From: Nitrososphaerota archaeon
GTDB taxonomy: Archaea > Thermoproteota > Nitrososphaeria > Nitrososphaerales > Gagatemarchaeaceae
Reading direction: 5' to 3'
Assembly (NCBI GenBank): GCA_027886905.1
Contig: JAPCJO010000003.1
Coordinates: forward strand, 1 to 64,000
Length of the DNA: 64,000 bases
Positions 1 to 64,000 of this stretch are shown one piece after another; position 1 is the first letter of the stretch, and each line of letters begins with the position of its first letter. The position numbers and the translations under genes were made by a program. The notes beneath the pieces were generated by a model. The model worked only from the letters and a program-made list of their open reading frames with translations, had not been told where the DNA came from and made no database searches.

Positions 1-2
1 AG

Positions 3-1220
3 GAGAAGAAGGTCTCCGAGATTGCAGCGGAGCTGCGCGTGGGGTCGATAATCGAGGGGAGCGTGAGGAAGGCAGGCGACAGAATCAGGATTTCCGTGCA
101 GCTGATCGACCCCCGCACGGAAGAGCACCTCTGGTCGTCTAACTATGACAGCAAGCTTGGCGACATCTTCGCGATACAGAGCGACGTGGCTTCGAAGGTC
201 TCGGCGGCCCTTTCGGCTGGGTTCTTCTCGCGAGAGACGCGCAAGGAGACGGACGACATCGAGGCGTACACCTTGTATCTTAGGGCGATGCACCTCTCCT
301 ACGAAACTAGCGAGGCGAGCACCAAGGAATCCCTGACCCTCCTCCAGCGGGCGGTCGCAAAAGACCCGACTTTCGCCCGCGGCTACGCCGGGCTCGCAGA
401 TGCGTGGCGCAAGAGGGGGATCGTGGGATACGAGGAGTTTCTCGCGGCCGCTAAGAACGCCGAGGCCGCGGCGGCGAAGGCTTTGGAGCTCGATCCGGGC
501 CTCGCGGAAGCCCACTCGTCTATGGCCGGCGTCCATGCCATGCTCGACCGGTTCGATGCTGAGCTCGTTGAGGCCGAGGCCGCCATCCGGATCAACCCAA
601 ACCTTTCAGAGGCATACGCGTCCCTCGGGGTAGTGGACAGCATCATGCGCACCACCCACCAAGCGCTTCTCATGTTCAAGAGGGCTTACGAGCTGGACCC
701 GCTATCCTTCGGGGCCGGCGAGATGCTGGCGACAACTGCGACGTGGGCCGGGGACGATGCCCTGGCTCGCGAAGTCCTCGCCAGGATGAGGGAATTCAAC
801 CCGAAGGACCCGAAGGTGTATCTGTGCACCGCCGATTATTATATGGCGAAGGAGGATTTCGCGGAAGCCCAGAAGATGGTGGACGCAGCCCGCAGCGTCG
901 GCCACGACGAACCCATGGTTGCCGTTTCGCAGGGCCTCTTGTTCGCGCTGTCGGGAAAGAGGAAGCAGGCCGAAGACGCGCTGGAGGAGATGGCTGCCCA
1001 CGGGAAGGAGTCCTCCCGACTCCGCGCTGAGTTATCGCTCCGCGGAGAGTTGTACATGCAGACCGCGCTCGGTAATCTGGATGAGGCGTTCGGGGTCCTG
1101 ATGCAGCAGGCGGAGACACACTCTTGGCCCTTTACAATAAAGATCGACCCCCTCTATGCAAAGATGAGAGATGACCCTCGTTTTCTGGACTTTTGCAAGA
1201 AGGTAGGTATCCCGCCCTAG
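3..1220 (+). CDS. TolB-like/TPR signalling protein, 5'-truncated by the window edge
   Basis: The frame is open to the first bases of the window and reads through GTG at 39, so the true N-terminus lies outside. The first visible residues match the segment that in bacterial and archaeal cyclase-TPR proteins follows the cyclase or HTH domain ('EGSVRKAGDRIRISVQLID', 'LWSSNYD', 'DIFAIQSDVA'). After about residue 70 come repeated helical pairs of TPR type with conserved A-L-x-L-D-P ends (ALELDPGLAEAHSSM, AYELDPLSFGAG). The C-terminus has the usual 'P-L-Y-A-K-M-R-D-D-P-R-F' ending of this family. It probably acts as a cytosolic protein-interaction scaffold. Whether a cyclase or DNA-binding domain precedes it cannot be seen. 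Confidence 0.8.
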   Translation, partial: EKKVSEIAAELRVGSIIEGSVRKAGDRIRISVQLIDPRTEEHLWSSNYDSKLGDIFAIQSDVASKVSAALSAGFFSRETRKETDDIEAYTLYLRAMHLSYETSEASTKESLTLLQRAVAKDPTFARGYAGLADAWRKRGIVGYEEFLAAAKNAEAAAAKALELDPGLAEAHSSMAGVHAMLDRFDAELVEAEAAIRINPNLSEAYASLGVVDSIMRTTHQALLMFKRAYELDPLSFGAGEMLATTATWAGDDALAREVLARMREFNPKDPKVYLCTADYYMAKEDFAEAQKMVDAARSVGHDEPMVAVSQGLLFALSGKRKQAEDALEEMAAHGKESSRLRAELSLRGELYMQTALGNLDEAFGVLMQQAETHSWPFTIKIDPLYAKMRDDPRFLDFCKKVGIPP

Positions 1221-1351
1221 ACCACACCCGGCGCCAGCACCCGAACGTCTTACTGCGGGAGGGAGCCGTTCAAGCTGCTCGTGCTCTCTTGTCGAGAAGT
1301 ATCTCGCGTATAGTGGACACTAAGCTTGCGCGTCGCGTCTCTTCCTTTCAT

Positions 1352-1642
1352 CTACTGCTTTTTCTTGTCGCCGCTCAACCACCAGTCGAGATAGTCGGCC
1401 TGCTGTCGCTGCCTCTTCCGCCTCTCGTCGTCAGGCAGCGTCTTCAACTTGAACCTCAGGTCGGACAACTGGTCTCTGGTCAAAAACAGCCCGCAGCTCT
1501 TGCAAGAGAATCTCTTGTTGACCGCGTCGAAGACGAGCGCCCCGCCACATTCGGGACAGAACTGGTCTACCATGGGATCAATTTCAGTCCAGAGGTCGGT
1601 ATTCCTTAAGTCTTTGGTGGCGTTCCGGTTTTTTCCCGCCAA
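1352..1642 (-). CDS. small zinc-ribbon protein
   Basis: This 96-residue basic protein has one zinc ribbon at about residues 29-52 (CPECG ... CKSCG). The ribbon is followed by a charged, Arg/Lys-rich helix with a WW pair near the C-terminus. I do not recognise a named family. Zinc ribbons of this size in archaea usually bind nucleic acid or act as small subunits of transcription or translation complexes. It is divergent from the PRPP synthase gene, and the A/T-rich 1630-1660 segment between them probably carries both promoters. The + strand ORF at 1193-1609 is its shadow. Confidence 0.7.
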   Translation of the reverse strand: MAGKNRNATKDLRNTDLWTEIDPMVDQFCPECGGALVFDAVNKRFSCKSCGLFLTRDQLSDLRFKLKTLPDDERRKRQRQQADYLDWWLSGDKKKQ

Positions 1643-1684
1643 AATTTGTTAAATAGTTAGACCCCTGTGGCGGCTCGACTTCCA

Positions 1685-2581
1685 GTGACCAATTGGCGAG
1701 TTATGGTTGGTCCCTCCTCGCAGGAGTTCGGGACCAAGCTGGCCAAGAGGATGGGCCTTCCTTTGCTCGCCGTGACGACCACGGAGTTCCCCGACGGCGA
1801 GATCAAGTACAAGTTCGACGAGAAGCTCGACGGCCTGCAGGTCCTCCTGGTCCAGTCGACCTATCCGCCTGCGGACAGGCACTACATGCAGCTCTTCCTC
1901 GCCTCGCACCACATGAGCCAGGAGGGGGCGAAGGTCCACGCGGTCATCCCCTACCTGGGCTACGCGCGGCAGGGCAAGGCCTTCCTCCCAGGCGAGATAG
2001 TGAGCCTGGGCATCATAGCGCACCTCCTGCGGTCTGTGGGCGTCCAAAGGGTGAGCACGGTGGACATGCACTCGGCAGAGGGGCTCGCGCTCTTCTCGAT
2101 GCCGGTCTACAGCGTCTCCGCCATCCCCGGCCTGGCCCAGTATGTGAGGACGCAGGTCAAGCTGGACGACCCCGTAGCGATTGCCCCGGACGCAGGCTCG
2201 GTCAGGAGGACTGAGGCGTTCGCGAGCTTGTACGGGGCGAAGGTTATCAAGCTGAAGAAGAACAGGGACAGGGTCACGGGCAGGATAAAGATGGAGGCGG
2301 ACAAGCTTCCAGTCAAAGGGAAGGACTGCGTGATAGTCGACGACGTCATCACGACCGGCGGGACGGTCGCGGCGTCCACCGAGCTCCTGAAAAAGTCGGG
2401 CGCCAGGAAGGTGGTCAGCGCCTGCGTCCACGCCGTCCTTCTGGGAGAGACCTACGACAAGCTCATCAAGGCCGGGGTCGATGAAATAATAGGGACGAAT
2501 ACGGTGCCCAGCCGAGTCAGCAAGGTTGACGCAACAGAGCCTATGGCGGCCTACCTCAGGACGATCATCGCCGAGAAATAA
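1685..2581 (+). CDS. prs: ribose-phosphate pyrophosphokinase
   Basis: PRPP synthase makes phosphoribosyl pyrophosphate from ribose 5-phosphate and ATP for nucleotide, His and Trp synthesis. Visible hallmarks are the N-terminal GPSSQEFG, the FPDGEIKYKF segment, the flexible loop 'YLGYARQGKAFLPGE', and the PRPP-binding loop 'VIVDDVITTGGTVAAS'. Length is that of archaeal class enzymes (about 290-300 aa). A TATA-like TTGTTAAATAG lies at about 1646-1656. GTG 1667 in the ORF track is too close to it. GTG 1685 fits a leaderless transcript, and ATG 1703 (MVGPSSQ) is the alternative start. The next gene begins within a few bases of the stop, so the two are probably co-transcribed. Confidence 0.92.
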   Translation: MTNWRVMVGPSSQEFGTKLAKRMGLPLLAVTTTEFPDGEIKYKFDEKLDGLQVLLVQSTYPPADRHYMQLFLASHHMSQEGAKVHAVIPYLGYARQGKAFLPGEIVSLGIIAHLLRSVGVQRVSTVDMHSAEGLALFSMPVYSVSAIPGLAQYVRTQVKLDDPVAIAPDAGSVRRTEAFASLYGAKVIKLKKNRDRVTGRIKMEADKLPVKGKDCVIVDDVITTGGTVAASTELLKKSGARKVVSACVHAVLLGETYDKLIKAGVDEIIGTNTVPSRVSKVDATEPMAAYLRTIIAEK

Positions 2582-2597
2582 GGCGAGCGTCCTCTTC

Positions 2598-3557
2598 ATG
2601 CTCTCACGGGAGTCCACGGGCGTCCCGGAGGCTGAGGCGAGGGCGCTTGTCAGCGACCTAGACCCGGCGGCCGATTTCCAGAGCCCGGAGGGCGGGCTGC
2701 TCATCGCCGAGACCAGCGCAAACCCGGCCGCGATAGAGGCGCGGGTGGCGTTCTCCAGGCGCGTGGGGCTGCTCGTCCCCGAAGGCCGCCTTGGCGAGGA
2801 GCACCTCTCCCTCCTCAGGAGCGGGACATACAGGGTGCGCGTCTTCGGGGAGGGAAGGGAGGAGGACGAGGAGGCGATAATAGACTCGATAGCCGAGAGG
2901 GTCGAGGGGAGGGTCTCCCTCGACTCGCCTGACCGCGAGGTCTCCGCTTACGTGGGCGAGGGCGGGAGGACGTATCTCTCGATAACCATGCCGGGCTCGA
3001 TGAGGCAGGGGTGGGCCACCCGAAGGCCGCGGAGCAGAGCCTTCTTCCACCCCTCTGCCATATTCCCCAAGCTCTCCCGGGCGCTCGTCAACCTCTCGGG
3101 GGTCCAGCCGGGCGAGGCCTTCCTCGACCCCTTCTGCGGAACGGGGAGCCTGCTCATCGAGGCGAGCATTGTCGGCGCCGAGCCCATCGGGATAGACATC
3201 GCGCGCAAGATGGTCAGGGGGGCGCGCAGGAACTCCATCAAGTACGACCAGCCGTGGCTGGGCCTAGTCCGGGCAGACTCCAGGAGCCTCCCCGTCAGGG
3301 AGGTTGGCGCGGTCGCGACGGACATCCCGTATGGGAGGGCCTCAAGCGCGGGAGGGCTGAGGTCGAGCGACATCCTGAGGTCGCTTGTGGAGGGCGCGCC
3401 CGCGGTCTTGGCGAAGGGGAGGAAGCTGGTGGTGATGCACCCCAAGAGCCTCGAGGTGGAGCCGGGTGGGATGCGAATCGAGCAGGAGCTCGAGATATAC
3501 ATCCACAGGACGCTCACGAGGACGATAACCGTCTTGAGGAGGCAGGGTGCGGGATGA
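2598..3557 (+). CDS. THUMP-type tRNA (guanine-N2) methyltransferase, TrmG10/Trm11 family
   Basis: A SAM-dependent enzyme expected to methylate G10 of tRNA at N2. The C-terminal half carries the Rossmann methyltransferase signature DPFCGTGSLLIEA (motif I) and the catalytic 'DIPYGR' tetrad region, a variant of the N/D-P-P-Y motif typical of N2-guanine methylation on tRNA. The N-terminal half, rich in EEDEE/R stretches, would be the THUMP region. I chose ATG 2598, although the first beta strand (SVLF) lies just before it. TTG 2526, inside prs, is an alternative. Its stop overlaps the RNase Z start (ATGA), so they are translationally coupled. It sits in a tRNA-maturation cluster. Confidence 0.85.
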   Translation: MLSRESTGVPEAEARALVSDLDPAADFQSPEGGLLIAETSANPAAIEARVAFSRRVGLLVPEGRLGEEHLSLLRSGTYRVRVFGEGREEDEEAIIDSIAERVEGRVSLDSPDREVSAYVGEGGRTYLSITMPGSMRQGWATRRPRSRAFFHPSAIFPKLSRALVNLSGVQPGEAFLDPFCGTGSLLIEASIVGAEPIGIDIARKMVRGARRNSIKYDQPWLGLVRADSRSLPVREVGAVATDIPYGRASSAGGLRSSDILRSLVEGAPAVLAKGRKLVVMHPKSLEVEPGGMRIEQELEIYIHRTLTRTITVLRRQGAG

Positions 3558-4474
3558 CCAAGCTCGAGGTAGTCTTCCTGGGGACGAGCTCCGCGACGCC
3601 CGCGAAGAAGAGGAACCTCCCCGCGGTGGTGATCAGGAGGGAGGGGGAGGTCGTCCTCATGGACTGCGGGGAGGGGACCCAGCGGAGGTTCCTGGAGCTG
3701 GGCCTGGGAATCAACAAGGAGATGGTGGTCCTGATCACGCACCTCCACGGCGACCACGTCAACGGCCTGCTCGGCCTCCTCCAGACGATGAGCATGTCGC
3801 AGAGGGGGAAGAGGCTCACCCTCGTGGGGCCCGAGGGGCTCTACCTGTGGGTGAAGACGAGCATGGAGATGCTCCAGATCGGCCTCTCGTTCGACCTGCA
3901 GTTCGTCGCGGCGAGGCCGGGGGTCGTGCTGAGGAGGGAGGCCTACCTGATTCGGTGCGCCCGGGCGAACCACTCCGTGGAGGCGTGGTCCTACGTCTTC
4001 GAGGAGACGCCGCGCCCGGGGGTCTTCGACTCTAGGAAGGCCGTCGCGCTGGGGGTGCCCGAGGGGAGGAAGTGGTCCACCCTGCAGCACGGGAGGAGCG
4101 TCACCGTCGACGGGAGGACCGTGCGGCCCCGCGAGGTGCTGGGGCCGAGGAGGGAGGGGAGGCGCGTGGGCTACTCGGGCGACACAAGGCCTTCGGCGAC
4201 CCTCGCGAGGCTGTTCGCCGGAGTCGACCTGCTCATCTTCGACTCGACCTACGCCACGCGCGACGCGGACAAGGCCGCGGACAGGAGGCACTCCACCTCC
4301 GTGGAGGCGGCGGAGCTCGCGAAGAAGGCGGGCGTCCGGAGGCTCGCCCTGACGCACTTCAGCGCGAGGTACAGGACCGTCTCGGCGCTTGTGAAGCAGG
4401 CCCGGGAGGTGTTCCCCGAGACCTTCGCGGCTAGCGACGGGATGTTCGTGGACGTCCCAGCGAAGGCTCAGTGA
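3554..4474 (+). CDS. rnz: ribonuclease Z, tRNA 3'-end endonuclease
   Basis: A metallo-beta-lactamase-fold nuclease that removes 3' trailers from tRNA precursors so that CCA can be added. It starts MTKLEVVFLGTSSATP, the standard RNase Z opening. It has the zinc-binding HLHGDHVNG motif near residue 60, the 'DCGEGTQRR' segment, a late 'SGDTRP' aspartate, and a C-terminal 'LTHFSARY' histidine. At 306 aa it matches the short bacterial/archaeal form. The ORF track merged it with upstream frame; ATG 3554 overlaps the methyltransferase stop. Its 3' end overlaps the convergent UPF0201 gene by 7 nt. Confidence 0.93.
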   Translation: MTKLEVVFLGTSSATPAKKRNLPAVVIRREGEVVLMDCGEGTQRRFLELGLGINKEMVVLITHLHGDHVNGLLGLLQTMSMSQRGKRLTLVGPEGLYLWVKTSMEMLQIGLSFDLQFVAARPGVVLRREAYLIRCARANHSVEAWSYVFEETPRPGVFDSRKAVALGVPEGRKWSTLQHGRSVTVDGRTVRPREVLGPRREGRRVGYSGDTRPSATLARLFAGVDLLIFDSTYATRDADKAADRRHSTSVEAAELAKKAGVRRLALTHFSARYRTVSALVKQAREVFPETFAASDGMFVDVPAKAQ

Positions 4475-4851
4475 GCCGTCAGCCAGTCGACCAGCTTCTC
4501 GGCGTCGTCCGCCTCCACCTCCAGGTTGAGAGGTCCCAAGGGCGACTCGACGGCGCTGGAGCAGAGCGCGAGGACGCCCGCGGCCGCCGCCTGCCTGTTG
4601 AGCTTCAGCGGGAGGACCTTACCCTCGAGGCTGGCGAGCATCAGCCTCCTCGCCGCGTCCCTCACGTGCCTGTCTCTCAGCTGGTCGTGCAGCCTCTGCA
4701 GGCAGCGCGAGGAGCCTGAGCGGAGGCGGATCGAGGTCGCGCCCTCGTCGACCGAGTAGTCGCAGTCCCCGAATACCTGGCGCATCGCGGCGAGAACCTT
4801 CTGCGGGTCCTCCGAGGGGGAGACGGTCGCGCGGAGCTCGACTCTGCTCAC
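4468..4851 (-). CDS. UPF0201 family protein
   Basis: A 127-residue protein with the UPF0201 (COG1931) pattern: an N-terminal 'ATVSPSEDPQKVLAAM' strand-helix, a central helical stretch with R-D-x-A-R-R-L-x-L, and a C-terminal 'ESPLGPLNLEVE' strand. Function is unknown; RNA binding has been suggested for related small archaeal proteins. It lies 31 nt downstream of the UPF0200 kinase on the same strand. These two families are often adjacent in archaea, which suggests a shared role. It is convergent with rnz. Confidence 0.8.
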   Translation of the reverse strand: MSRVELRATVSPSEDPQKVLAAMRQVFGDCDYSVDEGATSIRLRSGSSRCLQRLHDQLRDRHVRDAARRLMLASLEGKVLPLKLNRQAAAAGVLALCSSAVESPLGPLNLEVEADDAEKLVDWLTAH

Positions 4852-4882
4852 GGAAGGCGCGCCCTCTACCTTCGGCGCCCTC

Positions 4883-5458
4883 TCAGCCGACGGTGCTCAC
4901 CCACCACTCGACCATCTCTATGGCCCTGTTCCCGAGCTCCTGGGCGGTCGCTCGCTCGTTGGAGAGGCTCTCGTCAGCGAGGGCGACCGCGATCCCCACC
5001 CCGATGGAGAGCTCCCTCTTGTCGCGCTCATCGAAGCTCGCCCTGGTGCTCGGAGCGTCGCTCCTCCCCCTCTCTGTGAGGAGCTTGAACCGCCTGTCCC
5101 GGGACGCGTGTATCGCGAGCACCTTGACCTTGCCCTCCCTGGCGAAGACCTCGACCTCGGCATAGGACCTGACCCCGTCGACTATCACGGCGCTCTCCTT
5201 CATCGCCTTCAGCTTGTGGAGGCATACCTCGGCGACCGCGCCGGGGCCGTACTTCTCCCTGAGCTCGAGCATGACCTTCCCGGTGTTCTTCTCGTCGGGC
5301 TCCAGCCCCCTCCTCTGTGTCTCCTCGCGGATGACGTCCCCCATGGTGATCCGCTTGAAGCCGTGCGCCTCGAGCGCCTTCGCCGCTGTCGACTTCCCCG
5401 CGCCCGGCATCCCTGTGATGGCGATTATCAGCGTCTTCGCGTCCCCTCCGAACCCCAT
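4883..5458 (-). CDS. UPF0200 family nucleotide kinase-like P-loop protein
   Basis: A dephospho-CoA-kinase/adenylate-kinase-like NTPase of 191 residues. The Walker A loop GMPGAGKST is at about residues 16-24. The 'ITMGDVIREE' segment is where small-molecule kinases bind their acceptor. A lid-like Arg-rich segment follows ('ASRDRRFKLLTERGR'). The UPF0200 family is restricted to archaea and its substrate is not firmly known. It precedes UPF0201 in the same transcription unit. Confidence 0.82.
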   Translation of the reverse strand: MGFGGDAKTLIIAITGMPGAGKSTAAKALEAHGFKRITMGDVIREETQRRGLEPDEKNTGKVMLELREKYGPGAVAEVCLHKLKAMKESAVIVDGVRSYAEVEVFAREGKVKVLAIHASRDRRFKLLTERGRSDAPSTRASFDERDKRELSIGVGIAVALADESLSNERATAQELGNRAIEMVEWWVSTVG

Positions 5459-5473
5459 GCGGCTACGGCAGAG

Positions 5474-6028
5474 TTAGGTCTTCTGATTCCGGAGGCTCGG
5501 CTTCGACAGGGGCTTGGAGCCGACCACTTCACGCACAAAGTCGTTGTTCCAGCCGAAATCCCGCTTGCGCAGCTCTGGGGCGTCCAAGAACAGGAGCTCC
5601 TTCCATTGAGAGTGCTTGCGAGGGGCGTGGTTCATCTTCACCTCGTAGGCGAACGCGAGGTCCCAGTGCCTGTTCCCGGGATACCATTCGCTCGGCTCCG
5701 CGTAGGAATATACAGCGGGAGCCGAATACGCGAACGTGTCCACGCCCAGCTGGCCGCGCATCACCCGCCCGAGCGCGTCGTCGGGGTGCTCCCCCTCGAA
5801 GACGTAGGCCGAGGGGAGACGCCACGCCGCCCACTCCTTGTGGAGGTCCTTTCCGGTGTTCTTTGTGATGCTCGGGAGCCACTCCGACGCCCACCTCCCG
5901 CCCGTCTTGGTGACGCCCGCTAGCACGCGGCCCTCTTTTCTGACCACCGCGAAGACGCTGATGCACACGCCGGCCGCGGGCGGCGGGTTGTATCTGTCGA
6001 GAGGTCCGTAGCGGGCGAGCTTCCGCAA
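5474..6028 (-). CDS. Nudix-fold protein with a degenerate Nudix box
   Basis: The 184-residue protein has the Nudix beta-strand start (CISVFAVVRKEGRVLAGV) and ends the fold with 'WKELLFLDAPEL', the usual late strand. The catalytic helix reads GEHPDDALGRVMRGQLGV. Aligned with the classical G-x5-E-x7-R-E-x2-E-E-x-G box, the glutamates of REXXEE are missing (RVMRGQ). Hydrolysis of nucleoside diphosphates is therefore unlikely, and a binding or regulatory role is more plausible. A TATA-like CAAATAG at about 6054-6063 lies roughly 28 nt before the ATG, consistent with a leaderless start. Confidence 0.72.
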   Translation of the reverse strand: MRKLARYGPLDRYNPPPAAGVCISVFAVVRKEGRVLAGVTKTGGRWASEWLPSITKNTGKDLHKEWAAWRLPSAYVFEGEHPDDALGRVMRGQLGVDTFAYSAPAVYSYAEPSEWYPGNRHWDLAFAYEVKMNHAPRKHSQWKELLFLDAPELRKRDFGWNNDFVREVVGSKPLSKPSLRNQKT

Positions 6029-6082
6029 ACCGGTGAAAACTGAGACGGGCTTGCTATTTGAACCTGATTTGCAAGTCCGCTA

Positions 6083-6343
6083 CTACTCGCGCGATCTGGT
6101 CAGGATCTCCGCGAACGACCAGACTATGAGGGCCGTGACGGCGGCCCCCAGCAGGTAGTATCCCAAGACGAGCTGGCCGCCGAAGTTGGAGGCTATGGCG
6201 AGGAGGAGGAGCGTAACCGCAACGTATCTGAGAGGTTTCAGCCGCCGGTATGGACTAGTGGATTCGCCCACGTGCCGGAACGCAATGCCTCGGCTAATAA
6301 CTCTGACATCTGGTTTCTCGAAATCTCGCAACTCGCAATCCAC
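6083..6343 (-). CDS. small membrane protein, two transmembrane segments
   Basis: Eighty-six residues: a charged N-terminal 35-residue cytosolic part, then two hydrophobic segments (about residues 40-57 and 60-78) and a short basic tail (TRSRE). I recognise no family. It is divergent from the ThpR gene, so the roughly 60 bp between them must contain both promoters. Confidence 0.55.
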   Translation of the reverse strand: MDCELRDFEKPDVRVISRGIAFRHVGESTSPYRRLKPLRYVAVTLLLLAIASNFGGQLVLGYYLLGAAVTALIVWSFAEILTRSRE

Positions 6344-6406
6344 ATGGTCGCCGAGTTGTCATCGTAAAATAGGAGAACGGGGCAGGCGGGGGAGGAGCAA
6401 GAGAAG

Positions 6407-6958
6407 CTGCGAGCCTTCCTCGCGTTCGAGGTGTCCCCCGAGGTGAGAGACAACCTCGTAGGGGTCGAGGAGGAGCTGAAGCAGACCAAGGCGGACATCA
6501 AGCTCGTGGAGAGGGACAACCTGCACTTCACCGTCAAGTTCCTCGGCGAGATCCCCGAGAGCGCGGTGGACGAGGTGGACAAGAGGATGAGGGGCCTTGC
6601 TCTGCGGAGGATGGAGGTCGGCGTCAGGGGCCTCGGAGCCTTCCCCGACGTGAGGCGCCCCCGAGTCGTGTGGGCGGGGGTCGCGCCCCAGGACCTCCCG
6701 TCGATCACCAACAGTGGGCAGCAGGTCATCGACGCGCTCGAAGGGATCGGAGAAAGCGACGACAGGGGCTTTCAGCCCCATATCACGGTGGCGCGAGTGC
6801 GCTCCCCCAGGAACCTCGAGTCCCTGGCCTCGGTGATCCGCGAGTGCTCCGCGAAGGAGTTCGGGAGGAGCACGATATCGGCGCTCAAGCTCAAGTCGAG
6901 CGATCTTACTCCGGGCGGTCCGATTTATAGAGACGTCAAGGAGTACAGCCTCCAGTGA
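6407..6958 (+). CDS. thpR: RNA 2',3'-cyclic phosphodiesterase / 2'-5' RNA ligase family
   Basis: A LigT/ThpR 2H-phosphoesterase, acting on 2',3'-cyclic phosphate RNA ends or ligating tRNA halves. Both HxT/S motifs are present: LHFTVKF and QPHITVAR. The ORF track starts at GTG 6431, but this cuts off the first beta strand. The conserved opening (M)RAFLAFEV is encoded from CTG 6407, with a purine-rich GGAGGAG about 11 nt upstream and a TATA-like TAAAATAGG near 6364. No ATG, GTG or TTG exists in frame before GTG 6431, so a CTG start is likely. The next gene (CCA enzyme) overlaps its stop. Confidence 0.85.
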   Translation: MRAFLAFEVSPEVRDNLVGVEEELKQTKADIKLVERDNLHFTVKFLGEIPESAVDEVDKRMRGLALRRMEVGVRGLGAFPDVRRPRVVWAGVAPQDLPSITNSGQQVIDALEGIGESDDRGFQPHITVARVRSPRNLESLASVIRECSAKEFGRSTISALKLKSSDLTPGGPIYRDVKEYSLQ

Positions 6959-8280
6959 CAGCCGCAATGGACAAGGTCTTGGCACAGGCGAGGCAATTGG
7001 TCGTCCCAGGCCCCGCCGCGAGGAAGGCCACCGTGCGCGTAGCGGAGAGGGTGATGTCCAAGGTGAAGGAGGCGGCCGGAGCGCACGGGGAGGTCGAGGG
7101 CGTCTTCCTGGGAGGCTCCTTCGCGAAGGACACGTGGCTCCCGAGAGACGTCGACATAGACGTCTTCGTGAAGATTTCCCCGAGCGTCGACGAGGCCAAG
7201 TTCGAGGAGGTCGGGTTGGCCGTGGGGAGGGAGGCACTGCGGGGATACAAGCCCGGGAAGAAGTACGCCCAGCACCCGTACACGGAGGCGACCGTGGACG
7301 GCTTCAAGGTCAACGTGGTCCCGTGCTACGACGTGAAGCTCGGGGAGTGGAGGAGCGCCGCGGACAGGTCGGTGCACCACGTCACCTTCGTCAGGGAGAA
7401 CCTCGACGAGGAGGCGAGGGTGCAGGTCAGGCTGCTTAAGCGGTTCATGAAGGCGGTCGGAGTGTACGGGGCGGAGATAGAGATGGGCGGGTTCAGCGGG
7501 TACGCGACCGAGGTGCTCATCCACGAATACGAGACCTTCGAATCTACCCTCGGCTCGTTCGCGGTCTTCGTCCCGGACTCGAAGGAGGAGTACCTCACGC
7601 TGTTCGACCCCATCGACGACAGGAGGGACCTGGGCAAGGCGATGGCGAGAGAGACCGTGGCGAGGATGGTCGTGGCCTCCCGGGCCTTCCTCGAGACGCC
7701 GTCGATCGCGTTCTTCAAGGGCGTCAGGGGGAGGGCGAGGCCGAAGCTCCAGAATATGGCCTACGTGATAGCCTTCGAGCACGAGGAGCTGAGCGAGGAC
7801 ACGCTCTGGGGCGAGCTGAAGCGGAGCGCGCGGCAGGTCGCGAAGCACGTGCGCGAGGAGGGGTTCGAGCTCGCCCGGGTGGAGGCCGCCACCGACAAGA
7901 TTCGGTCGAGCGCCATCATCATCCTCCCCGTGGTCGAGGAGCTCTCTCGGCTCGAGGAGAGGCTCGGTCCGGCGGTCGAGATCGCAGAGGGGGCGAAGAG
8001 CTTCGTGGCCAAGAACAGGGACTCGGCGGAGCTAGTCTGGGTCGGGGAGGACGGCCGCCTCCGCCTGCTCGCGGAGCGTCGGTTCACCTCGCTGGGGAAG
8101 CTCCTGGAGGAGGTCGTGAGGTCGAGGGTCGAGAGCATCGGGGTCTCGAAGGAGGTCGGGGAGGCACTGAAGAAGAACGGGAGGGTCCTCCGCGGCGAGA
8201 GGCTGGCGAGGGAGGCGGGGAGGAAGGCCTGGCTCAAGGAGGGGCTGGCCAAGACGCTCTCCGACTCGGTCGGGGTCTGA
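6955..8280 (+). CDS. cca: archaeal CCA-adding tRNA nucleotidyltransferase
   Basis: A class I (archaeal) CCA-adding enzyme that builds or repairs the 3' CCA of tRNA from CTP and ATP without a nucleic acid template. The nucleotidyltransferase signature GGSFAKDTWL followed by 'RDVDIDVFV' (two catalytic Asp) is at about residues 50-75. At 441 aa it matches the family. The window tRNA lacks encoded CCA, so the enzyme is needed. The start is GTG 6955 overlapping the thpR stop, or ATG 6967 (MDKVLAQ). It is probably co-transcribed with thpR, an association known from other archaea. Confidence 0.93.
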   Translation: MTAAMDKVLAQARQLVVPGPAARKATVRVAERVMSKVKEAAGAHGEVEGVFLGGSFAKDTWLPRDVDIDVFVKISPSVDEAKFEEVGLAVGREALRGYKPGKKYAQHPYTEATVDGFKVNVVPCYDVKLGEWRSAADRSVHHVTFVRENLDEEARVQVRLLKRFMKAVGVYGAEIEMGGFSGYATEVLIHEYETFESTLGSFAVFVPDSKEEYLTLFDPIDDRRDLGKAMARETVARMVVASRAFLETPSIAFFKGVRGRARPKLQNMAYVIAFEHEELSEDTLWGELKRSARQVAKHVREEGFELARVEAATDKIRSSAIIILPVVEELSRLEERLGPAVEIAEGAKSFVAKNRDSAELVWVGEDGRLRLLAERRFTSLGKLLEEVVRSRVESIGVSKEVGEALKKNGRVLRGERLAREAGRKAWLKEGLAKTLSDSVGV

Positions 8281-8322
8281 GCGAGTCCGGTCGGACGCCT
8301 CCCGGGACGCGTGATGTGAGCT

Positions 8323-9123
8323 ATGCCAAAAGCACCTCCGGCGCATTCGCGGACCGGCCCCGAGACGATAGACGTCGGGCAGTTCGACAGGATGCCTTAC
8401 CTTACAATCCTCACCTATCCCAGACCCAACCTCAAGCAGGCAAAGTCCAGAATCGGGCAGCTCGCCGAGCTCGGCATCGACCGGGTCACATTCGAGGGGC
8501 GGACGAAGATAGGCAGGCTGGGGCTAGTCGGGATAGGGACCGTGGGGCTGGTCGTGAAGGGGACCGGGAGGGGCGACGAGGTCTACGCGCTCAAGATCAG
8601 GAGGGCGGACGCGAACCGCGAGAGCATGGCGGAGGAGTTCAGGCTCACACAGCTGGCGAACAGGGTGAGGGTGGGGGCGCCGGTCTACGGGTGCACCAAG
8701 GACGTAATCTCGATGCGCTACGTCAAGGGCATCGAGCTGGAGGACTACGTCAAGGCGGCCAAGGGGAGGGGGAGCGTGAGGAGGGTGAGGGAGATGGCCC
8801 ACGCGATCCTGAACCAGTGCAGGAAGCTCGACCTGATAGGGCTCGACCACGGGCAGCTGAGCAACCTGAGGAAGCATGTGATCATCGACGGGGAGACGCC
8901 CTACATCATCGACTTTGAGTCGGCGAGCCAGAACCGGACGACGAAGAACGTCACGACCGCGGCGCAGTTCCTCTTCATCGGGAGCAGCGTCGCGCCTCGG
9001 ATCAAGAGGATTCTCAGCATCAAGAGCTCCGACGTTATTCTCGGGGCGCTGAAGAGATACAAGGGAGAAATGTCCGATGAGAACTACGTGCGGCTCTTGG
9101 CGACGTTCGGCGTCATAACCTAA
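8323..9123 (+). CDS. predicted serine/threonine protein kinase of RIO/COG2112 type
   Basis: The 266-residue protein has a glycine-rich loop (GLVGIGTVGLVVKG), an invariant-Lys region 'VYALKIRR', a catalytic-loop-like 'IGLDHGQLSNLRKHV' (HGQLSN in place of HRDLxxxN), and a metal-binding 'IIDFESAS'. This is the pattern of minimal archaeal kinases such as COG2112 and Kae1-associated Bud32 relatives. The substrate is unknown. It lies between the CCA enzyme and tRNA-Pro, suggesting a link to tRNA or ribosome biogenesis, but this is inference from position only. Confidence 0.72.
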   Translation: MPKAPPAHSRTGPETIDVGQFDRMPYLTILTYPRPNLKQAKSRIGQLAELGIDRVTFEGRTKIGRLGLVGIGTVGLVVKGTGRGDEVYALKIRRADANRESMAEEFRLTQLANRVRVGAPVYGCTKDVISMRYVKGIELEDYVKAAKGRGSVRRVREMAHAILNQCRKLDLIGLDHGQLSNLRKHVIIDGETPYIIDFESASQNRTTKNVTTAAQFLFIGSSVAPRIKRILSIKSSDVILGALKRYKGEMSDENYVRLLATFGVIT

Positions 9124-9158
9124 GCTTTAAACCGGCAGAAATTTCCACGCGGTCTACC

Positions 9159-9233
9159 GGGGTCGTAGTCCAGCTTGGTTAAGATTCTCCCTTGGGGTGG
9201 GAGAGACCGTGAGTTCGAATCTCACCGACCCCA
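9159..9233 (+). tRNA. tRNA-Pro (anticodon GGG)
   Basis: A cloverleaf can be drawn by eye: acceptor GGGGTCG/CGACCCC, D arm GTCC...AGAT with one C-A mismatch, anticodon stem CTCCC/GGGAG, seven-base loop TTGGGGT giving anticodon GGG, T arm GTGAG-TTCGAAT-CTCAC, discriminator A. CCA is not encoded. No intron is present. A TATA-like CTTTAAACC about 30 nt upstream is the likely promoter. Confidence 0.95.
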
Positions 9234-9268
9234 TCACACTCATCCTTTCGCAAGACTCCAGGGCAGCT

Positions 9269-10414
9269 TCAGCGAGAAGCTAACCTTCTCAAAAGCTGAT
9301 AGCTTTTCACGGCATCCTTCTCATTGAGGACAACTATAGCGTGGGGATTACTCGTAAAATATTCAAAAATGCTTACCCCGTTCCTAGCCAGTTCGCCCGT
9401 AATAGTCGCTATGGCTCCGACCTTTGTTAAGACTTCTTCAGACATCGATATTATGATTTCAGACAGGTCGCCGTAGACTCTCAGCAGGTCCTTCTGTGGA
9501 ACCAGGCGGGTGAGCCTCCTCAAATTCTTCGAGTCAATCACCACGGTCATGTTCTCGACCGCAGAGACAACATGAAATGTCTCACCCTTGGCATAGTCTA
9601 TCGATTCTGAGAACCTCGCGAGCAGCGCCGAGATTGAAGGGTCGTTGATCAATTTGACAGCAACTATCCCGTCCTTCAGTGCCATCCTCAGGATGATTCT
9701 ACTCATTGCCCCGCGCTCAATTTTCTTACCCCTCGTGGGCATTATCCTTGTCACACTGATCACGGATCCAGTGTGATTCTTCACACCTCCGCCCCTTGAC
9801 CAGGGGAGTTGCACCTTGTAGACATCGATTGGGAATGTGACGTTCCGAAGATTCCTGGATTCCAGTCTCACTAGAGGGTATGGAACCTTATTCCGTATCT
9901 GGTCATAGACCTGCTCCGACAGGCATATGTCTCCACCATCGGCCAGTCTCACTATCCGCGAAGCAATGTTTACGGCATCACCCAAGAGGTCTCCTCCTCG
10001 GTGAAGAACGTCTCCAACATGGATTCCGATTCTGACTCTTAGTTTTTCTTTTGCACGCCTGTTGTATCTATCCAATACCTTTTGGATTTCAACAGCGCGT
10101 TTGGTCGCTTCCAGGGCGCTGTCGAACTCTACGAGGAAGGCGTCGCCCATGCTCTTGACCTCCTTTCCACTGTAGCGGAGGAAAGTGGGCCTTAGCAATT
10201 CATTGTGTCGAGTCAAGACCTCCAATGCAAGAGATTCATCGGCTTGTGTGAGCGCAGTGTAGCCCTCGATGTCGGTGAACATGATGGCGGCCAGCTTTCG
10301 ATGCTCTTGAGACAACTTCTGGATGGCCCCCTTTTGATTAGGGGTGTGATAAATCAGTAGCGCGTTGCGTGCTCTCCGCTTTGCTGGGAGAGCACGACCG
10401 AAGAACAGAATCAC
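9269..10414 (-). CDS. class III adenylyl/guanylyl cyclase with C-terminal ACT-like region
   Basis: Residues about 42-195 form a class III cyclase catalytic domain: metal Asp48 in FTDIEGYT and Asp91 in SMGDAFLVEF, Lys87 at the base-selecting position, and the transition-state Asn149/Arg153 pair in DAVNIASRI. It therefore looks catalytically competent and adenylate-type. The middle of the protein is a mixed alpha/beta region. The last 60 residues ('GAIATITGELARNGVSIFEYF...') look like an ACT regulatory domain, which binds amino acids or small ligands. Base composition is lower in GC than neighbouring genes, suggesting transfer. ATG 10414 is the ORF start, but a later start near the cyclase domain is possible. 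Confidence 0.8.
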   Translation of the reverse strand: MILFFGRALPAKRRARNALLIYHTPNQKGAIQKLSQEHRKLAAIMFTDIEGYTALTQADESLALEVLTRHNELLRPTFLRYSGKEVKSMGDAFLVEFDSALEATKRAVEIQKVLDRYNRRAKEKLRVRIGIHVGDVLHRGGDLLGDAVNIASRIVRLADGGDICLSEQVYDQIRNKVPYPLVRLESRNLRNVTFPIDVYKVQLPWSRGGGVKNHTGSVISVTRIMPTRGKKIERGAMSRIILRMALKDGIVAVKLINDPSISALLARFSESIDYAKGETFHVVSAVENMTVVIDSKNLRRLTRLVPQKDLLRVYGDLSEIIISMSEEVLTKVGAIATITGELARNGVSIFEYFTSNPHAIVVLNEKDAVKSYQLLRRLASR

Positions 10415-10522
10415 GATGGCCGATTGGATAAGGAGATGGAGGAGCGACTGAGGCTAGAGTAATTGGGTCACGCCGACCCATCGCGCTCACTCAACAGCGC
10501 AGCAATTCCTCGTCGAACCGAC

Positions 10523-11365
10523 TTAGCTCGTCTGACCTGCGTGCCCGAAGTTCCAGACCGTTTCGAGCAGCAACTCGGGCGTCTCGATCTGGGGAAGGTG
10601 GCCTGTGCCAGCCAGCAACTCGAACTTGGCGCCCGGGATCGCGGCGGCGTAGGCGCGTCCGTACCCGGCATCGACTATGCGGTCGCTGTCGCCCGAAATG
10701 ACCAGCACGGGGACGGCGACCCCGGCAAGTCGTGCTGCTAATGTCGGGTCGGTCATCTGCGGCGCGTAGACGCCAAGGGCGGCGCGGTTGGCGGCCATGA
10801 AGGCGCGCTGGTCGTCCGTCATACTAGCTGGGTCGACCCGGAACGGGTTCGGGTTGTGATAGGAGAGGCTCATTATCTCTGCAAGGGTGAGCTTCGAAGT
10901 GTCGGGAATGGGGTGGCCCGGGACGTCGATGCCGGTGGCGCCGACCAGGACCACGCCGGCGAGCCGGGGGGCCGCGAGCAGGGCGAGCTCGGCCGCAATC
11001 CAGCCGCCGACAGAGTTGCCGACCACCGTCACGTCGCTGGCGCCGATGTTGTCGAGGAGCCCGGCGTAGACCTGCGCCAATCCTCTGACGCTATTCAACG
11101 AGTCCGGCCGCTTCGTGCGAGCGAAACCAGGATGCGTCGGGGTGATGACCCGCACAGGGTGGCGCCCCGCCATCATGCCCGCGAAGCGAGCCATGGACAT
11201 GGGCCCGGCGCCGCCATGCAGCAACAAGAACGGCTGGCCCTCGCCGCGTTCCTCCACGAGCAGGTCGACCGTCCCGGAACTCGCGTAGGGCAACTGGTAT
11301 GTGGTCATGGTCACGCCGTCAGCGCTCTTCATCCCTCCATTCCCCTCTCCGACTTGTTTTGACAT
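10523..11365 (-). CDS. alpha/beta hydrolase
   Basis: An alpha/beta-hydrolase-fold enzyme with oxyanion HGGAG, nucleophile elbow GNSVGG, acid residue in 'ISGDSDRIVD' and catalytic His in 'GTGHLPQ'. A helical cap lies between the nucleophile and the acid. The substrate cannot be assigned; ester or epoxide hydrolysis is typical. A TATA-like GCTATATTGCC at about 11403-11412 overlaps the ORF-track start at 11404, so I use ATG 11365 (MSKQVG), with ATG 11332 as an alternative. It lies downstream of the Lrp-like regulator on the same strand and may be controlled by it. Confidence 0.8.
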   Translation of the reverse strand: MSKQVGEGNGGMKSADGVTMTTYQLPYASSGTVDLLVEERGEGQPFLLLHGGAGPMSMARFAGMMAGRHPVRVITPTHPGFARTKRPDSLNSVRGLAQVYAGLLDNIGASDVTVVGNSVGGWIAAELALLAAPRLAGVVLVGATGIDVPGHPIPDTSKLTLAEIMSLSYHNPNPFRVDPASMTDDQRAFMAANRAALGVYAPQMTDPTLAARLAGVAVPVLVISGDSDRIVDAGYGRAYAAAIPGAKFELLAGTGHLPQIETPELLLETVWNFGHAGQTS

Positions 11366-11465
11366 CTTCTGAATCGCCTTGTTCCTGCAAGAATCGCGAG
11401 GCAATATAGCGTGTCCGGACGCCGGACTTCAAAAAATTGCCGTCGCGAGGGCGCCCTCATGACCC

Positions 11466-12365
11466 TCAGGGTCCTTTCCTCGCTTCCCTCAGGCGAAGAA
11501 TCTCGTCGTCTATCCAAGAGGTCAGTCGCGCGGTGGAAAGAATGGCCCTAGCGTGAAACTTCACGCGGACGGCACTTACGCCGGGCTCGCTCCTCAACCT
11601 CCTCTCGGTCTCAAACACCTCGGCTATCGAGTCGGCCCAGCACGAAAGGATGATGGCGGTGTGCTCCCATTGATTGATGAACACGGATTTTGGGAGAGTC
11701 TGCCTTATGCGCAGGAGGACGGATTCGTCGCTTGAGTGCACGTGGACCTCGTACATGAGAATCCGGCTAGACTGGGCCGACTGCAGGATCGGCTGCACTT
11801 GGAAGAGCCCCTCCTCCAGGAGCCGCCTTCTGGCCTTCTTCGCGACCTTCTGAGACAAGCCTGTGGCCTCTGAAATCTCGCGGATGGGAGAGCGCAAGTT
11901 CACGACGAGCATCCGAAGCACTTCGAGCTCGGCCACGGACAACGGCTTTGGGAGCTCGTCCCGAGGATAGGGGAAGAGGGGCGTGACCTCCGACTCGACC
12001 GGGCCGAGGATGTCCCCTAGCTCCCTCTGGGGGCCGCGCGGTGGGCCGTCGCGATAGACGAGCACGGCCACGCTGCGATTCACGTCCGCTGTGGCGAAGA
12101 CCGCGGGGTCGACTTCTATCGCGGCGTGCAGTTCGTCAAAGGAAGCGATGGGTTGTTTGAAGAAGAAGAGCCGCGGAGACCTTCGAAAGACCTGGGCCGC
12201 CGGCATCGCCTGGAGGGAGGTCAGCACCTTTGCCCTCTCCATGGCCTCGATCCTCGTCTTTACGGCCTTGCCAGACAGCCCGATTCCTCGACCCAGGGTC
12301 TCGTAGGACGAGAACGGACGCTGTCTGAGCTGGGACAGTATCAGAAAGTCGCGCTCATCGACCAA
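11466..12365 (-). CDS. Lrp/AsnC-like transcriptional regulator with two winged-helix segments
   Basis: About 300 residues. The N-terminal HTH (DFLILSQLRQRPFSSYETLGRGIGLSGKAVKTRI) resembles Lrp/AsnC DNA-binding domains. A second HTH-like segment is near residue 150 ('LRSPIREISEATGLSQKVAKKARRRLLEEG'), followed by a ligand-sensing-like alpha/beta part. This two-HTH layout is common among archaeal regulators of the Lrp group. The start is TTG 12365. A TATA-like element (TAATATAG on the minus strand, about 12421-12430) lies upstream. Confidence 0.72.
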   Translation of the reverse strand: MVDERDFLILSQLRQRPFSSYETLGRGIGLSGKAVKTRIEAMERAKVLTSLQAMPAAQVFRRSPRLFFFKQPIASFDELHAAIEVDPAVFATADVNRSVAVLVYRDGPPRGPQRELGDILGPVESEVTPLFPYPRDELPKPLSVAELEVLRMLVVNLRSPIREISEATGLSQKVAKKARRRLLEEGLFQVQPILQSAQSSRILMYEVHVHSSDESVLLRIRQTLPKSVFINQWEHTAIILSCWADSIAEVFETERRLRSEPGVSAVRVKFHARAILSTARLTSWIDDEILRLREARKGP

Positions 12366-12504
12366 CGGATTTTCTCAACCCTGAGACAGATGACCGCACT
12401 TCGAGTTCCTATTTGCTCGCGCTATATTACCAGTATCAGCCGCTAGGGGTCGAGTATCCAGCGCGTCCCGTCTAACCTATGGGTGATTCCCCTCCCCTGT
12501 CGAA

Positions 12505-12606
12505 TCAGCTGGATGGCCTTTGCCAGAGTCGTTTTAGGACCGTGACAACGACTATGACTATGATTGTGAGACCGACTATGAGAATCGCTCTTTGCTCCAG
12601 AGGCAT
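12505..12606 (-). CDS. 33-residue single-span membrane protein
   Basis: Too short for the ORF track. It reads MPLEQRAILIVGLTIIVIVV followed by VTVLKRLWQRPSS and a stop: one hydrophobic span and a basic C-terminal tail. A TATA-like CCTTAAAATCC lies at about 12634-12644, about 28-30 nt before the ATG, as expected for a leaderless archaeal gene. That spacing is the main support. Function is unknown. Confidence 0.5.
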   Translation of the reverse strand: MPLEQRAILIVGLTIIVIVVVTVLKRLWQRPSS

Positions 12607-12655
12607 TCTGGGACATTGTATTCCCGCCAGAGGATTTTAAGGTGGTGCCAGCCCA

Positions 12656-12814
12656 TTACGTCTCTACGTCGTCCCGGCTAATGGCCTCGGTGAGCATCGC
12701 TGACCACTTGTCCTTGGCGTTCACGCCCGCGACCTGTGGGGGCGTCTGTCCGTCCAAGACCATGCGCGGCTTCACAAATCTATATTGACTCCGCCAGAAC
12801 GACTCAAGACACAT
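12656..12814 (-). pseudogene. C-terminal remnant of a DDE transposase
   Basis: A 52-codon reading frame not in the ORF track. Its sequence (YRFVKPRMVLDGQTPPQVAGV, then a KW-containing helix) matches the usual C-terminal end of IS6/IS1595-like DDE transposases, 'NF(V/I)RPHxxLxGxTPAExAGI'. No catalytic residues remain and no matching 5' part is present upstream. It overlaps the promoter region of the downstream ABC operon. Assignment rests on that motif alone. Confidence 0.5.
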
Positions 12815-12855
12815 ATCCTGCTTTGACGGAGAAGGAGGAAGAAGCGCGGCTCGAC

Positions 12856-13776
12856 ATGATTGAGACTGAGAACCTCACAAGGAAGTTCGGCGACTTGACC
12901 GCCGTCGACAATCTCACGCTCCGGGTGGACGAGGGCGAGGTCTTCGGCTTCCTTGGCCCCAACGGCGCTGGGAAGACCACCACGGTCAGGATGCTCTGCT
13001 GCCTGATATCCAAGACGAGCGGCAGCGCGAGGGTCGGAGAATTCGACGTCGGCAAAGAAGAAGACGCCCTGAAGATCAGGAGAATCGTCGGGTTCGTCCC
13101 GGACAACGTGGGCCTCTACGACTCCCTCACCGCCTACGAGAACCTGGACTACTACGGGACGCTATACAGGCGGACGGACTCCCAGCGGAAGGAGAGCAAC
13201 GAGTACTTCCTCAAGATGCTCGGGCTCTGGGAGAAGAGGGACACCATGGCGGGGACGTTCTCGAAGGGGATGAAGCAGAAGCTCGCCATCGCGCGCGCCC
13301 TGGTCCACGACCCCGAGGTGATCTTCATGGACGAGCCTACGGCCAACCTCGACCCCGAGGCCTCGAAGGGCGTGAGGGAGTTCATCCTCGAGCTGAAGAG
13401 GGAGAAGAAGACCATCTTCCTGAACACGCACAACCTCGACGAGGCCGAGAGGGTCTGCGACAGGATAGGCATCATGAACACAAAGCTGATGGCGGTGGGC
13501 ACCCCCGAGGAGCTCGAGCGGTCGGTCCGCGGCAGGAGGACGGAGATTCAGTTGAGGCAGGTGACCGACGCAATCCTGGATTCGCTGAAGAAGCTCAAGC
13601 TGAGAAACCTCGTCAGGGAGGGGAACAAGCTGACGGTGGACGTCGTGAATCCCGAGGAGGAGAACCCCGACATGGTGAGCGCGATCGTGGGGGCCGGGGG
13701 ACGCGTCGAGAGCGTCACCGTGGCCGGGTCGACCCTTGAGGACGCGTACCTGAAGCTTGTGAGGGACGCGCCATGA
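12856..13776 (+). CDS. ABC transporter ATP-binding protein
   Basis: ATPase subunit of an ABC-2 type exporter. Walker A GPNGAGKTT, signature FSKGMKQK, Walker B VIFMDEP and switch His in 'NTHNLDEAE' are all present. A C-terminal extension of about 80 residues is typical of the CcmA/drug-resistance class. ATG 12856 (MIETENL) is preferred to the ORF-track start; TTG near 12823 is possible, with a TATA-like CTATATTG at about 12779-12786. It overlaps the permease start by 4 nt. Confidence 0.9.
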   Translation: MIETENLTRKFGDLTAVDNLTLRVDEGEVFGFLGPNGAGKTTTVRMLCCLISKTSGSARVGEFDVGKEEDALKIRRIVGFVPDNVGLYDSLTAYENLDYYGTLYRRTDSQRKESNEYFLKMLGLWEKRDTMAGTFSKGMKQKLAIARALVHDPEVIFMDEPTANLDPEASKGVREFILELKREKKTIFLNTHNLDEAERVCDRIGIMNTKLMAVGTPEELERSVRGRRTEIQLRQVTDAILDSLKKLKLRNLVREGNKLTVDVVNPEEENPDMVSAIVGAGGRVESVTVAGSTLEDAYLKLVRDAP

Positions 13777-14507
13777 GCACCTGGATGCCGTGGAAGATTG
13801 CGCAGAAGGAAATGAAGGTGCTCCGAAGGAAGAAGAGCGTCATCTCCTACATCATCGCGCTCCCCCTCATCCTCTCCGTTCTCTTCTCGCTCGTCGTCCA
13901 GAACGACATCGTTTCGTCGTCCGGGCTTTCACCCGACTATCAGCTCGGCCTCGACTCGCTCACATACTTCTTTGTCGTATTCGCCGCCATCCTGCCCGCC
14001 TCGATCGCGGCCTACAGCATAGTGGGCGAGAAAATCGAGAAGAGCCTGGAGCCTCTGCTCTCCACCCCGACGACCGACGGTGAGATCCTCCTCGGGAAGA
14101 GCATCGCGGCGTTCTTGCCGCCCATGCTGGCGATCTGGGCGGGGGCGTCGATCTACATGGCGGCGACGGACTACCTGACCTACGGACTCCTGTCCCACCT
14201 CTACTTTCCCAACTTGACCTCCGGCGTCATGCTGTTTCTCCTCGCCCCCCTCGCGGGAATCTTCAGCGTCGAGCTAGCGGTCATCGTGTCGTCGCGTGTG
14301 AGCGACGTCCGCGGCGCGAACCAGGCCGGAGGCCTCTTGTTCATCCCGTTCATGGCCGTCTTCCTTTCCGCGGTGGAGGGGACCATCCCGTTTGACGCCG
14401 AGACGCTCCTGATCTTCTCAGGCATCGTGCTGGTCGCGGATGTAGCTCTCTTCTTCGTGAGCACATCCACCTTCCGTCGAGAAGAGATACTCACGAAGTG
14501 GAAGTGA
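13773..14507 (+). CDS. ABC-2 type permease
   Basis: Membrane partner of the preceding ATPase, translated from an overlapping ATGA. About 244 residues with six hydrophobic segments: one after the N-terminal 'KKSVISYIIALPLILSVLFS', one near residue 65, a cytoplasmic segment 'IEKSLEPLLSTPTTDGEILLGK' typical of ABC-2 permeases, and four more to the C-terminus. The substrate is unknown. Its 3' end faces a second, convergent ABC-2 system only 4 nt away. Confidence 0.85.
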   Translation: MSTWMPWKIAQKEMKVLRRKKSVISYIIALPLILSVLFSLVVQNDIVSSSGLSPDYQLGLDSLTYFFVVFAAILPASIAAYSIVGEKIEKSLEPLLSTPTTDGEILLGKSIAAFLPPMLAIWAGASIYMAATDYLTYGLLSHLYFPNLTSGVMLFLLAPLAGIFSVELAVIVSSRVSDVRGANQAGGLLFIPFMAVFLSAVEGTIPFDAETLLIFSGIVLVADVALFFVSTSTFRREEILTKWK

Positions 14508-14511
14508 AGGG

Positions 14512-15222
14512 TCAGATGTCCTTCGAATGGAAGTATGCCGAAGACAGCGCCAGAGAAGCGACGGAAATCGCGAGGAAGCCGCCGGCGGTCTCCCACTCGA
14601 CCCCGTCCCACGCCCCCTTGATGACGCCCGGAAGGTCGCCTAGCATGCTGCCCGGGGAGACGAAGCCGAGGCCGATGACGGGGAAGAGGATTGTCATCGA
14701 GTACCAAAGGACGAGCAGCGCCACGATGGCGACGACGGTGCTCGGCAGCGCGATGCTGAGCGCCACACCCAGGGCCGTCAGCGTGACCATAGCGAGGGCG
14801 ACGAGGAGGACCCCGGACGCCAGCCCGAGGGCGCTGTAGTCGCCTACTTCGAGCCTCAGGGCGAGCCCCACGAGCACGGCCGTTACCATCGAGAAGCAGA
14901 TGAGGGTGTAGGCCATCCGCGAGGCGAACTTCGCCAGGACGTAGTCGATGCGCGTCACCGACTTGCTCAGGATCGAGTCGGCAAGTTCCCCCGCCTCGGA
15001 GGAGACCGAGCTCGCGGCCAGCGCCGTTATCACGAGGCTCCAGACGTAGACGAAGTCCGCGAGTCCCGAGGAGACCACGCTCGAGGTCGTCCCCGAGGAG
15101 GCCGAGCCGAGCGTCCTTATCACCTGGATGAAGACCGCCGCCAGCAGCCACCCGTAGGTTATCCTGCTCCTGAAGAGGCCCCTGAGGTCGGCCTGCGCGA
15201 TCGCCCAGAAGGGCGACGCCAT
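14512..15222 (-). CDS. ABC-2 type permease
   Basis: About 236 residues with six predicted spans and the soluble loop 'ADSILSKSVTRIDYVLAKF', equivalent to the ABC-2 permease coupling region. The ORF track extends it into the upstream gene, but ATG 15222 (MASPFWAIAQADL) gives a clean start 8 nt after the ATPase stop. It is partner to the upstream ATPase. The substrate is not inferable. Confidence 0.85.
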   Translation of the reverse strand: MASPFWAIAQADLRGLFRSRITYGWLLAAVFIQVIRTLGSASSGTTSSVVSSGLADFVYVWSLVITALAASSVSSEAGELADSILSKSVTRIDYVLAKFASRMAYTLICFSMVTAVLVGLALRLEVGDYSALGLASGVLLVALAMVTLTALGVALSIALPSTVVAIVALLVLWYSMTILFPVIGLGFVSPGSMLGDLPGVIKGAWDGVEWETAGGFLAISVASLALSSAYFHSKDI

Positions 15223-15229
15223 CCTCGCG

Positions 15230-16198
15230 CTAGGCCGCTGCGAGGAACCTGCGCGACTCTTCATCACGAAGCAGCCCCATGAATGCGTCCTCGATGCTCG
15301 ACGTCGAGGAGCTGATCGATATCAGGTCCAACCCCAGTCGCGAGACTAGCTCCGTGACCCCTTTGACCGCCTCGGCCACCGGCATCTCGGGGTCGAAGAC
15401 GACGTCCACCGCGAAATCCCCCCGGGTCTCGAAGCTCACGACCCACTTCTCCGCCTTGAGCGCGCCGCATAGCTTCTCCACGCCTCCCTCGAGCTCGAGG
15501 CGAACCACGTGGCTGCGGGTGCTCTTCTTCATGTCCTTTATCGAGCCGGAGAAGATCGCCTTCCCTTGGCTTATCACGCCGACGTCCGTGCATATCCTGT
15601 CGATGTCGCTCAGGATGTGGGAAGACACGATGATCGTCTTCTCCTTGCCGAGCTCCGCGATCAGCTCCAGCGTCTCCCTCCTTCCTGAGGGGTCGAGCCC
15701 GGAGGTCGGCTCGTCGAGTATGAGCAGCTCCGGGTCGTTCATCAGGGCGGCGGCCAGCCCCAGGCGCGTGACCATCCCCGTGGAGAACCCTGCGATCTCC
15801 CTGGACGAGTCCCCCAGCAGCCCCACCGAGCGAATCAGGGCGGAGAGCCTGCCCATCCTCTCCTCGACCCCGAGACCGAAGAGCTTGCCCACGAAATCCA
15901 AGTAGGTGATGGGGGTCATCTTCGGGGGGAAGCGGGGGTTCGTGGGAAGGTAGCCCATCCGCCTGCGAAGGTCAGATGACCCCGGCGTCATCCTCTCGCC
16001 AAAGACCCTGACCTCTCCCGCTGTCGGCCGTATAAGGCCCAGGAGCAGCCTTATGGTCGTGGTCTTCCCTGCCCCGTTGGGGCCAAGGAAGCCGAAGATG
16101 GCGCCCCGCTCCACCGCGAAGCTGACGTTGTTCACGGCGATGAGCTTCTCGCCAAAAATCTTCGTAAGATCTTTCATCTCTACAACTCTTTGGCCCAT
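15230..16198 (-). CDS. ABC transporter ATP-binding protein
   Basis: Walker A GPNGAGKTTT, signature FSTGMVTRL, Walker B LLILDEP and 'VSSHILSDIDRI' switch His are visible, with a C-terminal domain of about 100 residues. It forms a two-gene exporter with the downstream permease. The pair is convergent with the similar 12.9-14.5 kb system; they are separate transcription units rather than a four-gene operon. Confidence 0.9.
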   Translation of the reverse strand: MGQRVVEMKDLTKIFGEKLIAVNNVSFAVERGAIFGFLGPNGAGKTTTIRLLLGLIRPTAGEVRVFGERMTPGSSDLRRRMGYLPTNPRFPPKMTPITYLDFVGKLFGLGVEERMGRLSALIRSVGLLGDSSREIAGFSTGMVTRLGLAAALMNDPELLILDEPTSGLDPSGRRETLELIAELGKEKTIIVSSHILSDIDRICTDVGVISQGKAIFSGSIKDMKKSTRSHVVRLELEGGVEKLCGALKAEKWVVSFETRGDFAVDVVFDPEMPVAEAVKGVTELVSRLGLDLISISSSTSSIEDAFMGLLRDEESRRFLAAA

Positions 16199-16274
16199 CG
16201 GACGACTGGAATCGGAGCCGCCTGACTCCTATTAAGATGTGCTTCGGCCAAGCGGCGATCGTCCGGCCGCTACC

Positions 16275-16994
16275 CTAGAATAGAGTCCTCGCGGAGAGCA
16301 CCCGGCCCGTCAGAGAGACTAGGGCGATGACGACGAAGGCGAACAGGAGCGGATAGATGTCTGAGACGTATAGGATAGCGAGGACTCCGGTCAGCGCCCC
16401 GGCGAACATCGCGAGGACCGAGACGAGGCGGCGGCCGGCCTTCGACCCGGCTCCTCCGGCCGCGCGGCTGTCCGCGACCATCCCTGTAAGTGTCAACGTG
16501 AGCACCGTGGTTGTCAGGTCGGGGACAGCCAGCTTTCGAGCGGTCGCGTTCTGGATCCCCATCGAGATCCCGAGGGCGACAATCAGCGCGTAGCCGTATC
16601 CCGCGGGCACCGGGCTACCAGATAGGATCGAGAGGCCGGCAGCGAGACCCAGGAGCAGCGCCTGAGCTTCAGTGGCGGTCCACAAGAGGCGGCCCCTGTT
16701 CGCGCCGAGGCGCGACCCGAGCTTGCCCCCGGTCAGCGACCCCACGACGAATGCCCCCAGGGCCGTGAGCGAGGAGGCTATTGAGAACCCCCGCGCCCCG
16801 GCGAGGGCGAACGCGATGAAGAGGACGTTGCCGGTCATGTTCGCGACGAAGACGTGACCGAGGACCAGGTAGCTGAAGGCGTCGACCAGGCCGGTGACCA
16901 CGGTCATGGCGACTAGCAGCGGGGGGAGTGGACCGTCCTTCCCCCCCGGGGAAGGGAAGAGGGTCTCGCGGACATCGGCGAAGAAACCGCTCAC
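16275..16994 (-). CDS. YoaK/DUF1275 family membrane protein
   Basis: About 239 residues with six hydrophobic segments. The family hallmarks are 'VTGLVDAFSYLVLGHVFVANMTGNVLF' near the N-terminus and 'ISMGIQNATARKLAVPDLTTTVLTLTLTG' in the middle. DUF1275 proteins are of unknown function, possibly transporters. A single gene with no obvious operon partner. Confidence 0.85.
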   Translation of the reverse strand: MSGFFADVRETLFPSPGGKDGPLPPLLVAMTVVTGLVDAFSYLVLGHVFVANMTGNVLFIAFALAGARGFSIASSLTALGAFVVGSLTGGKLGSRLGANRGRLLWTATEAQALLLGLAAGLSILSGSPVPAGYGYALIVALGISMGIQNATARKLAVPDLTTTVLTLTLTGMVADSRAAGGAGSKAGRRLVSVLAMFAGALTGVLAILYVSDIYPLLFAFVVIALVSLTGRVLSARTLF

Positions 16995-17082
16995 TGACGG
17001 TGTGACCTCCTCGCTAGTCCTGGACGGACGTATGGCGTGCCCGCCAGTTCCGCGCCTTCGAAGGTAAGTCTTTCGACCGGAC

Positions 17083-17904
17083 TCAGTTGTCCAGCAGGAA
17101 GCGCAGGACGGTCTTGTTGTAGAGCGCTACATGCGTGCTATGCGGCGCGTGGGAGGAGTCCCGGATGGTGGAGACCGTCGCGTTCGGCATAGACTTGGCC
17201 AGTATCGATGTGACGGCCTGAAACATGAGAGGGCTTCTCTGGCCCCTCAGCAGCAGGGTGGGGGCGGATATCTTCCGGGCGTCCTCCGTCGTGAAGTGGT
17301 CTCTCTCTGGCGTAGGGAGCTCGGCGGCGAGGGTCTTGGAGTTCTGGAGCATCATCTCCCGCGCCTCCGCCGGGAGCCGGTCGAACGCCCCGGCACTCAT
17401 GGTGAAATCGATGAATCCTTTCGCGGCCTCCGCGTCGTCGCCGTCCCGAAGGTGGGCCAGCACCATCTCGGCGAACTTGCCCTCGGAGGCGCGATAGGAC
17501 TTCAGGCTCTTGGGGTCGTCTGCGAGCAGCGAGAGTATGGGCGGCTCCCCGAGGACGGCCGACCGCACGACGTCCGGGCAGTCCCTCTCGACGAGGGCCG
17601 CGATGTATGCGCCGTATGACGACCCGACGACGTGCACGGGAGCCTTGAGGCCGAGGGCGCCCACCAAGCCGACAAGGTCGTCCCTCTCGTCCGCGACCGA
17701 GAAGCCCGGCGGGTACTCGCTCCAGGCGTTGGGATAGTGGTTTCGTCGGCTGTAGGCCACCACGTGGAACCGCTCCGCGAAGGGCTCGAGCTGGAGCGCC
17801 CACGCGCGGTAGTCGTTGAGGCTGCCGTGGACCAGGACCAGTGGCGTGCCGGTCCCCTTCTCGACGTAGCTGAGCTCGACGCCGCTGACCTTTGCTGCCT
17901 TCAT
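17083..17904 (-). CDS. alpha/beta hydrolase
   Basis: A 273-residue hydrolase: oxyanion 'LVHGSLNDYRAW', nucleophile elbow GSSYGAY (Ser), a late acid region 'LLLRGQRSPLMFQ', catalytic His in 'RDSSHAPHSTH'. The fold is complete, but the substrate is unknown. It is unrelated in detail to the 10.5 and 19.6 kb hydrolases, so it is not a local duplicate. Confidence 0.8.
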   Translation of the reverse strand: MKAAKVSGVELSYVEKGTGTPLVLVHGSLNDYRAWALQLEPFAERFHVVAYSRRNHYPNAWSEYPPGFSVADERDDLVGLVGALGLKAPVHVVGSSYGAYIAALVERDCPDVVRSAVLGEPPILSLLADDPKSLKSYRASEGKFAEMVLAHLRDGDDAEAAKGFIDFTMSAGAFDRLPAEAREMMLQNSKTLAAELPTPERDHFTTEDARKISAPTLLLRGQRSPLMFQAVTSILAKSMPNATVSTIRDSSHAPHSTHVALYNKTVLRFLLDN

Positions 17905-17976
17905 CGCCCTGATCGGAGGGCTTCAGCGGTTTGACGGTAGAAATTGCTTTCGAAGAAGAGGCGCGTCAAGAGGGGA

Positions 17977-19080
17977 CTACTCGTCGAACTGCGTAGCGAC
18001 GTCGACCTCGAGGAACTCCCCGAACCTGCCCGCCGCCTCCCTCGCTCCCTTCCTGCGCCCGTCGTCGAGCTTCCCGAATGGCCGTATCGCGACCACAACT
18101 CTGTTCTTCTCGTTCTTCCTCTTCCACGTCCCCACCACCTCGCCATCCGCGACCATCACGGGGAGAAATATCCCGTTGCTGTGCGTGAAGACGATCTTCC
18201 CGCTTTTCAGCATCCTCTGCGTGTCGGCGTCGCCGAGCATGGCCGACCTGTCGGCATACCCCACGAGGTACTCGTCGAACGCAGGGAGGAGGTGGACATC
18301 TCGCTCGCTTCCGTCCATCCTCGACGACTTCGTGAAGTAGGTCTTCCCGTCCACCGTCTCCGAGGCAAGCCCTGACGAAGCCTCGATGCCCGCCTTGGCG
18401 TCCGAGACCTTGAGCCCGGACCACCACACATAGTCCTTGATGGTGGCTGGGCCGTGACTGGTGAAGTACCTCGTGGCGAGCTCCGCCAGCGCTTCGCTGT
18501 TGGAGAGGTCCCTTCTGCTGTCTATCCTGTCATCGAGCAGCTCGAAGGTCTGCTGCTTGCCTTGGTGAGCCCCGAAGCAGATGATCCCGTCCCAGGCTGC
18601 CCTGTAGAGCATGTGGTACCCGAGTAGGCCCGAGACTTCCATCCCTTCCCTCTCGAGGACGTCGTACATCTGGTCCCTCGTGAGCTGCCCCTCGCGCTTC
18701 AGGGCCTTCGCGAAGAGGGCCTCGGCCTTTGCGATGGCGTCGTCGCCCAGACCCAAATGCCTGTCCCTCGAGATGGCGGTCTTGAGCAGGCCGGGGGCGA
18801 AGAGCCTGAGCATCCAGTGAATGTCGCGCGACGAGCCGAAGTGAAGCGTCCCGCGCATCAGCCACGTGCGGGATATCCTCCTCTCGGCTATCGCTTCCTC
18901 GACGTCGGCCTTGGTGGCGGACTCCCCGCATCGAAGGCCGATGGCCCACAAGGCGGCAGGGTAGTCCTGCGCCTGAACGGCCCCAAGCGAAGTCAGGACC
19001 TCCTCGGGGGACTTGGCTGTCGAGTCAGGCTGGATGCCCTGGCTCGCAAGGCGGCTTCTCGCGATGTCTTCGACCCTCAA
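17977..19080 (-). CDS. winged-helix DNA-binding domain protein (HTH_42/YcaQ-like)
   Basis: A 367-residue protein with the HTH_42 pattern: 'LGAVQAQDYPAALWAIGLR' near the N-terminus, 'RTWLMRGTLHF' after it, and 'LPAFDEYLVGYADRS' in the C-terminal third. Bacterial YcaQ-type members unhook DNA interstrand crosslinks; most archaeal members are uncharacterised. A role in DNA damage tolerance is inference from the family. Confidence 0.82.
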   Translation of the reverse strand: MRVEDIARSRLASQGIQPDSTAKSPEEVLTSLGAVQAQDYPAALWAIGLRCGESATKADVEEAIAERRISRTWLMRGTLHFGSSRDIHWMLRLFAPGLLKTAISRDRHLGLGDDAIAKAEALFAKALKREGQLTRDQMYDVLEREGMEVSGLLGYHMLYRAAWDGIICFGAHQGKQQTFELLDDRIDSRRDLSNSEALAELATRYFTSHGPATIKDYVWWSGLKVSDAKAGIEASSGLASETVDGKTYFTKSSRMDGSERDVHLLPAFDEYLVGYADRSAMLGDADTQRMLKSGKIVFTHSNGIFLPVMVADGEVVGTWKRKNEKNRVVVAIRPFGKLDDGRRKGAREAAGRFGEFLEVDVATQFDE

Positions 19081-19141
19081 TCGGGAGGGACGAAGGGGCA
19101 GAAATCTTAAGCATTATATCGCGCCCATTCGGGTTGGGGCT

Positions 19142-19519
19142 ATGGCGACCCCGGTACCCCAGATCATCGACAAGAAGATCGCTGCCCTAGGCGACTGGCG
19201 CGGCGAGACGATGGCGACTCTGCGCAAGGTAATCCACGAGGCCGACCCGGAGATAGTCGAGGAACTGAAATGGCTAGGTACCCCGGTGTTCACCCACGAT
19301 GGGAACGTCGTACTCTTCGAGGCTTTCAAGGATAAGGTGAAGCTCACCTTCCCGGAAGGGGCGAGCCTTCCGGACCCGCACAAGCTCTTCAACGCCGGCC
19401 TTGGCGGCGGCAAGTGGAGGGCCATCGATTTCTTCGAGGGCGGCAAGGTCAATAAGCGGGCCCTGAAGGCGCTCGTCAAGGCCGCTGTGGCTCAGAGGGC
19501 TTCCAAGAAGAAGGCCTGA
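19142..19519 (+). CDS. DUF1801 family protein
   Basis: A 125-residue protein of the YdhG/DUF1801 type: an N-terminal helix, then 'RKVIHEADPEIVEELKWLGTPVFTHDGNVVLF' and a KLTFPEG strand, ending with a Lys-rich tail. Function is unknown. ATG 19142 is chosen over the upstream frame because a TATA-like CATTATATCG at about 19110-19120 lies about 27 nt before it. Confidence 0.82.
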   Translation: MATPVPQIIDKKIAALGDWRGETMATLRKVIHEADPEIVEELKWLGTPVFTHDGNVVLFEAFKDKVKLTFPEGASLPDPHKLFNAGLGGGKWRAIDFFEGGKVNKRALKALVKAAVAQRASKKKA

Positions 19520-19568
19520 GAGGGGAGGGCTGTGAGCCGGCCACCCCGTTCTCGTGCGGCTGTCTGGG

Positions 19569-20426
19569 TCACAGGAATTCCAACAAGGCGTCCATCGTCT
19601 CTTGGGGACGCTCGCTGAGCAACCAGTGGCCGGTGTCCTTGAGGAGGAGGATGGCTGGATCTGTCGCCACCAGCGGAGCCTGTTTGGCAAGTATGTTCCC
19701 GTTTGCCTTGTCGCCCCCAATCACAAGCAGCGGCATCTTCAGCTTCGTCTTTGAGAACTCGACGAACTCCTTCCCGGTTTGCCCGAATGAGATGTAGTAT
19801 TCCCAGGCGGCGCGCATGCGTCCAGGTCGCGCGTACGCTTTCGTGTAGATCACCCGGTCCGGCTCCGGAATCGAGCGCCTTCTGTCGGCGGCGAAGTCGT
19901 TCCAAAAGTGGTCGAAGTAGATCCGTTCGCGTCCCTTCACGAGGGCCTCAGGTGTCGGGCCGTTGAATCGGAAGTGCCACGCCGGGCCGTTGTATGCAGT
20001 ATCAAACCCGAGCACCCCGGGCAGAGGGGCCTCCATCAGGACGAGCTTCTCGGTCTCGTCTGGAAACATCGAGGCGTAAGCGTAGCCCACCATCACGCCG
20101 AAGTCGTGTCCGACAACCCTCGCCTTCGTGATGCCCAATGATTTGACCAGCGCGTGAATGGAGACGGCGGCCTTTGTCATCCCCGCACCGCCTGACGGGA
20201 TTCCAGAGTCCCCGATCGCGGGGAGGTCGGGAGCGACAACGGTGAACTTGCTGGCGAGCACAGGGATGAGCGGTCTCCACATGTGCGAGGTCTCCGCAAA
20301 GCCGTGGAGGAGGAGGACGGCAGGCCCGGAGCCCGAGCTCAGGTAGTGCAGCTTCAGTCTGTCGACGACTGCGCTCCCCGATTTGATGACTTCGCCTCTC
20401 CGTCCTGCTTTCTTAGGATGGCTCAT
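19569..20426 (-). CDS. alpha/beta hydrolase, epoxide hydrolase / haloalkane dehalogenase-like
   Basis: 285 residues. 'LLLHGFAETSHMW' supplies the oxyanion HGF, and the nucleophile elbow is GHDFGVMV with Asp as nucleophile, typical of epoxide hydrolases and dehalogenases. The cap contains 'DHFWNDFAAD'. The catalytic His is in 'LKDTGHWLLSERP'. The exact substrate is unknown. Confidence 0.82.
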   Translation of the reverse strand: MSHPKKAGRRGEVIKSGSAVVDRLKLHYLSSGSGPAVLLLHGFAETSHMWRPLIPVLASKFTVVAPDLPAIGDSGIPSGGAGMTKAAVSIHALVKSLGITKARVVGHDFGVMVGYAYASMFPDETEKLVLMEAPLPGVLGFDTAYNGPAWHFRFNGPTPEALVKGRERIYFDHFWNDFAADRRRSIPEPDRVIYTKAYARPGRMRAAWEYYISFGQTGKEFVEFSKTKLKMPLLVIGGDKANGNILAKQAPLVATDPAILLLKDTGHWLLSERPQETMDALLEFL

Positions 20427-20550
20427 GGACCTGACCGCTGTATTGTCAACTCGCAGGAGAAAGATATTAGCGTTTTTTCCCTTCGAAGACTCTGCTATCG
20501 AACGGCAAGGCCACGGCGGCCCTGGAGTGTTTCCGTGACCCCGGTCACAC

Positions 20551-22485
20551 TCATCTCACGACTATGACCGTGACATCCGAGTGCGCCACGACGCCGGCCG
20601 AGACGCTCCCCTGGAGCAGCCTCCCGGTCGCCCCGAGGCCTCGCGTGCCTATCACTATGACGTCGGCGCCCTCCCTCTTCGCCGTCTCGGTGATTGCGTT
20701 GGCAGGAGGCCCGTTCGCCCGGATGACCGTTCCCCCCGCGACTGAGACACCCGCGCTCTTCGCCTCGCCGACCACTGTGTTGACATAGTCCTCGGCTTCC
20801 TTCTCGGCGTACTCATAGCGCTCCTTCAGGATCCCCGAACTCGACCCTCCTGCCCTTAGGCTCGAAGGATTGACGGAGGAGGGGGATGGGACTACCCTCA
20901 GGACGTCAAGCTCCGCGTGGTAGTCCCTGGCAAAGCCGATCGCCGTCTTGGCCGCGCGCTCCCCGTTCTCGGAGCCGTCCACCGCCACGAGTATCTTGTT
21001 CATGGCGAGCGACCTCTTCCCCTCCGCGATGGGAGGTGAGAGCGGGGTCGTGGCTTGCAAGGTCGTCTCCCTGGCCATCACGACCATCTTCGGGCTTCTC
21101 ATCAGAGACGCGAAGACTATCCCCACGCCGGACAGGACCGAGGCCCCGAGGAAGGCGTAGCGGAAGCCATCGACGGTCGCTGCCGCGGCCGTCACAGAAG
21201 CGCCCGCGCTCGCCGCGACCACGCCGACTATCGTAACCGCAATCGCGAGGCCGATGGGGCCGCCCACCTGCGTCGACGTGTTGATGAGCCCGGAGGCGAG
21301 GCCCTCCTCTCCCTTCCTGGCTCCGCTCAGCGCGGCTATGTTGAAGGCGGTGAAGCTCAGGGCGGCGCCGAGGGAGACGACGAGCATGTCTGGGAGGACG
21401 CCAGTCAGGAAGGGCGTCCCCAGGTGGAGCTGGGCGAGGAGGAGGAAGCCCGCGGCCTGGACCGTCATGCCCACCAGGAGGACGGGCTTGGGGCCGAAGC
21501 GGGTGACGAGCTTCGCGGAGAGGTACCCCCCCACGCTAAGGAACACCAAGGCGGTCGGGAGGAAGGCGAGCCCGGCCGAGAGGGCGGAGTACCCCTGAAT
21601 CTGCTGGAGGTAGATGGTCAGGAGGAAGATCATCGAGCTCACCGCGGCGATGGTGAGTATCGCGAGCGCGTTTGCGCTGAAGACGGCCCCGCGACGCAAG
21701 AACGAGAGCGGCATCAGCGGGGCGCCGGACCGGTTCTCGATGGCAAGGAAGAGCGCTAGGACGACGCCTGAGAGGCCGAGGGGCACGAGTGTGTCTACCG
21801 AGAGGAGACCCCTGTTCGCCGCGTTGGTCAGGGCGTAGACCAAGATCGAGAGCCCCGCGGTCACCGAGAGCGCGCCCGGAAGGTCGAGGCGCCTCTGGTT
21901 CGGGTCTCCGCGACTCTCGACGAGGAGCCGCGACGCCAGAATGGCGGTCACTATCCCTATGGGGACGTTGACGAAAAAGATAGACCGCCAACCTAGGGTC
22001 GCCGTTAGGACGCCCCCTAGGATTACGCCCGCCGCGAAAGCCGCGGACGAGACAGCCGCGAAGACGCTGAGGGCACGATTCCTCTCACGCCCTTCAGGGA
22101 AGGTGACGACGAGCAAGGAAAGGCCGGTCGCCGAGGCTATCGCGGCCCCTATCCCTTGGACAGCCCTGGCGCCGATGAGGACGCTCTCCGAGGGGGCCAG
22201 ACCGCCCGCGAGCGACGATAGCGCGAATACGACCAGACCTATGCCGAAGAGCCTGCGGCGCCCGTAGAGATCGGAGGCGCGGCCGCTGAGGAGGAGGAAG
22301 CCCGCGAAGGTAAGGCCGTAGGCGCTCACTATCCACTGGCTGTCTGCGAGCGATATCCCAAGTTCGGTGCGCATGGTGGGCAGCGCTATCTGGACTATGG
22401 AGAAGTCCAGGACGATTACGAACTGCGCCAACACAAGCAGCGTCAGAATCAGGGAGAGGCGTGGCGGTGGAGTGGGTTTCGTCAT
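20551..22485 (-). CDS. MFS drug-efflux transporter fused to a universal stress protein domain
   Basis: 644 residues. Residues 1 to about 460 form a 14-span DHA2 (EmrB/QacA-like) major facilitator: 'LDFSIVQIALPTM' in TM1, 'GRASDLYGRRRLFGIG' in the loop 2-3 signature. Residues 495-644 are a complete UspA domain (MNKILVAVDGSENGE ... VIVIGTRGLGATGRLLQGSVS) with the ATP-binding G-x2-G-x9-G-S pattern. The frame is continuous. An internal ATG at about 21003 could also allow separate translation of the Usp part. It is probably a proton-driven exporter with an ATP/stress-sensing tail. Confidence 0.88.
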   Translation of the reverse strand: MTKPTPPPRLSLILTLLVLAQFVIVLDFSIVQIALPTMRTELGISLADSQWIVSAYGLTFAGFLLLSGRASDLYGRRRLFGIGLVVFALSSLAGGLAPSESVLIGARAVQGIGAAIASATGLSLLVVTFPEGRERNRALSVFAAVSSAAFAAGVILGGVLTATLGWRSIFFVNVPIGIVTAILASRLLVESRGDPNQRRLDLPGALSVTAGLSILVYALTNAANRGLLSVDTLVPLGLSGVVLALFLAIENRSGAPLMPLSFLRRGAVFSANALAILTIAAVSSMIFLLTIYLQQIQGYSALSAGLAFLPTALVFLSVGGYLSAKLVTRFGPKPVLLVGMTVQAAGFLLLAQLHLGTPFLTGVLPDMLVVSLGAALSFTAFNIAALSGARKGEEGLASGLINTSTQVGGPIGLAIAVTIVGVVAASAGASVTAAAATVDGFRYAFLGASVLSGVGIVFASLMRSPKMVVMARETTLQATTPLSPPIAEGKRSLAMNKILVAVDGSENGERAAKTAIGFARDYHAELDVLRVVPSPSSVNPSSLRAGGSSSGILKERYEYAEKEAEDYVNTVVGEAKSAGVSVAGGTVIRANGPPANAITETAKREGADVIVIGTRGLGATGRLLQGSVSAGVVAHSDVTVIVVR

Positions 22486-22648
22486 TAAAATCGGACAATT
22501 AGCGGCCCAAATTTGTCGCCTTTTAAATCAGGTAGTATTCTCCAACTAAGTAGGTATCACAAACCCACTTGAATTTCCTCATTCGGAGGGAAATGCGCGT
22601 CTCGCCGTCGGTAAAATAGAGGGGGTCGTATGACGAAGCCGCTCGCCG

Positions 22649-23581
22649 TTGCCTTCCCGCCAAGAGCCGGGCGACAAGGACCCGGAAGAAATCCCAGACA
22701 AGTGCCCGAACTGCGGAAAGAAGGGCACATTCGTGAGGGACGAGGAGAGCGGGGAGATGGTCTGCAGCAACTGCGGCTTTGTCCTAAGAGAGAAGGAGGA
22801 GGAGACGGGGCCATCTTTCTCCTCCTCGGAGGCCGGCACCCTGGAGGTGACGTCAGGTCCTCCGACCTCAATCGCCCAGCCGGACATGGGACTCGCGACC
22901 GTGATTGGGAGGGAGGGCACGGACGCGTCAGGGACAGGGCTCTCATCCAGGACAAAGTCCAGCGTCGAGAGGATGCGCGTCTGGGACAGGAGAAGCCAGC
23001 CCGACCAGTCGGCCTACAGGAGCATGAGCAAGGCCTTCGACGAGATAAAGACCGTCGCGGCGAAGCTCTCAGTCGGGCAGGGGGCGATCGAGCGCGCCGC
23101 CTACATCTACAGGAAGGCGCTCGAGAAGCGTCTCACGAGGGGAAGGTCGTTGACGCAGCTCTCAGCTGCCGCGCTTTACGCGGCTTGCAGGGACCTGCAG
23201 ATCCCGAGGAGCCTGAAGGATGTCGCCGCAGCGGGAAACGTCAGCAAGAAAGACCTCTCTCGATCTTACAGGACCCTCGTTACCGAGCTCGACATCAGGA
23301 TACCTGTAGAGGACCCGATACGTTCGGTCCCGAAGATAGGCTCCGCGATAGGGGCATCCCCTCGGACGATGAGGAGGGCGCAGGAGATCTTGAGGATGGC
23401 CGCTGCGAAGGGGGTCTCCGCGGGCAAGGACCCGATGGGGCTCGCAGGCGCGGCCCTCTATATCGCGAGCCACCTCGAGGGTGAGGGAAAGTCTCAGCCG
23501 ATAGTGGCGAAGGCGTCCGAGGTGACCGAGGTCACGGTTAGAAACAGGTACAGGGCGCTCAAGTCAAGCCTGAAGCTTTGA
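22649..23581 (+). CDS. tfb: transcription initiation factor TFB
   Basis: Archaeal TFIIB homologue that bridges TBP-DNA and RNA polymerase. The N-terminal zinc ribbon has CPNCG (Cys19/22) and CSNCG (Cys39/42). A B-reader-like region with Arg/Ser follows, then two cyclin-like repeats (about residues 115-205 and 215-305), the second ending in the typical 'EVTEVTVRNRYRALK' recognition helix. The start used is TTG 22649, with TATA-like GTAAAATAG near 22610. It lies directly upstream of the stress island and could be a specialised TFB for it, though its own promoter lacks the 23-bp element. Confidence 0.92.
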   Translation: MPSRQEPGDKDPEEIPDKCPNCGKKGTFVRDEESGEMVCSNCGFVLREKEEETGPSFSSSEAGTLEVTSGPPTSIAQPDMGLATVIGREGTDASGTGLSSRTKSSVERMRVWDRRSQPDQSAYRSMSKAFDEIKTVAAKLSVGQGAIERAAYIYRKALEKRLTRGRSLTQLSAAALYAACRDLQIPRSLKDVAAAGNVSKKDLSRSYRTLVTELDIRIPVEDPIRSVPKIGSAIGASPRTMRRAQEILRMAAAKGVSAGKDPMGLAGAALYIASHLEGEGKSQPIVAKASEVTEVTVRNRYRALKSSLKL

Positions 23582-23641
23582 CCCGGCGCGTGCTCCATGG
23601 CGAGATTTAGCCCTCCGTGCTCTAGCTAGAGACTTCGGGCA

Positions 23642-23664
23642 TTACATTTTCGTGCAGAAAATAC
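23642..23664 (+). promoter_or_regulatory. 23-bp promoter element, copy 1
   Basis: TTACATTTTCGTGCAGAAAATAC, then 6 nt, then TATA-like CTTAGAT. The GTG start of the YqjD-like gene is 35 nt after the element. Same length and orientation relative to the gene as the other copies. Confidence 0.8.
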
Positions 23665-23698
23665 GTCCTCCTTAGATGAAGGCGCCGCCTCTCTTTTC

Positions 23699-24037
23699 GT
23701 GAGAATCTTGGCCAACAAGGAGAAGGAATTGAGAAGCGCCGCTGAGCGGTCGCTCAGAGAGACCCGAAGGGATTTTGACAAGAGGATCGACGAGATCAGG
23801 GCCGAGCTCCAAGAGATAGGACCCGAGGCGGTAGAGAAGGTCGAAAGATCCCTGAATGATTTGAAGAACGACCTGAAGGCCGAGCTGAAGACCGGCTTCG
23901 ACGACGTCAACGGCATGTTTGAGGACGAGGTCGAATCAGGCAGAGAGCAGGTCCGCGCGCACCCACTTCTCGCGGTCGGGGTCGCGGTCATGGCGGGCGT
24001 CATCGTCGGGATGCTGCTAGGAAAAAACAAAGACTAG
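23699..24037 (+). CDS. YqjD/ElaB-like (DUF883) membrane-anchored coiled-coil protein
   Basis: 112 residues. Residues 5-85 are a charged amphipathic coiled coil (EKELRSAAERSLRETRRDF...). The C-terminus has 'HPLLAVGVAVMAGVIVGMLLGK', the single glycine-rich span that ends DUF883 proteins. In E. coli YqjD anchors ribosomes at the membrane in stationary phase. That role is known for the family in bacteria and only inferred here. GTG 23699 fits a leaderless start from the CTTAGAT box. The next gene begins 6 nt after its stop. Confidence 0.75.
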   Translation: MRILANKEKELRSAAERSLRETRRDFDKRIDEIRAELQEIGPEAVEKVERSLNDLKNDLKAELKTGFDDVNGMFEDEVESGREQVRAHPLLAVGVAVMAGVIVGMLLGKNKD

Positions 24038-24043
24038 TTTCCG

Positions 24044-24319
24044 ATGCTTCAGAAAATCATTCGGCACCTCATGGAGGACGCCACCGACGGGCTCAAGCAC
24101 GACGTCGAGGCGTACGCCAACAAGGTCCTCAAGCAGATGATGAGAACGCTGGTTCTCGCCGGCGTGGGCGTCACATTCTTGGCAGTCGGATCCGTCTTTC
24201 TCCTGGTCGGCGTCGTGGCTTCTCTCAGCAAGTTCATGTTCAGCGGGTTGGCCTGGGGACTTGTAGGCCTCATCGTTGCGCTGGTCGGTGGGGTGCTTGT
24301 CCTGCTGATCAGACGGTAA
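24044..24319 (+). CDS. holin-like/YqjE-type (DUF1469-like) membrane protein
   Basis: 91 residues: an amphipathic N-terminal helix, then two long hydrophobic segments (about 35-58 and 65-87) ending with Arg-Arg. This layout, and its place directly after a DUF883 gene, parallels bacterial yqjD-yqjE. Sequence identity with YqjE itself cannot be judged by eye. It belongs to the operon driven by promoter copy 1. Confidence 0.65.
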   Translation: MLQKIIRHLMEDATDGLKHDVEAYANKVLKQMMRTLVLAGVGVTFLAVGSVFLLVGVVASLSKFMFSGLAWGLVGLIVALVGGVLVLLIRR

Positions 24320-24337
24320 CGGGTCGAGGCTAGGCCG

Positions 24338-25537
24338 TTGAACCCGACCGAGAAGCCGATGGACGGCTCTCCGCTGCCAAAGTCGGTCCTCAAATGGGCG
24401 GCGGCGGGGCTGGTGTTGAGCTCCGCGGTCGTCATCGCGATCACGATCTTCTCGGGCGTGACCCTGTCTGACCTAGCGAAGCTCGGCTACCTGACGTTCG
24501 GTCTGGCGGCCGCTGTGTCTGCATGCAGACTCCTTGTCCAGATTGCGAGGTTTAGGGTCGTAACGACCGGACTGAGCAGCGACACAAAAATGGACCTTAC
24601 AGGCCTGCCCATCACCAGGGTGGCTAGCGAGTTCGTCTCGGAGTCGACGCCTGCGACCAGCATGGGGGTGTTCCTGCGCACCTCGTGGTTGGCTGGGAAG
24701 GGGGTGGACGGGGGAAGGGCGCTCTGGATAGGCTACTTCGAAGTGCTCATCGAGATATACGTAGGCGGCGGCCTCGCGCTCATCGCGGCGGCGTATGCGC
24801 TGTCCAGGGGGTCGGTGGCCCTAGGCTCATCGATTGCCGTAATCGCGACGGTCCTGATTGTCGGGTACACGTTGGTGTTTGTAATCCCGGCGGTAAAGAC
24901 CATCAAGGTCCCTCACCGAGTATTTGGCATCATGTCGCGACTGATAGGCGGGCCTAGGGCGACGGCCCTCTATCTCCGCGCTGTCGTGGGCTCTCTGAAC
25001 TTTTCGCTCGCGGCGCGCGCAATCGTAAGCAGGCGCACGCTGCCAGTGGTGGTGAAGGCGGTCCTTCTCACGCTCCTCGAGGACTTCTTGGAAGGGGCGG
25101 CCCTTTGGCTCGTGCTGAACGCCGCAGGCCTCAAGATTGACCTCGTCTCCGCCACCCTTGCGGCGTACGGCGTCGCGGCGGTCGCCCAACTCCCGATAAC
25201 CATCGGCGGCGCGGGTGTGACGGAGCTCACAATGCAAGCATACCTCGTTTCGGTCTACGGGTTCTCATCTTGGGCAGCCGTCGTGCTGTGGAGGATCGCC
25301 ACGTATCAGGTGATGTTGGCGGTCACGGGGATAGTGTTCATGGTGTACCTGCGCAAGAATGCTCATCGACCGTCCAAAGTCGAGGAGAAGGTGCCTCTGG
25401 AGGTCGTCCCGGTCGTAAGCCCGAACGCCCGCTCACTCGGCAATGGTCAAGCGCTTCCCTCCGGATTGGACTGTGCGGAGGCGCCAGCTGGAGGTTTATC
25501 GGACGACTCGCGCAACCGTCTTTCTCGGCAGACCTAG
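24338..25537 (+). CDS. flippase-like membrane protein (UPF0104 / LPG-synthase TM family)
   Basis: 399 residues with about eight to nine hydrophobic spans. The family pattern is seen in 'FVSESTPATSMGVFLRTSWLAGKG' and in the late 'LPITIGGAGVTELTMQAYLVSVYGFS', the G-G-x-G-V/I motif of UPF0104. Members include the membrane part of lysylphosphatidylglycerol synthase and the archaeal glycosyl-lipid protein AglD. It probably handles lipid-linked substrates at the membrane. The start is TTG 24338. It is the third gene of the copy 1 operon, with a 3' end overlapping the convergent 25534 gene. Confidence 0.78.
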   Translation: MNPTEKPMDGSPLPKSVLKWAAAGLVLSSAVVIAITIFSGVTLSDLAKLGYLTFGLAAAVSACRLLVQIARFRVVTTGLSSDTKMDLTGLPITRVASEFVSESTPATSMGVFLRTSWLAGKGVDGGRALWIGYFEVLIEIYVGGGLALIAAAYALSRGSVALGSSIAVIATVLIVGYTLVFVIPAVKTIKVPHRVFGIMSRLIGGPRATALYLRAVVGSLNFSLAARAIVSRRTLPVVVKAVLLTLLEDFLEGAALWLVLNAAGLKIDLVSATLAAYGVAAVAQLPITIGGAGVTELTMQAYLVSVYGFSSWAAVVLWRIATYQVMLAVTGIVFMVYLRKNAHRPSKVEEKVPLEVVPVVSPNARSLGNGQALPSGLDCAEAPAGGLSDDSRNRLSRQT

Positions 25538-25866
25538 AGATCGGGCATCGCTTGCGGCAGTGCCTTTGCGCCCCTGCGGACTGAGCTGACTGTGGCGTTG
25601 AAGTCCAGGACGCCATCTATCTCCAAGACCTCGAGCGACCTTCCTGTCGTAAGATGTTTCACTATCGCTTTTTCCAGCGACAGCGTTCCTGCAGGGCCGA
25701 AAAGCGCAAGCAACTTTACGTGGAATTCCATCGGGTCGGGGAAACCGTCAGCCATCTTCATGTGGACCAAGACCGCCTCCGTCCCACTATGACCAAGGAC
25801 CTTGTCGAGCCCGGCGTGCACCGAGTCGTTAAAGGTGGTCGCGAACAATTCCTCCACTTTACTCAC
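25534..25866 (-). CDS. small helical protein, paralogue B of the GvpD-like operon
   Basis: 110 residues, clearly homologous to the 27298-27627 product. Shared features are GL-KVLG-SGT at the start, 'FPDP-EF--KLLA-FG' in the middle, 'SLE--IVK-L' and 'I-G--DF-AT---------A' at the end. It is predicted to be mostly helical and cytosolic. It starts 4 nt after the ATPase stop, so it is the last gene of a three-gene operon. Function is unknown; it may be a sensor or adaptor for the ATPase. Confidence 0.7.
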   Translation of the reverse strand: MSKVEELFATTFNDSVHAGLDKVLGHSGTEAVLVHMKMADGFPDPMEFHVKLLALFGPAGTLSLEKAIVKHLTTGRSLEVLEIDGVLDFNATVSSVRRGAKALPQAMPDL

Positions 25867-25870
25867 CTGA

Positions 25871-27301
25871 TCACACGAGTTGAGTCAGCGACGGGAGGAT
25901 GGGGTCATCGAGGTGCTGCAGCGCGTAAATCCCTGTGTAGGGCTTCACGCCGAACATCACGACCGCGCCATCCCTCACGGACAGCCTGGCGTGACTGGAG
26001 CTCATCGAGAGGATTCGCGACCTGATGGGTGAGTTTGCTGGCAGGAAGAGGATGTGCGCATCGCGCGATTGCTGTAGGGTGATTATCTCCTGGGACGTCA
26101 CCTCCAGAAGCGAGTCGAGGTCCGAAGCGAAGAGGTTCTCGAGAGCCGCTATGGAATTCACGTGTAACATGGCCTGGTCGACCGATTTCTTCCTAAGCCT
26201 TGTCGTCTCGTTCGTGACCACTTCGTGGATCTCGTTGGGCGTGGCGTGTTTCGTCATGCTGGTTGTCTCGAGGTCGCTCGACCTTAGGACGTCGAGGATG
26301 TGGAGCCTGTCGCTCGGCGTCCCCTCACCGACGGCCCTGGTCAGGACGGAACTGGTCAGGCCCGTGTTTGCTCCGGGCAACGGCAGGAGGATCGCGCTCC
26401 TCCCCATCGCCAGGAAGTTGATGATTGGTGGAAGCTCGATCGCTCTGAGGGCGAAGTAGGGGACGTCCTCGTCGTATTCGACGGTCAGCGTGCTCCCTGG
26501 GACCATCCCCCCGAGCAGCCGGTCCAATGCCGGGCTCCCGAGGGAATATGCCCCGTCGATGTCCGGCACGGGTGCGAATTTTCGTATCTCCGAGTAGTTG
26601 GGCGTGGCATACGGCTCGAAGAAGGTGAATCTTCCGTCCATGAGCGTGAAGAGGTACTTGCGCTGAGGTATCTTCGTCCCGCGCAGCTTGTGAATGGTGA
26701 ATTCCCGCACCGATCGGTCCTGCTCTTCGACGGTGGACATCTCGAGGATCCCGTCGACGAGGTAGTCGATGGTCGTCGCGCCCGGCTCTTCGCTTACGAA
26801 GACGAGCTGCGCGCCCGAGTTGTTCGAGACGGCGATGAGGGTCTTCTCCGCCCGCAATCTCTCCTTCGAGTCGAATTCCTTGGCAAGGGCGTCCCAGCTG
26901 TCGAACACTACGGTCTTGACCTTCTTGGGGTCCGTCAGTCGCATCACGAACTCCAGGGCCGAGGTCGCGTCTTCGAGCCTGACGTCCAGAAATTCTTGGT
27001 TCTCCAGGGTCTCCTTCATGGCGGGTATGTGCGTCTCGAGGAGCTCCTGCGGAACTCTGGAGGAGATGTACGCGCCGTTCCCCTTCCCCGCCGCCTTTAG
27101 GATCTCCAGCGCGACTGTCGTCTTTCCGGTGCCCGCTAGACCCTTGATGAGCATCGTCCTTATCGGACCGTTCATGAGTTGCTTCAGGCCTAGCAGCGTG
27201 GGGATCCTTGCTTCTGCCAGCTCAGACGATTCTGCCCGTGAGGTCTCAGTCCGGCGATTCGTCTGAACCGGAGCAGGGGCGTCGATTTCTTGTGTTGTCA
27301 A
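25871..27301 (-). CDS. RecA-superfamily ATPase of the GvpD/KaiC-like type
   Basis: 476 residues. The N-terminal half has Walker A GLAGTGKTT (about residues 54-62) and a Walker-B-like 'VKTVVFDSWDAL'. The second half begins 'GAYSLGSPALDRLLGGMVPGS', the KaiC-like opening, but its own P-loop is degenerate (GSTLTVEYDED). This asymmetry resembles archaeal GvpD, a repressor of gas-vesicle genes; no gas-vesicle genes are seen here. Its start overlaps the upstream paralogue by 4 nt. It is probably a signal-transduction ATPase working with the two flanking small proteins. Confidence 0.75.
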   Translation of the reverse strand: MTTQEIDAPAPVQTNRRTETSRAESSELAEARIPTLLGLKQLMNGPIRTMLIKGLAGTGKTTVALEILKAAGKGNGAYISSRVPQELLETHIPAMKETLENQEFLDVRLEDATSALEFVMRLTDPKKVKTVVFDSWDALAKEFDSKERLRAEKTLIAVSNNSGAQLVFVSEEPGATTIDYLVDGILEMSTVEEQDRSVREFTIHKLRGTKIPQRKYLFTLMDGRFTFFEPYATPNYSEIRKFAPVPDIDGAYSLGSPALDRLLGGMVPGSTLTVEYDEDVPYFALRAIELPPIINFLAMGRSAILLPLPGANTGLTSSVLTRAVGEGTPSDRLHILDVLRSSDLETTSMTKHATPNEIHEVVTNETTRLRKKSVDQAMLHVNSIAALENLFASDLDSLLEVTSQEIITLQQSRDAHILFLPANSPIRSRILSMSSSHARLSVRDGAVVMFGVKPYTGIYALQHLDDPILPSLTQLV

Positions 27302-27627
27302 GCTCTAGCACTCTTCTCTATTGCGGCGATGGTGGCGTCGAAGTCGAAGGCGCCTTCTATCTTCATTAGGTCCAGCGACCACTTGAACCTCAGTGCGAGG
27401 TCCTTGACTATCACTCTCTCCAGCGACTGCGCCCCACTTACGCCGAAGATCGCCAGTAGCTTCTTGTTGAATTCACGGGGGTCAGGGAAGTCATCGACCA
27501 TCCTCATGTAAAGCAGGACGGATGCGGTTCCACTCTCCCCTAGGACCTTGTTCAAACCGCCTTGCACTGCGTCAAGGTATGAAGGTGCGAACTCTTGCCT
27601 TGCTGGGCTCTCCGAGGATGCTTCCAT
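27298..27627 (-). CDS. small helical protein, paralogue A of the GvpD-like operon
   Basis: 109 residues, first gene of the operon. It shares with its paralogue the 'GLNKVLGESGT' and 'DFPDPREFNKKLLAIFG' segments. No membrane span or metal motif. ATG 27627 is 39 nt downstream of promoter element copy 2, with TTGTTATACT as TATA-like box. The pattern loosely recalls small helical proteins common in Nitrososphaeria, but I cannot name a family. Confidence 0.7.
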   Translation of the reverse strand: MEASSESPARQEFAPSYLDAVQGGLNKVLGESGTASVLLYMRMVDDFPDPREFNKKLLAIFGVSGAQSLERVIVKDLALRFKWSLDLMKIEGAFDFDATIAAIEKSARA

Positions 27628-27665
27628 CGCTGATCAAAGCGGGCACCAGAGTATAACAAGAGAAT

Positions 27666-27688
27666 GTATTTTCTGCAAGGAAACGTAC
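27666..27688 (-). promoter_or_regulatory. 23-bp promoter element, copy 2
   Basis: On the minus strand GTACGTTTCCTTGCAGAAAATAC, then 6 nt, then TTGTTATACT. It drives the paralogue A - ATPase - paralogue B operon. The left half is the most divergent of the seven promoters; the right half is exact. Confidence 0.75.
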
Positions 27689-27810
27689 TCGTCGGTTCGG
27701 CCGTGGGCCAGGGCGGAAATCCAAAAGATTTAGAGCTAGGCCAGGGAATTCTGGGACCTGCCACTGGGTCGCCTACGCGTGAAACTTGAGGAGGGCGGTA
27801 TTTTCCCAAG

Positions 27811-27833
27811 TTGCATTTTCTTACAAAAAATAC
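27811..27833 (+). promoter_or_regulatory. 23-bp promoter element, copy 3
   Basis: TTGCATTTTCTTACAAAAAATAC, 6 nt, CTTAAAT. It points to the GtrA gene. Copies 2 and 3 lie back to back, about 120 bp apart, in the divergent promoter region. Confidence 0.75.
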
Positions 27834-27883
27834 CTGCTTCTTAAATCACAAGTCCACGGTCAAGACTCGAAGATGGCGGTAGA

Positions 27884-28387
27884 GTGAAGCGCGACATGAC
27901 AGCTACCAGCGTCGAAAGGGAGGTCGGTGAGCTTGAAATGCGGTATGGCGTCGTCAAGACGCTCAGGTTCGCGATTGCAGGGGCGGTGGGCTTTGGGGTC
28001 ACAGAGGTCGTCTTGACCATCGGCCTTCTGATCTTGTTCGGAAAGCTGAGTCTTCCCCATTCTAGTTTTGCATCGCCAGCGCTCCTCGGCTTGGATGCTC
28101 TCTCGCTCGTGATTGGCGTCTCGGCTTCCTTCTTCGTAAACGAACGGATTACGGTTCACGTGCCGAAGACTGTCAAGGGTGAGGAGGCCAACAGGTTCAA
28201 GAGGTTTCTGAAGTTTCAGGCAGTGAGCGGGATCGGGAATACAGGCATCGTGGTGGTCCAGCTCGTCCTCTTGGCGACTCTCGAGCTCTCGCCTCTCTTG
28301 GGCACAATCATAGGGGCGGTGGCCACCTATCCAATCGTGTACTTCATCTCGATCAAGTATGTCTGGAAAGCACACCGGACTAGATGA
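27884..28387 (+). CDS. GtrA family membrane protein
   Basis: About 167 residues with four spans and the GtrA pattern: 'KTLRFAIAGAVGFGVTEVVLTIGLL' in TM1 and 'ASFFVNERITVHVP', equivalent to the conserved (F)xxNxxWTF segment. GtrA proteins are thought to move lipid-linked sugars across membranes. Start GTG 27884 or ATG 27896. A four-codon ORF (ATG 27873) ends across the GTG and might couple translation. Promoter element copy 3 lies 51 nt upstream. A second GtrA gene is at 54350. Confidence 0.8.
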   Translation: MKRDMTATSVEREVGELEMRYGVVKTLRFAIAGAVGFGVTEVVLTIGLLILFGKLSLPHSSFASPALLGLDALSLVIGVSASFFVNERITVHVPKTVKGEEANRFKRFLKFQAVSGIGNTGIVVVQLVLLATLELSPLLGTIIGAVATYPIVYFISIKYVWKAHRTR

Positions 28388-28663
28388 CCGGCCAGCCAGG
28401 CCAGAAGTGACATCATTTTCCAGGTGTGCCGATTGCCTTCTTGAAGGTCAGGCCGTTGCGCCCTCTTCCAAATGGGCACAAGTCACGAGCAGCCGTGAGC
28501 TTCCGGGTTACAGAAGATTCCTGAGGGGACAGATTGCGTTCGTTGACGAAAGGGACGGCAAAAAGAAAACGCGAAAGCGCTTCCGCCTGGAAGCAGAAGG
28601 CTGATGGAAGATCCGCCGAGCCTCGAGAAGGGGGGCCCAGGCGACCTCCTCGCATCCAGTCTT
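28388..28663. other. spacer without a convincing gene
   Basis: 276 bp between the convergent GtrA gene and the small membrane gene. The + strand ORF 28359-28604 overlaps the GtrA end and shows only an isolated CxxC; composition and lack of a promoter argue against it. I see no RNA structure or repeat here. Confidence 0.4.
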
Positions 28664-28825
28664 CTACTTGCCGGTAACCGGATTTTTGCCCTGGTACAGT
28701 CTGTAGCCCACCACTACTATGGCAGCGACTACTAGAATGTTGATTAGTTCTCCCCCGATGCCGCCTATTAGCCCGAAGAACCACAGGGCTAGAAGGACCA
28801 CTGCTACGGTCCAGAAAAGATCCAT
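28664..28825 (-). CDS. DUF5670/lmo0937-like small membrane protein
   Basis: Too short for the ORF track: 53 residues, 'MDLFWTVAVVLLALWFFGLI' then 'GGIGGELINILVVAAIVVVG' and YRLYQGKNPVTGK. Two spans separated by a Gly-rich turn, with the L-W-T-x-A-V-x-L-L-x-L-W start of the bacterial lmo0937 family, which in bacteria is often linked to general stress. It lies 13 nt after the 28839 gene and belongs to the copy 4 operon. Confidence 0.72.
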   Translation of the reverse strand: MDLFWTVAVVLLALWFFGLIGGIGGELINILVVAAIVVVGYRLYQGKNPVTGK

Positions 28826-28838
28826 TTGTGCTCGACTC

Positions 28839-28967
28839 CTAGATGTGGAAGTTCAGTGTGATGAATCCGAAGAAGGCGAGGACCGCGACCACTATGATCG
28901 CAAAGACTATCATGTCTCCGCCATCTCCACTTCTTTTCGTCCTCAGGAATTTTGAGTTTATTGACAT
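28839..28967 (-). CDS. 42-residue single-span membrane protein
   Basis: Reads MSINSKFLRTKRSGDGGD then a hydrophobic segment MIVFAIIVVAVLAFFGFITL and ends NFHI. The ORF track starts it at 29033, inside the promoter element. ATG 28967 lies about 27 nt after the TATA-like CTTAAGT and 37 nt after element copy 4, matching the spacing at sister promoters. Basic N-terminus in, one span. Function unknown. Confidence 0.65.
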   Translation of the reverse strand: MSINSKFLRTKRSGDGGDMIVFAIIVVAVLAFFGFITLNFHI

Positions 28968-29003
28968 GACGTAACAAGAAGCATCATCGCACTTAAGACG
29001 CGT

Positions 29004-29026
29004 GTATCTTCTGCAAGGAATTGTAA
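29004..29026 (-). promoter_or_regulatory. 23-bp promoter element, copy 4
   Basis: Minus strand TTACAATTCCTTGCAGAAGATAC, 6 nt, CTTAAGT. It serves the two small membrane-protein genes at 28664-28967. Confidence 0.8.
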
Positions 29027-29123
29027 CAGGCATCTAAGGACTAGAGCCTGGTTGCCTCAGGCTGAATTGACACATCAAGAGAATAGAAGCGTTGCAAGCG
29101 GTTGGATTCGATTTGACCTAGGA

Positions 29124-29175
29124 AATTAAAAAATTGAAACCCGGTTGCGGCAATCCTTTCCGTCACCGCAACCGG
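29124..29175 (-). terminator. hairpin plus T-tract terminator
   Basis: A perfect 10-bp stem CCGGTTGCGG/CCGCAACCGG (29141-29150 with 29166-29175) and a 15-nt loop. On the minus strand it is followed by GTTTCAATTTTTTAATTT. It lies about 75 nt after the stop of the 29250 gene, so it probably terminates that transcript. Confidence 0.6.
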
Positions 29176-29249
29176 TCTCCGGACTTGAGTCCACAGTCCA
29201 GAATAGGTCTAGGTCTGATCAACCCACACCTATCTGGATCTGCGGCGTT

Positions 29250-30032
29250 CTACCAGTTGGCGTCGAACGCGTACGAGTGGTCGTTCGTGTTGAGGGTCAA
29301 CGTTCCGGCCTGCGCGGTGCCAGTCACGTTGCCGGGGATCGCGTTCCAGGACACTTTTGCCGAATACGACTCGCGGTTCGGGAGTTGGATCGCGTACTCG
29401 CCGTTGGCGACCACGGCCAAGTACATCTGGCCCGTGGAGGTGTTCGTGAACTCGACGCTCGCAGGGTAGGTATCTACCTTGTTAAGAGGAGAGAACCTGC
29501 CTGAGACCGTCACGGTCGGATACCCTTCCTTGATTGGCATGGCTGCAATCGACCCGAACTTGTCCACCGATATCGACCTGTCCCCATCCTTCACTTCTAC
29601 CATCGACTCGTTGTCCACGTTTACGGCCTCTGGGATGCGGAAGTTGAGCAACCCGTCTCGAGGCAGTGGGAGCTCGTACCTTGCCACTCCGGCCGGGTCG
29701 AGCGCGCTGAGTTGATTGCCGTCGTAGGAGACCCTGCACTTCTCAACGTATCTGTTGCCCCTTACGATGATGGCCCAGTTACTGGGGAAGGGCGAGGAGA
29801 CTCTCTCCTTCAAAGTCTGGAGATAGACCTCTGATTGCAGCTTGTCCACGACGATGACCATGACTTGGTCGCCGACATCGACATCTGCATCCTCTCGCAC
29901 CGGAGAAACGATGAACTTCCCTGCTCCGGTCAGCCTCTCGATTTTTCCCTCAACCACAAGGACGCCACGCTTCGACTCTGACACGATCATTCTTTCCGCT
30001 CCTGACTTATCGGTCTCAGTAATGATAGACAT
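29250..30032 (-). CDS. uncharacterised beta-rich protein
   Basis: 260 residues without signal peptide or membrane span. It appears to be built of several beta domains: an N-terminal strand-rich part with 'KRGVLVVEGKIERL', a middle part, and a C-terminal segment from about residue 175 ('YPTVTVSGRFSPL ... SVEFTNTSTGQMYLAVVANGEYAIQLPN') resembling carboxypeptidase-regulatory-like beta sandwiches. It is the only gene preceded by two tandem copies of the 23-bp element. ATG 30032 is 37 nt after the proximal copy, with TTGTTATAG as TATA-like box. Function unknown. Confidence 0.65.
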   Translation of the reverse strand: MSIITETDKSGAERMIVSESKRGVLVVEGKIERLTGAGKFIVSPVREDADVDVGDQVMVIVVDKLQSEVYLQTLKERVSSPFPSNWAIIVRGNRYVEKCRVSYDGNQLSALDPAGVARYELPLPRDGLLNFRIPEAVNVDNESMVEVKDGDRSISVDKFGSIAAMPIKEGYPTVTVSGRFSPLNKVDTYPASVEFTNTSTGQMYLAVVANGEYAIQLPNRESYSAKVSWNAIPGNVTGTAQAGTLTLNTNDHSYAFDANW

Positions 30033-30068
30033 AGGACAAAGTGGGTGACCACGCTATAACAAGCCGAC

Positions 30069-30091
30069 GTATTTTTTGCGCCAAACCGTAT
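30069..30091 (-). promoter_or_regulatory. 23-bp promoter element, copy 5a (proximal)
   Basis: The right half GCGCAAAAAATAC on the minus strand is conserved, the left half less so. It is followed by 6 nt and TTGTTATAG. It overlaps copy 5b, with a 19-nt repeat period. Confidence 0.65.
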
Positions 30092-30110
30092 TTTTTGCAC
30101 TTGATTGTAA
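30088..30110 (-). promoter_or_regulatory. 23-bp promoter element, copy 5b (distal)
   Basis: Minus strand TTACAATCAAGTGCAAAAAATAC, a close match to the consensus. It lies 19 nt upstream of copy 5a and so is not itself at the TATA-proximal distance. Confidence 0.7.
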
Positions 30111-30191
30111 TCCGGACGGAGAGGCGTTCGACGGCCAAATTACGAATAGCGTTAGGTTTAAGAAAATCCGAACGCAAGCATACACGTTCGC

Positions 30192-30710
30192 ATGAAACCG
30201 AAGACGGCGACAGCCTCCTTCAGACTGGACGAGTCCGCGCTCGCTGCCATCCAGGAAGACGCCAAGAAGCAGAATGTCAGCGTGAACACGTTGCTCAATC
30301 AGCTCGTCCTGACCTACGCCAACTTCGACCGGCCGATGAAGCGGTTTCGCATGATAAAATTGCCGGCGTCGACCTTCAAACACCTGCTGCTGGCAGCTAC
30401 AAATGAGACGGTGACGGAGGCCGGGCACTCAACCGGGGAGGACGTCCCGAAGACGTACATGAGAGCCAAGTGGGGGGAGGTCACCGTGGAGAACGCCCTG
30501 AATTATCTCAAGATCACTGCCGACCACACCAACCTCTTCGAATACAGCGAGGTGACGCGAGGCGGGAAGGTGAACGTGACTCTATCGCACGACTTCGGCG
30601 CCAAGGGGAGTCTCTTCCTGCAGAGGTATGTCCAGGCAATATTCGAGCCGCTTGGAAAGCCGCCCAGGTTCCTACCCGACGAGAATGCCGTCGCCTTTGA
30701 GATTCAGTGA
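30192..30710 (+). CDS. ribbon-helix-helix protein with unknown C-terminal domain
   Basis: 172 residues. The first 45 (ATASFRLDESALAAIQEDAKKQNVSVNTLLNQLV) fit a ribbon-helix-helix DNA-binding fold. The rest is an alpha/beta domain I do not recognise, ending 'FLPDENAVAFEIQ'. A TATA-like GGTTTAAG at about 30152-30159 precedes ATG 30192, without the 23-bp element. As a DNA-binding protein in the middle of the element-bearing genes, it is one candidate for the element's regulator. Confidence 0.68.
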   Translation: MKPKTATASFRLDESALAAIQEDAKKQNVSVNTLLNQLVLTYANFDRPMKRFRMIKLPASTFKHLLLAATNETVTEAGHSTGEDVPKTYMRAKWGEVTVENALNYLKITADHTNLFEYSEVTRGGKVNVTLSHDFGAKGSLFLQRYVQAIFEPLGKPPRFLPDENAVAFEIQ

Positions 30711-30746
30711 GAGCCGCCCCGCCCGTCAAGCGCTCCGAATTTTCCG

Positions 30747-30769
30747 TTACAATCTCTTGCAGAAAATAC
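30747..30769 (+). promoter_or_regulatory. 23-bp promoter element, copy 6
   Basis: TTACAATCTCTTGCAGAAAATAC, the form closest to consensus, then 6 nt and TTCAATAG. ATG 30814 of the HMA-like gene is 45 nt downstream. Confidence 0.82.
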
Positions 30770-30813
30770 GCCCGGTTCAATAGGCGCGCGGCTGCAATTC
30801 TCGCAGGACATCT

Positions 30814-31068
30814 ATGACAAACGGGAAACGGCAGGCAACTGCCATCCTGAAGATACAAGGCATGAGCAAATCCGGACGAGCCGAGAGCTTGAGGCGGTCG
30901 GCCGCCGGGCTGGACGGAGTCTTCCTTGTGGACGTCAACTATATCTTGGACAACGTGACAATTGGCTACGACCCGGACAAACTGACGCTCGCCCAAATCA
31001 GGAGGAAGGTAGTCCCGAGCACCCCGACAACGCTTCGCGCGAAGCTTGATTCACGACGACGGGTCTGA
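30814..31068 (+). CDS. HMA-fold protein lacking the metal-binding CXXC
   Basis: 84 residues following the heavy-metal-associated domain pattern ('ATAILKIQGMSKSGRAESLRRSAAGLDGV', then 'NVTIGYDPDKLTLAQIRRKV'). The loop that normally reads GMTCxxC is GMSKSGRAE, so both metal-binding cysteines are gone. Copper or zinc transfer is therefore unlikely; a protein-protein or other ligand role is possible. It is controlled by element copy 6. Confidence 0.7.
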   Translation: MTNGKRQATAILKIQGMSKSGRAESLRRSAAGLDGVFLVDVNYILDNVTIGYDPDKLTLAQIRRKVVPSTPTTLRAKLDSRRRV

Positions 31069-31077
31069 GCCCATCGC

Positions 31078-32028
31078 TCAAGTTGCCGCTGGTCGAGACT
31101 TTCTCAGCCAAGCCAATGTGTCTCGGATTCCATCTTCGTAGCTCCTTGCAGGATACTTCATTCCGAAGAAGTCCTCGAATTTGCTTCCGTCCAGGATGAG
31201 AGGCTCCTCTGTCAGGTATTGCATTTCCGCGAACGCGCGTGCGGTAGAGTTGAAGAGACCCGCTATCTGGACGAAAAAGCGGCTTGTCCCTGTCATCTTC
31301 GCCTCGAAGCCCATCTGCGCGTAGACGCGCGCTATGAAGTCGCGGACGCGAATTGGCTCTGGTCCCGGCACGTTGAAGTCCTGGCTGGACGCATCGGGCC
31401 TTTCAGAGGCCGCGACCATCGCCTTCGCGGCGTCAGAGATGAAGATGAACTCGTGGATTGCATCGAGCTTCCCATACCAGCGTGCCCGCTTGTTCTTGAG
31501 CGCCGACCGGAATATCCCGTCGGCGACGGAGGCCGCATTGGGACCGTAGTAATCCGGAAAACGCATGATCGCGCAGGGCACCGAGCCCTCACGCGACAGT
31601 CGCATGAAGTCGCCTTCCAGTCCGAGCCTGATTCGGCCTTTCTCGGAGCAGGGATTTCTTGGGTGATTCTCGCCGACCTTCTCTGTCCCGCAGTGGCCGT
31701 AGATGTAGACGTTGCCTGGGAAGACCATTCGCGCCTTCGCCTTGCCCGCCGCGTTGGTTATCCCGCGATGCATCTCGGGCAGGGTGGACCATCGCGAGTA
31801 GGGCGCGTTGACGCAGTTGTGGAAGACCTCTACCCCGTCGAACGCCTTCTCGAGCGTCCCAGCGTCTTCGACCGAGCCCTCGACCATGTCCACCTTGTCG
31901 GGGCTGGCGAAGACCGTACTCGCCTTGGCGGGACTCCGCACTAGCGCCCTGACCGGCCTACCGGAGGAGGTCAGCTCGTTGACTACTGCGCTGCCGAGCG
32001 ACCCCGTGGAGCCCAGCACGAGTTGCAA
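31078..32028 (-). CDS. NAD(P)-dependent epimerase/dehydratase family protein
   Basis: 316 residues. An N-terminal Rossmann motif GSTGSLG with 'RALVRSPAK', an atypical-SDR/extended-SDR pattern, 'NVYIYGHCG' at the catalytic Tyr region, and a C-terminal substrate-binding part. The classical YxxxK is not intact (Y-G-H-C-G), so reductase activity is uncertain. It begins 25 nt after the DUF4342 gene on the same strand and is probably in the copy 7 operon. Confidence 0.75.
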   Translation of the reverse strand: MQLVLGSTGSLGSAVVNELTSSGRPVRALVRSPAKASTVFASPDKVDMVEGSVEDAGTLEKAFDGVEVFHNCVNAPYSRWSTLPEMHRGITNAAGKAKARMVFPGNVYIYGHCGTEKVGENHPRNPCSEKGRIRLGLEGDFMRLSREGSVPCAIMRFPDYYGPNAASVADGIFRSALKNKRARWYGKLDAIHEFIFISDAAKAMVAASERPDASSQDFNVPGPEPIRVRDFIARVYAQMGFEAKMTGTSRFFVQIAGLFNSTARAFAEMQYLTEEPLILDGSKFEDFFGMKYPARSYEDGIRDTLAWLRKSRPAAT

Positions 32029-32053
32029 CGCAAAGCGCCCCGACGTGAGAGAC

Positions 32054-32404
32054 TCAGGCGGTGGCTACGAGCGGCTCTGACGGCCTGCTCTTCCTCTCGA
32101 CCTCGATGGTGCACTTGGTCGCCAAGGCCGCGATCGCTCCCGCAGCCGCTAGCCAAGGCGCGAGGAGGACTCCGACGACTCCCGCCGTGACGGGTATCTC
32201 GAGGAGGGACTTGCCGCTTTCGTCCCTCACAGTGATCTTTGACACGTTCCCCTCGTGGACAAGCTCCTTGACCTTCTTCGTGACTTCGTCCGCCGAGACC
32301 GAGAACTGCTGGGTCCACGTCTTCTTTCCCACTTCGGTTCCGCACGCGTGACAGAACTTCGCGTTATCGACAAGGTTGGCGCCGCAGCTTTGACAGGTAT
32401 CCAT
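32054..32404 (-). CDS. zinc-ribbon DUF4342 membrane protein
   Basis: 116 residues. An N-terminal zinc ribbon (CQSCG ... CHACG), then a DUF4342 domain: 'SADEVTKKVKELVHEGNVSKITVRDESGKSLLEIPV', a hydrophobic span 'AGVVGVLLAPWLAAAGAIAAL', and 'KCTIEVER'. DUF4342 function is unknown. The ORF track merges it with upstream frame; ATG 32404 is the correct start, 47 nt after element copy 7. Confidence 0.82.
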   Translation of the reverse strand: MDTCQSCGANLVDNAKFCHACGTEVGKKTWTQQFSVSADEVTKKVKELVHEGNVSKITVRDESGKSLLEIPVTAGVVGVLLAPWLAAAGAIAALATKCTIEVERKSRPSEPLVATA

Positions 32405-32450
32405 GAGAGTCTCCAGCTCAAAGAGCCCGACGATTCTACTTAAGGGGCAC

Positions 32451-32473
32451 GTATTTTCTGCACGAGATTGTAT
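32451..32473 (-). promoter_or_regulatory. 23-bp promoter element, copy 7
   Basis: Minus strand ATACAATCTCGTGCAGAAAATAC, 6 nt, CTTAAGT. It drives the DUF4342 gene and probably the epimerase gene. Confidence 0.82.
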
Positions 32474-32556
32474 GGCAGAGAAAGATGGGAAGAGACCCGC
32501 GCGAGCCTCCGTCCGGCGGCGTTCAGAGATTCGAATCCGTCGTCCGGTCTCTCGAG

Positions 32557-33000
32557 CTAGCCCTGCTTCCTCTGCGCGTCCCACGCCTTCCAGCGCGAGC
32601 TGTCCGCGAACGGGGCCATCACGTGAGTGGGCTCGATCTTGATGAGGACGCGCCTCACTCCGGGCTGGCGCATCTGGTACTTGTCCTGCCCGAGGTACTT
32701 CTTCGCCAGCTTGTCTATGTGAGCCTCCGCCCCGTCGAATGTCACTTCCTTGACGCGCCCTCGGATGACAGCCATGTTGTAGGGGTTGGTCGGGTCGCAG
32801 ACGTCGAGCGCTATCATCGGGTTCCTGACGGCGTTCTTGTGCTTCTGGCTCCCCTCGTTGGTGTTGATCAGGACGGTGTCCCCGTCGTGGTCCACCCACA
32901 CCTGCGTGACGTGGGGGGAGCCGTCTTTCATCAGCGTGGCGACGTTGGCGTAGACCTTCGCCTCGATTAGATTCTTGACCGAATCAGGAAGGGACTTCAT
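32557..33000 (-). CDS. PPOX-class flavin/F420-binding split-barrel protein
   Basis: 147 residues of the pyridoxamine-5'-phosphate-oxidase-like fold: 'VYANVATLMKDGSPHVTQVWVDHDGDTVLINT' followed by 'KHKNAVRNPMIALDVCDPTNPYNMAVIRGRV'. This pattern is typical of the F420-dependent TIGR03618-type group. Reactant unknown. The F420-reductase-like gene at 41.1 kb suggests F420 is available in this organism, but that is inference. Confidence 0.82.
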   Translation of the reverse strand: MKSLPDSVKNLIEAKVYANVATLMKDGSPHVTQVWVDHDGDTVLINTNEGSQKHKNAVRNPMIALDVCDPTNPYNMAVIRGRVKEVTFDGAEAHIDKLAKKYLGQDKYQMRQPGVRRVLIKIEPTHVMAPFADSSRWKAWDAQRKQG

Positions 33001-33073
33001 TCTGTCTGACGACCAACCGTCCCTCGTTATATTGATGACGAGGAGAGCGTCTCAGACCGCCCGAGACCGCGAG

Positions 33074-33244
33074 TCAGTCGTTGAATATGAAGGCGACCGC
33101 GAGCGCGCCCATGCCGACGATCAGGCCGACCATGGCGCCCAAGGCGTGGCCCTGGACGACGCCGAGCACCAGCCCGACCACCATCAACGCCAAGCCGAGT
33201 ATGGCTACGAGCAAGCTAACGAATCCCAGGCCTGCGACTCTCAG
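33074..33244 (-). CDS. 56-residue membrane protein, apparent CTG start
   Basis: A short frame encodes (M)RVAGLGFVSLLVAILGLALM then a second span 'GAMVGLIVGMGALAVAFIFND'. No ATG, GTG or TTG precedes the first span in frame; CTG 33244 does, about 35-40 nt after a TATA-like TAATTAATAAGG (33276-33287). Alternatively ATG 33266 lies one base out of frame. Real as a reading frame, uncertain as a gene. Confidence 0.4.
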   Translation of the reverse strand: MRVAGLGFVSLLVAILGLALMVVGLVLGVVQGHALGAMVGLIVGMGALAVAFIFND

Positions 33245-33284
33245 ACTGTTTCCCCTACGCCCGCATCTATCCGACCCTTATTAA

Positions 33285-34898
33285 TTATCGCCTAGCCGCC
33301 CGGCGGGACGCGCTCCCCGTCGCGGGCGGGGAGAGCACACCCAGGAGCTTCGCGCCGTCGGGGCTCCCCCACCCCGTGCAGGCGTCCCAGCCCGGGCCTG
33401 CGTCGTACGCCCCGTTCGTGCCGGAGACGACGTCGTAGAATGCTGAGGCGGACGCCTTCTGGTAGAGGAGCGGATTGATGTAGCCGACTGGTTTACCGAT
33501 ACTCTGGTTGATGAGAGTCAGGAGGCCGGTCCAGAGGGGAGCGACCGCGCTCGTGCCGCCCACGGTTATCTGCTGTCCGTCCACGACGACTGTGTACCCC
33601 GTCTGAGGGTCGGCGTCTCCCGAGACGTCCGGGACACCGCGCCCTACCCTCCCTCCCGGGTTTGCCGACGAGGGCACGCCGGCCCCCGCCTGCCAGGACG
33701 GCAGGGCGAAGACGTCGCTCACTCCCCCTCCCGTCGCCCCGCCGCTCGGAAGGTCGTCCCACACAATCTGGCTGGTTATCTTGCCCGCCGCCTCGTTCAG
33801 GTTCGTCCCGCCGCAGCCGAGGACGTACTGGGACGACGCGGGGTAGTCTACGTGCGCCAGGCCGTCGGTCACCCCGTCTGAGGAGCCCCCGTCGCCCGAC
33901 GCGGCGCACACGGTGACACCCAGCGCCGCCGCGTCCTGGAAGGACTGGTCGAGGGCCTGGATGCCCTGGGAGGTCCACTCCGACTCTGCGCTCCCCCAGC
34001 TGATGGAGATTATCGAGGGAGTCCCTTGGGTGCCGTGGAGGGCGGCTTCGACCGCGTCCACGAAGCCCGCGTCCGTGTTGGGGGCGAAGTATACCAGGAC
34101 CTTTGCCTTGGGCGCGTTCGCCCCGGCGACCTCTATGTCGAGGAGGACCTCGGCGTCAGGGCCGTTTGTGTCTCCGGTGGGAGAGTTTGAGGCGCCGTCG
34201 ACGGAGACCGAGGTCACGCTCGGGGGCGCGATGCCGAGGTCGGAGAAGTATGTCTGGATGTCGCTCGGCGAGTATCCGCCGCCCAGCTCGATGATGCCGA
34301 GCGTCTCCCCGGAGCCGTCCTCCCCTGAGGGGAAGTCGTAGAGGCTGCCGACCTGGGTGGGGGTGTATGAGACGCCGGCCGCCGCGGCGGGCCTGATGCG
34401 GAAGTGCGCGCGGGCCTGCGGGCGGTTGTCCAACCCGAGCACCGCGCTGACCAGCGGCAAGAGCTCTGGGGAGAGGTATACGGGCCCTGTGCGGCCGCGA
34501 TAGGGCCCCCTCTCGGGGTGCACGTAGCGCGAGAGGCTCACATTGAAGGCCGCGGAGAACTGCCCGACCGTCCCCGTCAGCACGACGGAGCGCTTCGCCG
34601 GGCTCGCTTCCAGGACCTTCAGGGAGTTGTCCCTGGCGAAGTCACGCACCTTGGCCAGCTCGTCGCGGGTCGAGCCGAACGACTTTGAGAACTCGGACCT
34701 CGTCGGGTAGGACCGCGAGCGGGGCAGCTGGGAACCGAGCCGCTTCACCAGGGAGAGCTCCAGGCTAGGAGCCCTCGGGCGCAGCACGACGATCACGCGG
34801 ATGCCCTCCTCTGGGTCGAGCTTTCCCGAGACTCGGGACCCCTCCAGGGGCTTGCGTTCGCTGCCCGTAAGCGGTGCGCGCGCGCTACGTGACGGCAT
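33285..34898 (-). CDS. sedolisin family (S53) serine-carboxyl peptidase with propeptide
   Basis: 537 residues. The N-terminal 190 form the pro-kumamolisin activation domain ('SYPTRSEFSKSFGSTRDELAKV...'). The catalytic domain has Glu/Asp in 'DAEVLLDIE', the oxyanion Asp in 'AASGDGGSSDG', the nucleophile Ser in GGTSAVAP, and the calcium-site C-terminus 'DAGPGWDACTGWGSPDG'. Such enzymes work at acidic pH. A TATA-like box at about 34922-34932 places the transcript start near ATG 34898, and no signal peptide is visible, so the export route is unclear. Confidence 0.9.
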   Translation of the reverse strand: MPSRSARAPLTGSERKPLEGSRVSGKLDPEEGIRVIVVLRPRAPSLELSLVKRLGSQLPRSRSYPTRSEFSKSFGSTRDELAKVRDFARDNSLKVLEASPAKRSVVLTGTVGQFSAAFNVSLSRYVHPERGPYRGRTGPVYLSPELLPLVSAVLGLDNRPQARAHFRIRPAAAAGVSYTPTQVGSLYDFPSGEDGSGETLGIIELGGGYSPSDIQTYFSDLGIAPPSVTSVSVDGASNSPTGDTNGPDAEVLLDIEVAGANAPKAKVLVYFAPNTDAGFVDAVEAALHGTQGTPSIISISWGSAESEWTSQGIQALDQSFQDAAALGVTVCAASGDGGSSDGVTDGLAHVDYPASSQYVLGCGGTNLNEAAGKITSQIVWDDLPSGGATGGGVSDVFALPSWQAGAGVPSSANPGGRVGRGVPDVSGDADPQTGYTVVVDGQQITVGGTSAVAPLWTGLLTLINQSIGKPVGYINPLLYQKASASAFYDVVSGTNGAYDAGPGWDACTGWGSPDGAKLLGVLSPPATGSASRRAARR

Positions 34899-34957
34899 GG
34901 ATGACAGTCACCGGCCCGGTGCTATGAAAAGGTCACTCAACTTGGAGCACGCGGGCC

Positions 34958-35446
34958 TCAGCTCTCTTCCCCCATCAGCTTCGAGACGTAGTCCTGGAAC
35001 TCCTTGTCGAACGTCCCGCGAGTCCCCCTGTGGATGCGCCTGAAGGCGGGCTGCTTGGTCATCCGCTCGAGGAAGGTCGCCCACTGGGTCCACGTCTCGT
35101 CGTCCATCCACTTCTTCTTGTGGAGCGAGAATATCTCCTCGAATAGCCCATAGCCCAGCAGCAGGTACGCGGTGAGCGTCCGCTCCTCCTCGGAGAGCGT
35201 CGGGGGAGGTCCTTCCTCCTCGGGCGGCCTCATCGCCGAGTCGAAGTCGAGGAGCTTGGCCAACTCGGGCCTCTCTACGAGCATCCCGATATAGTCGGTG
35301 TAGCGTCCCATCACGTTCGCCACGGCCGACTCCTTGGTGGCCCTCTCCTGGCTCCGGAACTGGAAGATGAAGACCAGGAGCGTCAGCGAAATCACGACGG
35401 TCTGGACCACAGAGGCGATTATGACGAGGTCGGTGCTGTCGACCAA
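34958..35446 (-). CDS. membrane-anchored protein of unknown function
   Basis: 162 residues: an N-terminal span (about 8-30, LVIIASVVQTVVISLTLLVFIF) followed by a soluble helical region with 'EERTLTAYLLLGYGLFEEIFSLHKK'. This resembles a widespread uncharacterised prokaryotic type with one N-terminal anchor and a helical cytosolic part. Single gene. Confidence 0.6.
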   Translation of the reverse strand: MVDSTDLVIIASVVQTVVISLTLLVFIFQFRSQERATKESAVANVMGRYTDYIGMLVERPELAKLLDFDSAMRPPEEEGPPPTLSEEERTLTAYLLLGYGLFEEIFSLHKKKWMDDETWTQWATFLERMTKQPAFRRIHRGTRGTFDKEFQDYVSKLMGEES

Positions 35447-35526
35447 GGCGGCGCGTCCTACTCGGGCGCGGCCGCTAATTAACAGGTAGGTTCGAACCCC
35501 GCGGCGTCACGGACGGGGAGGGCGCT

Positions 35527-35631
35527 TCAGACGAGAGGCCCGCTCATCAGGGCGACGATCAGGATCGCGACGATTGCCACCGTGCCGCTTGCCAATGCAA
35601 GGAACAGTGTCGTTACTCCGCTCAATTTCAC
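35527..35631 (-). CDS. 34-residue single-span membrane protein
   Basis: Too short for the ORF track. GTG start, then 'KLSGVTTLFLALASGTVAIV' and 'AILIVALMSGPLV' to the stop: one span. A TATA-like CGATTATAAGG at about 35657-35665 lies about 28 nt upstream, as for other leaderless genes here. Its position next to the bc complex genes would allow it to be a small subunit, but nothing in the sequence proves that. Confidence 0.5.
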   Translation of the reverse strand: MKLSGVTTLFLALASGTVAIVAILIVALMSGPLV

Positions 35632-35789
35632 AACCTACCCTTTGGCGACCGCTCTGCCCTTATAATCGGGGGAGACGTTTTTCACTTTTGAAAACAGGGC
35701 GGGCGACCTGTGGCGGGGCGCTCAAATTGCGCCCGTTCTGTTAATAACCGGCGAAAGATTCAAAGGCTCAGGCGGAAAACGCCTTTGCA

Positions 35790-36239
35790 GTGAGGTTCCT
35801 GTTGGACGTGGACTACATCGCGTTCGCGGTTCTTATGGGGGTCTTCGGGATAGTCGGGATTACCGCGACCGCCAACGTAACCCCCAACATCTTCGCCGCG
35901 TCGACTTGCAACTGCATACCCAGTCCGGTCGTGAGGCTCCAGGGGCTATCGGTGATACTCCTCGCCTTCAGCCTGGTCCTCGCCCCGGTCGGGTTGTTGA
36001 AGAGGCCGACGGGCGGCCTGAGCGTCCAGAGCACAGCCACCCCGGGAGCGGGCTACTCAGCTCTCTCGATGCGGAGCGGAGGCATCTTCTTCCTGGGCGT
36101 CTCCTTGGTGGTCTTCGGGATAGCGCTGGTGGCCGTCCCGTCGTTCCTGGTTCTCGGCAACCGGCTCCTCATAGGCGAGGGGGCGGCCATGGTAGCGTTC
36201 GGCGTCTTTCTGGCCTACCGTGGAGGGAGGTCGAGCTAG
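35790..36239 (+). CDS. membrane protein upstream of the bc complex genes
   Basis: 149 residues, four hydrophobic segments, and a Cys pair (STCNC) in the loop after TM1. I know no family. GTG 35790 is used, with TATA-like GTTAATAACC at about 35739-35748. It is followed by the Rieske gene on the same strand after about 110 bp that contain a separate TATA-like CCTTTATGG. Confidence 0.6.
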   Translation: MRFLLDVDYIAFAVLMGVFGIVGITATANVTPNIFAASTCNCIPSPVVRLQGLSVILLAFSLVLAPVGLLKRPTGGLSVQSTATPGAGYSALSMRSGGIFFLGVSLVVFGIALVAVPSFLVLGNRLLIGEGAAMVAFGVFLAYRGGRSS

Positions 36240-36348
36240 ACGCCCGATGCTCTCCGCCGCGCTCATCTGAGAAATTCGTGCTTTTTCGACAAACCTTTAT
36301 GGGCATTTCAGCCCGGACGGACCATTCGGAGCTGAAGGGCCATCCCGG

Positions 36349-36992
36349 ATGAGAACGAGGAAGGGCCTGACGAAGGCCGCAGGGATTTCATCAAGTACTC
36401 CGCCGTAGCGTCCGCTGCGCTTGCGGTCGTGGGGGTAGCCGCGATAACAAAGTCGATCACGGTCGCCGCCGAGGCGCCGGCGACAGCCGCGGCCTCCGGA
36501 TTCCCGAAGGTCATGATAGCGACCGTCAGCAGCCTGCAGGTGAACGTGCCGGTCACCTTCAACTATCCGCTGGACAACGAGGCGAGCCTCCTGGTCAAGG
36601 TGGGGCAGAAGGCCCAAGGAGGAGTCGGTCCCGACGGGGACATAGTCGCCTTTAGCAATATCTGTCAGCATCTAGGGTGCATCTACGGCTTCCAGGCGCC
36701 GGGCACGTCGCCGCCCTGCGAACCTTCCTTCGTCGCGAAGATACCCCAAGGATACTGCTGCTGCCACGGCAGTCAGTACGACCTCCTCACCGGCGCCACG
36801 GTGATAGGAGGGCCCGCGCCCCGGCCGGTCCCGCAAGTGATACTCGAGGTGGACTCGTCCGGGAACATCTATGCCACCGGGATGAACCCACCTACCATAT
36901 TCGGACACGGGACGGCGGGGTCTAGCGACGTCAGCCAAGACCTCACTGGCGGGGCGCTAGTCTCGGCGACGACCTCAGGGAGTTCTGGCTAG
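36349..36992 (+). CDS. Rieske iron-sulfur protein, N-terminal frame interrupted
   Basis: Rieske [2Fe-2S] subunit of a cytochrome bc complex. Cluster ligands are CQHLGC and CCCHGS. The track start GTG 36429 removes the leader. In the same frame upstream lies 'EGRRDFIKYSAVASAALAVVG', a twin-arginine motif plus membrane anchor, and an acidic 'DENEEGPDE' before it. No ATG/GTG/TTG precedes this in frame. ATG 36349 is one base off; one extra G (ATGGAG) would restore MENEEGPDEGRRDFIK. So there is either an assembly indel or a genuine frame change at the start. Cytochrome b follows immediately. Confidence 0.82.
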
Positions 36993-36993
36993 G

Positions 36994-38544
36994 ATGGGGC
37001 AAGAGGAAGGGCAGCAGGAGCACAGGAAGGTAGAGGAGGCGGAGGAGGCAGTCAAGACCAGGATGGAGCGTCTGGCGAACTTCATCTCCTCTCGGACAGG
37101 GGCGACCTACCCGCTTTTCCGCCCGGTCCCTGAGTTCTCTCTCAACCCGTTCTACTGGCTCGGCGCTCTTTCGGTGGTCGCCTTCATCATCCAAGGGGTC
37201 ACCGGCCTGATAATGGCGCTATACTACATACCCACTGAGGCCTCTGCCTACACGACGACCCAGTACATCTTCAAGAGCGTCTACTTCGGCCAGTTCTTGG
37301 AGACAATCCACCTCTACACCGCGTACGCGATGATCATGCTGGCATTCATGCACATGATGAGGGGCTACTTCGTCTCGGTCCACAAGAAGCCGCGCGAGAT
37401 AATGTGGATGGTGGGGATGATAATGGGCTTCGTGACTCTCGGCTTTGGGTTCACAGGATACCTGCTCCCCTACACCGTGATCTCCACGTCCGCCTCTGAC
37501 GTGGGGATCGGGATGATGGCGGCGCTCCCCACGCCCATCGCCAACCTGGCGAACTTCCTGGTGGTGGGAACCGGCGGGACCGCTTCCGAGCTCCTGCGCT
37601 TCTACGACCTCCACGTCATAGTGCTACCGGCGGTGCTTCTGGGCCTCCTCGCGGTCAAGATGATGATGCTCGAGACCCACGGGGTCGCCGAGCCCGTCAC
37701 CGGGTCTCTCACGGCGCGGCTCAAGAAGACGCTGCCGATCTTCCCCGACGTCACCGTCTACCTCCTCGAGCTCGCCATGATCTTCGGGGTCGGAATGCTG
37801 CTGATTTCGGCGCTCTTCCCCATCCAGCTCGGGCCTGAGTACACGCCTCAAGCCGCTGCGGCGATCGCGGCCCAGCCTGACTGGTACTTCCTCTGGCTCT
37901 ACCAGATACTCAAGATACAGATATTCGAGACGGCGGGCCTTCCCATAGCTCTCACGTTTGCCTCAGCGGTCTTTATCGTGTTGGTACTGCTTCCGTTCAT
38001 CGACAAGGGGCAAGACCGGAGGATACTCGACCGCCCGAAGTTCGTCACGCTGGGGGCGGTGTTCATCGCGGAGCTGGTGGTGCTCGCAGCCTGGGGTCTC
38101 GTGACTCCGGGCCAGATAATCCCGAACCTCACCGCGGTCGAGGTGCTCGGAGGGACCGCCCTGGTCGTCGTCCTGGCTATCGCCGGGGTTTACGCCGCGG
38201 TCAGGCCCACAGGCCCGATGGCCGGGCCTGCTTCCCCTCCCTCGCCGTCCGGCCCCGCGAGCGGTCCCGTCCACCGCTTCTACGAGGGGAAGTGGATGGG
38301 CCTTGGGATGTCGGCGCTGATGGGGTTCGGAGCGCTGGGCATAGGGATCTCGGTCGACTCCGTCGTGCAGATGGTCGAGTTCGGGATAACGACCCCGATG
38401 CTCGTCCGATTCAGCGCCGCGGCGTGCCTGATGATCGGCGTCGTCACCTTTGCGTTCTTGGGGCTTCGCTGGATGGGCAGGCGGGTGGCCGGTCAGGACG
38501 GCATCCAGTCAAACGAGGTGCGGGGCAAGCTTGGACTCGACTGA
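36994..38544 (+). CDS. cytochrome b (b6-type spacing, fused b/subunit IV)
   Basis: 516 residues; the membrane quinol-oxidising subunit. First heme-ligand pair His106/His120 in 'ETIHLYTAYAMIMLAFMHMM', followed by 'KKPREIMW' as in b6. The second pair has His207 and, at the b6-like spacing of 15, Lys222 instead of His ('LHVIVLPAVLLGLLAVK'). The Qo motif is PDWY in place of PEWY. The C-terminal part adds four more spans (subunit IV region and extension). ATG starts 2 nt after the Rieske stop, so they form an operon. Confidence 0.88.
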   Translation: MGQEEGQQEHRKVEEAEEAVKTRMERLANFISSRTGATYPLFRPVPEFSLNPFYWLGALSVVAFIIQGVTGLIMALYYIPTEASAYTTTQYIFKSVYFGQFLETIHLYTAYAMIMLAFMHMMRGYFVSVHKKPREIMWMVGMIMGFVTLGFGFTGYLLPYTVISTSASDVGIGMMAALPTPIANLANFLVVGTGGTASELLRFYDLHVIVLPAVLLGLLAVKMMMLETHGVAEPVTGSLTARLKKTLPIFPDVTVYLLELAMIFGVGMLLISALFPIQLGPEYTPQAAAAIAAQPDWYFLWLYQILKIQIFETAGLPIALTFASAVFIVLVLLPFIDKGQDRRILDRPKFVTLGAVFIAELVVLAAWGLVTPGQIIPNLTAVEVLGGTALVVVLAIAGVYAAVRPTGPMAGPASPPSPSGPASGPVHRFYEGKWMGLGMSALMGFGALGIGISVDSVVQMVEFGITTPMLVRFSAAACLMIGVVTFAFLGLRWMGRRVAGQDGIQSNEVRGKLGLD

Positions 38545-38791
38545 GAGGGTCGCTGTCCCGCTGCTCATGGTGCAGACCGCCTCGGTCATCCTCCTCTGGA
38601 GCCTCGACACGCTGTCGGTGGTAGACCAGAAGATATTCGCCCTATTCCTCGGGGCCGACTTCCTCTCCTTCGGCCTGATGGCGCACCTCTACCTTAACAT
38701 GAAGACCGACTCGAAGACCAGCGGCACCACACTCATGGCGTGGGGGCTCGTGATCCTCATCTTGTTCGTGGCCGGCTTCATCGTCACCTGA
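38531..38791 (+). CDS. small membrane subunit downstream of cytochrome b
   Basis: 86 residues with three hydrophobic segments ('LLMVQTASVILLWSLDTL', 'ALFLGADFLSFGLMAHLYL', 'MAWGLVILILFVAGFIV'). The ORF track start lies deep inside cytochrome b; TTG 38531 overlaps the cytochrome b stop by 14 nt and is in frame. Translational coupling suggests a subunit or assembly factor of the bc complex. Confidence 0.65.
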   Translation: MDSTERVAVPLLMVQTASVILLWSLDTLSVVDQKIFALFLGADFLSFGLMAHLYLNMKTDSKTSGTTLMAWGLVILILFVAGFIVT

Positions 38792-38850
38792 GGGTCGCCT
38801 TCGCGAGGTCAGAAGGGGCCTCTCGGTCCGCACGTGCGGTCTTCCATCGC

Positions 38851-39375
38851 TCAGGATGCCCAGGGAGGTTTCGGCAAGGCGGCTTGCCACTCTGCGAGCT
38901 CTTTGAACATCTTGCCCATCTCCTTGTCGCCGCTCTGGAGGAGGAAGACGTAGGACGCCAAGACCTCGTCGCTCAGCTTCTCCGTGAGCTTCGGTCGCCC
39001 AAAGTCGTACCTCTCGACGATCTCGATTCCCTTGTCGAAAGTGGGGCTGGAGATGTATCGCTTGAACGCGGCGGCTTCTTTCGGCCACTGGGACGACATC
39101 TCCTCCCTGATCCCTGAGAAGAGGTTTCCTATCTCCGCCCGGACTGCTGGCGTGATCTCGTTCTTGAGCTCCTTTTCGACGCCTCCGTCCCCCGACTTCG
39201 CCCCCCGAGCGAGCACGTCCGCCAGCGCGCCGGCGCCCTCGGAGAGCGCCTCAGTCATGTGCTCTGCGATGGCGGAGAAGGCCTCCTCGAACATCCCCAT
39301 GAATATCATCGAGTGGTTCATGATGAGGTTCTCTAGCTTCTCATCCCTGGCGCGGGTGGGCATTCGCTTGGCCAT
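38851..39375 (-). CDS. uncharacterised helical cytosolic protein
   Basis: 174 residues, mostly helical, with Met-rich 'NLIMNHSMIFMGMFEEAFSAIAEHM' near the N-terminus and no membrane-length span or motif that I can assign. It is convergent with the bc operon. Unknown function. Confidence 0.6.
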   Translation of the reverse strand: MAKRMPTRARDEKLENLIMNHSMIFMGMFEEAFSAIAEHMTEALSEGAGALADVLARGAKSGDGGVEKELKNEITPAVRAEIGNLFSGIREEMSSQWPKEAAAFKRYISSPTFDKGIEIVERYDFGRPKLTEKLSDEVLASYVFLLQSGDKEMGKMFKELAEWQAALPKPPWAS

Positions 39376-39431
39376 GGCGGAGGCGCACCCTCAAGGCCGT
39401 AAATGCGTTTGGTGGGGAGGCCGGCCCGCGC

Positions 39432-40961
39432 TCACGCTGGCGGCTTGGTCGGGGGCTGGGCCGGGGGCTTAGCCATGTCCCTGAAGGTGTAGTTCTTGGC
39501 CGCCGCGCTCAGAATCACGACCACGATCGTCAGGACAAGGCCGACGCCGAAGACGATGTCGAAGGCGGTCGCGTTGGGAAGATAGTGGCCCGTCTCGACC
39601 GTGCGGCCGCCGACCACCGCGGTCACTTGAGAGGTGTAGCTCGCCATTATCGCGGTCGCGACCACCGGGCCGATCGCCCCGCCGAGGTTCCTCAGCATGG
39701 TGTTGAACCCCAGGCCCACGCCGATGGTCTCCCGCGGCAGCGAGAGGGATATCATGTTGACGATGGGGATTATGATGCAGACTATCCCCACCAGCGAGAA
39801 GACCAGGTCGAGCGAGAGGTCTAGGGACGTCGCCCTGTTGAGTATGAAGAGTGTGAGTCCAAGTCCCATCGAGATGCACGCGACGAAGAGCATCGGCCGC
39901 GGCCCGAAGCGCGCCACCGCCCTTCCTGCGAGGGGCCCCGCCACCAGCATGGCCAGCGTCGCTGGGGCTAGGGTGAGGCCGGTGGCGACCACCCCGAGGG
40001 TGAGCCCGAAGGGCGTGGGCAGCTCCGCGTAGTAGATTATCGCGAAGAAGAGCAGGAACATCACGATGCCCGACACCAGGCCCACCAGGTTGGCGACCAG
40101 GACGTTCCTTATCCGGAGAAGGTCCAACCTGATGAGCGGCTCAGCAACCTTGGTCTCGAAGTAGAAGAAGAACAGGGAGAGGAATATCCCAGGCAGGAGG
40201 AAGGCGATCTCCTCTGAGTTGAGCCAGCCGAGGGACGGGCCCTCGGTGGCGTAGATTAGGAGCAGCGTCACTCCCGACATGAGGATGCCGGCGCCGAGGA
40301 AATCTACCTTGTGCTTGGCGCGGGGGACGTCCTTCCTGATGACCTTCAGGACTATCACGAAGAGGACGATGCTCAGCACGAATGCGCTGTGGAAGGCATA
40401 CTGCCATCCCAGATCCTGGACTACCTCGGAGCCTATTATCAGTCCCGCCGCCGCCCCTATCGCGAAGGTCCCGCTGATGATGCCCTGCGCCCCGGCTATC
40501 TTGTCCCTGGGGAAGGTGTCGGTGATTATCGCGAGGCCCAGGGGCACGATGGCGAAGCCGACCCCCTGGACGGCGCGCGCGAATAGGAGGAAGTAGATGG
40601 AAGGCGAGAAGCCAGCTATGCCGACGCCGAAGGTGTAGAATACCAAAGAGACCAGGACCATCCTCTTCTTTCCGTAGTTGTCCCCGAGCCGCCCGAAGAG
40701 GGGCGCGACCGCGCTACCGACAATCAGGAAGGCCGAGGTGATCCACGAGGCGATGGTGGCGGTGGTCGCGAAGTCCTTCTGGATGACCGGGACGCCGGGG
40801 ATGACCATGGTCTCAACGTAATTCACCAAGAGCGCCACCGCCGTGACGACCAGTAGAACCCTGGTCGGGTACTTCGAGTCCTTCACCGCGTTCGGCCCGG
40901 GAGCGGCGCCCACGTTGCCGCCCGGCGGGGGGGAAGGGCCAGGTCCGCTTTCCATGTCCAA
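39432..40961 (-). CDS. MFS transporter, DHA2 drug/proton antiporter type
   Basis: 509 residues with about 14 spans. TM1-2 has 'VNYVETMVIPGVPVIQKDF', the loop 2-3 signature reads 'GRLGDNYGKKRMVLVS', and motif C-like 'GLAIITDTFPRDKIAGAQG' follows. It belongs to the same class as the 20.5 kb transporter but without the Usp tail. Pro-rich ends on both sides. The substrate is unknown. Confidence 0.88.
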   Translation of the reverse strand: MDMESGPGPSPPPGGNVGAAPGPNAVKDSKYPTRVLLVVTAVALLVNYVETMVIPGVPVIQKDFATTATIASWITSAFLIVGSAVAPLFGRLGDNYGKKRMVLVSLVFYTFGVGIAGFSPSIYFLLFARAVQGVGFAIVPLGLAIITDTFPRDKIAGAQGIISGTFAIGAAAGLIIGSEVVQDLGWQYAFHSAFVLSIVLFVIVLKVIRKDVPRAKHKVDFLGAGILMSGVTLLLIYATEGPSLGWLNSEEIAFLLPGIFLSLFFFYFETKVAEPLIRLDLLRIRNVLVANLVGLVSGIVMFLLFFAIIYYAELPTPFGLTLGVVATGLTLAPATLAMLVAGPLAGRAVARFGPRPMLFVACISMGLGLTLFILNRATSLDLSLDLVFSLVGIVCIIIPIVNMISLSLPRETIGVGLGFNTMLRNLGGAIGPVVATAIMASYTSQVTAVVGGRTVETGHYLPNATAFDIVFGVGLVLTIVVVILSAAAKNYTFRDMAKPPAQPPTKPPA

Positions 40962-41060
40962 GCCACCGGCAAAAGGGCCCCCATTTAACCTGAGCCCATC
41001 GAGTCAGCCCGGGCGGCCGCTGCCGCAGAGCTTAATACGAATCGCTGGCCTTCGACCCTC

Positions 41061-41705
41061 GTGCAAGTAGGTGTCCTCGGAACTGGAGACGTCGGGGGGA
41101 GGCTCGCCTCGAAGCTTGTCTCGCTGGGCCACGAAGTGAAGATGGGGTCGCGGACCGCCCAGAACGCGAAGGCCGCGGAGTGGACGAAGGCCAACGGGCC
41201 GAAGGCCTCAGCCGGGACCTTCGCCGACGCGGCGAAGTTCGGTGAGGTCGTCTTCAACTGCACGGCGGGCTCGGTGTCCCTCGAGGCGCTGAAGCTGGCC
41301 GGCGCCAAGAACCTCGCGGGGAAGGTGCTCGTGGACGTGGCGAACCCGCTCGACTTCTCCAAGGGCATGCCGCCCACACTCACGGTCTGCAACACGGACT
41401 CCCTCGGCGAGCAGATCCAGCGCGCGTTCCCCGACGCGAGGGTCGTGAAGGCCCTGAACACCATGGGGAACGAGCTGATGGTCAACCCTGGCCTCGTCCC
41501 GGGCGAGCACGACACCTTCGTGTGCGGGAACGACCCCCAGGCCAAGGCGAAGGTGGTCGAGATGCTCCGCGCGTTCGGGTGGAAGAGCCCCATAGACCTG
41601 GGAGACATAACCGCGGCGAGGGGGCTGGAGATGGTGCTCCCCGTCTGGGTCCGTCTCATGGTGACTCTCAAGACTCGCAACTTCAACTTCAAAATAGCAA
41701 GATGA
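41061..41705 (+). CDS. NADPH-dependent F420 reductase-like NAD(P)-binding protein
   Basis: 214 residues; Rossmann motif 'VGVLGTGDVGGRLASKLVSLGHEVKMGSR' with the Ser-Arg that binds the NADP phosphate. Middle part 'VKALNTMGNELMVNP' and 'FVCGNDPQAKAKVVEMLRAFGW' are typical of the Fno-like COG2085 family. GTG 41061 is about 27 nt after a TATA-like CTTAATACG (leaderless). It overlaps the next gene. Confidence 0.82.
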   Translation: MQVGVLGTGDVGGRLASKLVSLGHEVKMGSRTAQNAKAAEWTKANGPKASAGTFADAAKFGEVVFNCTAGSVSLEALKLAGAKNLAGKVLVDVANPLDFSKGMPPTLTVCNTDSLGEQIQRAFPDARVVKALNTMGNELMVNPGLVPGEHDTFVCGNDPQAKAKVVEMLRAFGWKSPIDLGDITAARGLEMVLPVWVRLMVTLKTRNFNFKIAR

Positions 41706-42124
41706 GCAAGGGCAAGACGGCCACGAACCCGTTCAAGAGGCTGGTCTACGTCTACGTGGGGACCTCCGACTTCGACGGGGACCTCGACTACTACGGGAAC
41801 AAACTGGGGGCAAAGATGCTCTGGAACCTGAAGGCTTTCGGGGCCAGGGTCGCAGCCTTCGACCTCTGCGGCGAGCCGTACCTGCTGCTCGCCGACCACG
41901 TAAAGGCCCCGAGCAAGCGCCTCATCTATGAGGTGGAGGACCTCGAGAGGGCGGCCGACGAGCTGAAGGGCCGCGGGTGGAAGCCCGACGGCGGGAGCTT
42001 TGAGATCCCCGACGGCCCGTGCATCAACTTCAGGGACGAGAGCGGGAACGAATACGCGATACTCCAGATGAGCAGGCCCCACGTCCTCGAGGAGGAGTCC
42101 CGGAAAGGCGGCGGAAGGAAGTGA
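41702..42124 (+). CDS. VOC (glyoxalase/bleomycin resistance) family protein
   Basis: 140 residues, a single VOC domain: 'RLVYVYVGTSDFDGDLDYYGNKLGAKMLW' and the closing 'SFEIPDGPCINFRDESGNEYAILQ'. Metal ligands cannot be assigned with confidence. ATG 41702 overlaps the preceding gene (ATGA), hence an operon. Lys/Arg-rich C-terminal tail. Confidence 0.82.
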   Translation: MSKGKTATNPFKRLVYVYVGTSDFDGDLDYYGNKLGAKMLWNLKAFGARVAAFDLCGEPYLLLADHVKAPSKRLIYEVEDLERAADELKGRGWKPDGGSFEIPDGPCINFRDESGNEYAILQMSRPHVLEEESRKGGGRK

Positions 42125-42131
42125 GCCGGGC

Positions 42132-42803
42132 TCAGCCCAGGCCTGAGTAGGCCGCCCCCACGAACCCGGCCATGTCGCCCTCCGCGGACGGAAGCGAGGA
42201 GGACGCCGCGAGGTGGACCTGGATGTAGACGTTACCCTTCGTGCAGACACCGTTTGCGACGTATATCGCTCCCTCTGGGTCGCTCTCGGCGTATCCGTAG
42301 CAGACGCCGTACCGTTGGTAGCCCGCGAGCGTTGAGGTGGCGTCCGAGTAGCCTGAGAGGGCCTTCGCGTTGGATATGACGCTGGTGATGTACGTCTGGG
42401 CGGAGGCCGGGGAGCCGAACACGATTATGGTCATGTTCGCAAGGGCTCCCCCCGGGTTCGAGTAGAGCGCTTCCGCTGCGCTGACGAGGCCCGACTCGTT
42501 GGCGTTGAGCTCCCTTGACGACCCCTGCGCGTACCCGGCCGGCAGGTAGTTCGCGGCGGAGGAGATGACCGAGGAGGCGAGCGCGCCGTAGGACGTCGAG
42601 GCCGTCGTCTCGACCGTGCTCGAGGCGGGCGGCGAGTTGAAGGTCCCCAGCCCGTAGAGGAGCAGGGCGAGGAAGAGGATGGACGCGATGCCTAGCGCGG
42701 CGAGATTTCGCCTGGCGCGCGGCGAGAGCTTCCCGACGCCGTCGGCGCTCGGGACTGGGTTCGGGGCGGTTCGGACAGAAGAGAGATACGGGACCGGAAG
42801 CAT
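42132..42803 (-). CDS. membrane-anchored extracytoplasmic protein
   Basis: 223 residues: about 38 cytosolic residues, one span (LAALGIASILFLALLLYGLG), then a Ser/Thr/Ala-rich outside domain with two cysteines (VCYGYAE, GVCTKG) that could form a disulfide. No known family. Its 3' end almost touches the convergent VOC gene. Confidence 0.65.
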   Translation of the reverse strand: MLPVPYLSSVRTAPNPVPSADGVGKLSPRARRNLAALGIASILFLALLLYGLGTFNSPPASSTVETTASTSYGALASSVISSAANYLPAGYAQGSSRELNANESGLVSAAEALYSNPGGALANMTIIVFGSPASAQTYITSVISNAKALSGYSDATSTLAGYQRYGVCYGYAESDPEGAIYVANGVCTKGNVYIQVHLAASSSLPSAEGDMAGFVGAAYSGLG

Positions 42804-42865
42804 TCAGGAGCCTCCAAGTTGAGGGAGAGGTTGACGCTCTATAATGCTATCGGCCTGGAGACGGA

Positions 42866-42903
42866 GAAAAAAAGAGGAAGGCCGGCGAGTTCGAACTCGC
42901 CGG
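42866..42903 (-). terminator. perfect 22-nt palindrome with T-tract
   Basis: CCGGCGAGTTCGAACTCGCCGG (42882-42903), followed on the minus strand by CCTTCCTCTTTTTTT. It lies 17 nt after the stop of the 42920 gene, so it is a good intrinsic-type terminator. Confidence 0.75.
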
Positions 42904-42919
42904 GTTCTGGTTCCGCGTG

Positions 42920-43912
42920 CTAGTTGTATGGGTTCTCGCTGACGACGTTGAAGTAGAGGAAGAGGTTGGAGTTGGCCGGGGAGGTCTCGGCTATTGCCGT
43001 CACGCCGGGGACAAGGACTTGCGTCTGCACTCCGCCGAAGGTGTCGTAGATGGGGTCGTTCTGGGTCGCGTTCGCGTTGGCCGTCGCGTCAGTCTTGGTT
43101 CCGAGAGCCGCCTGGATTGCCGATAGGCTGTTCAGGCAGTTGCCCGTGGGGTTGGAAAGGTCCGACTTGACGACCTGCGTGCACTGGCCGGTCACCGCGT
43201 TGGGCATGACGTTGGGGTCGAAGACGAGCACCGTCACCATGTACCAGGGAATCGATTGTGTCCCGTTGAAGCCGACCACGTGGTCGTGGGACGGCGTCGG
43301 TAGGACTCCCTCTGGGAGCCCGAAGACTCCGTTGGTTACGCCGATGTGCTGCTCCACCAGCGTGAAGTCTGGCGAGTAGATGTAGGTCGGGTGGTCAGGG
43401 CAGGCCGCTCCGGTTCCTCCGGCTCCGCACTGCGTGACCACGGTCTGGTTGTCGAAGACCGGGTACCCCTGCGCCGAGGCGCCGAGCTGGCCGACTCCGA
43501 AGATGGAGAGCCCCGCGTAGGCTGGGACGAGCACGAAGACCGGAGCTGCGTTCGCTACCGCGGTTGAGTTGCCGGCACCGACCTCACAGCCGGTATCCTT
43601 TGCCGCGTTCGTCGTCTCCGTGGCGTTGAACCCGAAGGACGCTAGGGAAGGGGTGCACTGGAAGTCTTGGCTGTATCCGAAGCTGACGGTGCCCGCGTTG
43701 AGGAACCCGCCGCTCTTCAGCGTCTGCATGACTGAGGCCGTCGACGAGGCGGCCATGGTCTCGGTGGTTGTTGAAATGGACGTCTCGGTCATGTTGGTCG
43801 ACGACTTCGTGGCGTAGAGGCCGAATCCTGCCGCCGCCACTATTATCAGAACGACCGTCACTGCTGCGAAAGTTGTTGTTGAAACTGCTAGTTTCCTGTT
43901 GTTGGTTTTCAT
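42920..43912 (-). CDS. membrane-anchored extracytoplasmic protein, Cys-containing
   Basis: 330 residues from ATG 43912 (MKTNNRKLAVSTTTF), preferred because a TATA-like CTAAATAAG (about 43936-43943) lies about 28 nt upstream. An N-terminal span (TTFAAVTVVLIIVAAAGFGLY) acts as signal or anchor, followed by a Ser/Thr linker and an outside domain with several Cys and His, including 'PTPSHDHVVGF'. I recognise no family; metal or redox binding is only a possibility. Confidence 0.65.
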   Translation of the reverse strand: MKTNNRKLAVSTTTFAAVTVVLIIVAAAGFGLYATKSSTNMTETSISTTTETMAASSTASVMQTLKSGGFLNAGTVSFGYSQDFQCTPSLASFGFNATETTNAAKDTGCEVGAGNSTAVANAAPVFVLVPAYAGLSIFGVGQLGASAQGYPVFDNQTVVTQCGAGGTGAACPDHPTYIYSPDFTLVEQHIGVTNGVFGLPEGVLPTPSHDHVVGFNGTQSIPWYMVTVLVFDPNVMPNAVTGQCTQVVKSDLSNPTGNCLNSLSAIQAALGTKTDATANANATQNDPIYDTFGGVQTQVLVPGVTAIAETSPANSNLFLYFNVVSENPYN

Positions 43913-44020
43913 CGACAAATTTTCTCGCCGAAGCTTATTTAGAGAAATCCCCACATTAGACCCAAATCTCGCCCAGTTCTGGCGAGTCGTCTCCGCGCGC
44001 GAGCCGGTCGAGACGGGGGC

Positions 44021-45448
44021 TCAGGTCTCGACTTCGATGACTTGAGAGCAGACGACCTGCGGGGTGACCGCGCTTATGGTCAGCGCAACGCTCGGTCCGG
44101 AGGAGCTGCCGCTCGGGCGCTCCACCGTCATCGTCGACGAGTAGGAGCCGTTCCCCGAGGAGGGTGAGAAGGAGACCAAGAGGTCGGGGCCAGTTCCCTT
44201 GGAGTAGGTGAGAGTGCTTGGCGAGGTCCCCAGGACCCGGATTGAGACCGAGGAGTTTCCTCCGCTGGGCTCGTCCAGAGTAGTGCCGTTTGAGGGCGAC
44301 CCCACGACCACCTGGATGCCCAGCGCTGCGCCAGGGTCCACCGTCCCCACCTTTCCCGCGTAGAACTCCGTGAACCATGGGTGCCCGGAGGGGTCGAGGC
44401 CTATCGTGAGCGCGCCGCTGATGTTCGCGAGGGAGGCGACCCTCGTCGGTATCTCGTACTCCACCAGCGTCTGGTTGGAGGGAGTGAATCTCGCGATGGC
44501 GTTGCCGTAGTGCTCGTCAAACCAAACGTCGCCGTGGGGGTCGACCGCCACAAAGTAAGGCAGGGTCGAGGAGAGGCCGCTCGGGACGCTGGTTGAGATT
44601 ATGCGCGTGGAGTTTGTGGATGGATCAAGCTCGGCGATGTCGCTGCCGCCGTGCAGCGTCACCCACGCGTCGCCTTGGGAGTCCAGTGCTATCCCGGTCG
44701 GCGAGACAGCGCCTGTCAGGGGGTACTCGTGGAACGTCCCGTTGGCGAGCGAGCCGACGCTGTCTTCGTAGACCTCGGTGAACCAGATCGTGCCGTCCTT
44801 TCCGATGGCTATCCCCGCAGGCCCGGTGAGGCTCGTGGCCTGACCGGCGGGGGCGCCCGTGGGGACGGCGTACTCCCTGACGGCGCCAGAGGTCGTTATC
44901 TCCCCGATCTTCCCTCCGTCGATCTCGGTGAACCAGACGTTTCCGGCGCCGTCGACGGCGACCTGGTAGGGGGAAGCGAGAGGGGTGGGGACGTGGTATC
45001 GAGTGAAGCTTCCCGACGTGACGTTGAAGCTCCAGACGGAGTCGGCGAGCTGGTCGGTAAACCAGACCAGGTTTCTCGAGCTGTCCACCGCCAGCCCCCA
45101 CGACACTAGAGAGCCGTTCTCGCCAGGGATGCGGAACTCGTGGGTGGTCCCGTTGGCCGGGTCGAGCTCGCCTATCGCGTAGTCAGCGGCCAGCGTGAAC
45201 CAGATGTTCCCCCTCGAATCGGAAGCGATGGCGTTAGGGTCGGAGTCTGCGCCCGCGACCTGGTACTCGGTGATGTATCTAGACGCTTCGGGGCTCGAAG
45301 CAGCGACCGTCGTGAGGGCCGGGATAGGCCTGCCCGACCCGCCCGTCTGTCCCGACGAGGAGAGCCTCAGATAGGCTCCGGAGGCGAAAGCCAGCAGGGC
45401 GACCACGGCGACGGCCAGGACCACCCGGTTCCTCCGGACCTTGTCCAT
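44021..45448 (-). CDS. secreted Vgb-type (streptogramin lyase-like) beta-propeller
   Basis: 475 residues. An N-terminal signal/anchor (VVLAVAVVALLAFASGAYL) then six to seven repeats of 'G-N-x-W-F-T-E ... I-G-x-I/L-D-P', as in virginiamycin B lyase and NHL propellers. After residue about 370 is an Ig-like Ser/Gly/Thr-rich domain. Most such archaeal proteins are not lyases but surface propellers of unknown ligand. A TATA-like TTATAATACG about 25 nt before ATG supports a leaderless start. Confidence 0.82.
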   Translation of the reverse strand: MDKVRRNRVVLAVAVVALLAFASGAYLRLSSSGQTGGSGRPIPALTTVAASSPEASRYITEYQVAGADSDPNAIASDSRGNIWFTLAADYAIGELDPANGTTHEFRIPGENGSLVSWGLAVDSSRNLVWFTDQLADSVWSFNVTSGSFTRYHVPTPLASPYQVAVDGAGNVWFTEIDGGKIGEITTSGAVREYAVPTGAPAGQATSLTGPAGIAIGKDGTIWFTEVYEDSVGSLANGTFHEYPLTGAVSPTGIALDSQGDAWVTLHGGSDIAELDPSTNSTRIISTSVPSGLSSTLPYFVAVDPHGDVWFDEHYGNAIARFTPSNQTLVEYEIPTRVASLANISGALTIGLDPSGHPWFTEFYAGKVGTVDPGAALGIQVVVGSPSNGTTLDEPSGGNSSVSIRVLGTSPSTLTYSKGTGPDLLVSFSPSSGNGSYSSTMTVERPSGSSSGPSVALTISAVTPQVVCSQVIEVET

Positions 45449-45531
45449 TGGGCCGAAGAGGCCCTAAAGCGTATTATAATTTGCCCCAAATCGTTCCCAC
45501 ATGGGCGGCTGGCACCCGGTCGTTGCCGCGC

Positions 45532-45840
45532 CTACTTCCACGTGGTCACCGTCAGGCTCCCCAGGCCGATGGTCTCTGTGGCGTTGACCAGTGTCAGGTA
45601 GGGGGCCGCGGCCTCCACCAGCGGCTGGGCGGAAGAGACGAGCGTGTAGAGGTAGTACCAGAAGACGACGATGACCACATTCTGGAGGAGAAAGAAGACC
45701 GCGAAGACCACCAGGCTGGTCGTGAAGCTCGAGCGGAACCTCCTCCAGCTCTGGACGTAGGCGTAGATGAGAACCGCCACGAACGCCACGTTCGCGAGGG
45801 CGAAGACCGCCGCTACGTTCATCCAGAAAACGTCAAACAT
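45532..45840 (-). CDS. three-span membrane protein paired with a winged-helix regulator
   Basis: 102 residues, spans at about 5-28, 40-63 and a shorter third. No soluble domain. It directly follows the winged-helix gene (31 nt). Such regulator-plus-small-membrane-protein pairs recur in archaea; the membrane protein may sense and the regulator respond, but no direct evidence is visible. Confidence 0.62.
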   Translation of the reverse strand: MFDVFWMNVAAVFALANVAFVAVLIYAYVQSWRRFRSSFTTSLVVFAVFFLLQNVVIVVFWYYLYTLVSSAQPLVEAAAPYLTLVNATETIGLGSLTVTTWK

Positions 45841-45871
45841 CTTTGGTCAAAAACCCCCTTTCAAGTTATAT

Positions 45872-46312
45872 CTACCTTTTCCCGAATCTAGCCCATATTT
45901 CGTCCACGAGGCTGATGTTCTTCTCCACGAAGGGGGCGAGGAAGTACATCGCGCCGTAAGTCCCCGAGGGCGAGCTCGTGACGACGATGCTGTTTTCGCG
46001 GAGGATCTTGAGGTGGTGCTGGACGGTCTTGTAGTCGAGGTTGAGCTTCTCCCCTATCTTGTTTGGGTTGAGCGGCTCGTCCTGGATTAGCTTCATGATC
46101 TGCAGCCTATTGAACCCGCCCTTGGTGCCGACGAGGAGGTACATCAGGAGCCGCTTGAACGCCGGGTCGACCGGCGGGGAGTCGGAGCCGACCCTGCCTG
46201 TCGAGGCCCCCCTCATGGAGACGCGCGGCGGTCGAGGGGACCATCTCTTGAGAAATGCGAGGGGGCTCTGCACTACGCCCGCGAAGCTAGGCTGCAAACT
46301 GAGTTGCTCCAC
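45872..46312 (-). CDS. ArsR-like winged-helix transcriptional regulator
   Basis: About 146 residues from GTG 46312. The winged helix is 'GGFNRLQIMKLIQDEPLNPNKIGEKLNLDYKTVQHHLKILRENSIVV'. A C-terminal helix with 'YFLAPFVEKNISLVDEIW' probably dimerises. The ORF track starts at ATG 46357, upstream of the TATA-like TTTATTAACG (46330-46338). GTG 46312 fits the box better. Target genes unknown; the adjacent membrane gene is a natural candidate. Confidence 0.75.
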   Translation of the reverse strand: MEQLSLQPSFAGVVQSPLAFLKRWSPRPPRVSMRGASTGRVGSDSPPVDPAFKRLLMYLLVGTKGGFNRLQIMKLIQDEPLNPNKIGEKLNLDYKTVQHHLKILRENSIVVTSSPSGTYGAMYFLAPFVEKNISLVDEIWARFGKR

Positions 46313-46401
46313 ATCAAGGGTTGCTGCGTTAATAAACACGCATCGCTCCATGCGCATCTTGCCGTGACCAGGTTCTTTCAGACGCCGTATGCCCTGGGGC
46401 T

Positions 46402-46872
46402 CTACCCTCCACCCGCCTCGCCGCCGAGCTCGTGCGGCCAGATCTCCTCCATCTGCTTCTGGTTGTAGTACTTGTGCCCGCTGTGGGCATCCATCTCGTT
46501 CTCGAAGAAGTTGACCCTGCAGGTCATGCAGTAGTAGTCCGTGGGCGGCGCCTCGAGCCGCTCCTCCAGGTTGTGGACTCTCTCGGAGAACGAAGAGACG
46601 GGGAATATCTCCACGCTCCCGATCAGGTAGAGGGGCTCGAGGTAGTCGCGGAGGGCCTCGAAGCTGTCAGTCTGGAGGACGATGAATCGTGCGTGCTCGA
46701 TTGGGGCCGTGTACAAGGCCACCAGCTTGATCCCGAGCCGCCTCGCGACGTCGACCTGCAGGCTTCGATAGTGCTTGTCCGCCGCCTCCTTCCCCTCGTT
46801 CCCAGGGCACTTCTCCACGGTGTGCCTGTGGGATATCAGGAAGAGCAACGTGGACCGATTCTCGGGCTGCAA
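46402..46872 (-). CDS. uncharacterised protein with C-terminal zinc-finger-like motif
   Basis: 156 residues. The N-terminal 105 form an alpha/beta region ending 'FEALRDYLEPLYLIGSVEIFPVS', compatible with a small ferredoxin-like (dimeric alpha/beta barrel) fold. The C-terminus has CMTC ... HSGH ('YYCMTCRVNFFENEMDAHSGH'), a C2H2-like zinc finger. Function unknown. Confidence 0.6.
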   Translation of the reverse strand: MQPENRSTLLFLISHRHTVEKCPGNEGKEAADKHYRSLQVDVARRLGIKLVALYTAPIEHARFIVLQTDSFEALRDYLEPLYLIGSVEIFPVSSFSERVHNLEERLEAPPTDYYCMTCRVNFFENEMDAHSGHKYYNQKQMEEIWPHELGGEAGGG

Positions 46873-46973
46873 TTAATGCGTTTCTAGGTGCTCGTCTCGA
46901 GCCTTGAAACCCGGGCGGCGAGGGACAAGGGCTTAATTGGGCTGGCGCCGGACTTACCGTCGGCGATGGTCAA

Positions 46974-47129
46974 ATGGCCGGGATAATGTCCGAGGAGCAG
47001 CTCCTGCGCGAGCTGCGCATACTCTACGCGAACAGGCCGATGCAGTTCACGAAGCTGATAACGAAGTACTACAAGGGAGAGAGAGCCAGGCAGATCCTGG
47101 AGACGCTGAAGACCTGGCCCTCGAGCTAG
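46974..47129 (+). CDS. 51-residue basic helical protein
   Basis: Too short for the ORF track: 'MAGIMSEEQLLRELRILYAN' then 'RPMQFTKLITKYYKGERARQ' and ILETLKTWPSS. Amphipathic and basic, perhaps an HTH remnant or small nucleic-acid-binding protein. A TATA-like CTTAATTGG is about 40 nt upstream. The TnpB element begins within about 75 bp of its stop. Confidence 0.5.
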   Translation: MAGIMSEEQLLRELRILYANRPMQFTKLITKYYKGERARQILETLKTWPSS

Positions 47130-47205
47130 CGGCCGTCCGTATTGTGACCATGTTCGGAATGGGCAGCTAAATAGCGAAACGAAATTTATCGACGAGTTGC
47201 AAGCG

Positions 47206-48294
47206 GTGAAAGCGGTTAGCTTTCAATACAGCGCCTCCCATGACCTGTCATCACTCTTCGAGGATTTCCGCCTCATGTGCAACGACGCAATCAGAATTGC
47301 ATTTCAATTTGAGAAGGAAAATAACGGCAAGAAGCTGAGGAATAGATTCAGCTTAATCGAGCTAGCCTATCCGCGCCTCAAGGAGTATGGTCTTCACAGC
47401 CACTATATCTTGTCAGCCTGCGAAGTCGCTTTTTCGGTCTATCGAAACGACAAGAGAAAGTCAATCCCCTACATCAACCGCGCATTCTTGCGGCTAGACA
47501 ACCAAAGCTACCGCTTGAATCATCTTATTCTCAGAATTCCTGTGCGGCCGCGGCATTTCATCTATCTGACGCTCCATGCATCAGACTATCAACTAGCATT
47601 CGTTGATGATCCTGCTCTCAAGAGAGGCTCAATCACGCTCACCAGTCACACTGTGAGCATCGCTTTCACGAAACAGACCTCACAAATGGATCTTCGCGGG
47701 CAAATCGGAATCGACGTCAACGAGAGGAATGTAACATGGTCTGATTCAGCGGGACGGATTGAAAGGGATGATACATCCGAGGTTGCCGAGCTTAAGGAAT
47801 GCTATCGAGGAATCAGGGCAAAGATAGCCGAGAGGACGCAGAAGGACAGGCGAGTCCAACGGGATCTGCTCTCAAAGTATGGTAAGCGAGAGAAAGTTAG
47901 GACACTCCAGCAACTCCATCGGGTCACAAAGGGAATCGTCAAGCACGCCCAAGTCAACCGATTTGGCATCGGGATGGAGAAGCTGAAAGGTATTAGGAAG
48001 CTATATCGTAAGGGGAATGGTCAACGAGCATCTTACAGAGGCAGGATGAACTCGTGGACATTCCGTGAGTTCCAAAGGCAAATAGAATACAAGGCGTTAT
48101 GGGCCGGAATACCTGTAACTTACGTGAACGCAAGAGGTACGTCCCGAAAATGCCCGAACTGTGGCTCCTCTCTGACAAGACTCGAAGGGCGCAAGCTGAC
48201 TTGCCCTTCATGTAGAAGGACCGAGGATAGGGATGTGATAGCCTCCAAGAACATAATGGCCTGCGCGGTTCTGCAGGCTCGGCCTAGCACGTGA
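47206..48294 (+). CDS. tnpB: TnpB / IS605 OrfB family RNA-guided endonuclease, solo
   Basis: 362 residues. RuvC-type residues are visible: Asp in 'GIDVNERNVTW', Glu in 'GMEKLKGI', Asp in 'EDRDVIASKN'. The zinc ribbon between the last two has CPNCG ... CPSC. TnpB proteins of IS200/IS605 elements are RNA-guided nucleases that preserve the element. No TnpA gene is next to it. Codon use is clearly less GC-rich than neighbours, marking recent transfer. The start GTG 47206 follows a TATA-like AAATTTATC (about 47181-47189); TTG 47197 is the alternative. Confidence 0.88.
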   Translation: MKAVSFQYSASHDLSSLFEDFRLMCNDAIRIAFQFEKENNGKKLRNRFSLIELAYPRLKEYGLHSHYILSACEVAFSVYRNDKRKSIPYINRAFLRLDNQSYRLNHLILRIPVRPRHFIYLTLHASDYQLAFVDDPALKRGSITLTSHTVSIAFTKQTSQMDLRGQIGIDVNERNVTWSDSAGRIERDDTSEVAELKECYRGIRAKIAERTQKDRRVQRDLLSKYGKREKVRTLQQLHRVTKGIVKHAQVNRFGIGMEKLKGIRKLYRKGNGQRASYRGRMNSWTFREFQRQIEYKALWAGIPVTYVNARGTSRKCPNCGSSLTRLEGRKLTCPSCRRTEDRDVIASKNIMACAVLQARPST

Positions 48295-48480
48295 AGCTGT
48301 GATGGGGAACGAGACGACGACTCTAATCCTCGAAGCAGATGCTAGGAAAATCGTCTCCAGGAGACGCACCAGAACCTGTGACCCTATAGCTTCTATTGTG
48401 TCCAATAGATTATTTCGGAAAGCGCTATACTCCCGACATCGCCAAAGAACGCTGGCCTTGAAGACAAGGGTGGGCTGAAA
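48295..48480 (+). other. 3' flank of tnpB with hairpins, possible omega-RNA / element right end
   Basis: Two hairpins can be drawn: CGTCT-CCAGG-AGACG (48352-48366) and CTATTG-TGTC-CAATAG (48393-48408). In IS605-group elements the guide RNA is encoded over the tnpB 3' end and the subterminal hairpin marks the right end, so this stretch is the expected place. The exact border is not identifiable by eye. Confidence 0.4.
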
Positions 48481-48481
48481 G

Positions 48482-48667
48482 ATGAGCGAGACGACACACG
48501 CCCAATCGAAGCGCGAGACCTTCTGCCAATACTGCGGAGGGAAGCTCCACCTGGGGTACAACTTCACGTGCCACGTCTGCGGCGATGCCTATTGCTACAT
48601 TCACATGGCGAAACACGCTAGGGCGCACGCGCCACAGCGCGTGTCCGAGAGGGTCTACGCCAGGTAG
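48482..48667 (+). CDS. AN1-type zinc-finger protein
   Basis: 61 residues; CQYCG ... CHVCG ... YCYIHMAKHARAH gives the C-x2-C, C-x2-C, C-x-H-x-H ligand order of AN1 fingers. Eukaryotic AN1 proteins act in stress and ubiquitin pathways; archaeal ones are uncharacterised. It starts directly after the TnpB flank, so its native promoter may have been displaced by the insertion. Confidence 0.75.
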   Translation: MSETTHAQSKRETFCQYCGGKLHLGYNFTCHVCGDAYCYIHMAKHARAHAPQRVSERVYAR

Positions 48668-48806
48668 AAAGAGCAGGGCTAGCCGCATCGAGCCGGGATC
48701 GCGAAAACGCCCGGTTTCCCGCCCGCGGTCAAGCAGTCATTGTAAGCGAAGCGTAAGCCCCGAGTTACTACCATAAGCGCAATTAATATAAGTGGACTTA
48801 TCATTA

Positions 48807-49256
48807 GTGACGGCGCGAGCAAAGATGTGGGAATTCGAGCACAGCGAAGAAGGCAAGTCGAGCAAGAGAGCCCTCTGGGCACTCTACAGCGACGTGAAGA
48901 CCTGGCCGGAATGGGACGAGGGGATAGAATGGGTGAGGCTTGATGGCGAGTTCAGGGAGGGCACCTCCGGGACGATCAAGCCCGCCGGGCAAGACCAGCT
49001 GCCCTTCCGCCTGACGAGTGTCACGGTCGACGGGGGCTTCTCGGACGAGACCGAGATTCCGGGAGCTGGCGTGACGATAGGGTTCAAGCACACCATCGAA
49101 TCGGCGGGCGAAGGGCAGTGCAGGATCACGCACCACGTCTCCATATTCGGGCCCGGAGCGGAGTCCCTTGCGCCGGAGATCGGCCCGGGAATGGCCGAGG
49201 GCATCCCCGAGACAATGCGGTCGCTGTTGAAGATGGCGCAAGCGAGACGTGGGTAG
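48807..49256 (+). CDS. SRPBCC (START/polyketide cyclase-like) family protein
   Basis: About 149 residues: 'KRALWALYSDVKTWPEWDEGIEWVRLDG' and 'GTSGTIKPAG' are standard for the ligand-binding SRPBCC fold, here with a C-terminal helix. ORF-track start 48792 overlaps the TATA-like TTAATATAAG (48782-48791). GTG 48807 or ATG 48825 are better. The MarR regulator follows in the same direction. Confidence 0.78.
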   Translation: MTARAKMWEFEHSEEGKSSKRALWALYSDVKTWPEWDEGIEWVRLDGEFREGTSGTIKPAGQDQLPFRLTSVTVDGGFSDETEIPGAGVTIGFKHTIESAGEGQCRITHHVSIFGPGAESLAPEIGPGMAEGIPETMRSLLKMAQARRG

Positions 49257-49292
49257 TCAGGTCGCGCGAGCGAGCTTTTCGCGGGGATCTGG

Positions 49293-49793
49293 ATGACCGG
49301 CTCGGACGGCTTTCCGTCAAGGTTCGAGAGACCCGAGGACAGCCCGGGGTTTCTTCTCTGGCAGGTCACGAATAGCTGGCAGCGAGAGATCCGCAAGGCG
49401 CTGAAAGGGATAGGGTTGACCCACGTCCAGTTCGTGCTGCTGACCGCGACCGACTGGCTCAGCGAGGCGAAGTTCCCCACGACCCAGACCAACGTGGCCA
49501 AGTTCGCCCACACCGACGTGATGATGACGTCGGAGGTCGTCAGGACGCTCAAGCGCAAGGGGCTGGTGGTCGTGGAGGCGAGCCCCTCGGACACGAGGGC
49601 GCACACGCTCAGGGTGACCCCGAAGGGGAAGCAGCTCGTGACGAGGGCGCTGGAGCTGGTGGAGGACGCCGACGGGGCTTTCTTCGGCCCGCTCGCTGGG
49701 GACTCGACCCGCTTCGTGGACATGCTCAACCTGCTGAGCAAGTCGGACGCGCAGCGCCGAGAGCAGGGCTCCCGACCGGAGCGAGGCGGATGA
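49293..49793 (+). CDS. MarR family transcriptional regulator
   Basis: 166 residues with a winged helix at about 35-110: 'LTHVQFVLLTATDW', 'TQTNVAKFAHTDVMMTSEVVRTLKRKGLVVVEASPSDTRAHTLRVTPKGKQLV'. The D-x-R in the wing and the T-P-K-G-K turn are MarR hallmarks. It is probably a ligand-responsive repressor, possibly of the SRPBCC gene just upstream. Confidence 0.85.
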   Translation: MTGSDGFPSRFERPEDSPGFLLWQVTNSWQREIRKALKGIGLTHVQFVLLTATDWLSEAKFPTTQTNVAKFAHTDVMMTSEVVRTLKRKGLVVVEASPSDTRAHTLRVTPKGKQLVTRALELVEDADGAFFGPLAGDSTRFVDMLNLLSKSDAQRREQGSRPERGG

Positions 49794-49816
49794 CCGATGG
49801 CGCGTCTTTCGCCGGT

Positions 49817-51070
49817 CTAGGGCGACGAGTCCAAGACGAGCGGCGCCTGGAGGCTCACGAGGGAGTCTATGGGCGGGAAACTGCCCCCGGCCCACCCGTG
49901 CAGGAACGAGCCGCCGCTGATGCATATCCTACCGCCGGAGTCCTCGATGTGGCCTAGCAGCCCCGCTGCGTTGAGCTCCTGGGAGGTGTCTCCGCCCAGG
50001 AATATCAGGCCGTCTCCGCTGATGCGCTTGGTGAGTTCTAGCCCGTTCTGGAAGCCCTTCTCGTAGACCCCCAGCGGCCCTGCCCTTATCCTGAGAGGCT
50101 TCTCCTGCAGCGCCGCGGCGTAGGTCTCGAGCGTCTCGGGACCGATGTCCCTGATCTCGCCCTTGGACTTGGGAAGGTCCTCGAGCCTGACGCTCTTCCT
50201 GACCCCGCCGTCGTCGACGATGAAGTCTATCGGGTGCCGCAACCCGTGGCCGCCGTGCTCCTCGAGGAGCGAGTCGAGCTTCTTCGCCTCGCCAAAGTCC
50301 TCGGCGCTGAACTTCTTCGCGAGGAACTTGTTGTTGGCCTCGCCGAGGTCGTAGCCCCTCGACTTGGCGATCACCTGCCCGGGGAGCCCGCCCGTGAAGA
50401 TGTCCACGCCCGTCTTCGCTATCTTGATGAGGTCTGCGACCTTCTGGATCTTGGCCCCTCCCATTATGAGGGCCTTCGGTTCCTTGCTGTTGATGACCTC
50501 TTGGAGGATCCTGAGCTCGTAGGACGAGCGCAGCCCGATCCATGTAGGCGCGATGTAGGGGAGGCACATCAGGGACGAGTCCTCCCTGTGCCAGGTGGGG
50601 ATGGAGTCGTTCACGCAGCTCTGTATGACCCCCTTGAAGAACGGGACGTAGGTGTTGTTCTCCGCGTTCCACTTCTTCTCCTCCTCAAAGTACCTCATGT
50701 TGTCGAGGAGGAGTATCTGCCTGCGCTTGAGGCCCTTGATCTTCTTCTTGGTCCCTTCGGTGAAGATCTTCTCGTAGGGGACGAACTCGACCATCATGTC
50801 GTCGGGGAGGAGCTTCCTCAGCGTCTCGCAGTGGGGTGCGAACGAGGTGAAGTCGTCGCCGCCCTTCCTTCCCTGGTGGCTCATGACGACGAGGCCCGCG
50901 TAATCGGAATACATCTCCAGGACGTGGCCGTAGACGCGCATCCTCAGCGCGTCCTCCTCGATTTCGCCGTGCGATGCGGGGAGGTTGATGTCCACGCGGA
51001 CGAGCACCGGAGTCTTCAGCTGCCGCCCTAGGTTTACCAGCTTGTAGGGTTGAAGCTTGCTCAAGTTCAC
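49817..51070 (-). CDS. pgk: phosphoglycerate kinase, divergent archaeal type
   Basis: 417 residues; makes ATP from 1,3-bisphosphoglycerate or runs in reverse for gluconeogenesis. Motifs: VRVDINLP near the start, SHQGRKGG, 'LLLDNMRYFEEE', GGAKIQKVADLI and the nucleotide-binding 'GLIFLGGDTSQEL' near the C-terminus. Several positions differ from the usual (SHLGRP to SHQGRK; GGGDT to GGDT). A TATA-like ATAAATATC (51091-51099) gives a leaderless ATG 51070. Confidence 0.87.
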   Translation of the reverse strand: MNLSKLQPYKLVNLGRQLKTPVLVRVDINLPASHGEIEEDALRMRVYGHVLEMYSDYAGLVVMSHQGRKGGDDFTSFAPHCETLRKLLPDDMMVEFVPYEKIFTEGTKKKIKGLKRRQILLLDNMRYFEEEKKWNAENNTYVPFFKGVIQSCVNDSIPTWHREDSSLMCLPYIAPTWIGLRSSYELRILQEVINSKEPKALIMGGAKIQKVADLIKIAKTGVDIFTGGLPGQVIAKSRGYDLGEANNKFLAKKFSAEDFGEAKKLDSLLEEHGGHGLRHPIDFIVDDGGVRKSVRLEDLPKSKGEIRDIGPETLETYAAALQEKPLRIRAGPLGVYEKGFQNGLELTKRISGDGLIFLGGDTSQELNAAGLLGHIEDSGGRICISGGSFLHGWAGGSFPPIDSLVSLQAPLVLDSSP

Positions 51071-51209
51071 AAGCCAAGTTTCCTTTGAATGATATTTATG
51101 AATTCCGGAACCGGGGTTCGTGCCGCCCCCTCGGGCTAGCGAGAGGGACGGCCTCCTTCGTTGAAATTGGCCGGGCTCGGAGGCCCGGCGCTAAGGAAGG
51201 TCGCCGGCC

Positions 51210-52703
51210 TTACGTCTTTGCGGCCGGCTTCATCTCAGCCATAGGCTCCTCGTCCTGGGGCTCTATCTCCTCGCCGTGGATGGCGATGTCGCCTTCCAGG
51301 AGCTCCTTGTCGCTCATCTTCAGGGGCATGAAGATCCCTATGAGCTTCCATATTCCGAAGGTCACGACGAAGCTGTAGACTATGACGACCAGCGCCGCCA
51401 CAATCTGAATCCCGAGCAGGCTCCACCCTCCGAACGCAGCCCCGGTGAGCCCGGGGTAGACGTACTGGGTCACCGCGGGGTCCGCGAGTATCCCGGTCAG
51501 TATGCCGCCCGTCAGCCCGGCGACTCCGTGCGCAGGGAAGACTCCCAGCGCGTCGTCTATCTTCATTCTCGGGAGGAGCTTGTATGTGGCCAGCCATGGG
51601 ACCGTGCCGCCCGCGATGCCGAGGACTATGGCTCCCCAACCGCTGACGTAGCCGGCCGCCGGGGTGATGGCCACAAGCCCGGTGATTGCGCCGCTCATGG
51701 CGCCGACCAGAGTGGGCTTCTTGAGGAACTGCATGTCCATGAGCATCCACACGATGCAGCTCACCGCCGTCGCCAGGTCGGTGTTGATGACAGCTATTGA
51801 GGCGTCTATGCTAGAGCCGTACGGGTCGCCTCCGTTGAACCCGTTCCAGCCGAGCCACACAAGGCCGCAGCCCACAAAGACCCAGTAGAGGTTGTTGGGC
51901 TTTATTCCTCTGGCCTTGAGCGCCCTAGGACCTATCGCTATGGCCGAGGCGAGCGCCGCGATCCCCGCGTTGAGGTGGATGACGTAGCCGCCTGAGAAGT
52001 CCACAGCTCCCAACTGTGCGAGCCAGCCGCCGGCGAAGAGGGCATAGGCCATCGGGCTGTAGACGAGGAGCGACCACAGAGGGACGAAGATTAGCCACGC
52101 CTTGAAGTTAGTCCTCTCGATGATTGCGCCGACGAAGAGGAGCGGCGTGATTGCGGCGAAGACGAACTGGAACCAGATGACCGTCGAAGTCGGGATGTTG
52201 AGGGCGAGCCCCGCCGGGCCGACCACCGCTTGCGAGCCCTCGGTCAGGCCGTTTGCGACAGAGCTGAGCGGCCCGACGATGCCGTACTTGCCGATGGTCA
52301 CGCTCGCGGGATACCCGAAGCCAAAGTTGTATCCGAGCAGAACCCAGATTACGAGCACCGCAGAGAATCCGTAGAGGCACATCAGCGCGGTGTTTATCGA
52401 GAACTTCTTCCGCGTCAGTCCGCCGTAATAGAGCGTCAGCCCGGGGATGCTCTGCAGCCCCACGAATGTGGCCGCTGTCATCATCCAAGCGTTGCTTCCG
52501 GTGTCCAGCCAGCTAGGAACGGCGGCGGCGGGGAAGCTGTTTAGATTGGCGGGAGGCGTGTACGTCGACTGCGCGAACGCGGGGTGCGCTCCCATCAGGT
52601 ACATCAGGATCGCCAGCGCCATCGCGGCGATGGTGTACTTGCTCGCAAGGAACTTCGTCAATCTCATTGGCGTGCTGTCGGAAAGTGAGGTGGATTCGTT
52701 CAC
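51210..52703 (-). CDS. amt: ammonium transporter Amt
   Basis: About 497 residues with 11 spans after a cleavable-looking signal (ALAILMYLMGAHPAFAQS). Twin pore histidines sit in 'SGGYVIHLNAG' and 'FPAHGVAGLTGG'. 'GNxxWxGWxxFN'-like motif: 'GLVWLGWNGFNGGDP'. The C-terminal tail is longer and acidic. ORF-track start 52727 lies inside the TATA-like CTTATATAAT (52726-52735). GTG 52703 is 28 nt downstream and in frame. It imports ammonium/ammonia; no GlnK gene is adjacent. Confidence 0.93.
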   Translation of the reverse strand: MNESTSLSDSTPMRLTKFLASKYTIAAMALAILMYLMGAHPAFAQSTYTPPANLNSFPAAAVPSWLDTGSNAWMMTAATFVGLQSIPGLTLYYGGLTRKKFSINTALMCLYGFSAVLVIWVLLGYNFGFGYPASVTIGKYGIVGPLSSVANGLTEGSQAVVGPAGLALNIPTSTVIWFQFVFAAITPLLFVGAIIERTNFKAWLIFVPLWSLLVYSPMAYALFAGGWLAQLGAVDFSGGYVIHLNAGIAALASAIAIGPRALKARGIKPNNLYWVFVGCGLVWLGWNGFNGGDPYGSSIDASIAVINTDLATAVSCIVWMLMDMQFLKKPTLVGAMSGAITGLVAITPAAGYVSGWGAIVLGIAGGTVPWLATYKLLPRMKIDDALGVFPAHGVAGLTGGILTGILADPAVTQYVYPGLTGAAFGGWSLLGIQIVAALVVIVYSFVVTFGIWKLIGIFMPLKMSDKELLEGDIAIHGEEIEPQDEEPMAEMKPAAKT

Positions 52704-52886
52704 TTCGCACAGGCTTACCTTGCACATTATATAAGTTTATGCGGATTTACTGCTACATATGATTACCACGTTCATTGAAAATCAGCCATATGTTTAGCAC
52801 CGAACGCGACTTTTTGCACTTCCCTGTTAAAAACGGATTCCTGACCACGGGCGCCTTGCGGAGAGACATGGCCGAACGTAAAGCGG

Positions 52887-53531
52887 ATGCCCACATTCTT
52901 GAACAACCGTTTGCTCCCTCACACCGACATAGACGCTCCGAGCCTGAAGCACGCGGGGACCATCCTCTTCGTCGGAGTGGCCCAGTTCGCGTTCTTCCTC
53001 GTCCTGGCCGAGATACACTACCCGGGCTACGACGTCTCCGTCCAGACCATAAGCGACCTGGGCGCCACGTGCGTTAGGGGCGTCTGCAGGTTCGTCCAGC
53101 CCTCGTCCGACATATTCAACGTCTCTATAGTCATCCTCGGCATAGCGCTCCTCTTCACCGCCTATTTCCTGTGGAAGGGCTGCGGGTCTAAGGCCCTCTC
53201 GTTCTTCGGGGGGCTGGCGGGGATCGGCAGCATGGGGGTCGGGATTTTCAACGAAAGCTACGGCGGCGCGCACGTCTTCTTCTCGGCGCTCACGTTCTTC
53301 TCGATCGGCATCCAAGCCCTTCTCGAGTTCAAGGTGGTGAGGGCCCCGTTCTCCTACTTCTCGGCCGCCGCCGGCGTCATCACCCTGGTGGCCGTCGTCC
53401 TCTACGGGACCGGCACGTACCTCGGCCTCGGCCAGGGAGGGATGGAGAGGATGGTGGTCTACCCGGTGCTCATCGGCGGGCTCGCGTTCGCGGGCTATCT
53501 GATTGCCATGGGCGAAGCCCACACGCTGTAA
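52887..53531 (+). CDS. DUF998 family membrane protein
   Basis: 214 residues with six spans. The family signature is 'YDVSVQTISDLGA' after TM1, followed by a Cys pair (CVRGVC) in the loop and 'VSIVILGIALLFTAYFL'. Function is unknown. It precedes DedA on the same strand with a 33 nt gap. Confidence 0.8.
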   Translation: MPTFLNNRLLPHTDIDAPSLKHAGTILFVGVAQFAFFLVLAEIHYPGYDVSVQTISDLGATCVRGVCRFVQPSSDIFNVSIVILGIALLFTAYFLWKGCGSKALSFFGGLAGIGSMGVGIFNESYGGAHVFFSALTFFSIGIQALLEFKVVRAPFSYFSAAAGVITLVAVVLYGTGTYLGLGQGGMERMVVYPVLIGGLAFAGYLIAMGEAHTL

Positions 53532-53564
53532 GCGCGTCGGAGGCTCACAAGCGCTATAAGGCCC

Positions 53565-54353
53565 GTGGAGGGGAACGGCGAAGACATGACAGAGTCCGGC
53601 CTCCCCACGCGCACCGGCTCTCTTTTTCCCCGCAACAAGTACCTCGCGTTGGTCGCGGTCGCTGCCCTCTGCCTGAGCGTGGTGGGGCTTGTTGACGTCT
53701 TGGGACTGCCTTTCGGGTCCCACGTCGGCGGTGCGGCCGCGTCAGGCTCCCTGTTTTCGATGGGCTTCCTCACCTCCTTCCTCGACATCGGGTACGCGGG
53801 CTTGTTCGTCCTTATGGCGCTGGAGAGCTCCGCGTTCCCCATCCCGAGCGAGATAGTCTTGCCGTTCGCGGGCTACCTGGCCTTCCTAGGCAAGATGAAC
53901 CTGGGGCTCGCTATCGTCGATGCCACGGCCGCAGGCCTCGCCGGGTCGCTGGTCGCTTACTTCGTGGCCCTCAAGCTCGGGCGGCCGGTGGTCTACGGGC
54001 TGCTGGGGAGAATCGGCGTCTCTTCGAGGCAGCTGGACGAAGGAGAGCGCTGGGTCGATTCCAGGGGCGCTTGGAGTGTCTTCATCGGGAGGTTCATCCC
54101 GGGCGTCAGGTCGGTGATATCGATCCCCGCGGGGGTGCTCAGGATGGACCTGAGGCCGTTCGTCGTCCTGACGACCGTGGGCTCGCTGGTCTGGTCGGCC
54201 GCCCTGATCTACGTGGGATACAGGGCCGGCCCGCTCTGGCAGAGCACCCTGGGCTCGGTCTCGGCGTTCGCGGACCAGGCAGCGCTTGTCGTGATAGCGG
54301 CGCTCTCGGTCCTGTATGTGGCATACTATCTGCGGATCATCGGTAGCAGGTGA
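53565..54353 (+). CDS. DedA family membrane protein
   Basis: 262 residues. Core DedA/SNARE-associated domain: 'GLFVLMALESSAFPIPSEIVLPFAGYLA', then 'GRFIPGVRSVISIPAGVLRM', with the E-x-x-x-x-P-x-P and R-F-x-P-x-x-R signatures. DedA proteins are implicated in lipid flipping and membrane homeostasis. It overlaps the GtrA start, so both are translated from one message. Confidence 0.9.
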   Translation: MEGNGEDMTESGLPTRTGSLFPRNKYLALVAVAALCLSVVGLVDVLGLPFGSHVGGAAASGSLFSMGFLTSFLDIGYAGLFVLMALESSAFPIPSEIVLPFAGYLAFLGKMNLGLAIVDATAAGLAGSLVAYFVALKLGRPVVYGLLGRIGVSSRQLDEGERWVDSRGAWSVFIGRFIPGVRSVISIPAGVLRMDLRPFVVLTTVGSLVWSAALIYVGYRAGPLWQSTLGSVSAFADQAALVVIAALSVLYVAYYLRIIGSR

Positions 54354-54844
54354 CAAGCGACTTGCAGTCAGGCAGAAACCCCTCCCTCTTCTCGCTCGCC
54401 TTCCACCATCACTTCACCAAGTTCGCGATAGTCGGCGCGATTGGAATCGTCGTCAACGAAGGGCTCCTGATCCTCATAAAATCCACGGGGGTCTACTTCC
54501 TGACTGCGGGGGCGGTGGCCATAGAGGTCTCCATCCTCTCCAACTTCGTCCTGAACGACCTCTGGACGTTCAGGGACAGGCGGACCGGGAGCGCCGCGGT
54601 CAGACTCGTGAAGTTCAACGCCCTGATGATCGCGGGGCTCGTGCTCAACCTGGCCGTCCTCTACGCCGGGGTCGACTACTTCGGGATGACCCCCGAGGTC
54701 GCCAACCTCGTGGGGATAGCGGCGGCATTCTTCCTGAGGTATGTGCTCAGCGTGAGGTATGCTTGGATGAGGTTAGAGACCATCGAGGAGGGGAAGGCGC
54801 CCATCCCCCAACCGCTGACAGACCCTCAGACTGCAGGTAATTGA
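54350..54844 (+). CDS. GtrA family membrane protein
   Basis: 164 residues, four spans: 'KFAIVGAIGIVVNEGLLILI', 'SILSNFVLNDLWTFRDR' (the conserved N-x-x-W-T-F), 'RLVKFNALMIAGLVLNLAVL', 'GIAAAFFLRYVLSVRYAW'. Closer to the canonical GtrA than the 27.9 kb copy. GTG start overlapping DedA. Probably a lipid-linked sugar carrier. Confidence 0.85.
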   Translation: MTSDLQSGRNPSLFSLAFHHHFTKFAIVGAIGIVVNEGLLILIKSTGVYFLTAGAVAIEVSILSNFVLNDLWTFRDRRTGSAAVRLVKFNALMIAGLVLNLAVLYAGVDYFGMTPEVANLVGIAAAFFLRYVLSVRYAWMRLETIEEGKAPIPQPLTDPQTAGN

Positions 54845-54884
54845 GAAGCAACCGGGCAGAGAGGCCTCACGGCGGCCTCGGCCC

Positions 54885-56276
54885 TCAAGACGCCTTGAGC
54901 GCGGCCACGAGGTCCGAGAGCACCTTCTTCGCGTCCCCGAAGACCATCCACGTGTTGGGGAGGTAGAAGAGCTCGTTGTCCGACCCGGAGAAGCCGGGGC
55001 TCATCGAGCGCTTGATGAAGACCACCGTCTTCGCCTTGTCCACGTTCATGATGGGCATGCCGTAGAGGGGCGAATCTGGCTTGGTGCGCGCGGCCGGGTT
55101 GGTAACGTCGTTGGCGCCAACCACGATAGCGACATCGGTCTCCGGGAATATCGGGTTGATCTTCTCCATCTCCCAGAGCTGGTCGTAGGGGACGTTTGCC
55201 TCTGCGAGCAGGACGTTCATGTGCCCGGGCATCCTTCCCGCGACGGGGTGGATGCCGTACTTGACGTCGATGCCCTTCTCCTGCAGCAGGTCGGAGACCT
55301 CCTTGATCGTGTGCTGTGCCTGGGCAACCGCCATCCCGTACCCTGGGACTATGACCACCGACCTTGCGTTCTCCAGGATGGTGGCGACGTCGCCCGCCGA
55401 GAGCGACTGGACCGGGCGCGCCTGGGTGGCGGCCGCGCCTCCCTCGACCTTCACGACCTTCGCGCCGACGCCGCCGAAGAGCACGTTGGTGAACGACCGG
55501 TTCATGGCCTGGCTCATGATAAGCGCGAGGACGAAGCCCGACGAGCCGTCGAGGGAGCCCGCGACGATGAGGAGCTTGTTGTTGAGGACGAACCCGAGCG
55601 CCGCGGCGGACATGCCCGTGTAGGCGTTGAGTATGGCTATGACAGTCGGCATGTCGGCGCCACCGATTCCCATCACGAGGAGGAATCCGAAGAGGAGTGC
55701 GAAAGCCGCCATTATCGGGAGGGCGAAGGTCTGGGAGGGTTCCGCGACCAGGAACACCCCGACGGCGGCGGAGACCAAGAGTATTGCGATGCTGACGAAG
55801 TTCTTCCCTGGGTAGACGAACGGCCGTCCAGGGATGAGCTCCTGGAGCTTCGCGAACGCGATGCAGCTCCCCGCGAAGGTGAGGAACCCGAGTATCATCT
55901 CCGCCGACAGGACGGATAGAGTGAAGGTGTTGGCCGTGGTGTGGTAGTCGTAGAACTCCGCAGCCCCCACGAGGGCGACCGCGAGAGAGCCGAAGGCCTG
56001 TGACACCGCAGTCCTCTGCGGGAGGGCCGTGGTAGCGACGCGCAGCGCGATGGGCGTCCCGACGACGAACCCTATGAGGATCGCGCCAATCAGGAGGTCG
56101 ATGCGCTGGATTGTGTACGCGGCAAGCGTGGCCGCGACCCCGATGGCCATCCCGAGAGCGGCCGACCTCCCTCCCCACCGGGAGGTCTTGACGTCGCTCA
56201 TGAACCTGAGCGAGAGGATGAAGAGGACTACCGCCGCGACGTAGAGCGCGAGGACGTATGTGGGGTCGAGAGTCAT
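54885..56276 (-). CDS. pntB: NAD(P) transhydrogenase subunit beta
   Basis: 463 residues: an N-terminal membrane domain of about eight to nine spans and a C-terminal NADP-binding domain with 'VVIVPGYGMAVAQAQHTIKEV', 'GIHPVAGRMPGHMNVLLAEANVPYD' and 'GANDVTNPAA'. It couples hydride transfer between NADH and NADP+ to proton flow. It overlaps pntAB by 4 nt at its start. Confidence 0.95.
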   Translation of the reverse strand: MTLDPTYVLALYVAAVVLFILSLRFMSDVKTSRWGGRSAALGMAIGVAATLAAYTIQRIDLLIGAILIGFVVGTPIALRVATTALPQRTAVSQAFGSLAVALVGAAEFYDYHTTANTFTLSVLSAEMILGFLTFAGSCIAFAKLQELIPGRPFVYPGKNFVSIAILLVSAAVGVFLVAEPSQTFALPIMAAFALLFGFLLVMGIGGADMPTVIAILNAYTGMSAAALGFVLNNKLLIVAGSLDGSSGFVLALIMSQAMNRSFTNVLFGGVGAKVVKVEGGAAATQARPVQSLSAGDVATILENARSVVIVPGYGMAVAQAQHTIKEVSDLLQEKGIDVKYGIHPVAGRMPGHMNVLLAEANVPYDQLWEMEKINPIFPETDVAIVVGANDVTNPAARTKPDSPLYGMPIMNVDKAKTVVFIKRSMSPGFSGSDNELFYLPNTWMVFGDAKKVLSDLVAALKAS

Positions 56277-56653
56277 TGCGCCGGCTTCCCCTTCGGCTTT
56301 TCCTTCGGCTTGTTGCTCTTGAAGAGCCGGACGATGCGCTCCACGAGTATGAAGCCGCTGATGATGTTGGTCGAGGCCAGGGCGACGCCAGCGGTTGCGA
56401 GGATCAGGAGAGTCTGGTCGGTGGTCTCGCTCATCACGATCAGCGCCGCGATCATGGAGACGGAGGAGATCGCGTTGGTCAGCGCCATTAGCGGGGTGTG
56501 GAGCAGCCTGGTGACGTGCCGGATGAGCTCTACGCCGAGGAAGGTCGCCATGATGAACACCAGTAGGTTGGTGACGAGGTCCTCCGAGGTGTACGAGATG
56601 GCCGCCGGCGCGCTTGATGTGACCGTCGCGTTGACCGCGAGCTCGAGGATCAT
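56273..56653 (-). CDS. pntAB: NAD(P) transhydrogenase subunit alpha, membrane part (alpha-2)
   Basis: 126 residues with three to four spans ('DLVTNLLVFIMATFLGVELIRHVTRLLHTPLMALTNAISS' contains the family's P-L-M-x-x-T-N-A-I-S-x). The C-terminus is a Lys/Pro-rich tail. ATG overlaps the pntAA stop, and its stop overlaps the pntB start. This split layout is the three-subunit form. Confidence 0.92.
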   Translation of the reverse strand: MILELAVNATVTSSAPAAISYTSEDLVTNLLVFIMATFLGVELIRHVTRLLHTPLMALTNAISSVSMIAALIVMSETTDQTLLILATAGVALASTNIISGFILVERIVRLFKSNKPKEKPKGKPAQ

Positions 56654-57864
56654 GGCTTCTTGGCTCCAGCCGGAGGCGGGGAGGACGACGGCGCCGGGGA
56701 CGCCGGCGCTGCGGGCGCGGCCGCAGCCGCTGCGGCCGGGTCGATGGCCTTGAGCGTCGGCATGTGAACGACCTGGCCCGCGTTGACGACCATCGAGCCC
56801 TTGATCACGTCGTCCTTCGGGTCGATGGCCAGCTTTCCTTCCTTGATCATTATCTGCAACAGCGACGAGATGTTCTTGGAGTAGAGCCTACTGGACTCGG
56901 GTGCCATAGTGGAGGGCAGGTTGAGGGGCCCGTGTATCGTCACCCCGTACTTCACCACCGTCTTGCCCGGCTCGGTGATGGCGCAGTTACCCTTCGCCTC
57001 GGCCGCGAGGTCTACGACCACGGACCCGGGGCGCATGCCCTTGACGGCGTCCTCGGTGATCAGGATGGGCGCCCTCTGGTTGGGGATGAGCGCGGTGGTG
57101 ATCACGACGTCCATCAGCTTGGCGCGCCCCGCCAGGAACTCCTGCTGCTTCTTGGTGAACTCCTCGCCCATCGCCTTTGCGTAGCCGCCGGCGTCCTGGG
57201 CGTCCTTGGCCTCCACGGGCATCTCGGCGAACTTCGCGCCGAGGCTCATGACCTGCTCCTTGACCACGGGCCTGACGTCGTAGGCCTCTACGACCGCCCC
57301 CAGCCTCTTAGCGGTCGCGATCGCCTGGAGCCCGGCGACGCCCGCCCCGAGGATGAAGACCTTGGCGGGAGATATCGTACCGGCGGCGGTCATCATGAGC
57401 GGGAAGAGCTTCGGGACTGTGTCCGCCGCGAGTATCACGGCCTTGTACCCCGCGATGTTCGCCTGCGAGGAGAGCGCGTCCATTGGCTGCGCCCTGCTGA
57501 TGCGCGGGACCAGCTCCATGGCAAACGCGGTGGCCTTGCGGGACGCCAGCCTCTTCACGGTCTCGAGGTTGGCCAGAGGGGAGAGAAACGAGATGGTGGT
57601 GGCGCCCTCCTTGACGAGGGAGGCCTCGTCAGGCGTCGGCGGGGTCACCTTCAGGATTATGTCGGCCTGCGCGTAGAGCGACGCTTGGTCGCTAGCTATC
57701 GTCGCACCGGCGCTCGTGTAGTCGGAGTCAGTGAAGCCCGCGCTCTCGCCAGCGCCCTTCTCGACGACGACGCTGACTCCAGGACCGAACTTGGAGACGG
57801 TCTCCGGGACGACGGAGACGCGCCTTTCGAGGGCCGCCGTCTCTTTCGGGACGCCGACTATCAA
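56650..57864 (-). CDS. pntAA: NAD(P) transhydrogenase subunit alpha, NAD-binding part (alpha-1)
   Basis: 404 residues, soluble: 'VGVPKETAALERRVSVVP', then 'AKVFILGAGVAGLQAIATAKRLGAVVEAYDVRP' (NAD-binding Rossmann) and 'GSVVVDLAAEAKGNCAITEPGK', matching alanine-dehydrogenase-like PntA. An Ala/Pro-rich C-terminal linker follows. The start is TTG 57864, with TATA-like GCTTAATTCC about 30 nt upstream. Confidence 0.94.
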   Translation of the reverse strand: MIVGVPKETAALERRVSVVPETVSKFGPGVSVVVEKGAGESAGFTDSDYTSAGATIASDQASLYAQADIILKVTPPTPDEASLVKEGATTISFLSPLANLETVKRLASRKATAFAMELVPRISRAQPMDALSSQANIAGYKAVILAADTVPKLFPLMMTAAGTISPAKVFILGAGVAGLQAIATAKRLGAVVEAYDVRPVVKEQVMSLGAKFAEMPVEAKDAQDAGGYAKAMGEEFTKKQQEFLAGRAKLMDVVITTALIPNQRAPILITEDAVKGMRPGSVVVDLAAEAKGNCAITEPGKTVVKYGVTIHGPLNLPSTMAPESSRLYSKNISSLLQIMIKEGKLAIDPKDDVIKGSMVVNAGQVVHMPTLKAIDPAAAAAAAPAAPASPAPSSSPPPAGAKKP

Positions 57865-57952
57865 TCGATTAACCCCGACGGGCCTGCGCTATGGGGAATT
57901 AAGCTTAACCTTTTCACCCTCCGTTTGTAAACGTGGCCAGAGGCGCCGAGAT

Positions 57953-59314
57953 TCACTTGGCAAGGTAGTTTTCCACCGTCTCTCCCAGCCAGAGCATCCC
58001 CTTCTCGAAGAAGTCGAGCCGGATGTTCTCGTTGGGCGAGTGGAGGGCGGAGTCCACGGGTGATATTCCGATGTCCAGCCCGGCGACCCCGTACCTTCGG
58101 GTGAACACGTATAGCGGGCCCGTCCCGGCGCTCGAGATCTCTATGGCCGGGTCCTTCTGGAAGACCTCCTTGGCAGCCTTTATCGCGGCCTGGGCGAGGT
58201 CGCTCTTGTAGCTGGTCCTGGCGGCGGGCTCGCTGGTCTCAAACGCGACCTCGACGTCGCCGTAGCCGTTGGCCTTCAGGTACGCGAGGAGCTTGGCGGT
58301 GAGCTCCGCGGGGTCCTGATCGGGGACGAGCCGGAAGTCCATCTTGCAGTGCGCCTCCGCTGGGAGCACCGTCTTGCTCCCTGGCCCGGTGTAGCCCGCC
58401 CAGATGCCCGCGATGTTCGCGGTGGGCCTGGCGACGAGGGACTTCTTAGCCTGGGCGAGCGGCATCCCTGCGGCGAACTCCTTGCTCCCGTATGTCTTGA
58501 GGAGCTCCTGCGCCTCCGAGGGCTGCTCCTCGAGGAGCTTCAGCTCGTCCTCCGCGAGGTCTTTGACCCTGTCGTACCAGCCCGGGATGAGGATCCTCTC
58601 GTGGGGGTCCTTGATGAGGGCGAGGAGCCTCGTGAGCCTCCAGACGGCGCTGGGGAGGGCGGCCGCGTACATGCTGTGGGCGTCCTGCGACAGCGACCTC
58701 ACGGTTAGCTCGAGGTAGATCATCCCCTTGACGCCCAGGCCCACCACGGGCGTGCCGTCGCTGCCTATCTTCCCGTACTCCCAGATGACCGCGTCGGACT
58801 TGAAGAGTTCGGCGTTCTTGTTGATGTACTCCTCCAGGTGGGGGCTTCCGACCTCCTCCTCCCCCTCGAAGCAGAACTTCACGTTGCAGGGCGGCTCTCC
58901 GTTCACCTTGACGTAGGCCTCGATCAGCTTGAGCCGCGAGACGAGCTCTCCCTTGTCGTCCGAGACGCCGCGCCCGTAGAGCCTGCCGTCGCGGACCTCG
59001 GGCTTGAAGGGCGGGGACTTCCAGAGCTCGAGCGGGACCTCTGGCTGGACGTCGTAGTGGTTGTAGAACAGGACCGTCTTGGGCGACCTCGAGGACTTCA
59101 GCTCGCCATAGACGAGCGGCGCGGCGCCCGGGAGCTGGAGCACCCTCGTTGTCCCGCCTATCTCCTCTATCATCGACTTGACGATGACCGCGCACTCGGA
59201 GATGCCCTCCTTCCTGGCGGAGACGCTGGGCTGCGAGGCGAGCCGGACTATCTCCTTGACGAACCGTCCCTGGTTCTCGTGGATATAGTCAGCGACCTTC
59301 TCGTCGTGGACCAT
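57953..59314 (-). CDS. M20 family peptidase (dipeptidase/carboxypeptidase)
   Basis: 453 residues. Metal ligands: His in 'VLFYNHYDVQP', Asp in 'GRGVSDDKGEL', the catalytic Glu pair in 'CFEGEEEVGSPHL', Asp/Glu later, and the final His in 'SPVDSALHSPNENI'. A lid domain of about 110 residues carries the dimerisation strand region. Cytosolic peptide turnover is likely. A TATA-like CTTAATTGG is about 30 nt before ATG 59314. Confidence 0.92.
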   Translation of the reverse strand: MVHDEKVADYIHENQGRFVKEIVRLASQPSVSARKEGISECAVIVKSMIEEIGGTTRVLQLPGAAPLVYGELKSSRSPKTVLFYNHYDVQPEVPLELWKSPPFKPEVRDGRLYGRGVSDDKGELVSRLKLIEAYVKVNGEPPCNVKFCFEGEEEVGSPHLEEYINKNAELFKSDAVIWEYGKIGSDGTPVVGLGVKGMIYLELTVRSLSQDAHSMYAAALPSAVWRLTRLLALIKDPHERILIPGWYDRVKDLAEDELKLLEEQPSEAQELLKTYGSKEFAAGMPLAQAKKSLVARPTANIAGIWAGYTGPGSKTVLPAEAHCKMDFRLVPDQDPAELTAKLLAYLKANGYGDVEVAFETSEPAARTSYKSDLAQAAIKAAKEVFQKDPAIEISSAGTGPLYVFTRRYGVAGLDIGISPVDSALHSPNENIRLDFFEKGMLWLGETVENYLAK

Positions 59315-59379
59315 TGGGAGCTACTGGCGGCAGCCCGCTGCGCCAATTAAGCTTTAGAGCCCGGAGGCCCGGATCGGGG

Positions 59380-60078
59380 TCAGGATATCTTCAGCAGCCC
59401 GTCGCCGTCGACCCTCATCGTGGTCTCGAAGCTCTTCGCGTCGAGGACGGCGACCCCTCCACTCACGAGCCACTGGTGGAACGCCCCGCTCTCGCTCGGG
59501 GCCCTGACCGTGTGGTTGGAGTGGAGTGAGAGCGTCTTCGTCTTCCCCGTGTAGTTCTTGCCGTCGACGGTTATCTTCAGCCTTCCCGGGTTCGGGCTCT
59601 CGAACTTGACCTCCCTCGTGTAGCTCCTGTAGAAGTGGGCCGTGATGACGACGAAGCCGGCCATGCTCACTATGTCCACCGCGTACATGATCAACTGCTG
59701 CGTCCTGTCTATGGTTATCCCCGCGAGGCCGAAGAATAGCAGCACGATGAGCATCGCCATCCCCATCGCGGCTGCCTTGATCCTGTACCCCTCTCCGGGC
59801 AGGAACTCGAAGTACATCCCGTAAAGCGCCCCGAACAAGATCCCAGAAGCGCCCTGGAGGACGGCCAGTGTGGGGATGTTGGTGTTGATCAGAGTGGACA
59901 GGCAGTTCTGTGCCCCATTCGTCCCTGAGCAATATGAAATCGTGGAGAGCGCCTGGAGCGTCGCGCTGCTGAAGGCCTCGAGCAGTCCCCAGTTGACAAG
60001 CCCGACCGCGGCCGCGAAGAAGATGCCGCCCAGTATGCCGGCCTTGGCGCCAGCGAGGCCGGAAGCCGACTCACTCAC
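59380..60078 (-). CDS. membrane protein with C-terminal cytosolic domain
   Basis: 232 residues: four spans in the first 150 residues ('GGIFFAAAVGLVNWGLL', 'ASGILFGALYGMYFEFL', 'AMLIVLLFFGLAGITI', 'MYAVDIVSMAGFVVITAHFY') followed by a beta-rich cytosolic tail. Two cysteines lie in the first external loop (YCSGTNGAQNC). Family unknown. Confidence 0.65.
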   Translation of the reverse strand: MSESASGLAGAKAGILGGIFFAAAVGLVNWGLLEAFSSATLQALSTISYCSGTNGAQNCLSTLINTNIPTLAVLQGASGILFGALYGMYFEFLPGEGYRIKAAAMGMAMLIVLLFFGLAGITIDRTQQLIMYAVDIVSMAGFVVITAHFYRSYTREVKFESPNPGRLKITVDGKNYTGKTKTLSLHSNHTVRAPSESGAFHQWLVSGGVAVLDAKSFETTMRVDGDGLLKIS

Positions 60079-60092
60079 CCCACGCGCGCAGG

Positions 60093-60563
60093 TCAGGAGA
60101 GGGCTGCGAGGACTTCCTGCTCGTGACCGTCGACCTTGACCTTGCGGAAGATATTCAGTATCTTGCCGTCCTTGCCGATGACGAAAGTGGACCTCTCGGT
60201 CCCCCAGTACTTCTTCCCGTAGTTCTCTTTCTCGACCCAGGTGTGGTAGAGCTTGTTGACCTTCAGGTCATCGTCGCTCAGGAGGGTGAAGTTGAGCCCG
60301 TACTTCTTGATGAAGTCGGCGTGCGAGTCGAGCGAGTCCTTGCTCACCCCGAGCACGACCGCGTCCACTGCCCCGAACTTGGGGAGGTTGTCCCTGAAGG
60401 CGCACGCCTCCTTGGTGCAGCCCGACGTGTCGTCCTTCGGATAGAAGTAGAGGACGACGTTCCTGCCCTTGAGGTCGCTCAGCTTTACGCTCTTGCCGCT
60501 CGAAGCCGGCAGCGTAAAGTCCGGCGCCTCGTCGCCTGTCGCCAGTTCGTGGGTGGGAGCCAT
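60093..60563 (-). CDS. bcp: thioredoxin-dependent peroxiredoxin, Bcp/PrxQ type
   Basis: 156 residues; reduces peroxides. 'DFTLPASSGKSVKLSDLKGRNVVLYFYPKDDTSGCTKEACAFRD' holds the peroxidatic Cys and, five residues later, the resolving Cys, as in PrxQ. The closing 'GTERSTFVIGKDGKILNIFRKVK' is standard. It starts at ATG 60563, and the transcript may extend into the 59380 gene. Confidence 0.93.
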   Translation of the reverse strand: MAPTHELATGDEAPDFTLPASSGKSVKLSDLKGRNVVLYFYPKDDTSGCTKEACAFRDNLPKFGAVDAVVLGVSKDSLDSHADFIKKYGLNFTLLSDDDLKVNKLYHTWVEKENYGKKYWGTERSTFVIGKDGKILNIFRKVKVDGHEQEVLAALS

Positions 60564-60613
60564 ATGGTTGCGAGCCGTCCGCGAGCGGCCACTAGTAAAA
60601 CCTTAGTGGCTCG

Positions 60614-61017
60614 CTAGGGCGAGACTATCTGCGCGTTTATCTGCTTGCGGCTGGCGAAACCCTCGTTCTGGGTGTGCCAGAACTCGACGCCCGACTCGCC
60701 GTACTTCCAGCAGAGGTAGACGACGTCTCCGAACCTCTTCGCGGGGAAGTCCAGGAGGCCGGTGTCGATGTCCCTGAGCTTGACGCCCAGGTCCTCGAGC
60801 TCCTGGATCTTTGCCATCAGGTCCTTCACGATGAAGTCCAGCTGATCGGTCTTCTGCCTCGCCTCGGGGACTTCGAAGCCGACGAGGCTGAAGCGCTCAA
60901 TCTCGTCGCGGACACTGTCCGCGACCTTCTTCCTTTCCATTATCGCCTTGAGTTTTATCCTGACGTCGGGGAGCATGCGCATCGCCTCTTGAGGAGTGAA
61001 GAGGTGGGCAGGCTCAT
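60614..61017 (-). CDS. DUF2203 family protein, N-terminal frame interrupted
   Basis: The ORF-track protein begins MRMLPDVRIKLKAI, but the family start F-T-x-x-E-A-x-x-M-L-P is encoded upstream in the same frame ('HLFTPQEA', preceded by 'DEPA'), where there is no ATG, GTG or TTG. ATG 61017, about 25 nt after a TATA-like GGGATATAGAC, is one base off; one added G (ATGGAG) would fuse it cleanly. DUF2203 function is unknown. Same GATGAG context as the Rieske gene. Confidence 0.75.
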
Positions 61018-61155
61018 CTTTCGAGGATCCTGTTGGCGTCTATATCCCTCAGGACAGATGTCTCAGAAAGATTAGCATATATCCCTTCGGTGAGAAAATT
61101 CACGAAAACCCCAAGCCTAAATATATTGATAACAGGGATGAAATCGAGAGAATAG

Positions 61156-61695
61156 TTGTACACAAGAGGCGGGGACAAGGGCGAGACGAGCCTCTACGGC
61201 GCCGCCCGCGTCGCGAAAGATTCCCTCAGGGTCGAGGCCTACGGCACGATCGACGAACTCAACAGCTCGATAGGAGTGGCGGTCGCCGTGTGTGTTCACA
61301 AGGAGATCTCGAAGCCGCTCAAGCGAATCCAGGCGGAGCTCTTCGCCGCGGGCGCGGACCTCGCCACGGCGCTCGCGGGGAAGGGAGGGGCGCGAGTCCC
61401 CCGGATCGGGAGGAAGGACACGGAGCGGCTGGAGAGGATGGTCGACGAGCTCCAGGAGAAGCTGCCCCGGCTCACCAGCTTCATACTGCCCGGCGGCAGT
61501 CAGCTCTCCGCTTCGCTCCACCTCTCGAGGGCCGTCTGCAGGAGGGCGGAGAGAAGGGTCGTCGCGCTGGGACGCGCCGAGAAGATAAACCCTGAGATGA
61601 TCCCCTACCTCAACAGGCTCTCCACCTACCTCTTCAACGCGGCGCGCTACGCGAATGCACTCGAGGGCGTCAAGGACGAGGCGTGGAAGAGATGA
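61156..61695 (+). CDS. cob(I)alamin adenosyltransferase, PduO type
   Basis: About 179 residues. 'YTRGGDKGETSLYG' ATP-binding start, 'EAYGTIDELNSSIGVA', 'LPRLTSFILPGGSQLSASLHLSRAVCRRAERRVVAL' and 'LNRLSTYLFNAARYAN' are the PduO-type signature. It makes adenosylcobalamin. TTG 61156 is used: a TATA-like AAATATATTG is about 30 nt upstream, and ATG 61138 in the same frame is cut by TAG 61153. It implies adenosylcobalamin-dependent enzymes in the organism. Confidence 0.92.
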   Translation: MYTRGGDKGETSLYGAARVAKDSLRVEAYGTIDELNSSIGVAVAVCVHKEISKPLKRIQAELFAAGADLATALAGKGGARVPRIGRKDTERLERMVDELQEKLPRLTSFILPGGSQLSASLHLSRAVCRRAERRVVALGRAEKINPEMIPYLNRLSTYLFNAARYANALEGVKDEAWKR

Positions 61696-61708
61696 CGGCG
61701 CGTTCCAG

Positions 61709-62140
61709 CTAGACCTTGCGGTTGTCCCACGAGTCGACCTTCTCGGGGACGAACTCGATGAAGGCCCTCTTCTCCTTGTTCCTCTCCTGCACCCACTCCA
61801 CGGGCATCTCGTCCGCCCTCCACTGGCGCTCGGAGTACTTGGCCTCGAAGAGAGCGGTGAGCTTCGCTATCAGCCTCTTTTCGGAGATCAGCCGGGACCT
61901 TCCCCACATCACCGCGCCCCGAAGCTCCCGGTACTTGTCGCCGTCGTCGATCACGACGCATGCCTTCCCCTTGGCGGCGAGCCCGACCTTCACCTTGTAG
62001 TCTTGGGCGCGCATGTAGACCCTCTCGCCGACGATGACGAACCAGATCGGGGTGACGTGGGGGTAGCCGTTCTCCATGGCGAAGCCCAGGTAGACCCGGC
62101 GCTGCGACTCGAGGAACCGCCAGACCTCCTGGCGAGACAT
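61709..62140 (-). CDS. PPOX-type FMN-binding split-barrel protein
   Basis: About 143 residues from ATG 62140 (MSRQEVWRFLESQRRVYLG). 'ENGYPHVTPIWFVIVGERVYMRAQDYKVKV' and 'KACVVIDDGDKYRELRGAVMWGR' are typical of pyridoxamine-phosphate-oxidase-like folds. The longer ORF-track version begins before a likely TATA-like box (GGCTTATCTC near 62207-62217) and is not conserved in character. Substrate unknown. Confidence 0.75.
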   Translation of the reverse strand: MSRQEVWRFLESQRRVYLGFAMENGYPHVTPIWFVIVGERVYMRAQDYKVKVGLAAKGKACVVIDDGDKYRELRGAVMWGRSRLISEKRLIAKLTALFEAKYSERQWRADEMPVEWVQERNKEKRAFIEFVPEKVDSWDNRKV

Positions 62141-62310
62141 GGCCACATACTGTCTGTTTGCCCGCCTGTAGAGAGCCAAGCTTGCTTGCGGGCTCGCCCG
62201 AGTTGGTGAGATAAGCCTTGCTGGGTCCGCGGGCGACCGGAGCCACGGCCTGCCCGCGGGTGCGTGAGCACTCCCAATCTCTATATATTCGCCGAAGGTC
62301 AACGGCCATC

Positions 62311-62736
62311 ATGAAGCAGATACTCGTCGCGGTCGATGAGCATGCTCACGCTGAGCAGATCGTTGAGAGCGCGATCGAGCTGGCGCAGGGCATATCCGCA
62401 AAGATCATCCTGATGTATGTCGTGGAAGGTTCCCCTCCGGAGAACTATCGCGACACGCACGGGGACGCCCTGCCTGAGCACTACTACCAGGACGAGTTCG
62501 AACGGTCCGTCGGCCCGCTGGTGGACGTGATCGAGAAGGCAGGGATAAGGTGCGAGCCTTTGACCGGGTCGGGGGATCCCGTGAAGGAGATCCTCAGGGT
62601 TGCGAAGTCGAGGAGCGTGAACTACATAGTGATGGGCACGCGCGAGCTGCGAGGCCTGGGCCGCCTCAGGGCCATAGGCAGCGTGTCCAGGAACGTGATA
62701 GAGAAGTCGAGCATCCCCGTGGTCGCCGTGCCCTAG
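62311..62736 (+). CDS. universal stress protein UspA family
   Basis: 141 residues: 'MKQILVAVDEHAHAEQIVESAIELA', 'DPVKEILRVAKSRSVNYIVMGTREL' and the ATP-site 'GLGRLRAIGSVSRNVIEKSSIPVVAVP' (G-x2-G-x8-9-G-S pattern). ATG 62311 follows a TATA-like CTATATATTC by about 27 nt. It stands alone and is the second Usp domain of the window besides the MFS fusion. Confidence 0.9.
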   Translation: MKQILVAVDEHAHAEQIVESAIELAQGISAKIILMYVVEGSPPENYRDTHGDALPEHYYQDEFERSVGPLVDVIEKAGIRCEPLTGSGDPVKEILRVAKSRSVNYIVMGTRELRGLGRLRAIGSVSRNVIEKSSIPVVAVP

Positions 62737-62745
62737 GCCTTCGAC

Positions 62746-63525
62746 TCATCTGCCCACGAAGTTCGGCTTTCTCTTCTCGAGGAACGCGCTCATCCCCTCC
62801 TTCTTGTCCTCGGTGTTGAAGAGGTCGTAGAAGAGAGTTCGCCCGAGCTCCAAGCCGGAAGAGAGTCCCATCTCCTGGGACGCTGCGATGGCCTCCTTGG
62901 CGGCCCGCACCGCGACGGGCGCCTTGGACGCGATCTCCAGGGCCAGCTTGGTTGCCTCCTCTAGGTACTTGCCCGGCGGCACGACCCGGTTGACGAGGCC
63001 CAGCGCCTTCGCCTCCTCTGCAGAGATGGCCCCGCCCGTCAGGATCATCTCCATCGCCTTGTACTTGCCCACTGCCCTGGGGAGCCGCTGTGTCCCCCCT
63101 CCTCCGGGGATTATCCCGATGTTGATCTCGGGCTGGCCCAGCTTCGTCCCCTCGGAGGCGACGATGATGTCGCAGCACATGGCGAGCTCGAGCCCGCCCC
63201 CGAAAGTGTAGCCGCTGAGGGCCGCGATCAGCGGCTTTTCGAAGCTTGCTGCCCTGTCCCAGACGGGCTTGAGATGGTCGGCGCTCTCGATGTCCGCGGC
63301 GGAGAGCTTCGCCATCTCCTTGATGTCCGCGCCGGCGCAAAACGCCTTGTCGCTCCCGGTCAGGACGACGCACCTGACGGATTGGTCGGCCTCCAGAGCG
63401 TCGAGCGCAGCGACCAGCTCGCGCACCAGCACAGAGTTCAGGGCGTTGAGCGCGTCGGGCCTGTTGAGCTTGACCGTGGCCACGGGCCCCTCGACGAGGA
63501 GAGAGACAGTCTGGTAGTTCTCCAT
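62746..63525 (-). CDS. enoyl-CoA hydratase/isomerase (crotonase) family
   Basis: 259 residues. 'CAGADIKEM' oxyanion segment, catalytic Glu in 'GGGLELAMCCD', second Glu in 'GQPEINIGIIPGGGGTQRL': both hydratase glutamates are present. It acts in fatty-acid or carbon-fixation CoA pathways; a 3-hydroxybutyryl/crotonyl-CoA hydratase role is possible but cannot be told from sequence. It is divergent from the thioesterase gene. Confidence 0.9.
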   Translation of the reverse strand: MENYQTVSLLVEGPVATVKLNRPDALNALNSVLVRELVAALDALEADQSVRCVVLTGSDKAFCAGADIKEMAKLSAADIESADHLKPVWDRAASFEKPLIAALSGYTFGGGLELAMCCDIIVASEGTKLGQPEINIGIIPGGGGTQRLPRAVGKYKAMEMILTGGAISAEEAKALGLVNRVVPPGKYLEEATKLALEIASKAPVAVRAAKEAIAASQEMGLSSGLELGRTLFYDLFNTEDKKEGMSAFLEKRKPNFVGR

Positions 63526-63580
63526 GCCGACAGCCGCAAAGCGAGAACGTAAAAAAGCCTAGCTATGCCTCGGCTCGCGC

Positions 63581-63985
63581 ATGCCCATCGAGCACACGAC
63601 GAGGCTCCGCGTCAGGTTCGCGGAGACCGATGCCATGCAGGTGGTCTACTACGCGGAGTACTTCGTCTGGTTCGAGGTCGCGAGGACGGAGCTCTTCCGC
63701 GCGATGGGGATGCCCTACAGCGTGATATCGAGGAAGCGCGGGTTCCACACCCCGGTCGTCCAAGCTCACGCCGACTACAAGTCCTCGGCGAGATACGACG
63801 ATGAGGTCGCTGTGAGGGTGTGGGTGAGCAAGGTCGGGAGGTCGAGCCTGAGGCTCGACTATGAGGTCACGAAGCTACCCGGAAAGGTGCTGCTATGCAT
63901 AGGGCACACCGTCCACGTCCTCATCGGGGAGGACGGGAAGCCGATGGAGATCCCCGCAGACATCAGGAAGAAGCTCTCGGACTAG
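63581..63985 (+). CDS. 4-hydroxybenzoyl-CoA thioesterase-like (YbgC) hotdog protein
   Basis: 134 residues: 'RVRFAETDAMQVVYYAEYFVWFEVARTELFRAMG' carries the hotdog-fold signature with the catalytic Asp (usual D-x-x-G-x-V/I-Y read here as DAMQVVY). The middle 'ARYDDEVAVRVWVSKVGRSSLRLDYEV' is standard. It hydrolyses acyl-CoA thioesters. A neighbouring enoyl-CoA hydratase supports a CoA-pathway context. Confidence 0.88.
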   Translation: MPIEHTTRLRVRFAETDAMQVVYYAEYFVWFEVARTELFRAMGMPYSVISRKRGFHTPVVQAHADYKSSARYDDEVAVRVWVSKVGRSSLRLDYEVTKLPGKVLLCIGHTVHVLIGEDGKPMEIPADIRKKLSD

Positions 63986-64000
63986 GCGAGCTTTATCTCG

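Follow-up and report, generated by a model that had tools for sequence, protein, structure and literature searches.

A TATA-phased promoter element in Nitrososphaerales and a candidate ribbon-helix-helix activator

Seven promoters clustered in a 64-kb window (the whole stretch of Nitrososphaerota DNA analysed, 64,000 nucleotides) carry a 23-letter element, in eight copies, that keeps a fixed register with the TATA box. We consider it probable, at about three chances in four, that this element is the binding site of a ribbon-helix-helix (RHH) protein encoded within the same cluster, a putative activator with a sensor-like C-terminal domain that, judging from sequence comparisons, belongs to an order-wide family. 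The initial annotation had read the seven promoters as one regulon. Rather than lying at random positions or lacking conservation upstream of orthologues, the outcomes named there as counting against a regulon, the motif was phased to TATA boxes and kept at orthologous promoters in other genomes. "One regulon" is nevertheless too narrow a description, as the window is one case of an order-wide family of RHH regulators and elements.

A 23-nucleotide element in register with the TATA box

On the forward strand, the element TTACATTTTCGTGCAGAAAATAC (23642-23664, +) is followed after six nucleotides by CTTAGAT at 23671-23677 and precedes the gene for a DUF883/ElaB-like membrane-anchored protein (23699-24037, +; start codon uncertain), the probable operon mates of which encode a holin-3-6-like small membrane protein and an LPG_synthase_TM protein (24044-25537, +). 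Two further forward copies, TTGCATTTTCTTACAAAAAATAC (27811-27833, +) and TTACAATCTCTTGCAGAAAATAC (30747-30769, +), lie six nucleotides from CTTAAAT and TTCAATA and face genes for a GtrA-like membrane protein (27884-28387, +) and an 84-aa HMA/CopZ-like protein with no cysteine (30814-31068, +), respectively. The reverse-strand element GTACGTTTCCTTGCAGAAAATAC (27666-27688, -), six nucleotides from TTGTTATA, points to the gene for a 109-aa protein with no family assigned (27298-27627, -; paralogue at 25534-25866), whose probable operon mate encodes a GvpD/KaiC-like P-loop ATPase (25871-27301, -). TTACAATTCCTTGCAGAAGATAC (29004-29026, -) and ATACAATCTCGTGCAGAAAATAC (32451-32473, -), each six nucleotides from CTTAAG, are directed toward genes for a 42-aa single-TM protein (28839-28967, -; probable operon mate a DUF5670/lmo0937-family membrane protein gene, 28664-28825, -) and a zinc-ribbon DUF4342 protein (32054-32404, -). 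The seventh promoter, of a gene for a 260-aa protein with no family assigned (29250-30032, -) that is divergent from the RHH gene, holds a distal copy, TTACAATCAAGTGCAAAAAATAC (30088-30110, -), 19 bp upstream of a degenerate proximal copy, ATACGGTTTGGCGCAAAAAATAC (30069-30091, -). It is the proximal copy that is in TATA register, again six nucleotides from TTGTTATA; the same 19-bp tandem is present in a relative (L083, 8009/8028).

The initial annotation had located seven 23-mers and had noted that the other window promoters it examined lacked them, and both points were borne out by an element weight matrix with an information content of 33 bits. The seven main sites scored 36-43 bits (29-41 when each was held out of the matrix) and the 30069 copy 20 bits, whereas the best remaining site in the 64 kb reached 6 bits and the maximum in 50 Markov shuffles of the window was 16.5. 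These scores, together with recurrence of the element in other genomes, led us to reject chance similarity of the promoters. An RNA element was also considered and rejected; the only Rfam matches in the window were to tRNA-Pro.

The exact spacing that had been claimed, six nucleotides between the AATAC end and the TATA-like box, holds at every window promoter, and a start codon follows 34-50 nucleotides past each element, in line with the orientation reported earlier (an alternative ATG for the 27811 element lies 62 nucleotides on). The element is set one helix turn upstream of the TATA box, with the AT-rich core at element positions 33-36. Across many genera, this register was the same in 33 clade-A sites and in 33 sites of other families. 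Pyrimidines predominate where a BRE would lie, between the element and the TATA box, and the canonical BRE AA (positions 27-28) is nearly absent: among element promoters, A occupied the two positions in 5 and 1 of 33 clade-A sites and in 1 and 0 of 33 other sites. Judged on element promoters alone, this is the weak BRE of a TFB-RF1/GvpE-type activator target, and a site directly upstream of BRE and TATA at fixed distance is the arrangement of a UAS.

An inverted repeat of AGATTGTAA and AGAAAATAC around CTTGC, proposed initially, was not among the best symmetries. A direct repeat, TTRCA-N5-TTRCA, with a 10-bp period was the best internal symmetry in two independent site sets; an AC completes the motif, whose register relative to the TATA box is constant. 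Genome-wide scans, done with sequence patterns, found four exact occurrences of the core TGCAGAAAATAC in the 1.61-Mb assembly, all within the window cluster; four one-mismatch matches on other contigs had no full element at any of them, and these searches returned no full element elsewhere in the assembled genome. At a completeness of only 77%, the assembly may lack additional sites.

Conservation of the element and its pairing with an RHH gene

The element recurs at orthologous promoters in Gagatemarchaeaceae genomes, upstream of genes for the HMA-like, DUF883-like and DUF4342 proteins and for a 141-aa protein of no assigned family. It was kept at 10/10 clear orthologues of the HMA-like gene, in G001 and G007 for the DUF883-like gene, and in G001 for the DUF4342 gene. 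Searching the order with the exact phased pattern gave 20 matches versus 0 controls in Gagatemarchaeaceae, the pattern being noisy in AT-rich families. Element-like matches in G011 had neither TATA register nor an RHH gene and were taken as chance. Apparent targets across the order include chaperonin and stress-type membrane protein genes; those of the ammonia oxidisers include NirK-like and persulfide-dioxygenase-like genes. A chaperonin gene lies 3' of an element in six genomes (G019, G027, G036, G021, G023 and G068). Because none was seen behind the element in the window's genus, we retain a heat-shock regulon only as a possible role; the window regulon may act in stress or proteostasis.

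The gene most widely shared near elements is that of the RHH protein (30192-30710, +), found at 12 other loci with 42-85% identity, and it is our candidate regulator on the basis of profiles, predicted structure and synteny with elements. Its family occurs in 235/400 genomes of the order, next to HMA-like, membrane, chaperonin, MBL and MCO genes. Across 46 genomes of the window's family, clade-A RHH genes and the element were both present in 11 and both absent from 35, with neither occurring alone (11/0/0/35; Fisher 7e-11, ignoring phylogeny). A search for the strict 23-nt pattern in and within 200 bp of 94 RHH genes gave 39 matches pointing away from the gene, one pointing toward it and none inside it. 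For the 68 RHH genes outside Gagatemarchaeaceae, 19 TATA-phased elements pointed away, 0 toward and 0 lay inside, versus 0 TATA-phased matches in 254 kb of far sequence with both strands counted.

The right half of the element follows the RHH clade and its predicted DNA-contacting strand: KTATASFRL pairs with TGCARAAAATAC, KTSTFTFRI with TACAKTRRAGAC, KTSTVSFRI with TACAATGTAAAC, and KTVTISFRI with a GTAC-type end. Within G001, and likewise within G066, the elements differ between RHH paralogues. Common descent of adjacent genes and sites accounts for part of this covariation. In about half of the distant RHH paralogues, no element could be recognised within 200 bp, an absence that may reflect divergence.

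RHH family members match RHH_1, CopG, HicB and NikA profiles weakly (Pfam RHH_1/CopG for the window protein), and PDB profile matches of the window protein include AvtR, MazE7, NikA, CopG and Arc. Its RHH domain spans approximately residues 1-52 and shows the N-terminal layout of the superfamily, a beta strand and two helices in ~45 residues. The AF2 model (pLDDT 93) has helices at 14-26 and 31-52; the strand is not formed in this monomer model, as expected because the sheet is built from two chains. The C-terminal domain (46-172) resembles the V4R/Bet3/H-NOX fold in the model, with Bet3/TRAPP, BcsD, PoxR V4R (TM 0.61) and sGC among the natural Foldseek matches. This similarity is modest (E 1e-3 to 3e-2, TM about 0.5-0.6), several top matches being designed proteins, and the 25 families listed for 62 RHH family members included no V4R, HNOB or TRAPP profile. 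Within the C-terminal domain, His133 is invariant and Ser140 nearly so.

Proposed mechanism and competing readings

In our proposal, the TTRCA-N5-TTRCA direct repeat and its neighbouring AC are occupied by at least two RHH dimers, all on the same face of the helix and reaching as far as the upstream edge of the BRE position. The bound protein would recruit TFB/TBP to a promoter without a good BRE, activating it from the place where TFB-RF1 and GvpE act, and its activity would be set by the C-terminal domain, the probable sensor of a ligand, redox state or metal. In Nitrososphaerales, paralogues of the regulator would have their own element variants. More tentatively, and with confidence a little short of even, this expanded family with its V4R/Bet3/H-NOX-like sensor, each member with its own TTRCA-N5-TTRCA-N6-AC-N6/7-TATA variant, could be a main promoter-activation system of Thaumarchaeota, ammonia oxidisers included; NirK-like and persulfide-dioxygenase-like genes would be under the control of its members, and the signal may be nitrogen-oxide, sulfur or metal stress.

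The RHH protein might instead bind the element mainly as a repressor of its targets, relieved by a signal through the C-terminal domain. Most characterised RHH proteins are repressors, and the distance from element to RHH start codon is 2-31 nucleotides at several loci of ammonia oxidisers; a protein bound there would probably obstruct the promoter of the RHH gene itself. We nonetheless judge repression of the targets unlikely: the element overlaps neither their BRE nor their TATA box and keeps one helical phase, upstream of a spacer rich in pyrimidines and lacking a BRE, a layout that counts against repression because it matches archaeal activator sites. An antitoxin and operator of a type II toxin-antitoxin system was rejected, as no neighbouring toxin gene was found and the elements point away from the RHH gene.

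The element could also be read by a different protein. The initial annotation had suggested a dimeric activator or a TFB/BRE contact, and a TFB gene (22649-23581) does adjoin the cluster; in G019, G027 and G036 the RHH gene likewise has a TFB gene nearby. An extended BRE read by such a specialised TFB would, however, be contiguous with the TATA box rather than 6-7 nucleotides away, and element variants follow RHH clades. G001 has elements with no close orthologue of the neighbouring TFB (best 56%), whereas the element is absent from G013 and G017, whose TFBs are just as similar (54-56%). Because the distribution of this TFB among genomes does not follow that of the element, and because the BRE position is pyrimidine-rich, we regard a dedicated TFB contact as most improbable; a dimeric or oligomeric activator beside the BRE is the part of the suggestion that we favour. 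That another regulator, for example of HTH_45 or Lrp type, binds the element while the RHH gene is a linked, co-inherited neighbour also seems very unlikely. One HTH_45 gene in G007 does sit behind an element, and binding by the RHH protein is itself a prediction; yet no other gene is common to so many element-carrying loci, and the pairing persists in other families, where the RHH paralogues are otherwise surrounded by different genes.

Comparison with known regulators

Our literature search, which covered open-access journal papers, found nothing relevant on an RHH activator or such a regulator/site pair in Thaumarchaeota. If the RHH activator reading holds, sites readable from sequence would allow regulon prediction in uncultured soil archaea and ammonia oxidisers. 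The paralogue/site pairs form a natural series for how RHH proteins choose DNA, and could also show how one might act as an archaeal activator.

AvtR, CopG and Arc have an N-terminal RHH domain like that of the candidate, by profile and predicted structure. These known factors are short proteins or carry other C-terminal parts, and many are repressors, whereas the candidate combines a V4R/Bet3/H-NOX-like domain with an activator-type site. MsvR, a V4R-domain redox regulator of methanogens, is likewise an archaeal regulator in which a DNA-binding domain is joined to a sensor domain, of V4R type in MsvR and of putative V4R-like fold in the candidate (PMC3729527). Sequence homology between the MsvR sensor domain and the candidate's C-terminal domain was not detected. 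The DNA-binding domain of MsvR is not known to be of RHH type.

The closest likenesses in layout are to archaeal activators. The GvpE UAS of haloarchaea is, like the element, a ~20-nt site adjacent to the BRE at divergent promoters, and its close distance to the BRE is essential (PMC4390858). The GvpD-like P-loop ATPase in the window cluster is a further likeness, although the element targets examined included no recognisable gas vesicle genes, and GvpE is a leucine-zipper-like protein, unlike the RHH candidate (PMC4390858). TFB-RF1 of Thermococcales binds a 13-nt palindrome, TCTGAANTTCAGA, whereas here the site is a direct repeat, the predicted activator is of RHH type and has a sensor-like domain, and many paralogues have sites of their own (PMC5937170).

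Anatomy and distribution of the promoter element

The 23-nt element is real. All seven 23-mers claimed in the initial annotation are present in the window (23642, 27666(-), 27811, 29004(-), 30069/30088(-), 30747 and 32451(-)), scoring 36-43 bits with a weight matrix built from the same seven, and 29-41 bits when held out of it. At 30069 the second copy reaches 20 bits, against 6 bits for the next best place in the 64 kb. Exact core matches are confined to this cluster in the 1.61-Mb assembly (77% complete), and none of the four one-mismatch core matches elsewhere in that assembly carries the full element.

The AT-rich positions 33-36 of the element frame bear out the claim of a fixed spacing to the TATA box; at the doublet, the copy in TATA register is the proximal one (30069). 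The symmetry, on the other hand, is best described as a direct repeat, TTRCA-N5-TTRCA with AC at positions 22-23, and not as the inverted repeat first claimed. Successive parts (the two TTRCA repeats, AC, TATA box) are about one helical turn apart, so dimers of a ribbon-helix-helix (RHH) protein, once bound, would lie on one face of the DNA. The BRE position between element and TATA box is pyrimidine-rich. Tandem elements 19 bp apart occur in two genomes, in the window (30069/30088) and in G003 (locus L083, 8009/8028), and suggest cooperative binding of further dimers.

Conservation was sought in Gagatemarchaeaceae, a family described in PMC10640624. The element is present again in the host genus, that of Ca. 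Gagatemarchaeum stordalenia, and in a second genus; in these two genera reversed-pattern controls gave 0 matches in two scans and 1 in a third. It precedes orthologues of targets in the window: the HMA-like gene (10 of 10 clear orthologues, nine genomes), the DUF883-like gene (three genomes), the DUF4342 gene (two genomes) and, in the relative G001 (record PLUF01) and in G007, a 141-aa protein of unknown family. Because sites in both of these genomes are scattered over several contigs, the proposed regulon holds; local repetition alone would not give this pattern. An element in the second genus is followed by a 31-35-aa ORF and then, within ~45 nt, a chaperonin gene (Cpn60_TCP1); this basic ORF (e.g. 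MATNQQAKAPGTKSGNRIMDYLRRMKARLSR) is conserved between the two at loci L085, L086, L087, L088, L090 and L092. The mixture of chaperonin, DUF883, DUF1328, DUF5670 and other small membrane proteins among the targets suggests a possible role in envelope or general stress for the window regulon.

An RHH protein as candidate regulator

Prominent among the element's neighbours is the RHH gene at 30192-30710 (+), with 12 further hits in element-carrying loci. Across 46 genomes, clade-A RHH proteins (at least 65% identity) and the element co-occur perfectly (11/0/0/35, relatedness of the genomes uncorrected), or at 10/1/0/35 under a stricter element definition. This RHH protein is a well-supported candidate regulator. 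Of 400 genomes from the order, 235 carry relatives of it, as do 65 of 250 sampled from the phylum. One clade-A gene (L099, G021:C10:6564-7079) contains an internal TAG, from either assembly error or decay, and retains both flanking elements; RHH fragments likewise occur in G001:C12 (L078).

The generic pattern NTRCA-N6-TRCA-N6-AC, derived from the window's family, was run on 94 RHH genes: within 200 bp, 39 matches pointed away from the gene, 1 toward it and 0 lay inside. When the test was restricted to the 68 genes outside that family and a TATA box was required, 19 matches pointed away from the gene, and none pointed toward it, lay inside it or fell in 254 kb of farther sequence (both strands counted). 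The TATA box position is identical in sites from the window's family and from other families. In the window's family, an order-wide phased pattern matched 20 times and its control 0 times; in family f8 the figures were ~74 and 18. The right half of the element varies with RHH clade and with residues of the predicted DNA-contacting strand, and paralogues in one genome have differing elements. The RHH regulator/element family is wide, and it is undescribed in the literature that could be searched.

The modeled RHH protein (pLDDT 93) has two RHH helices followed by an alpha/beta domain in which His133 is invariant and Ser140 nearly so. Foldseek related this C-terminal domain, with modest significance, to Bet3/TRAPP, BcsD, the V4R sensor of PoxR and soluble guanylate cyclase; no sequence profile backs the relation.

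Targets elsewhere and the window neighborhood

The divergent target in several families encodes a rhodanese-rhodanese-metallo-beta-lactamase protein similar to persulfide dioxygenases. Paralogous loci in the window's genus likewise have, as downstream target, a small protein that looks HMA-like. In four genomes of family f10 (L247-L250), an RHH gene and a multicopper oxidase gene are convergent. The oxidase has a C-terminal plastocyanin-like domain, a best NCBIfam match to copper nitrite reductase (below cut-off) and, in register at its promoter, a TTGCAAATGTTTGCA..AATAAAC-type element. The arrangement offers a lead on regulation of a NirK-like copper enzyme.

A TFB gene (22649-23581, +) lies directly upstream of the cluster, and in G019, G027 and G036 a TFB gene is likewise close to the RHH gene; the ten Gagatemarchaeaceae genomes searched have 3-11 TFB-like matches each. 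Near the cluster, a gene that lacks the element (20551-22485, -) encodes an MFS transporter with a fused universal stress protein domain. A Kumamolisin-type protease with pro-domain is encoded at 33285-34898 (-). The 27666 element apparently governs a GvpD/KaiC-like P-loop ATPase (25871-27301, -), flanked by paralogous 109-110-aa proteins of unknown family (25534-25866 and 27298-27627). In haloarchaea GvpD works against the activator GvpE, so this ATPase may have an anti-activator role.

Mode of action

Element position and a weak BRE favor activation as the likely mode. At loci where 2-31 nt separate the element from the RHH start codon, the protein could plausibly also repress its own gene. 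GvpE requires a close UAS-BRE distance (PMC4390858). The RHH/element family probably works like known archaeal activators, but it differs from them in protein architecture and in site.
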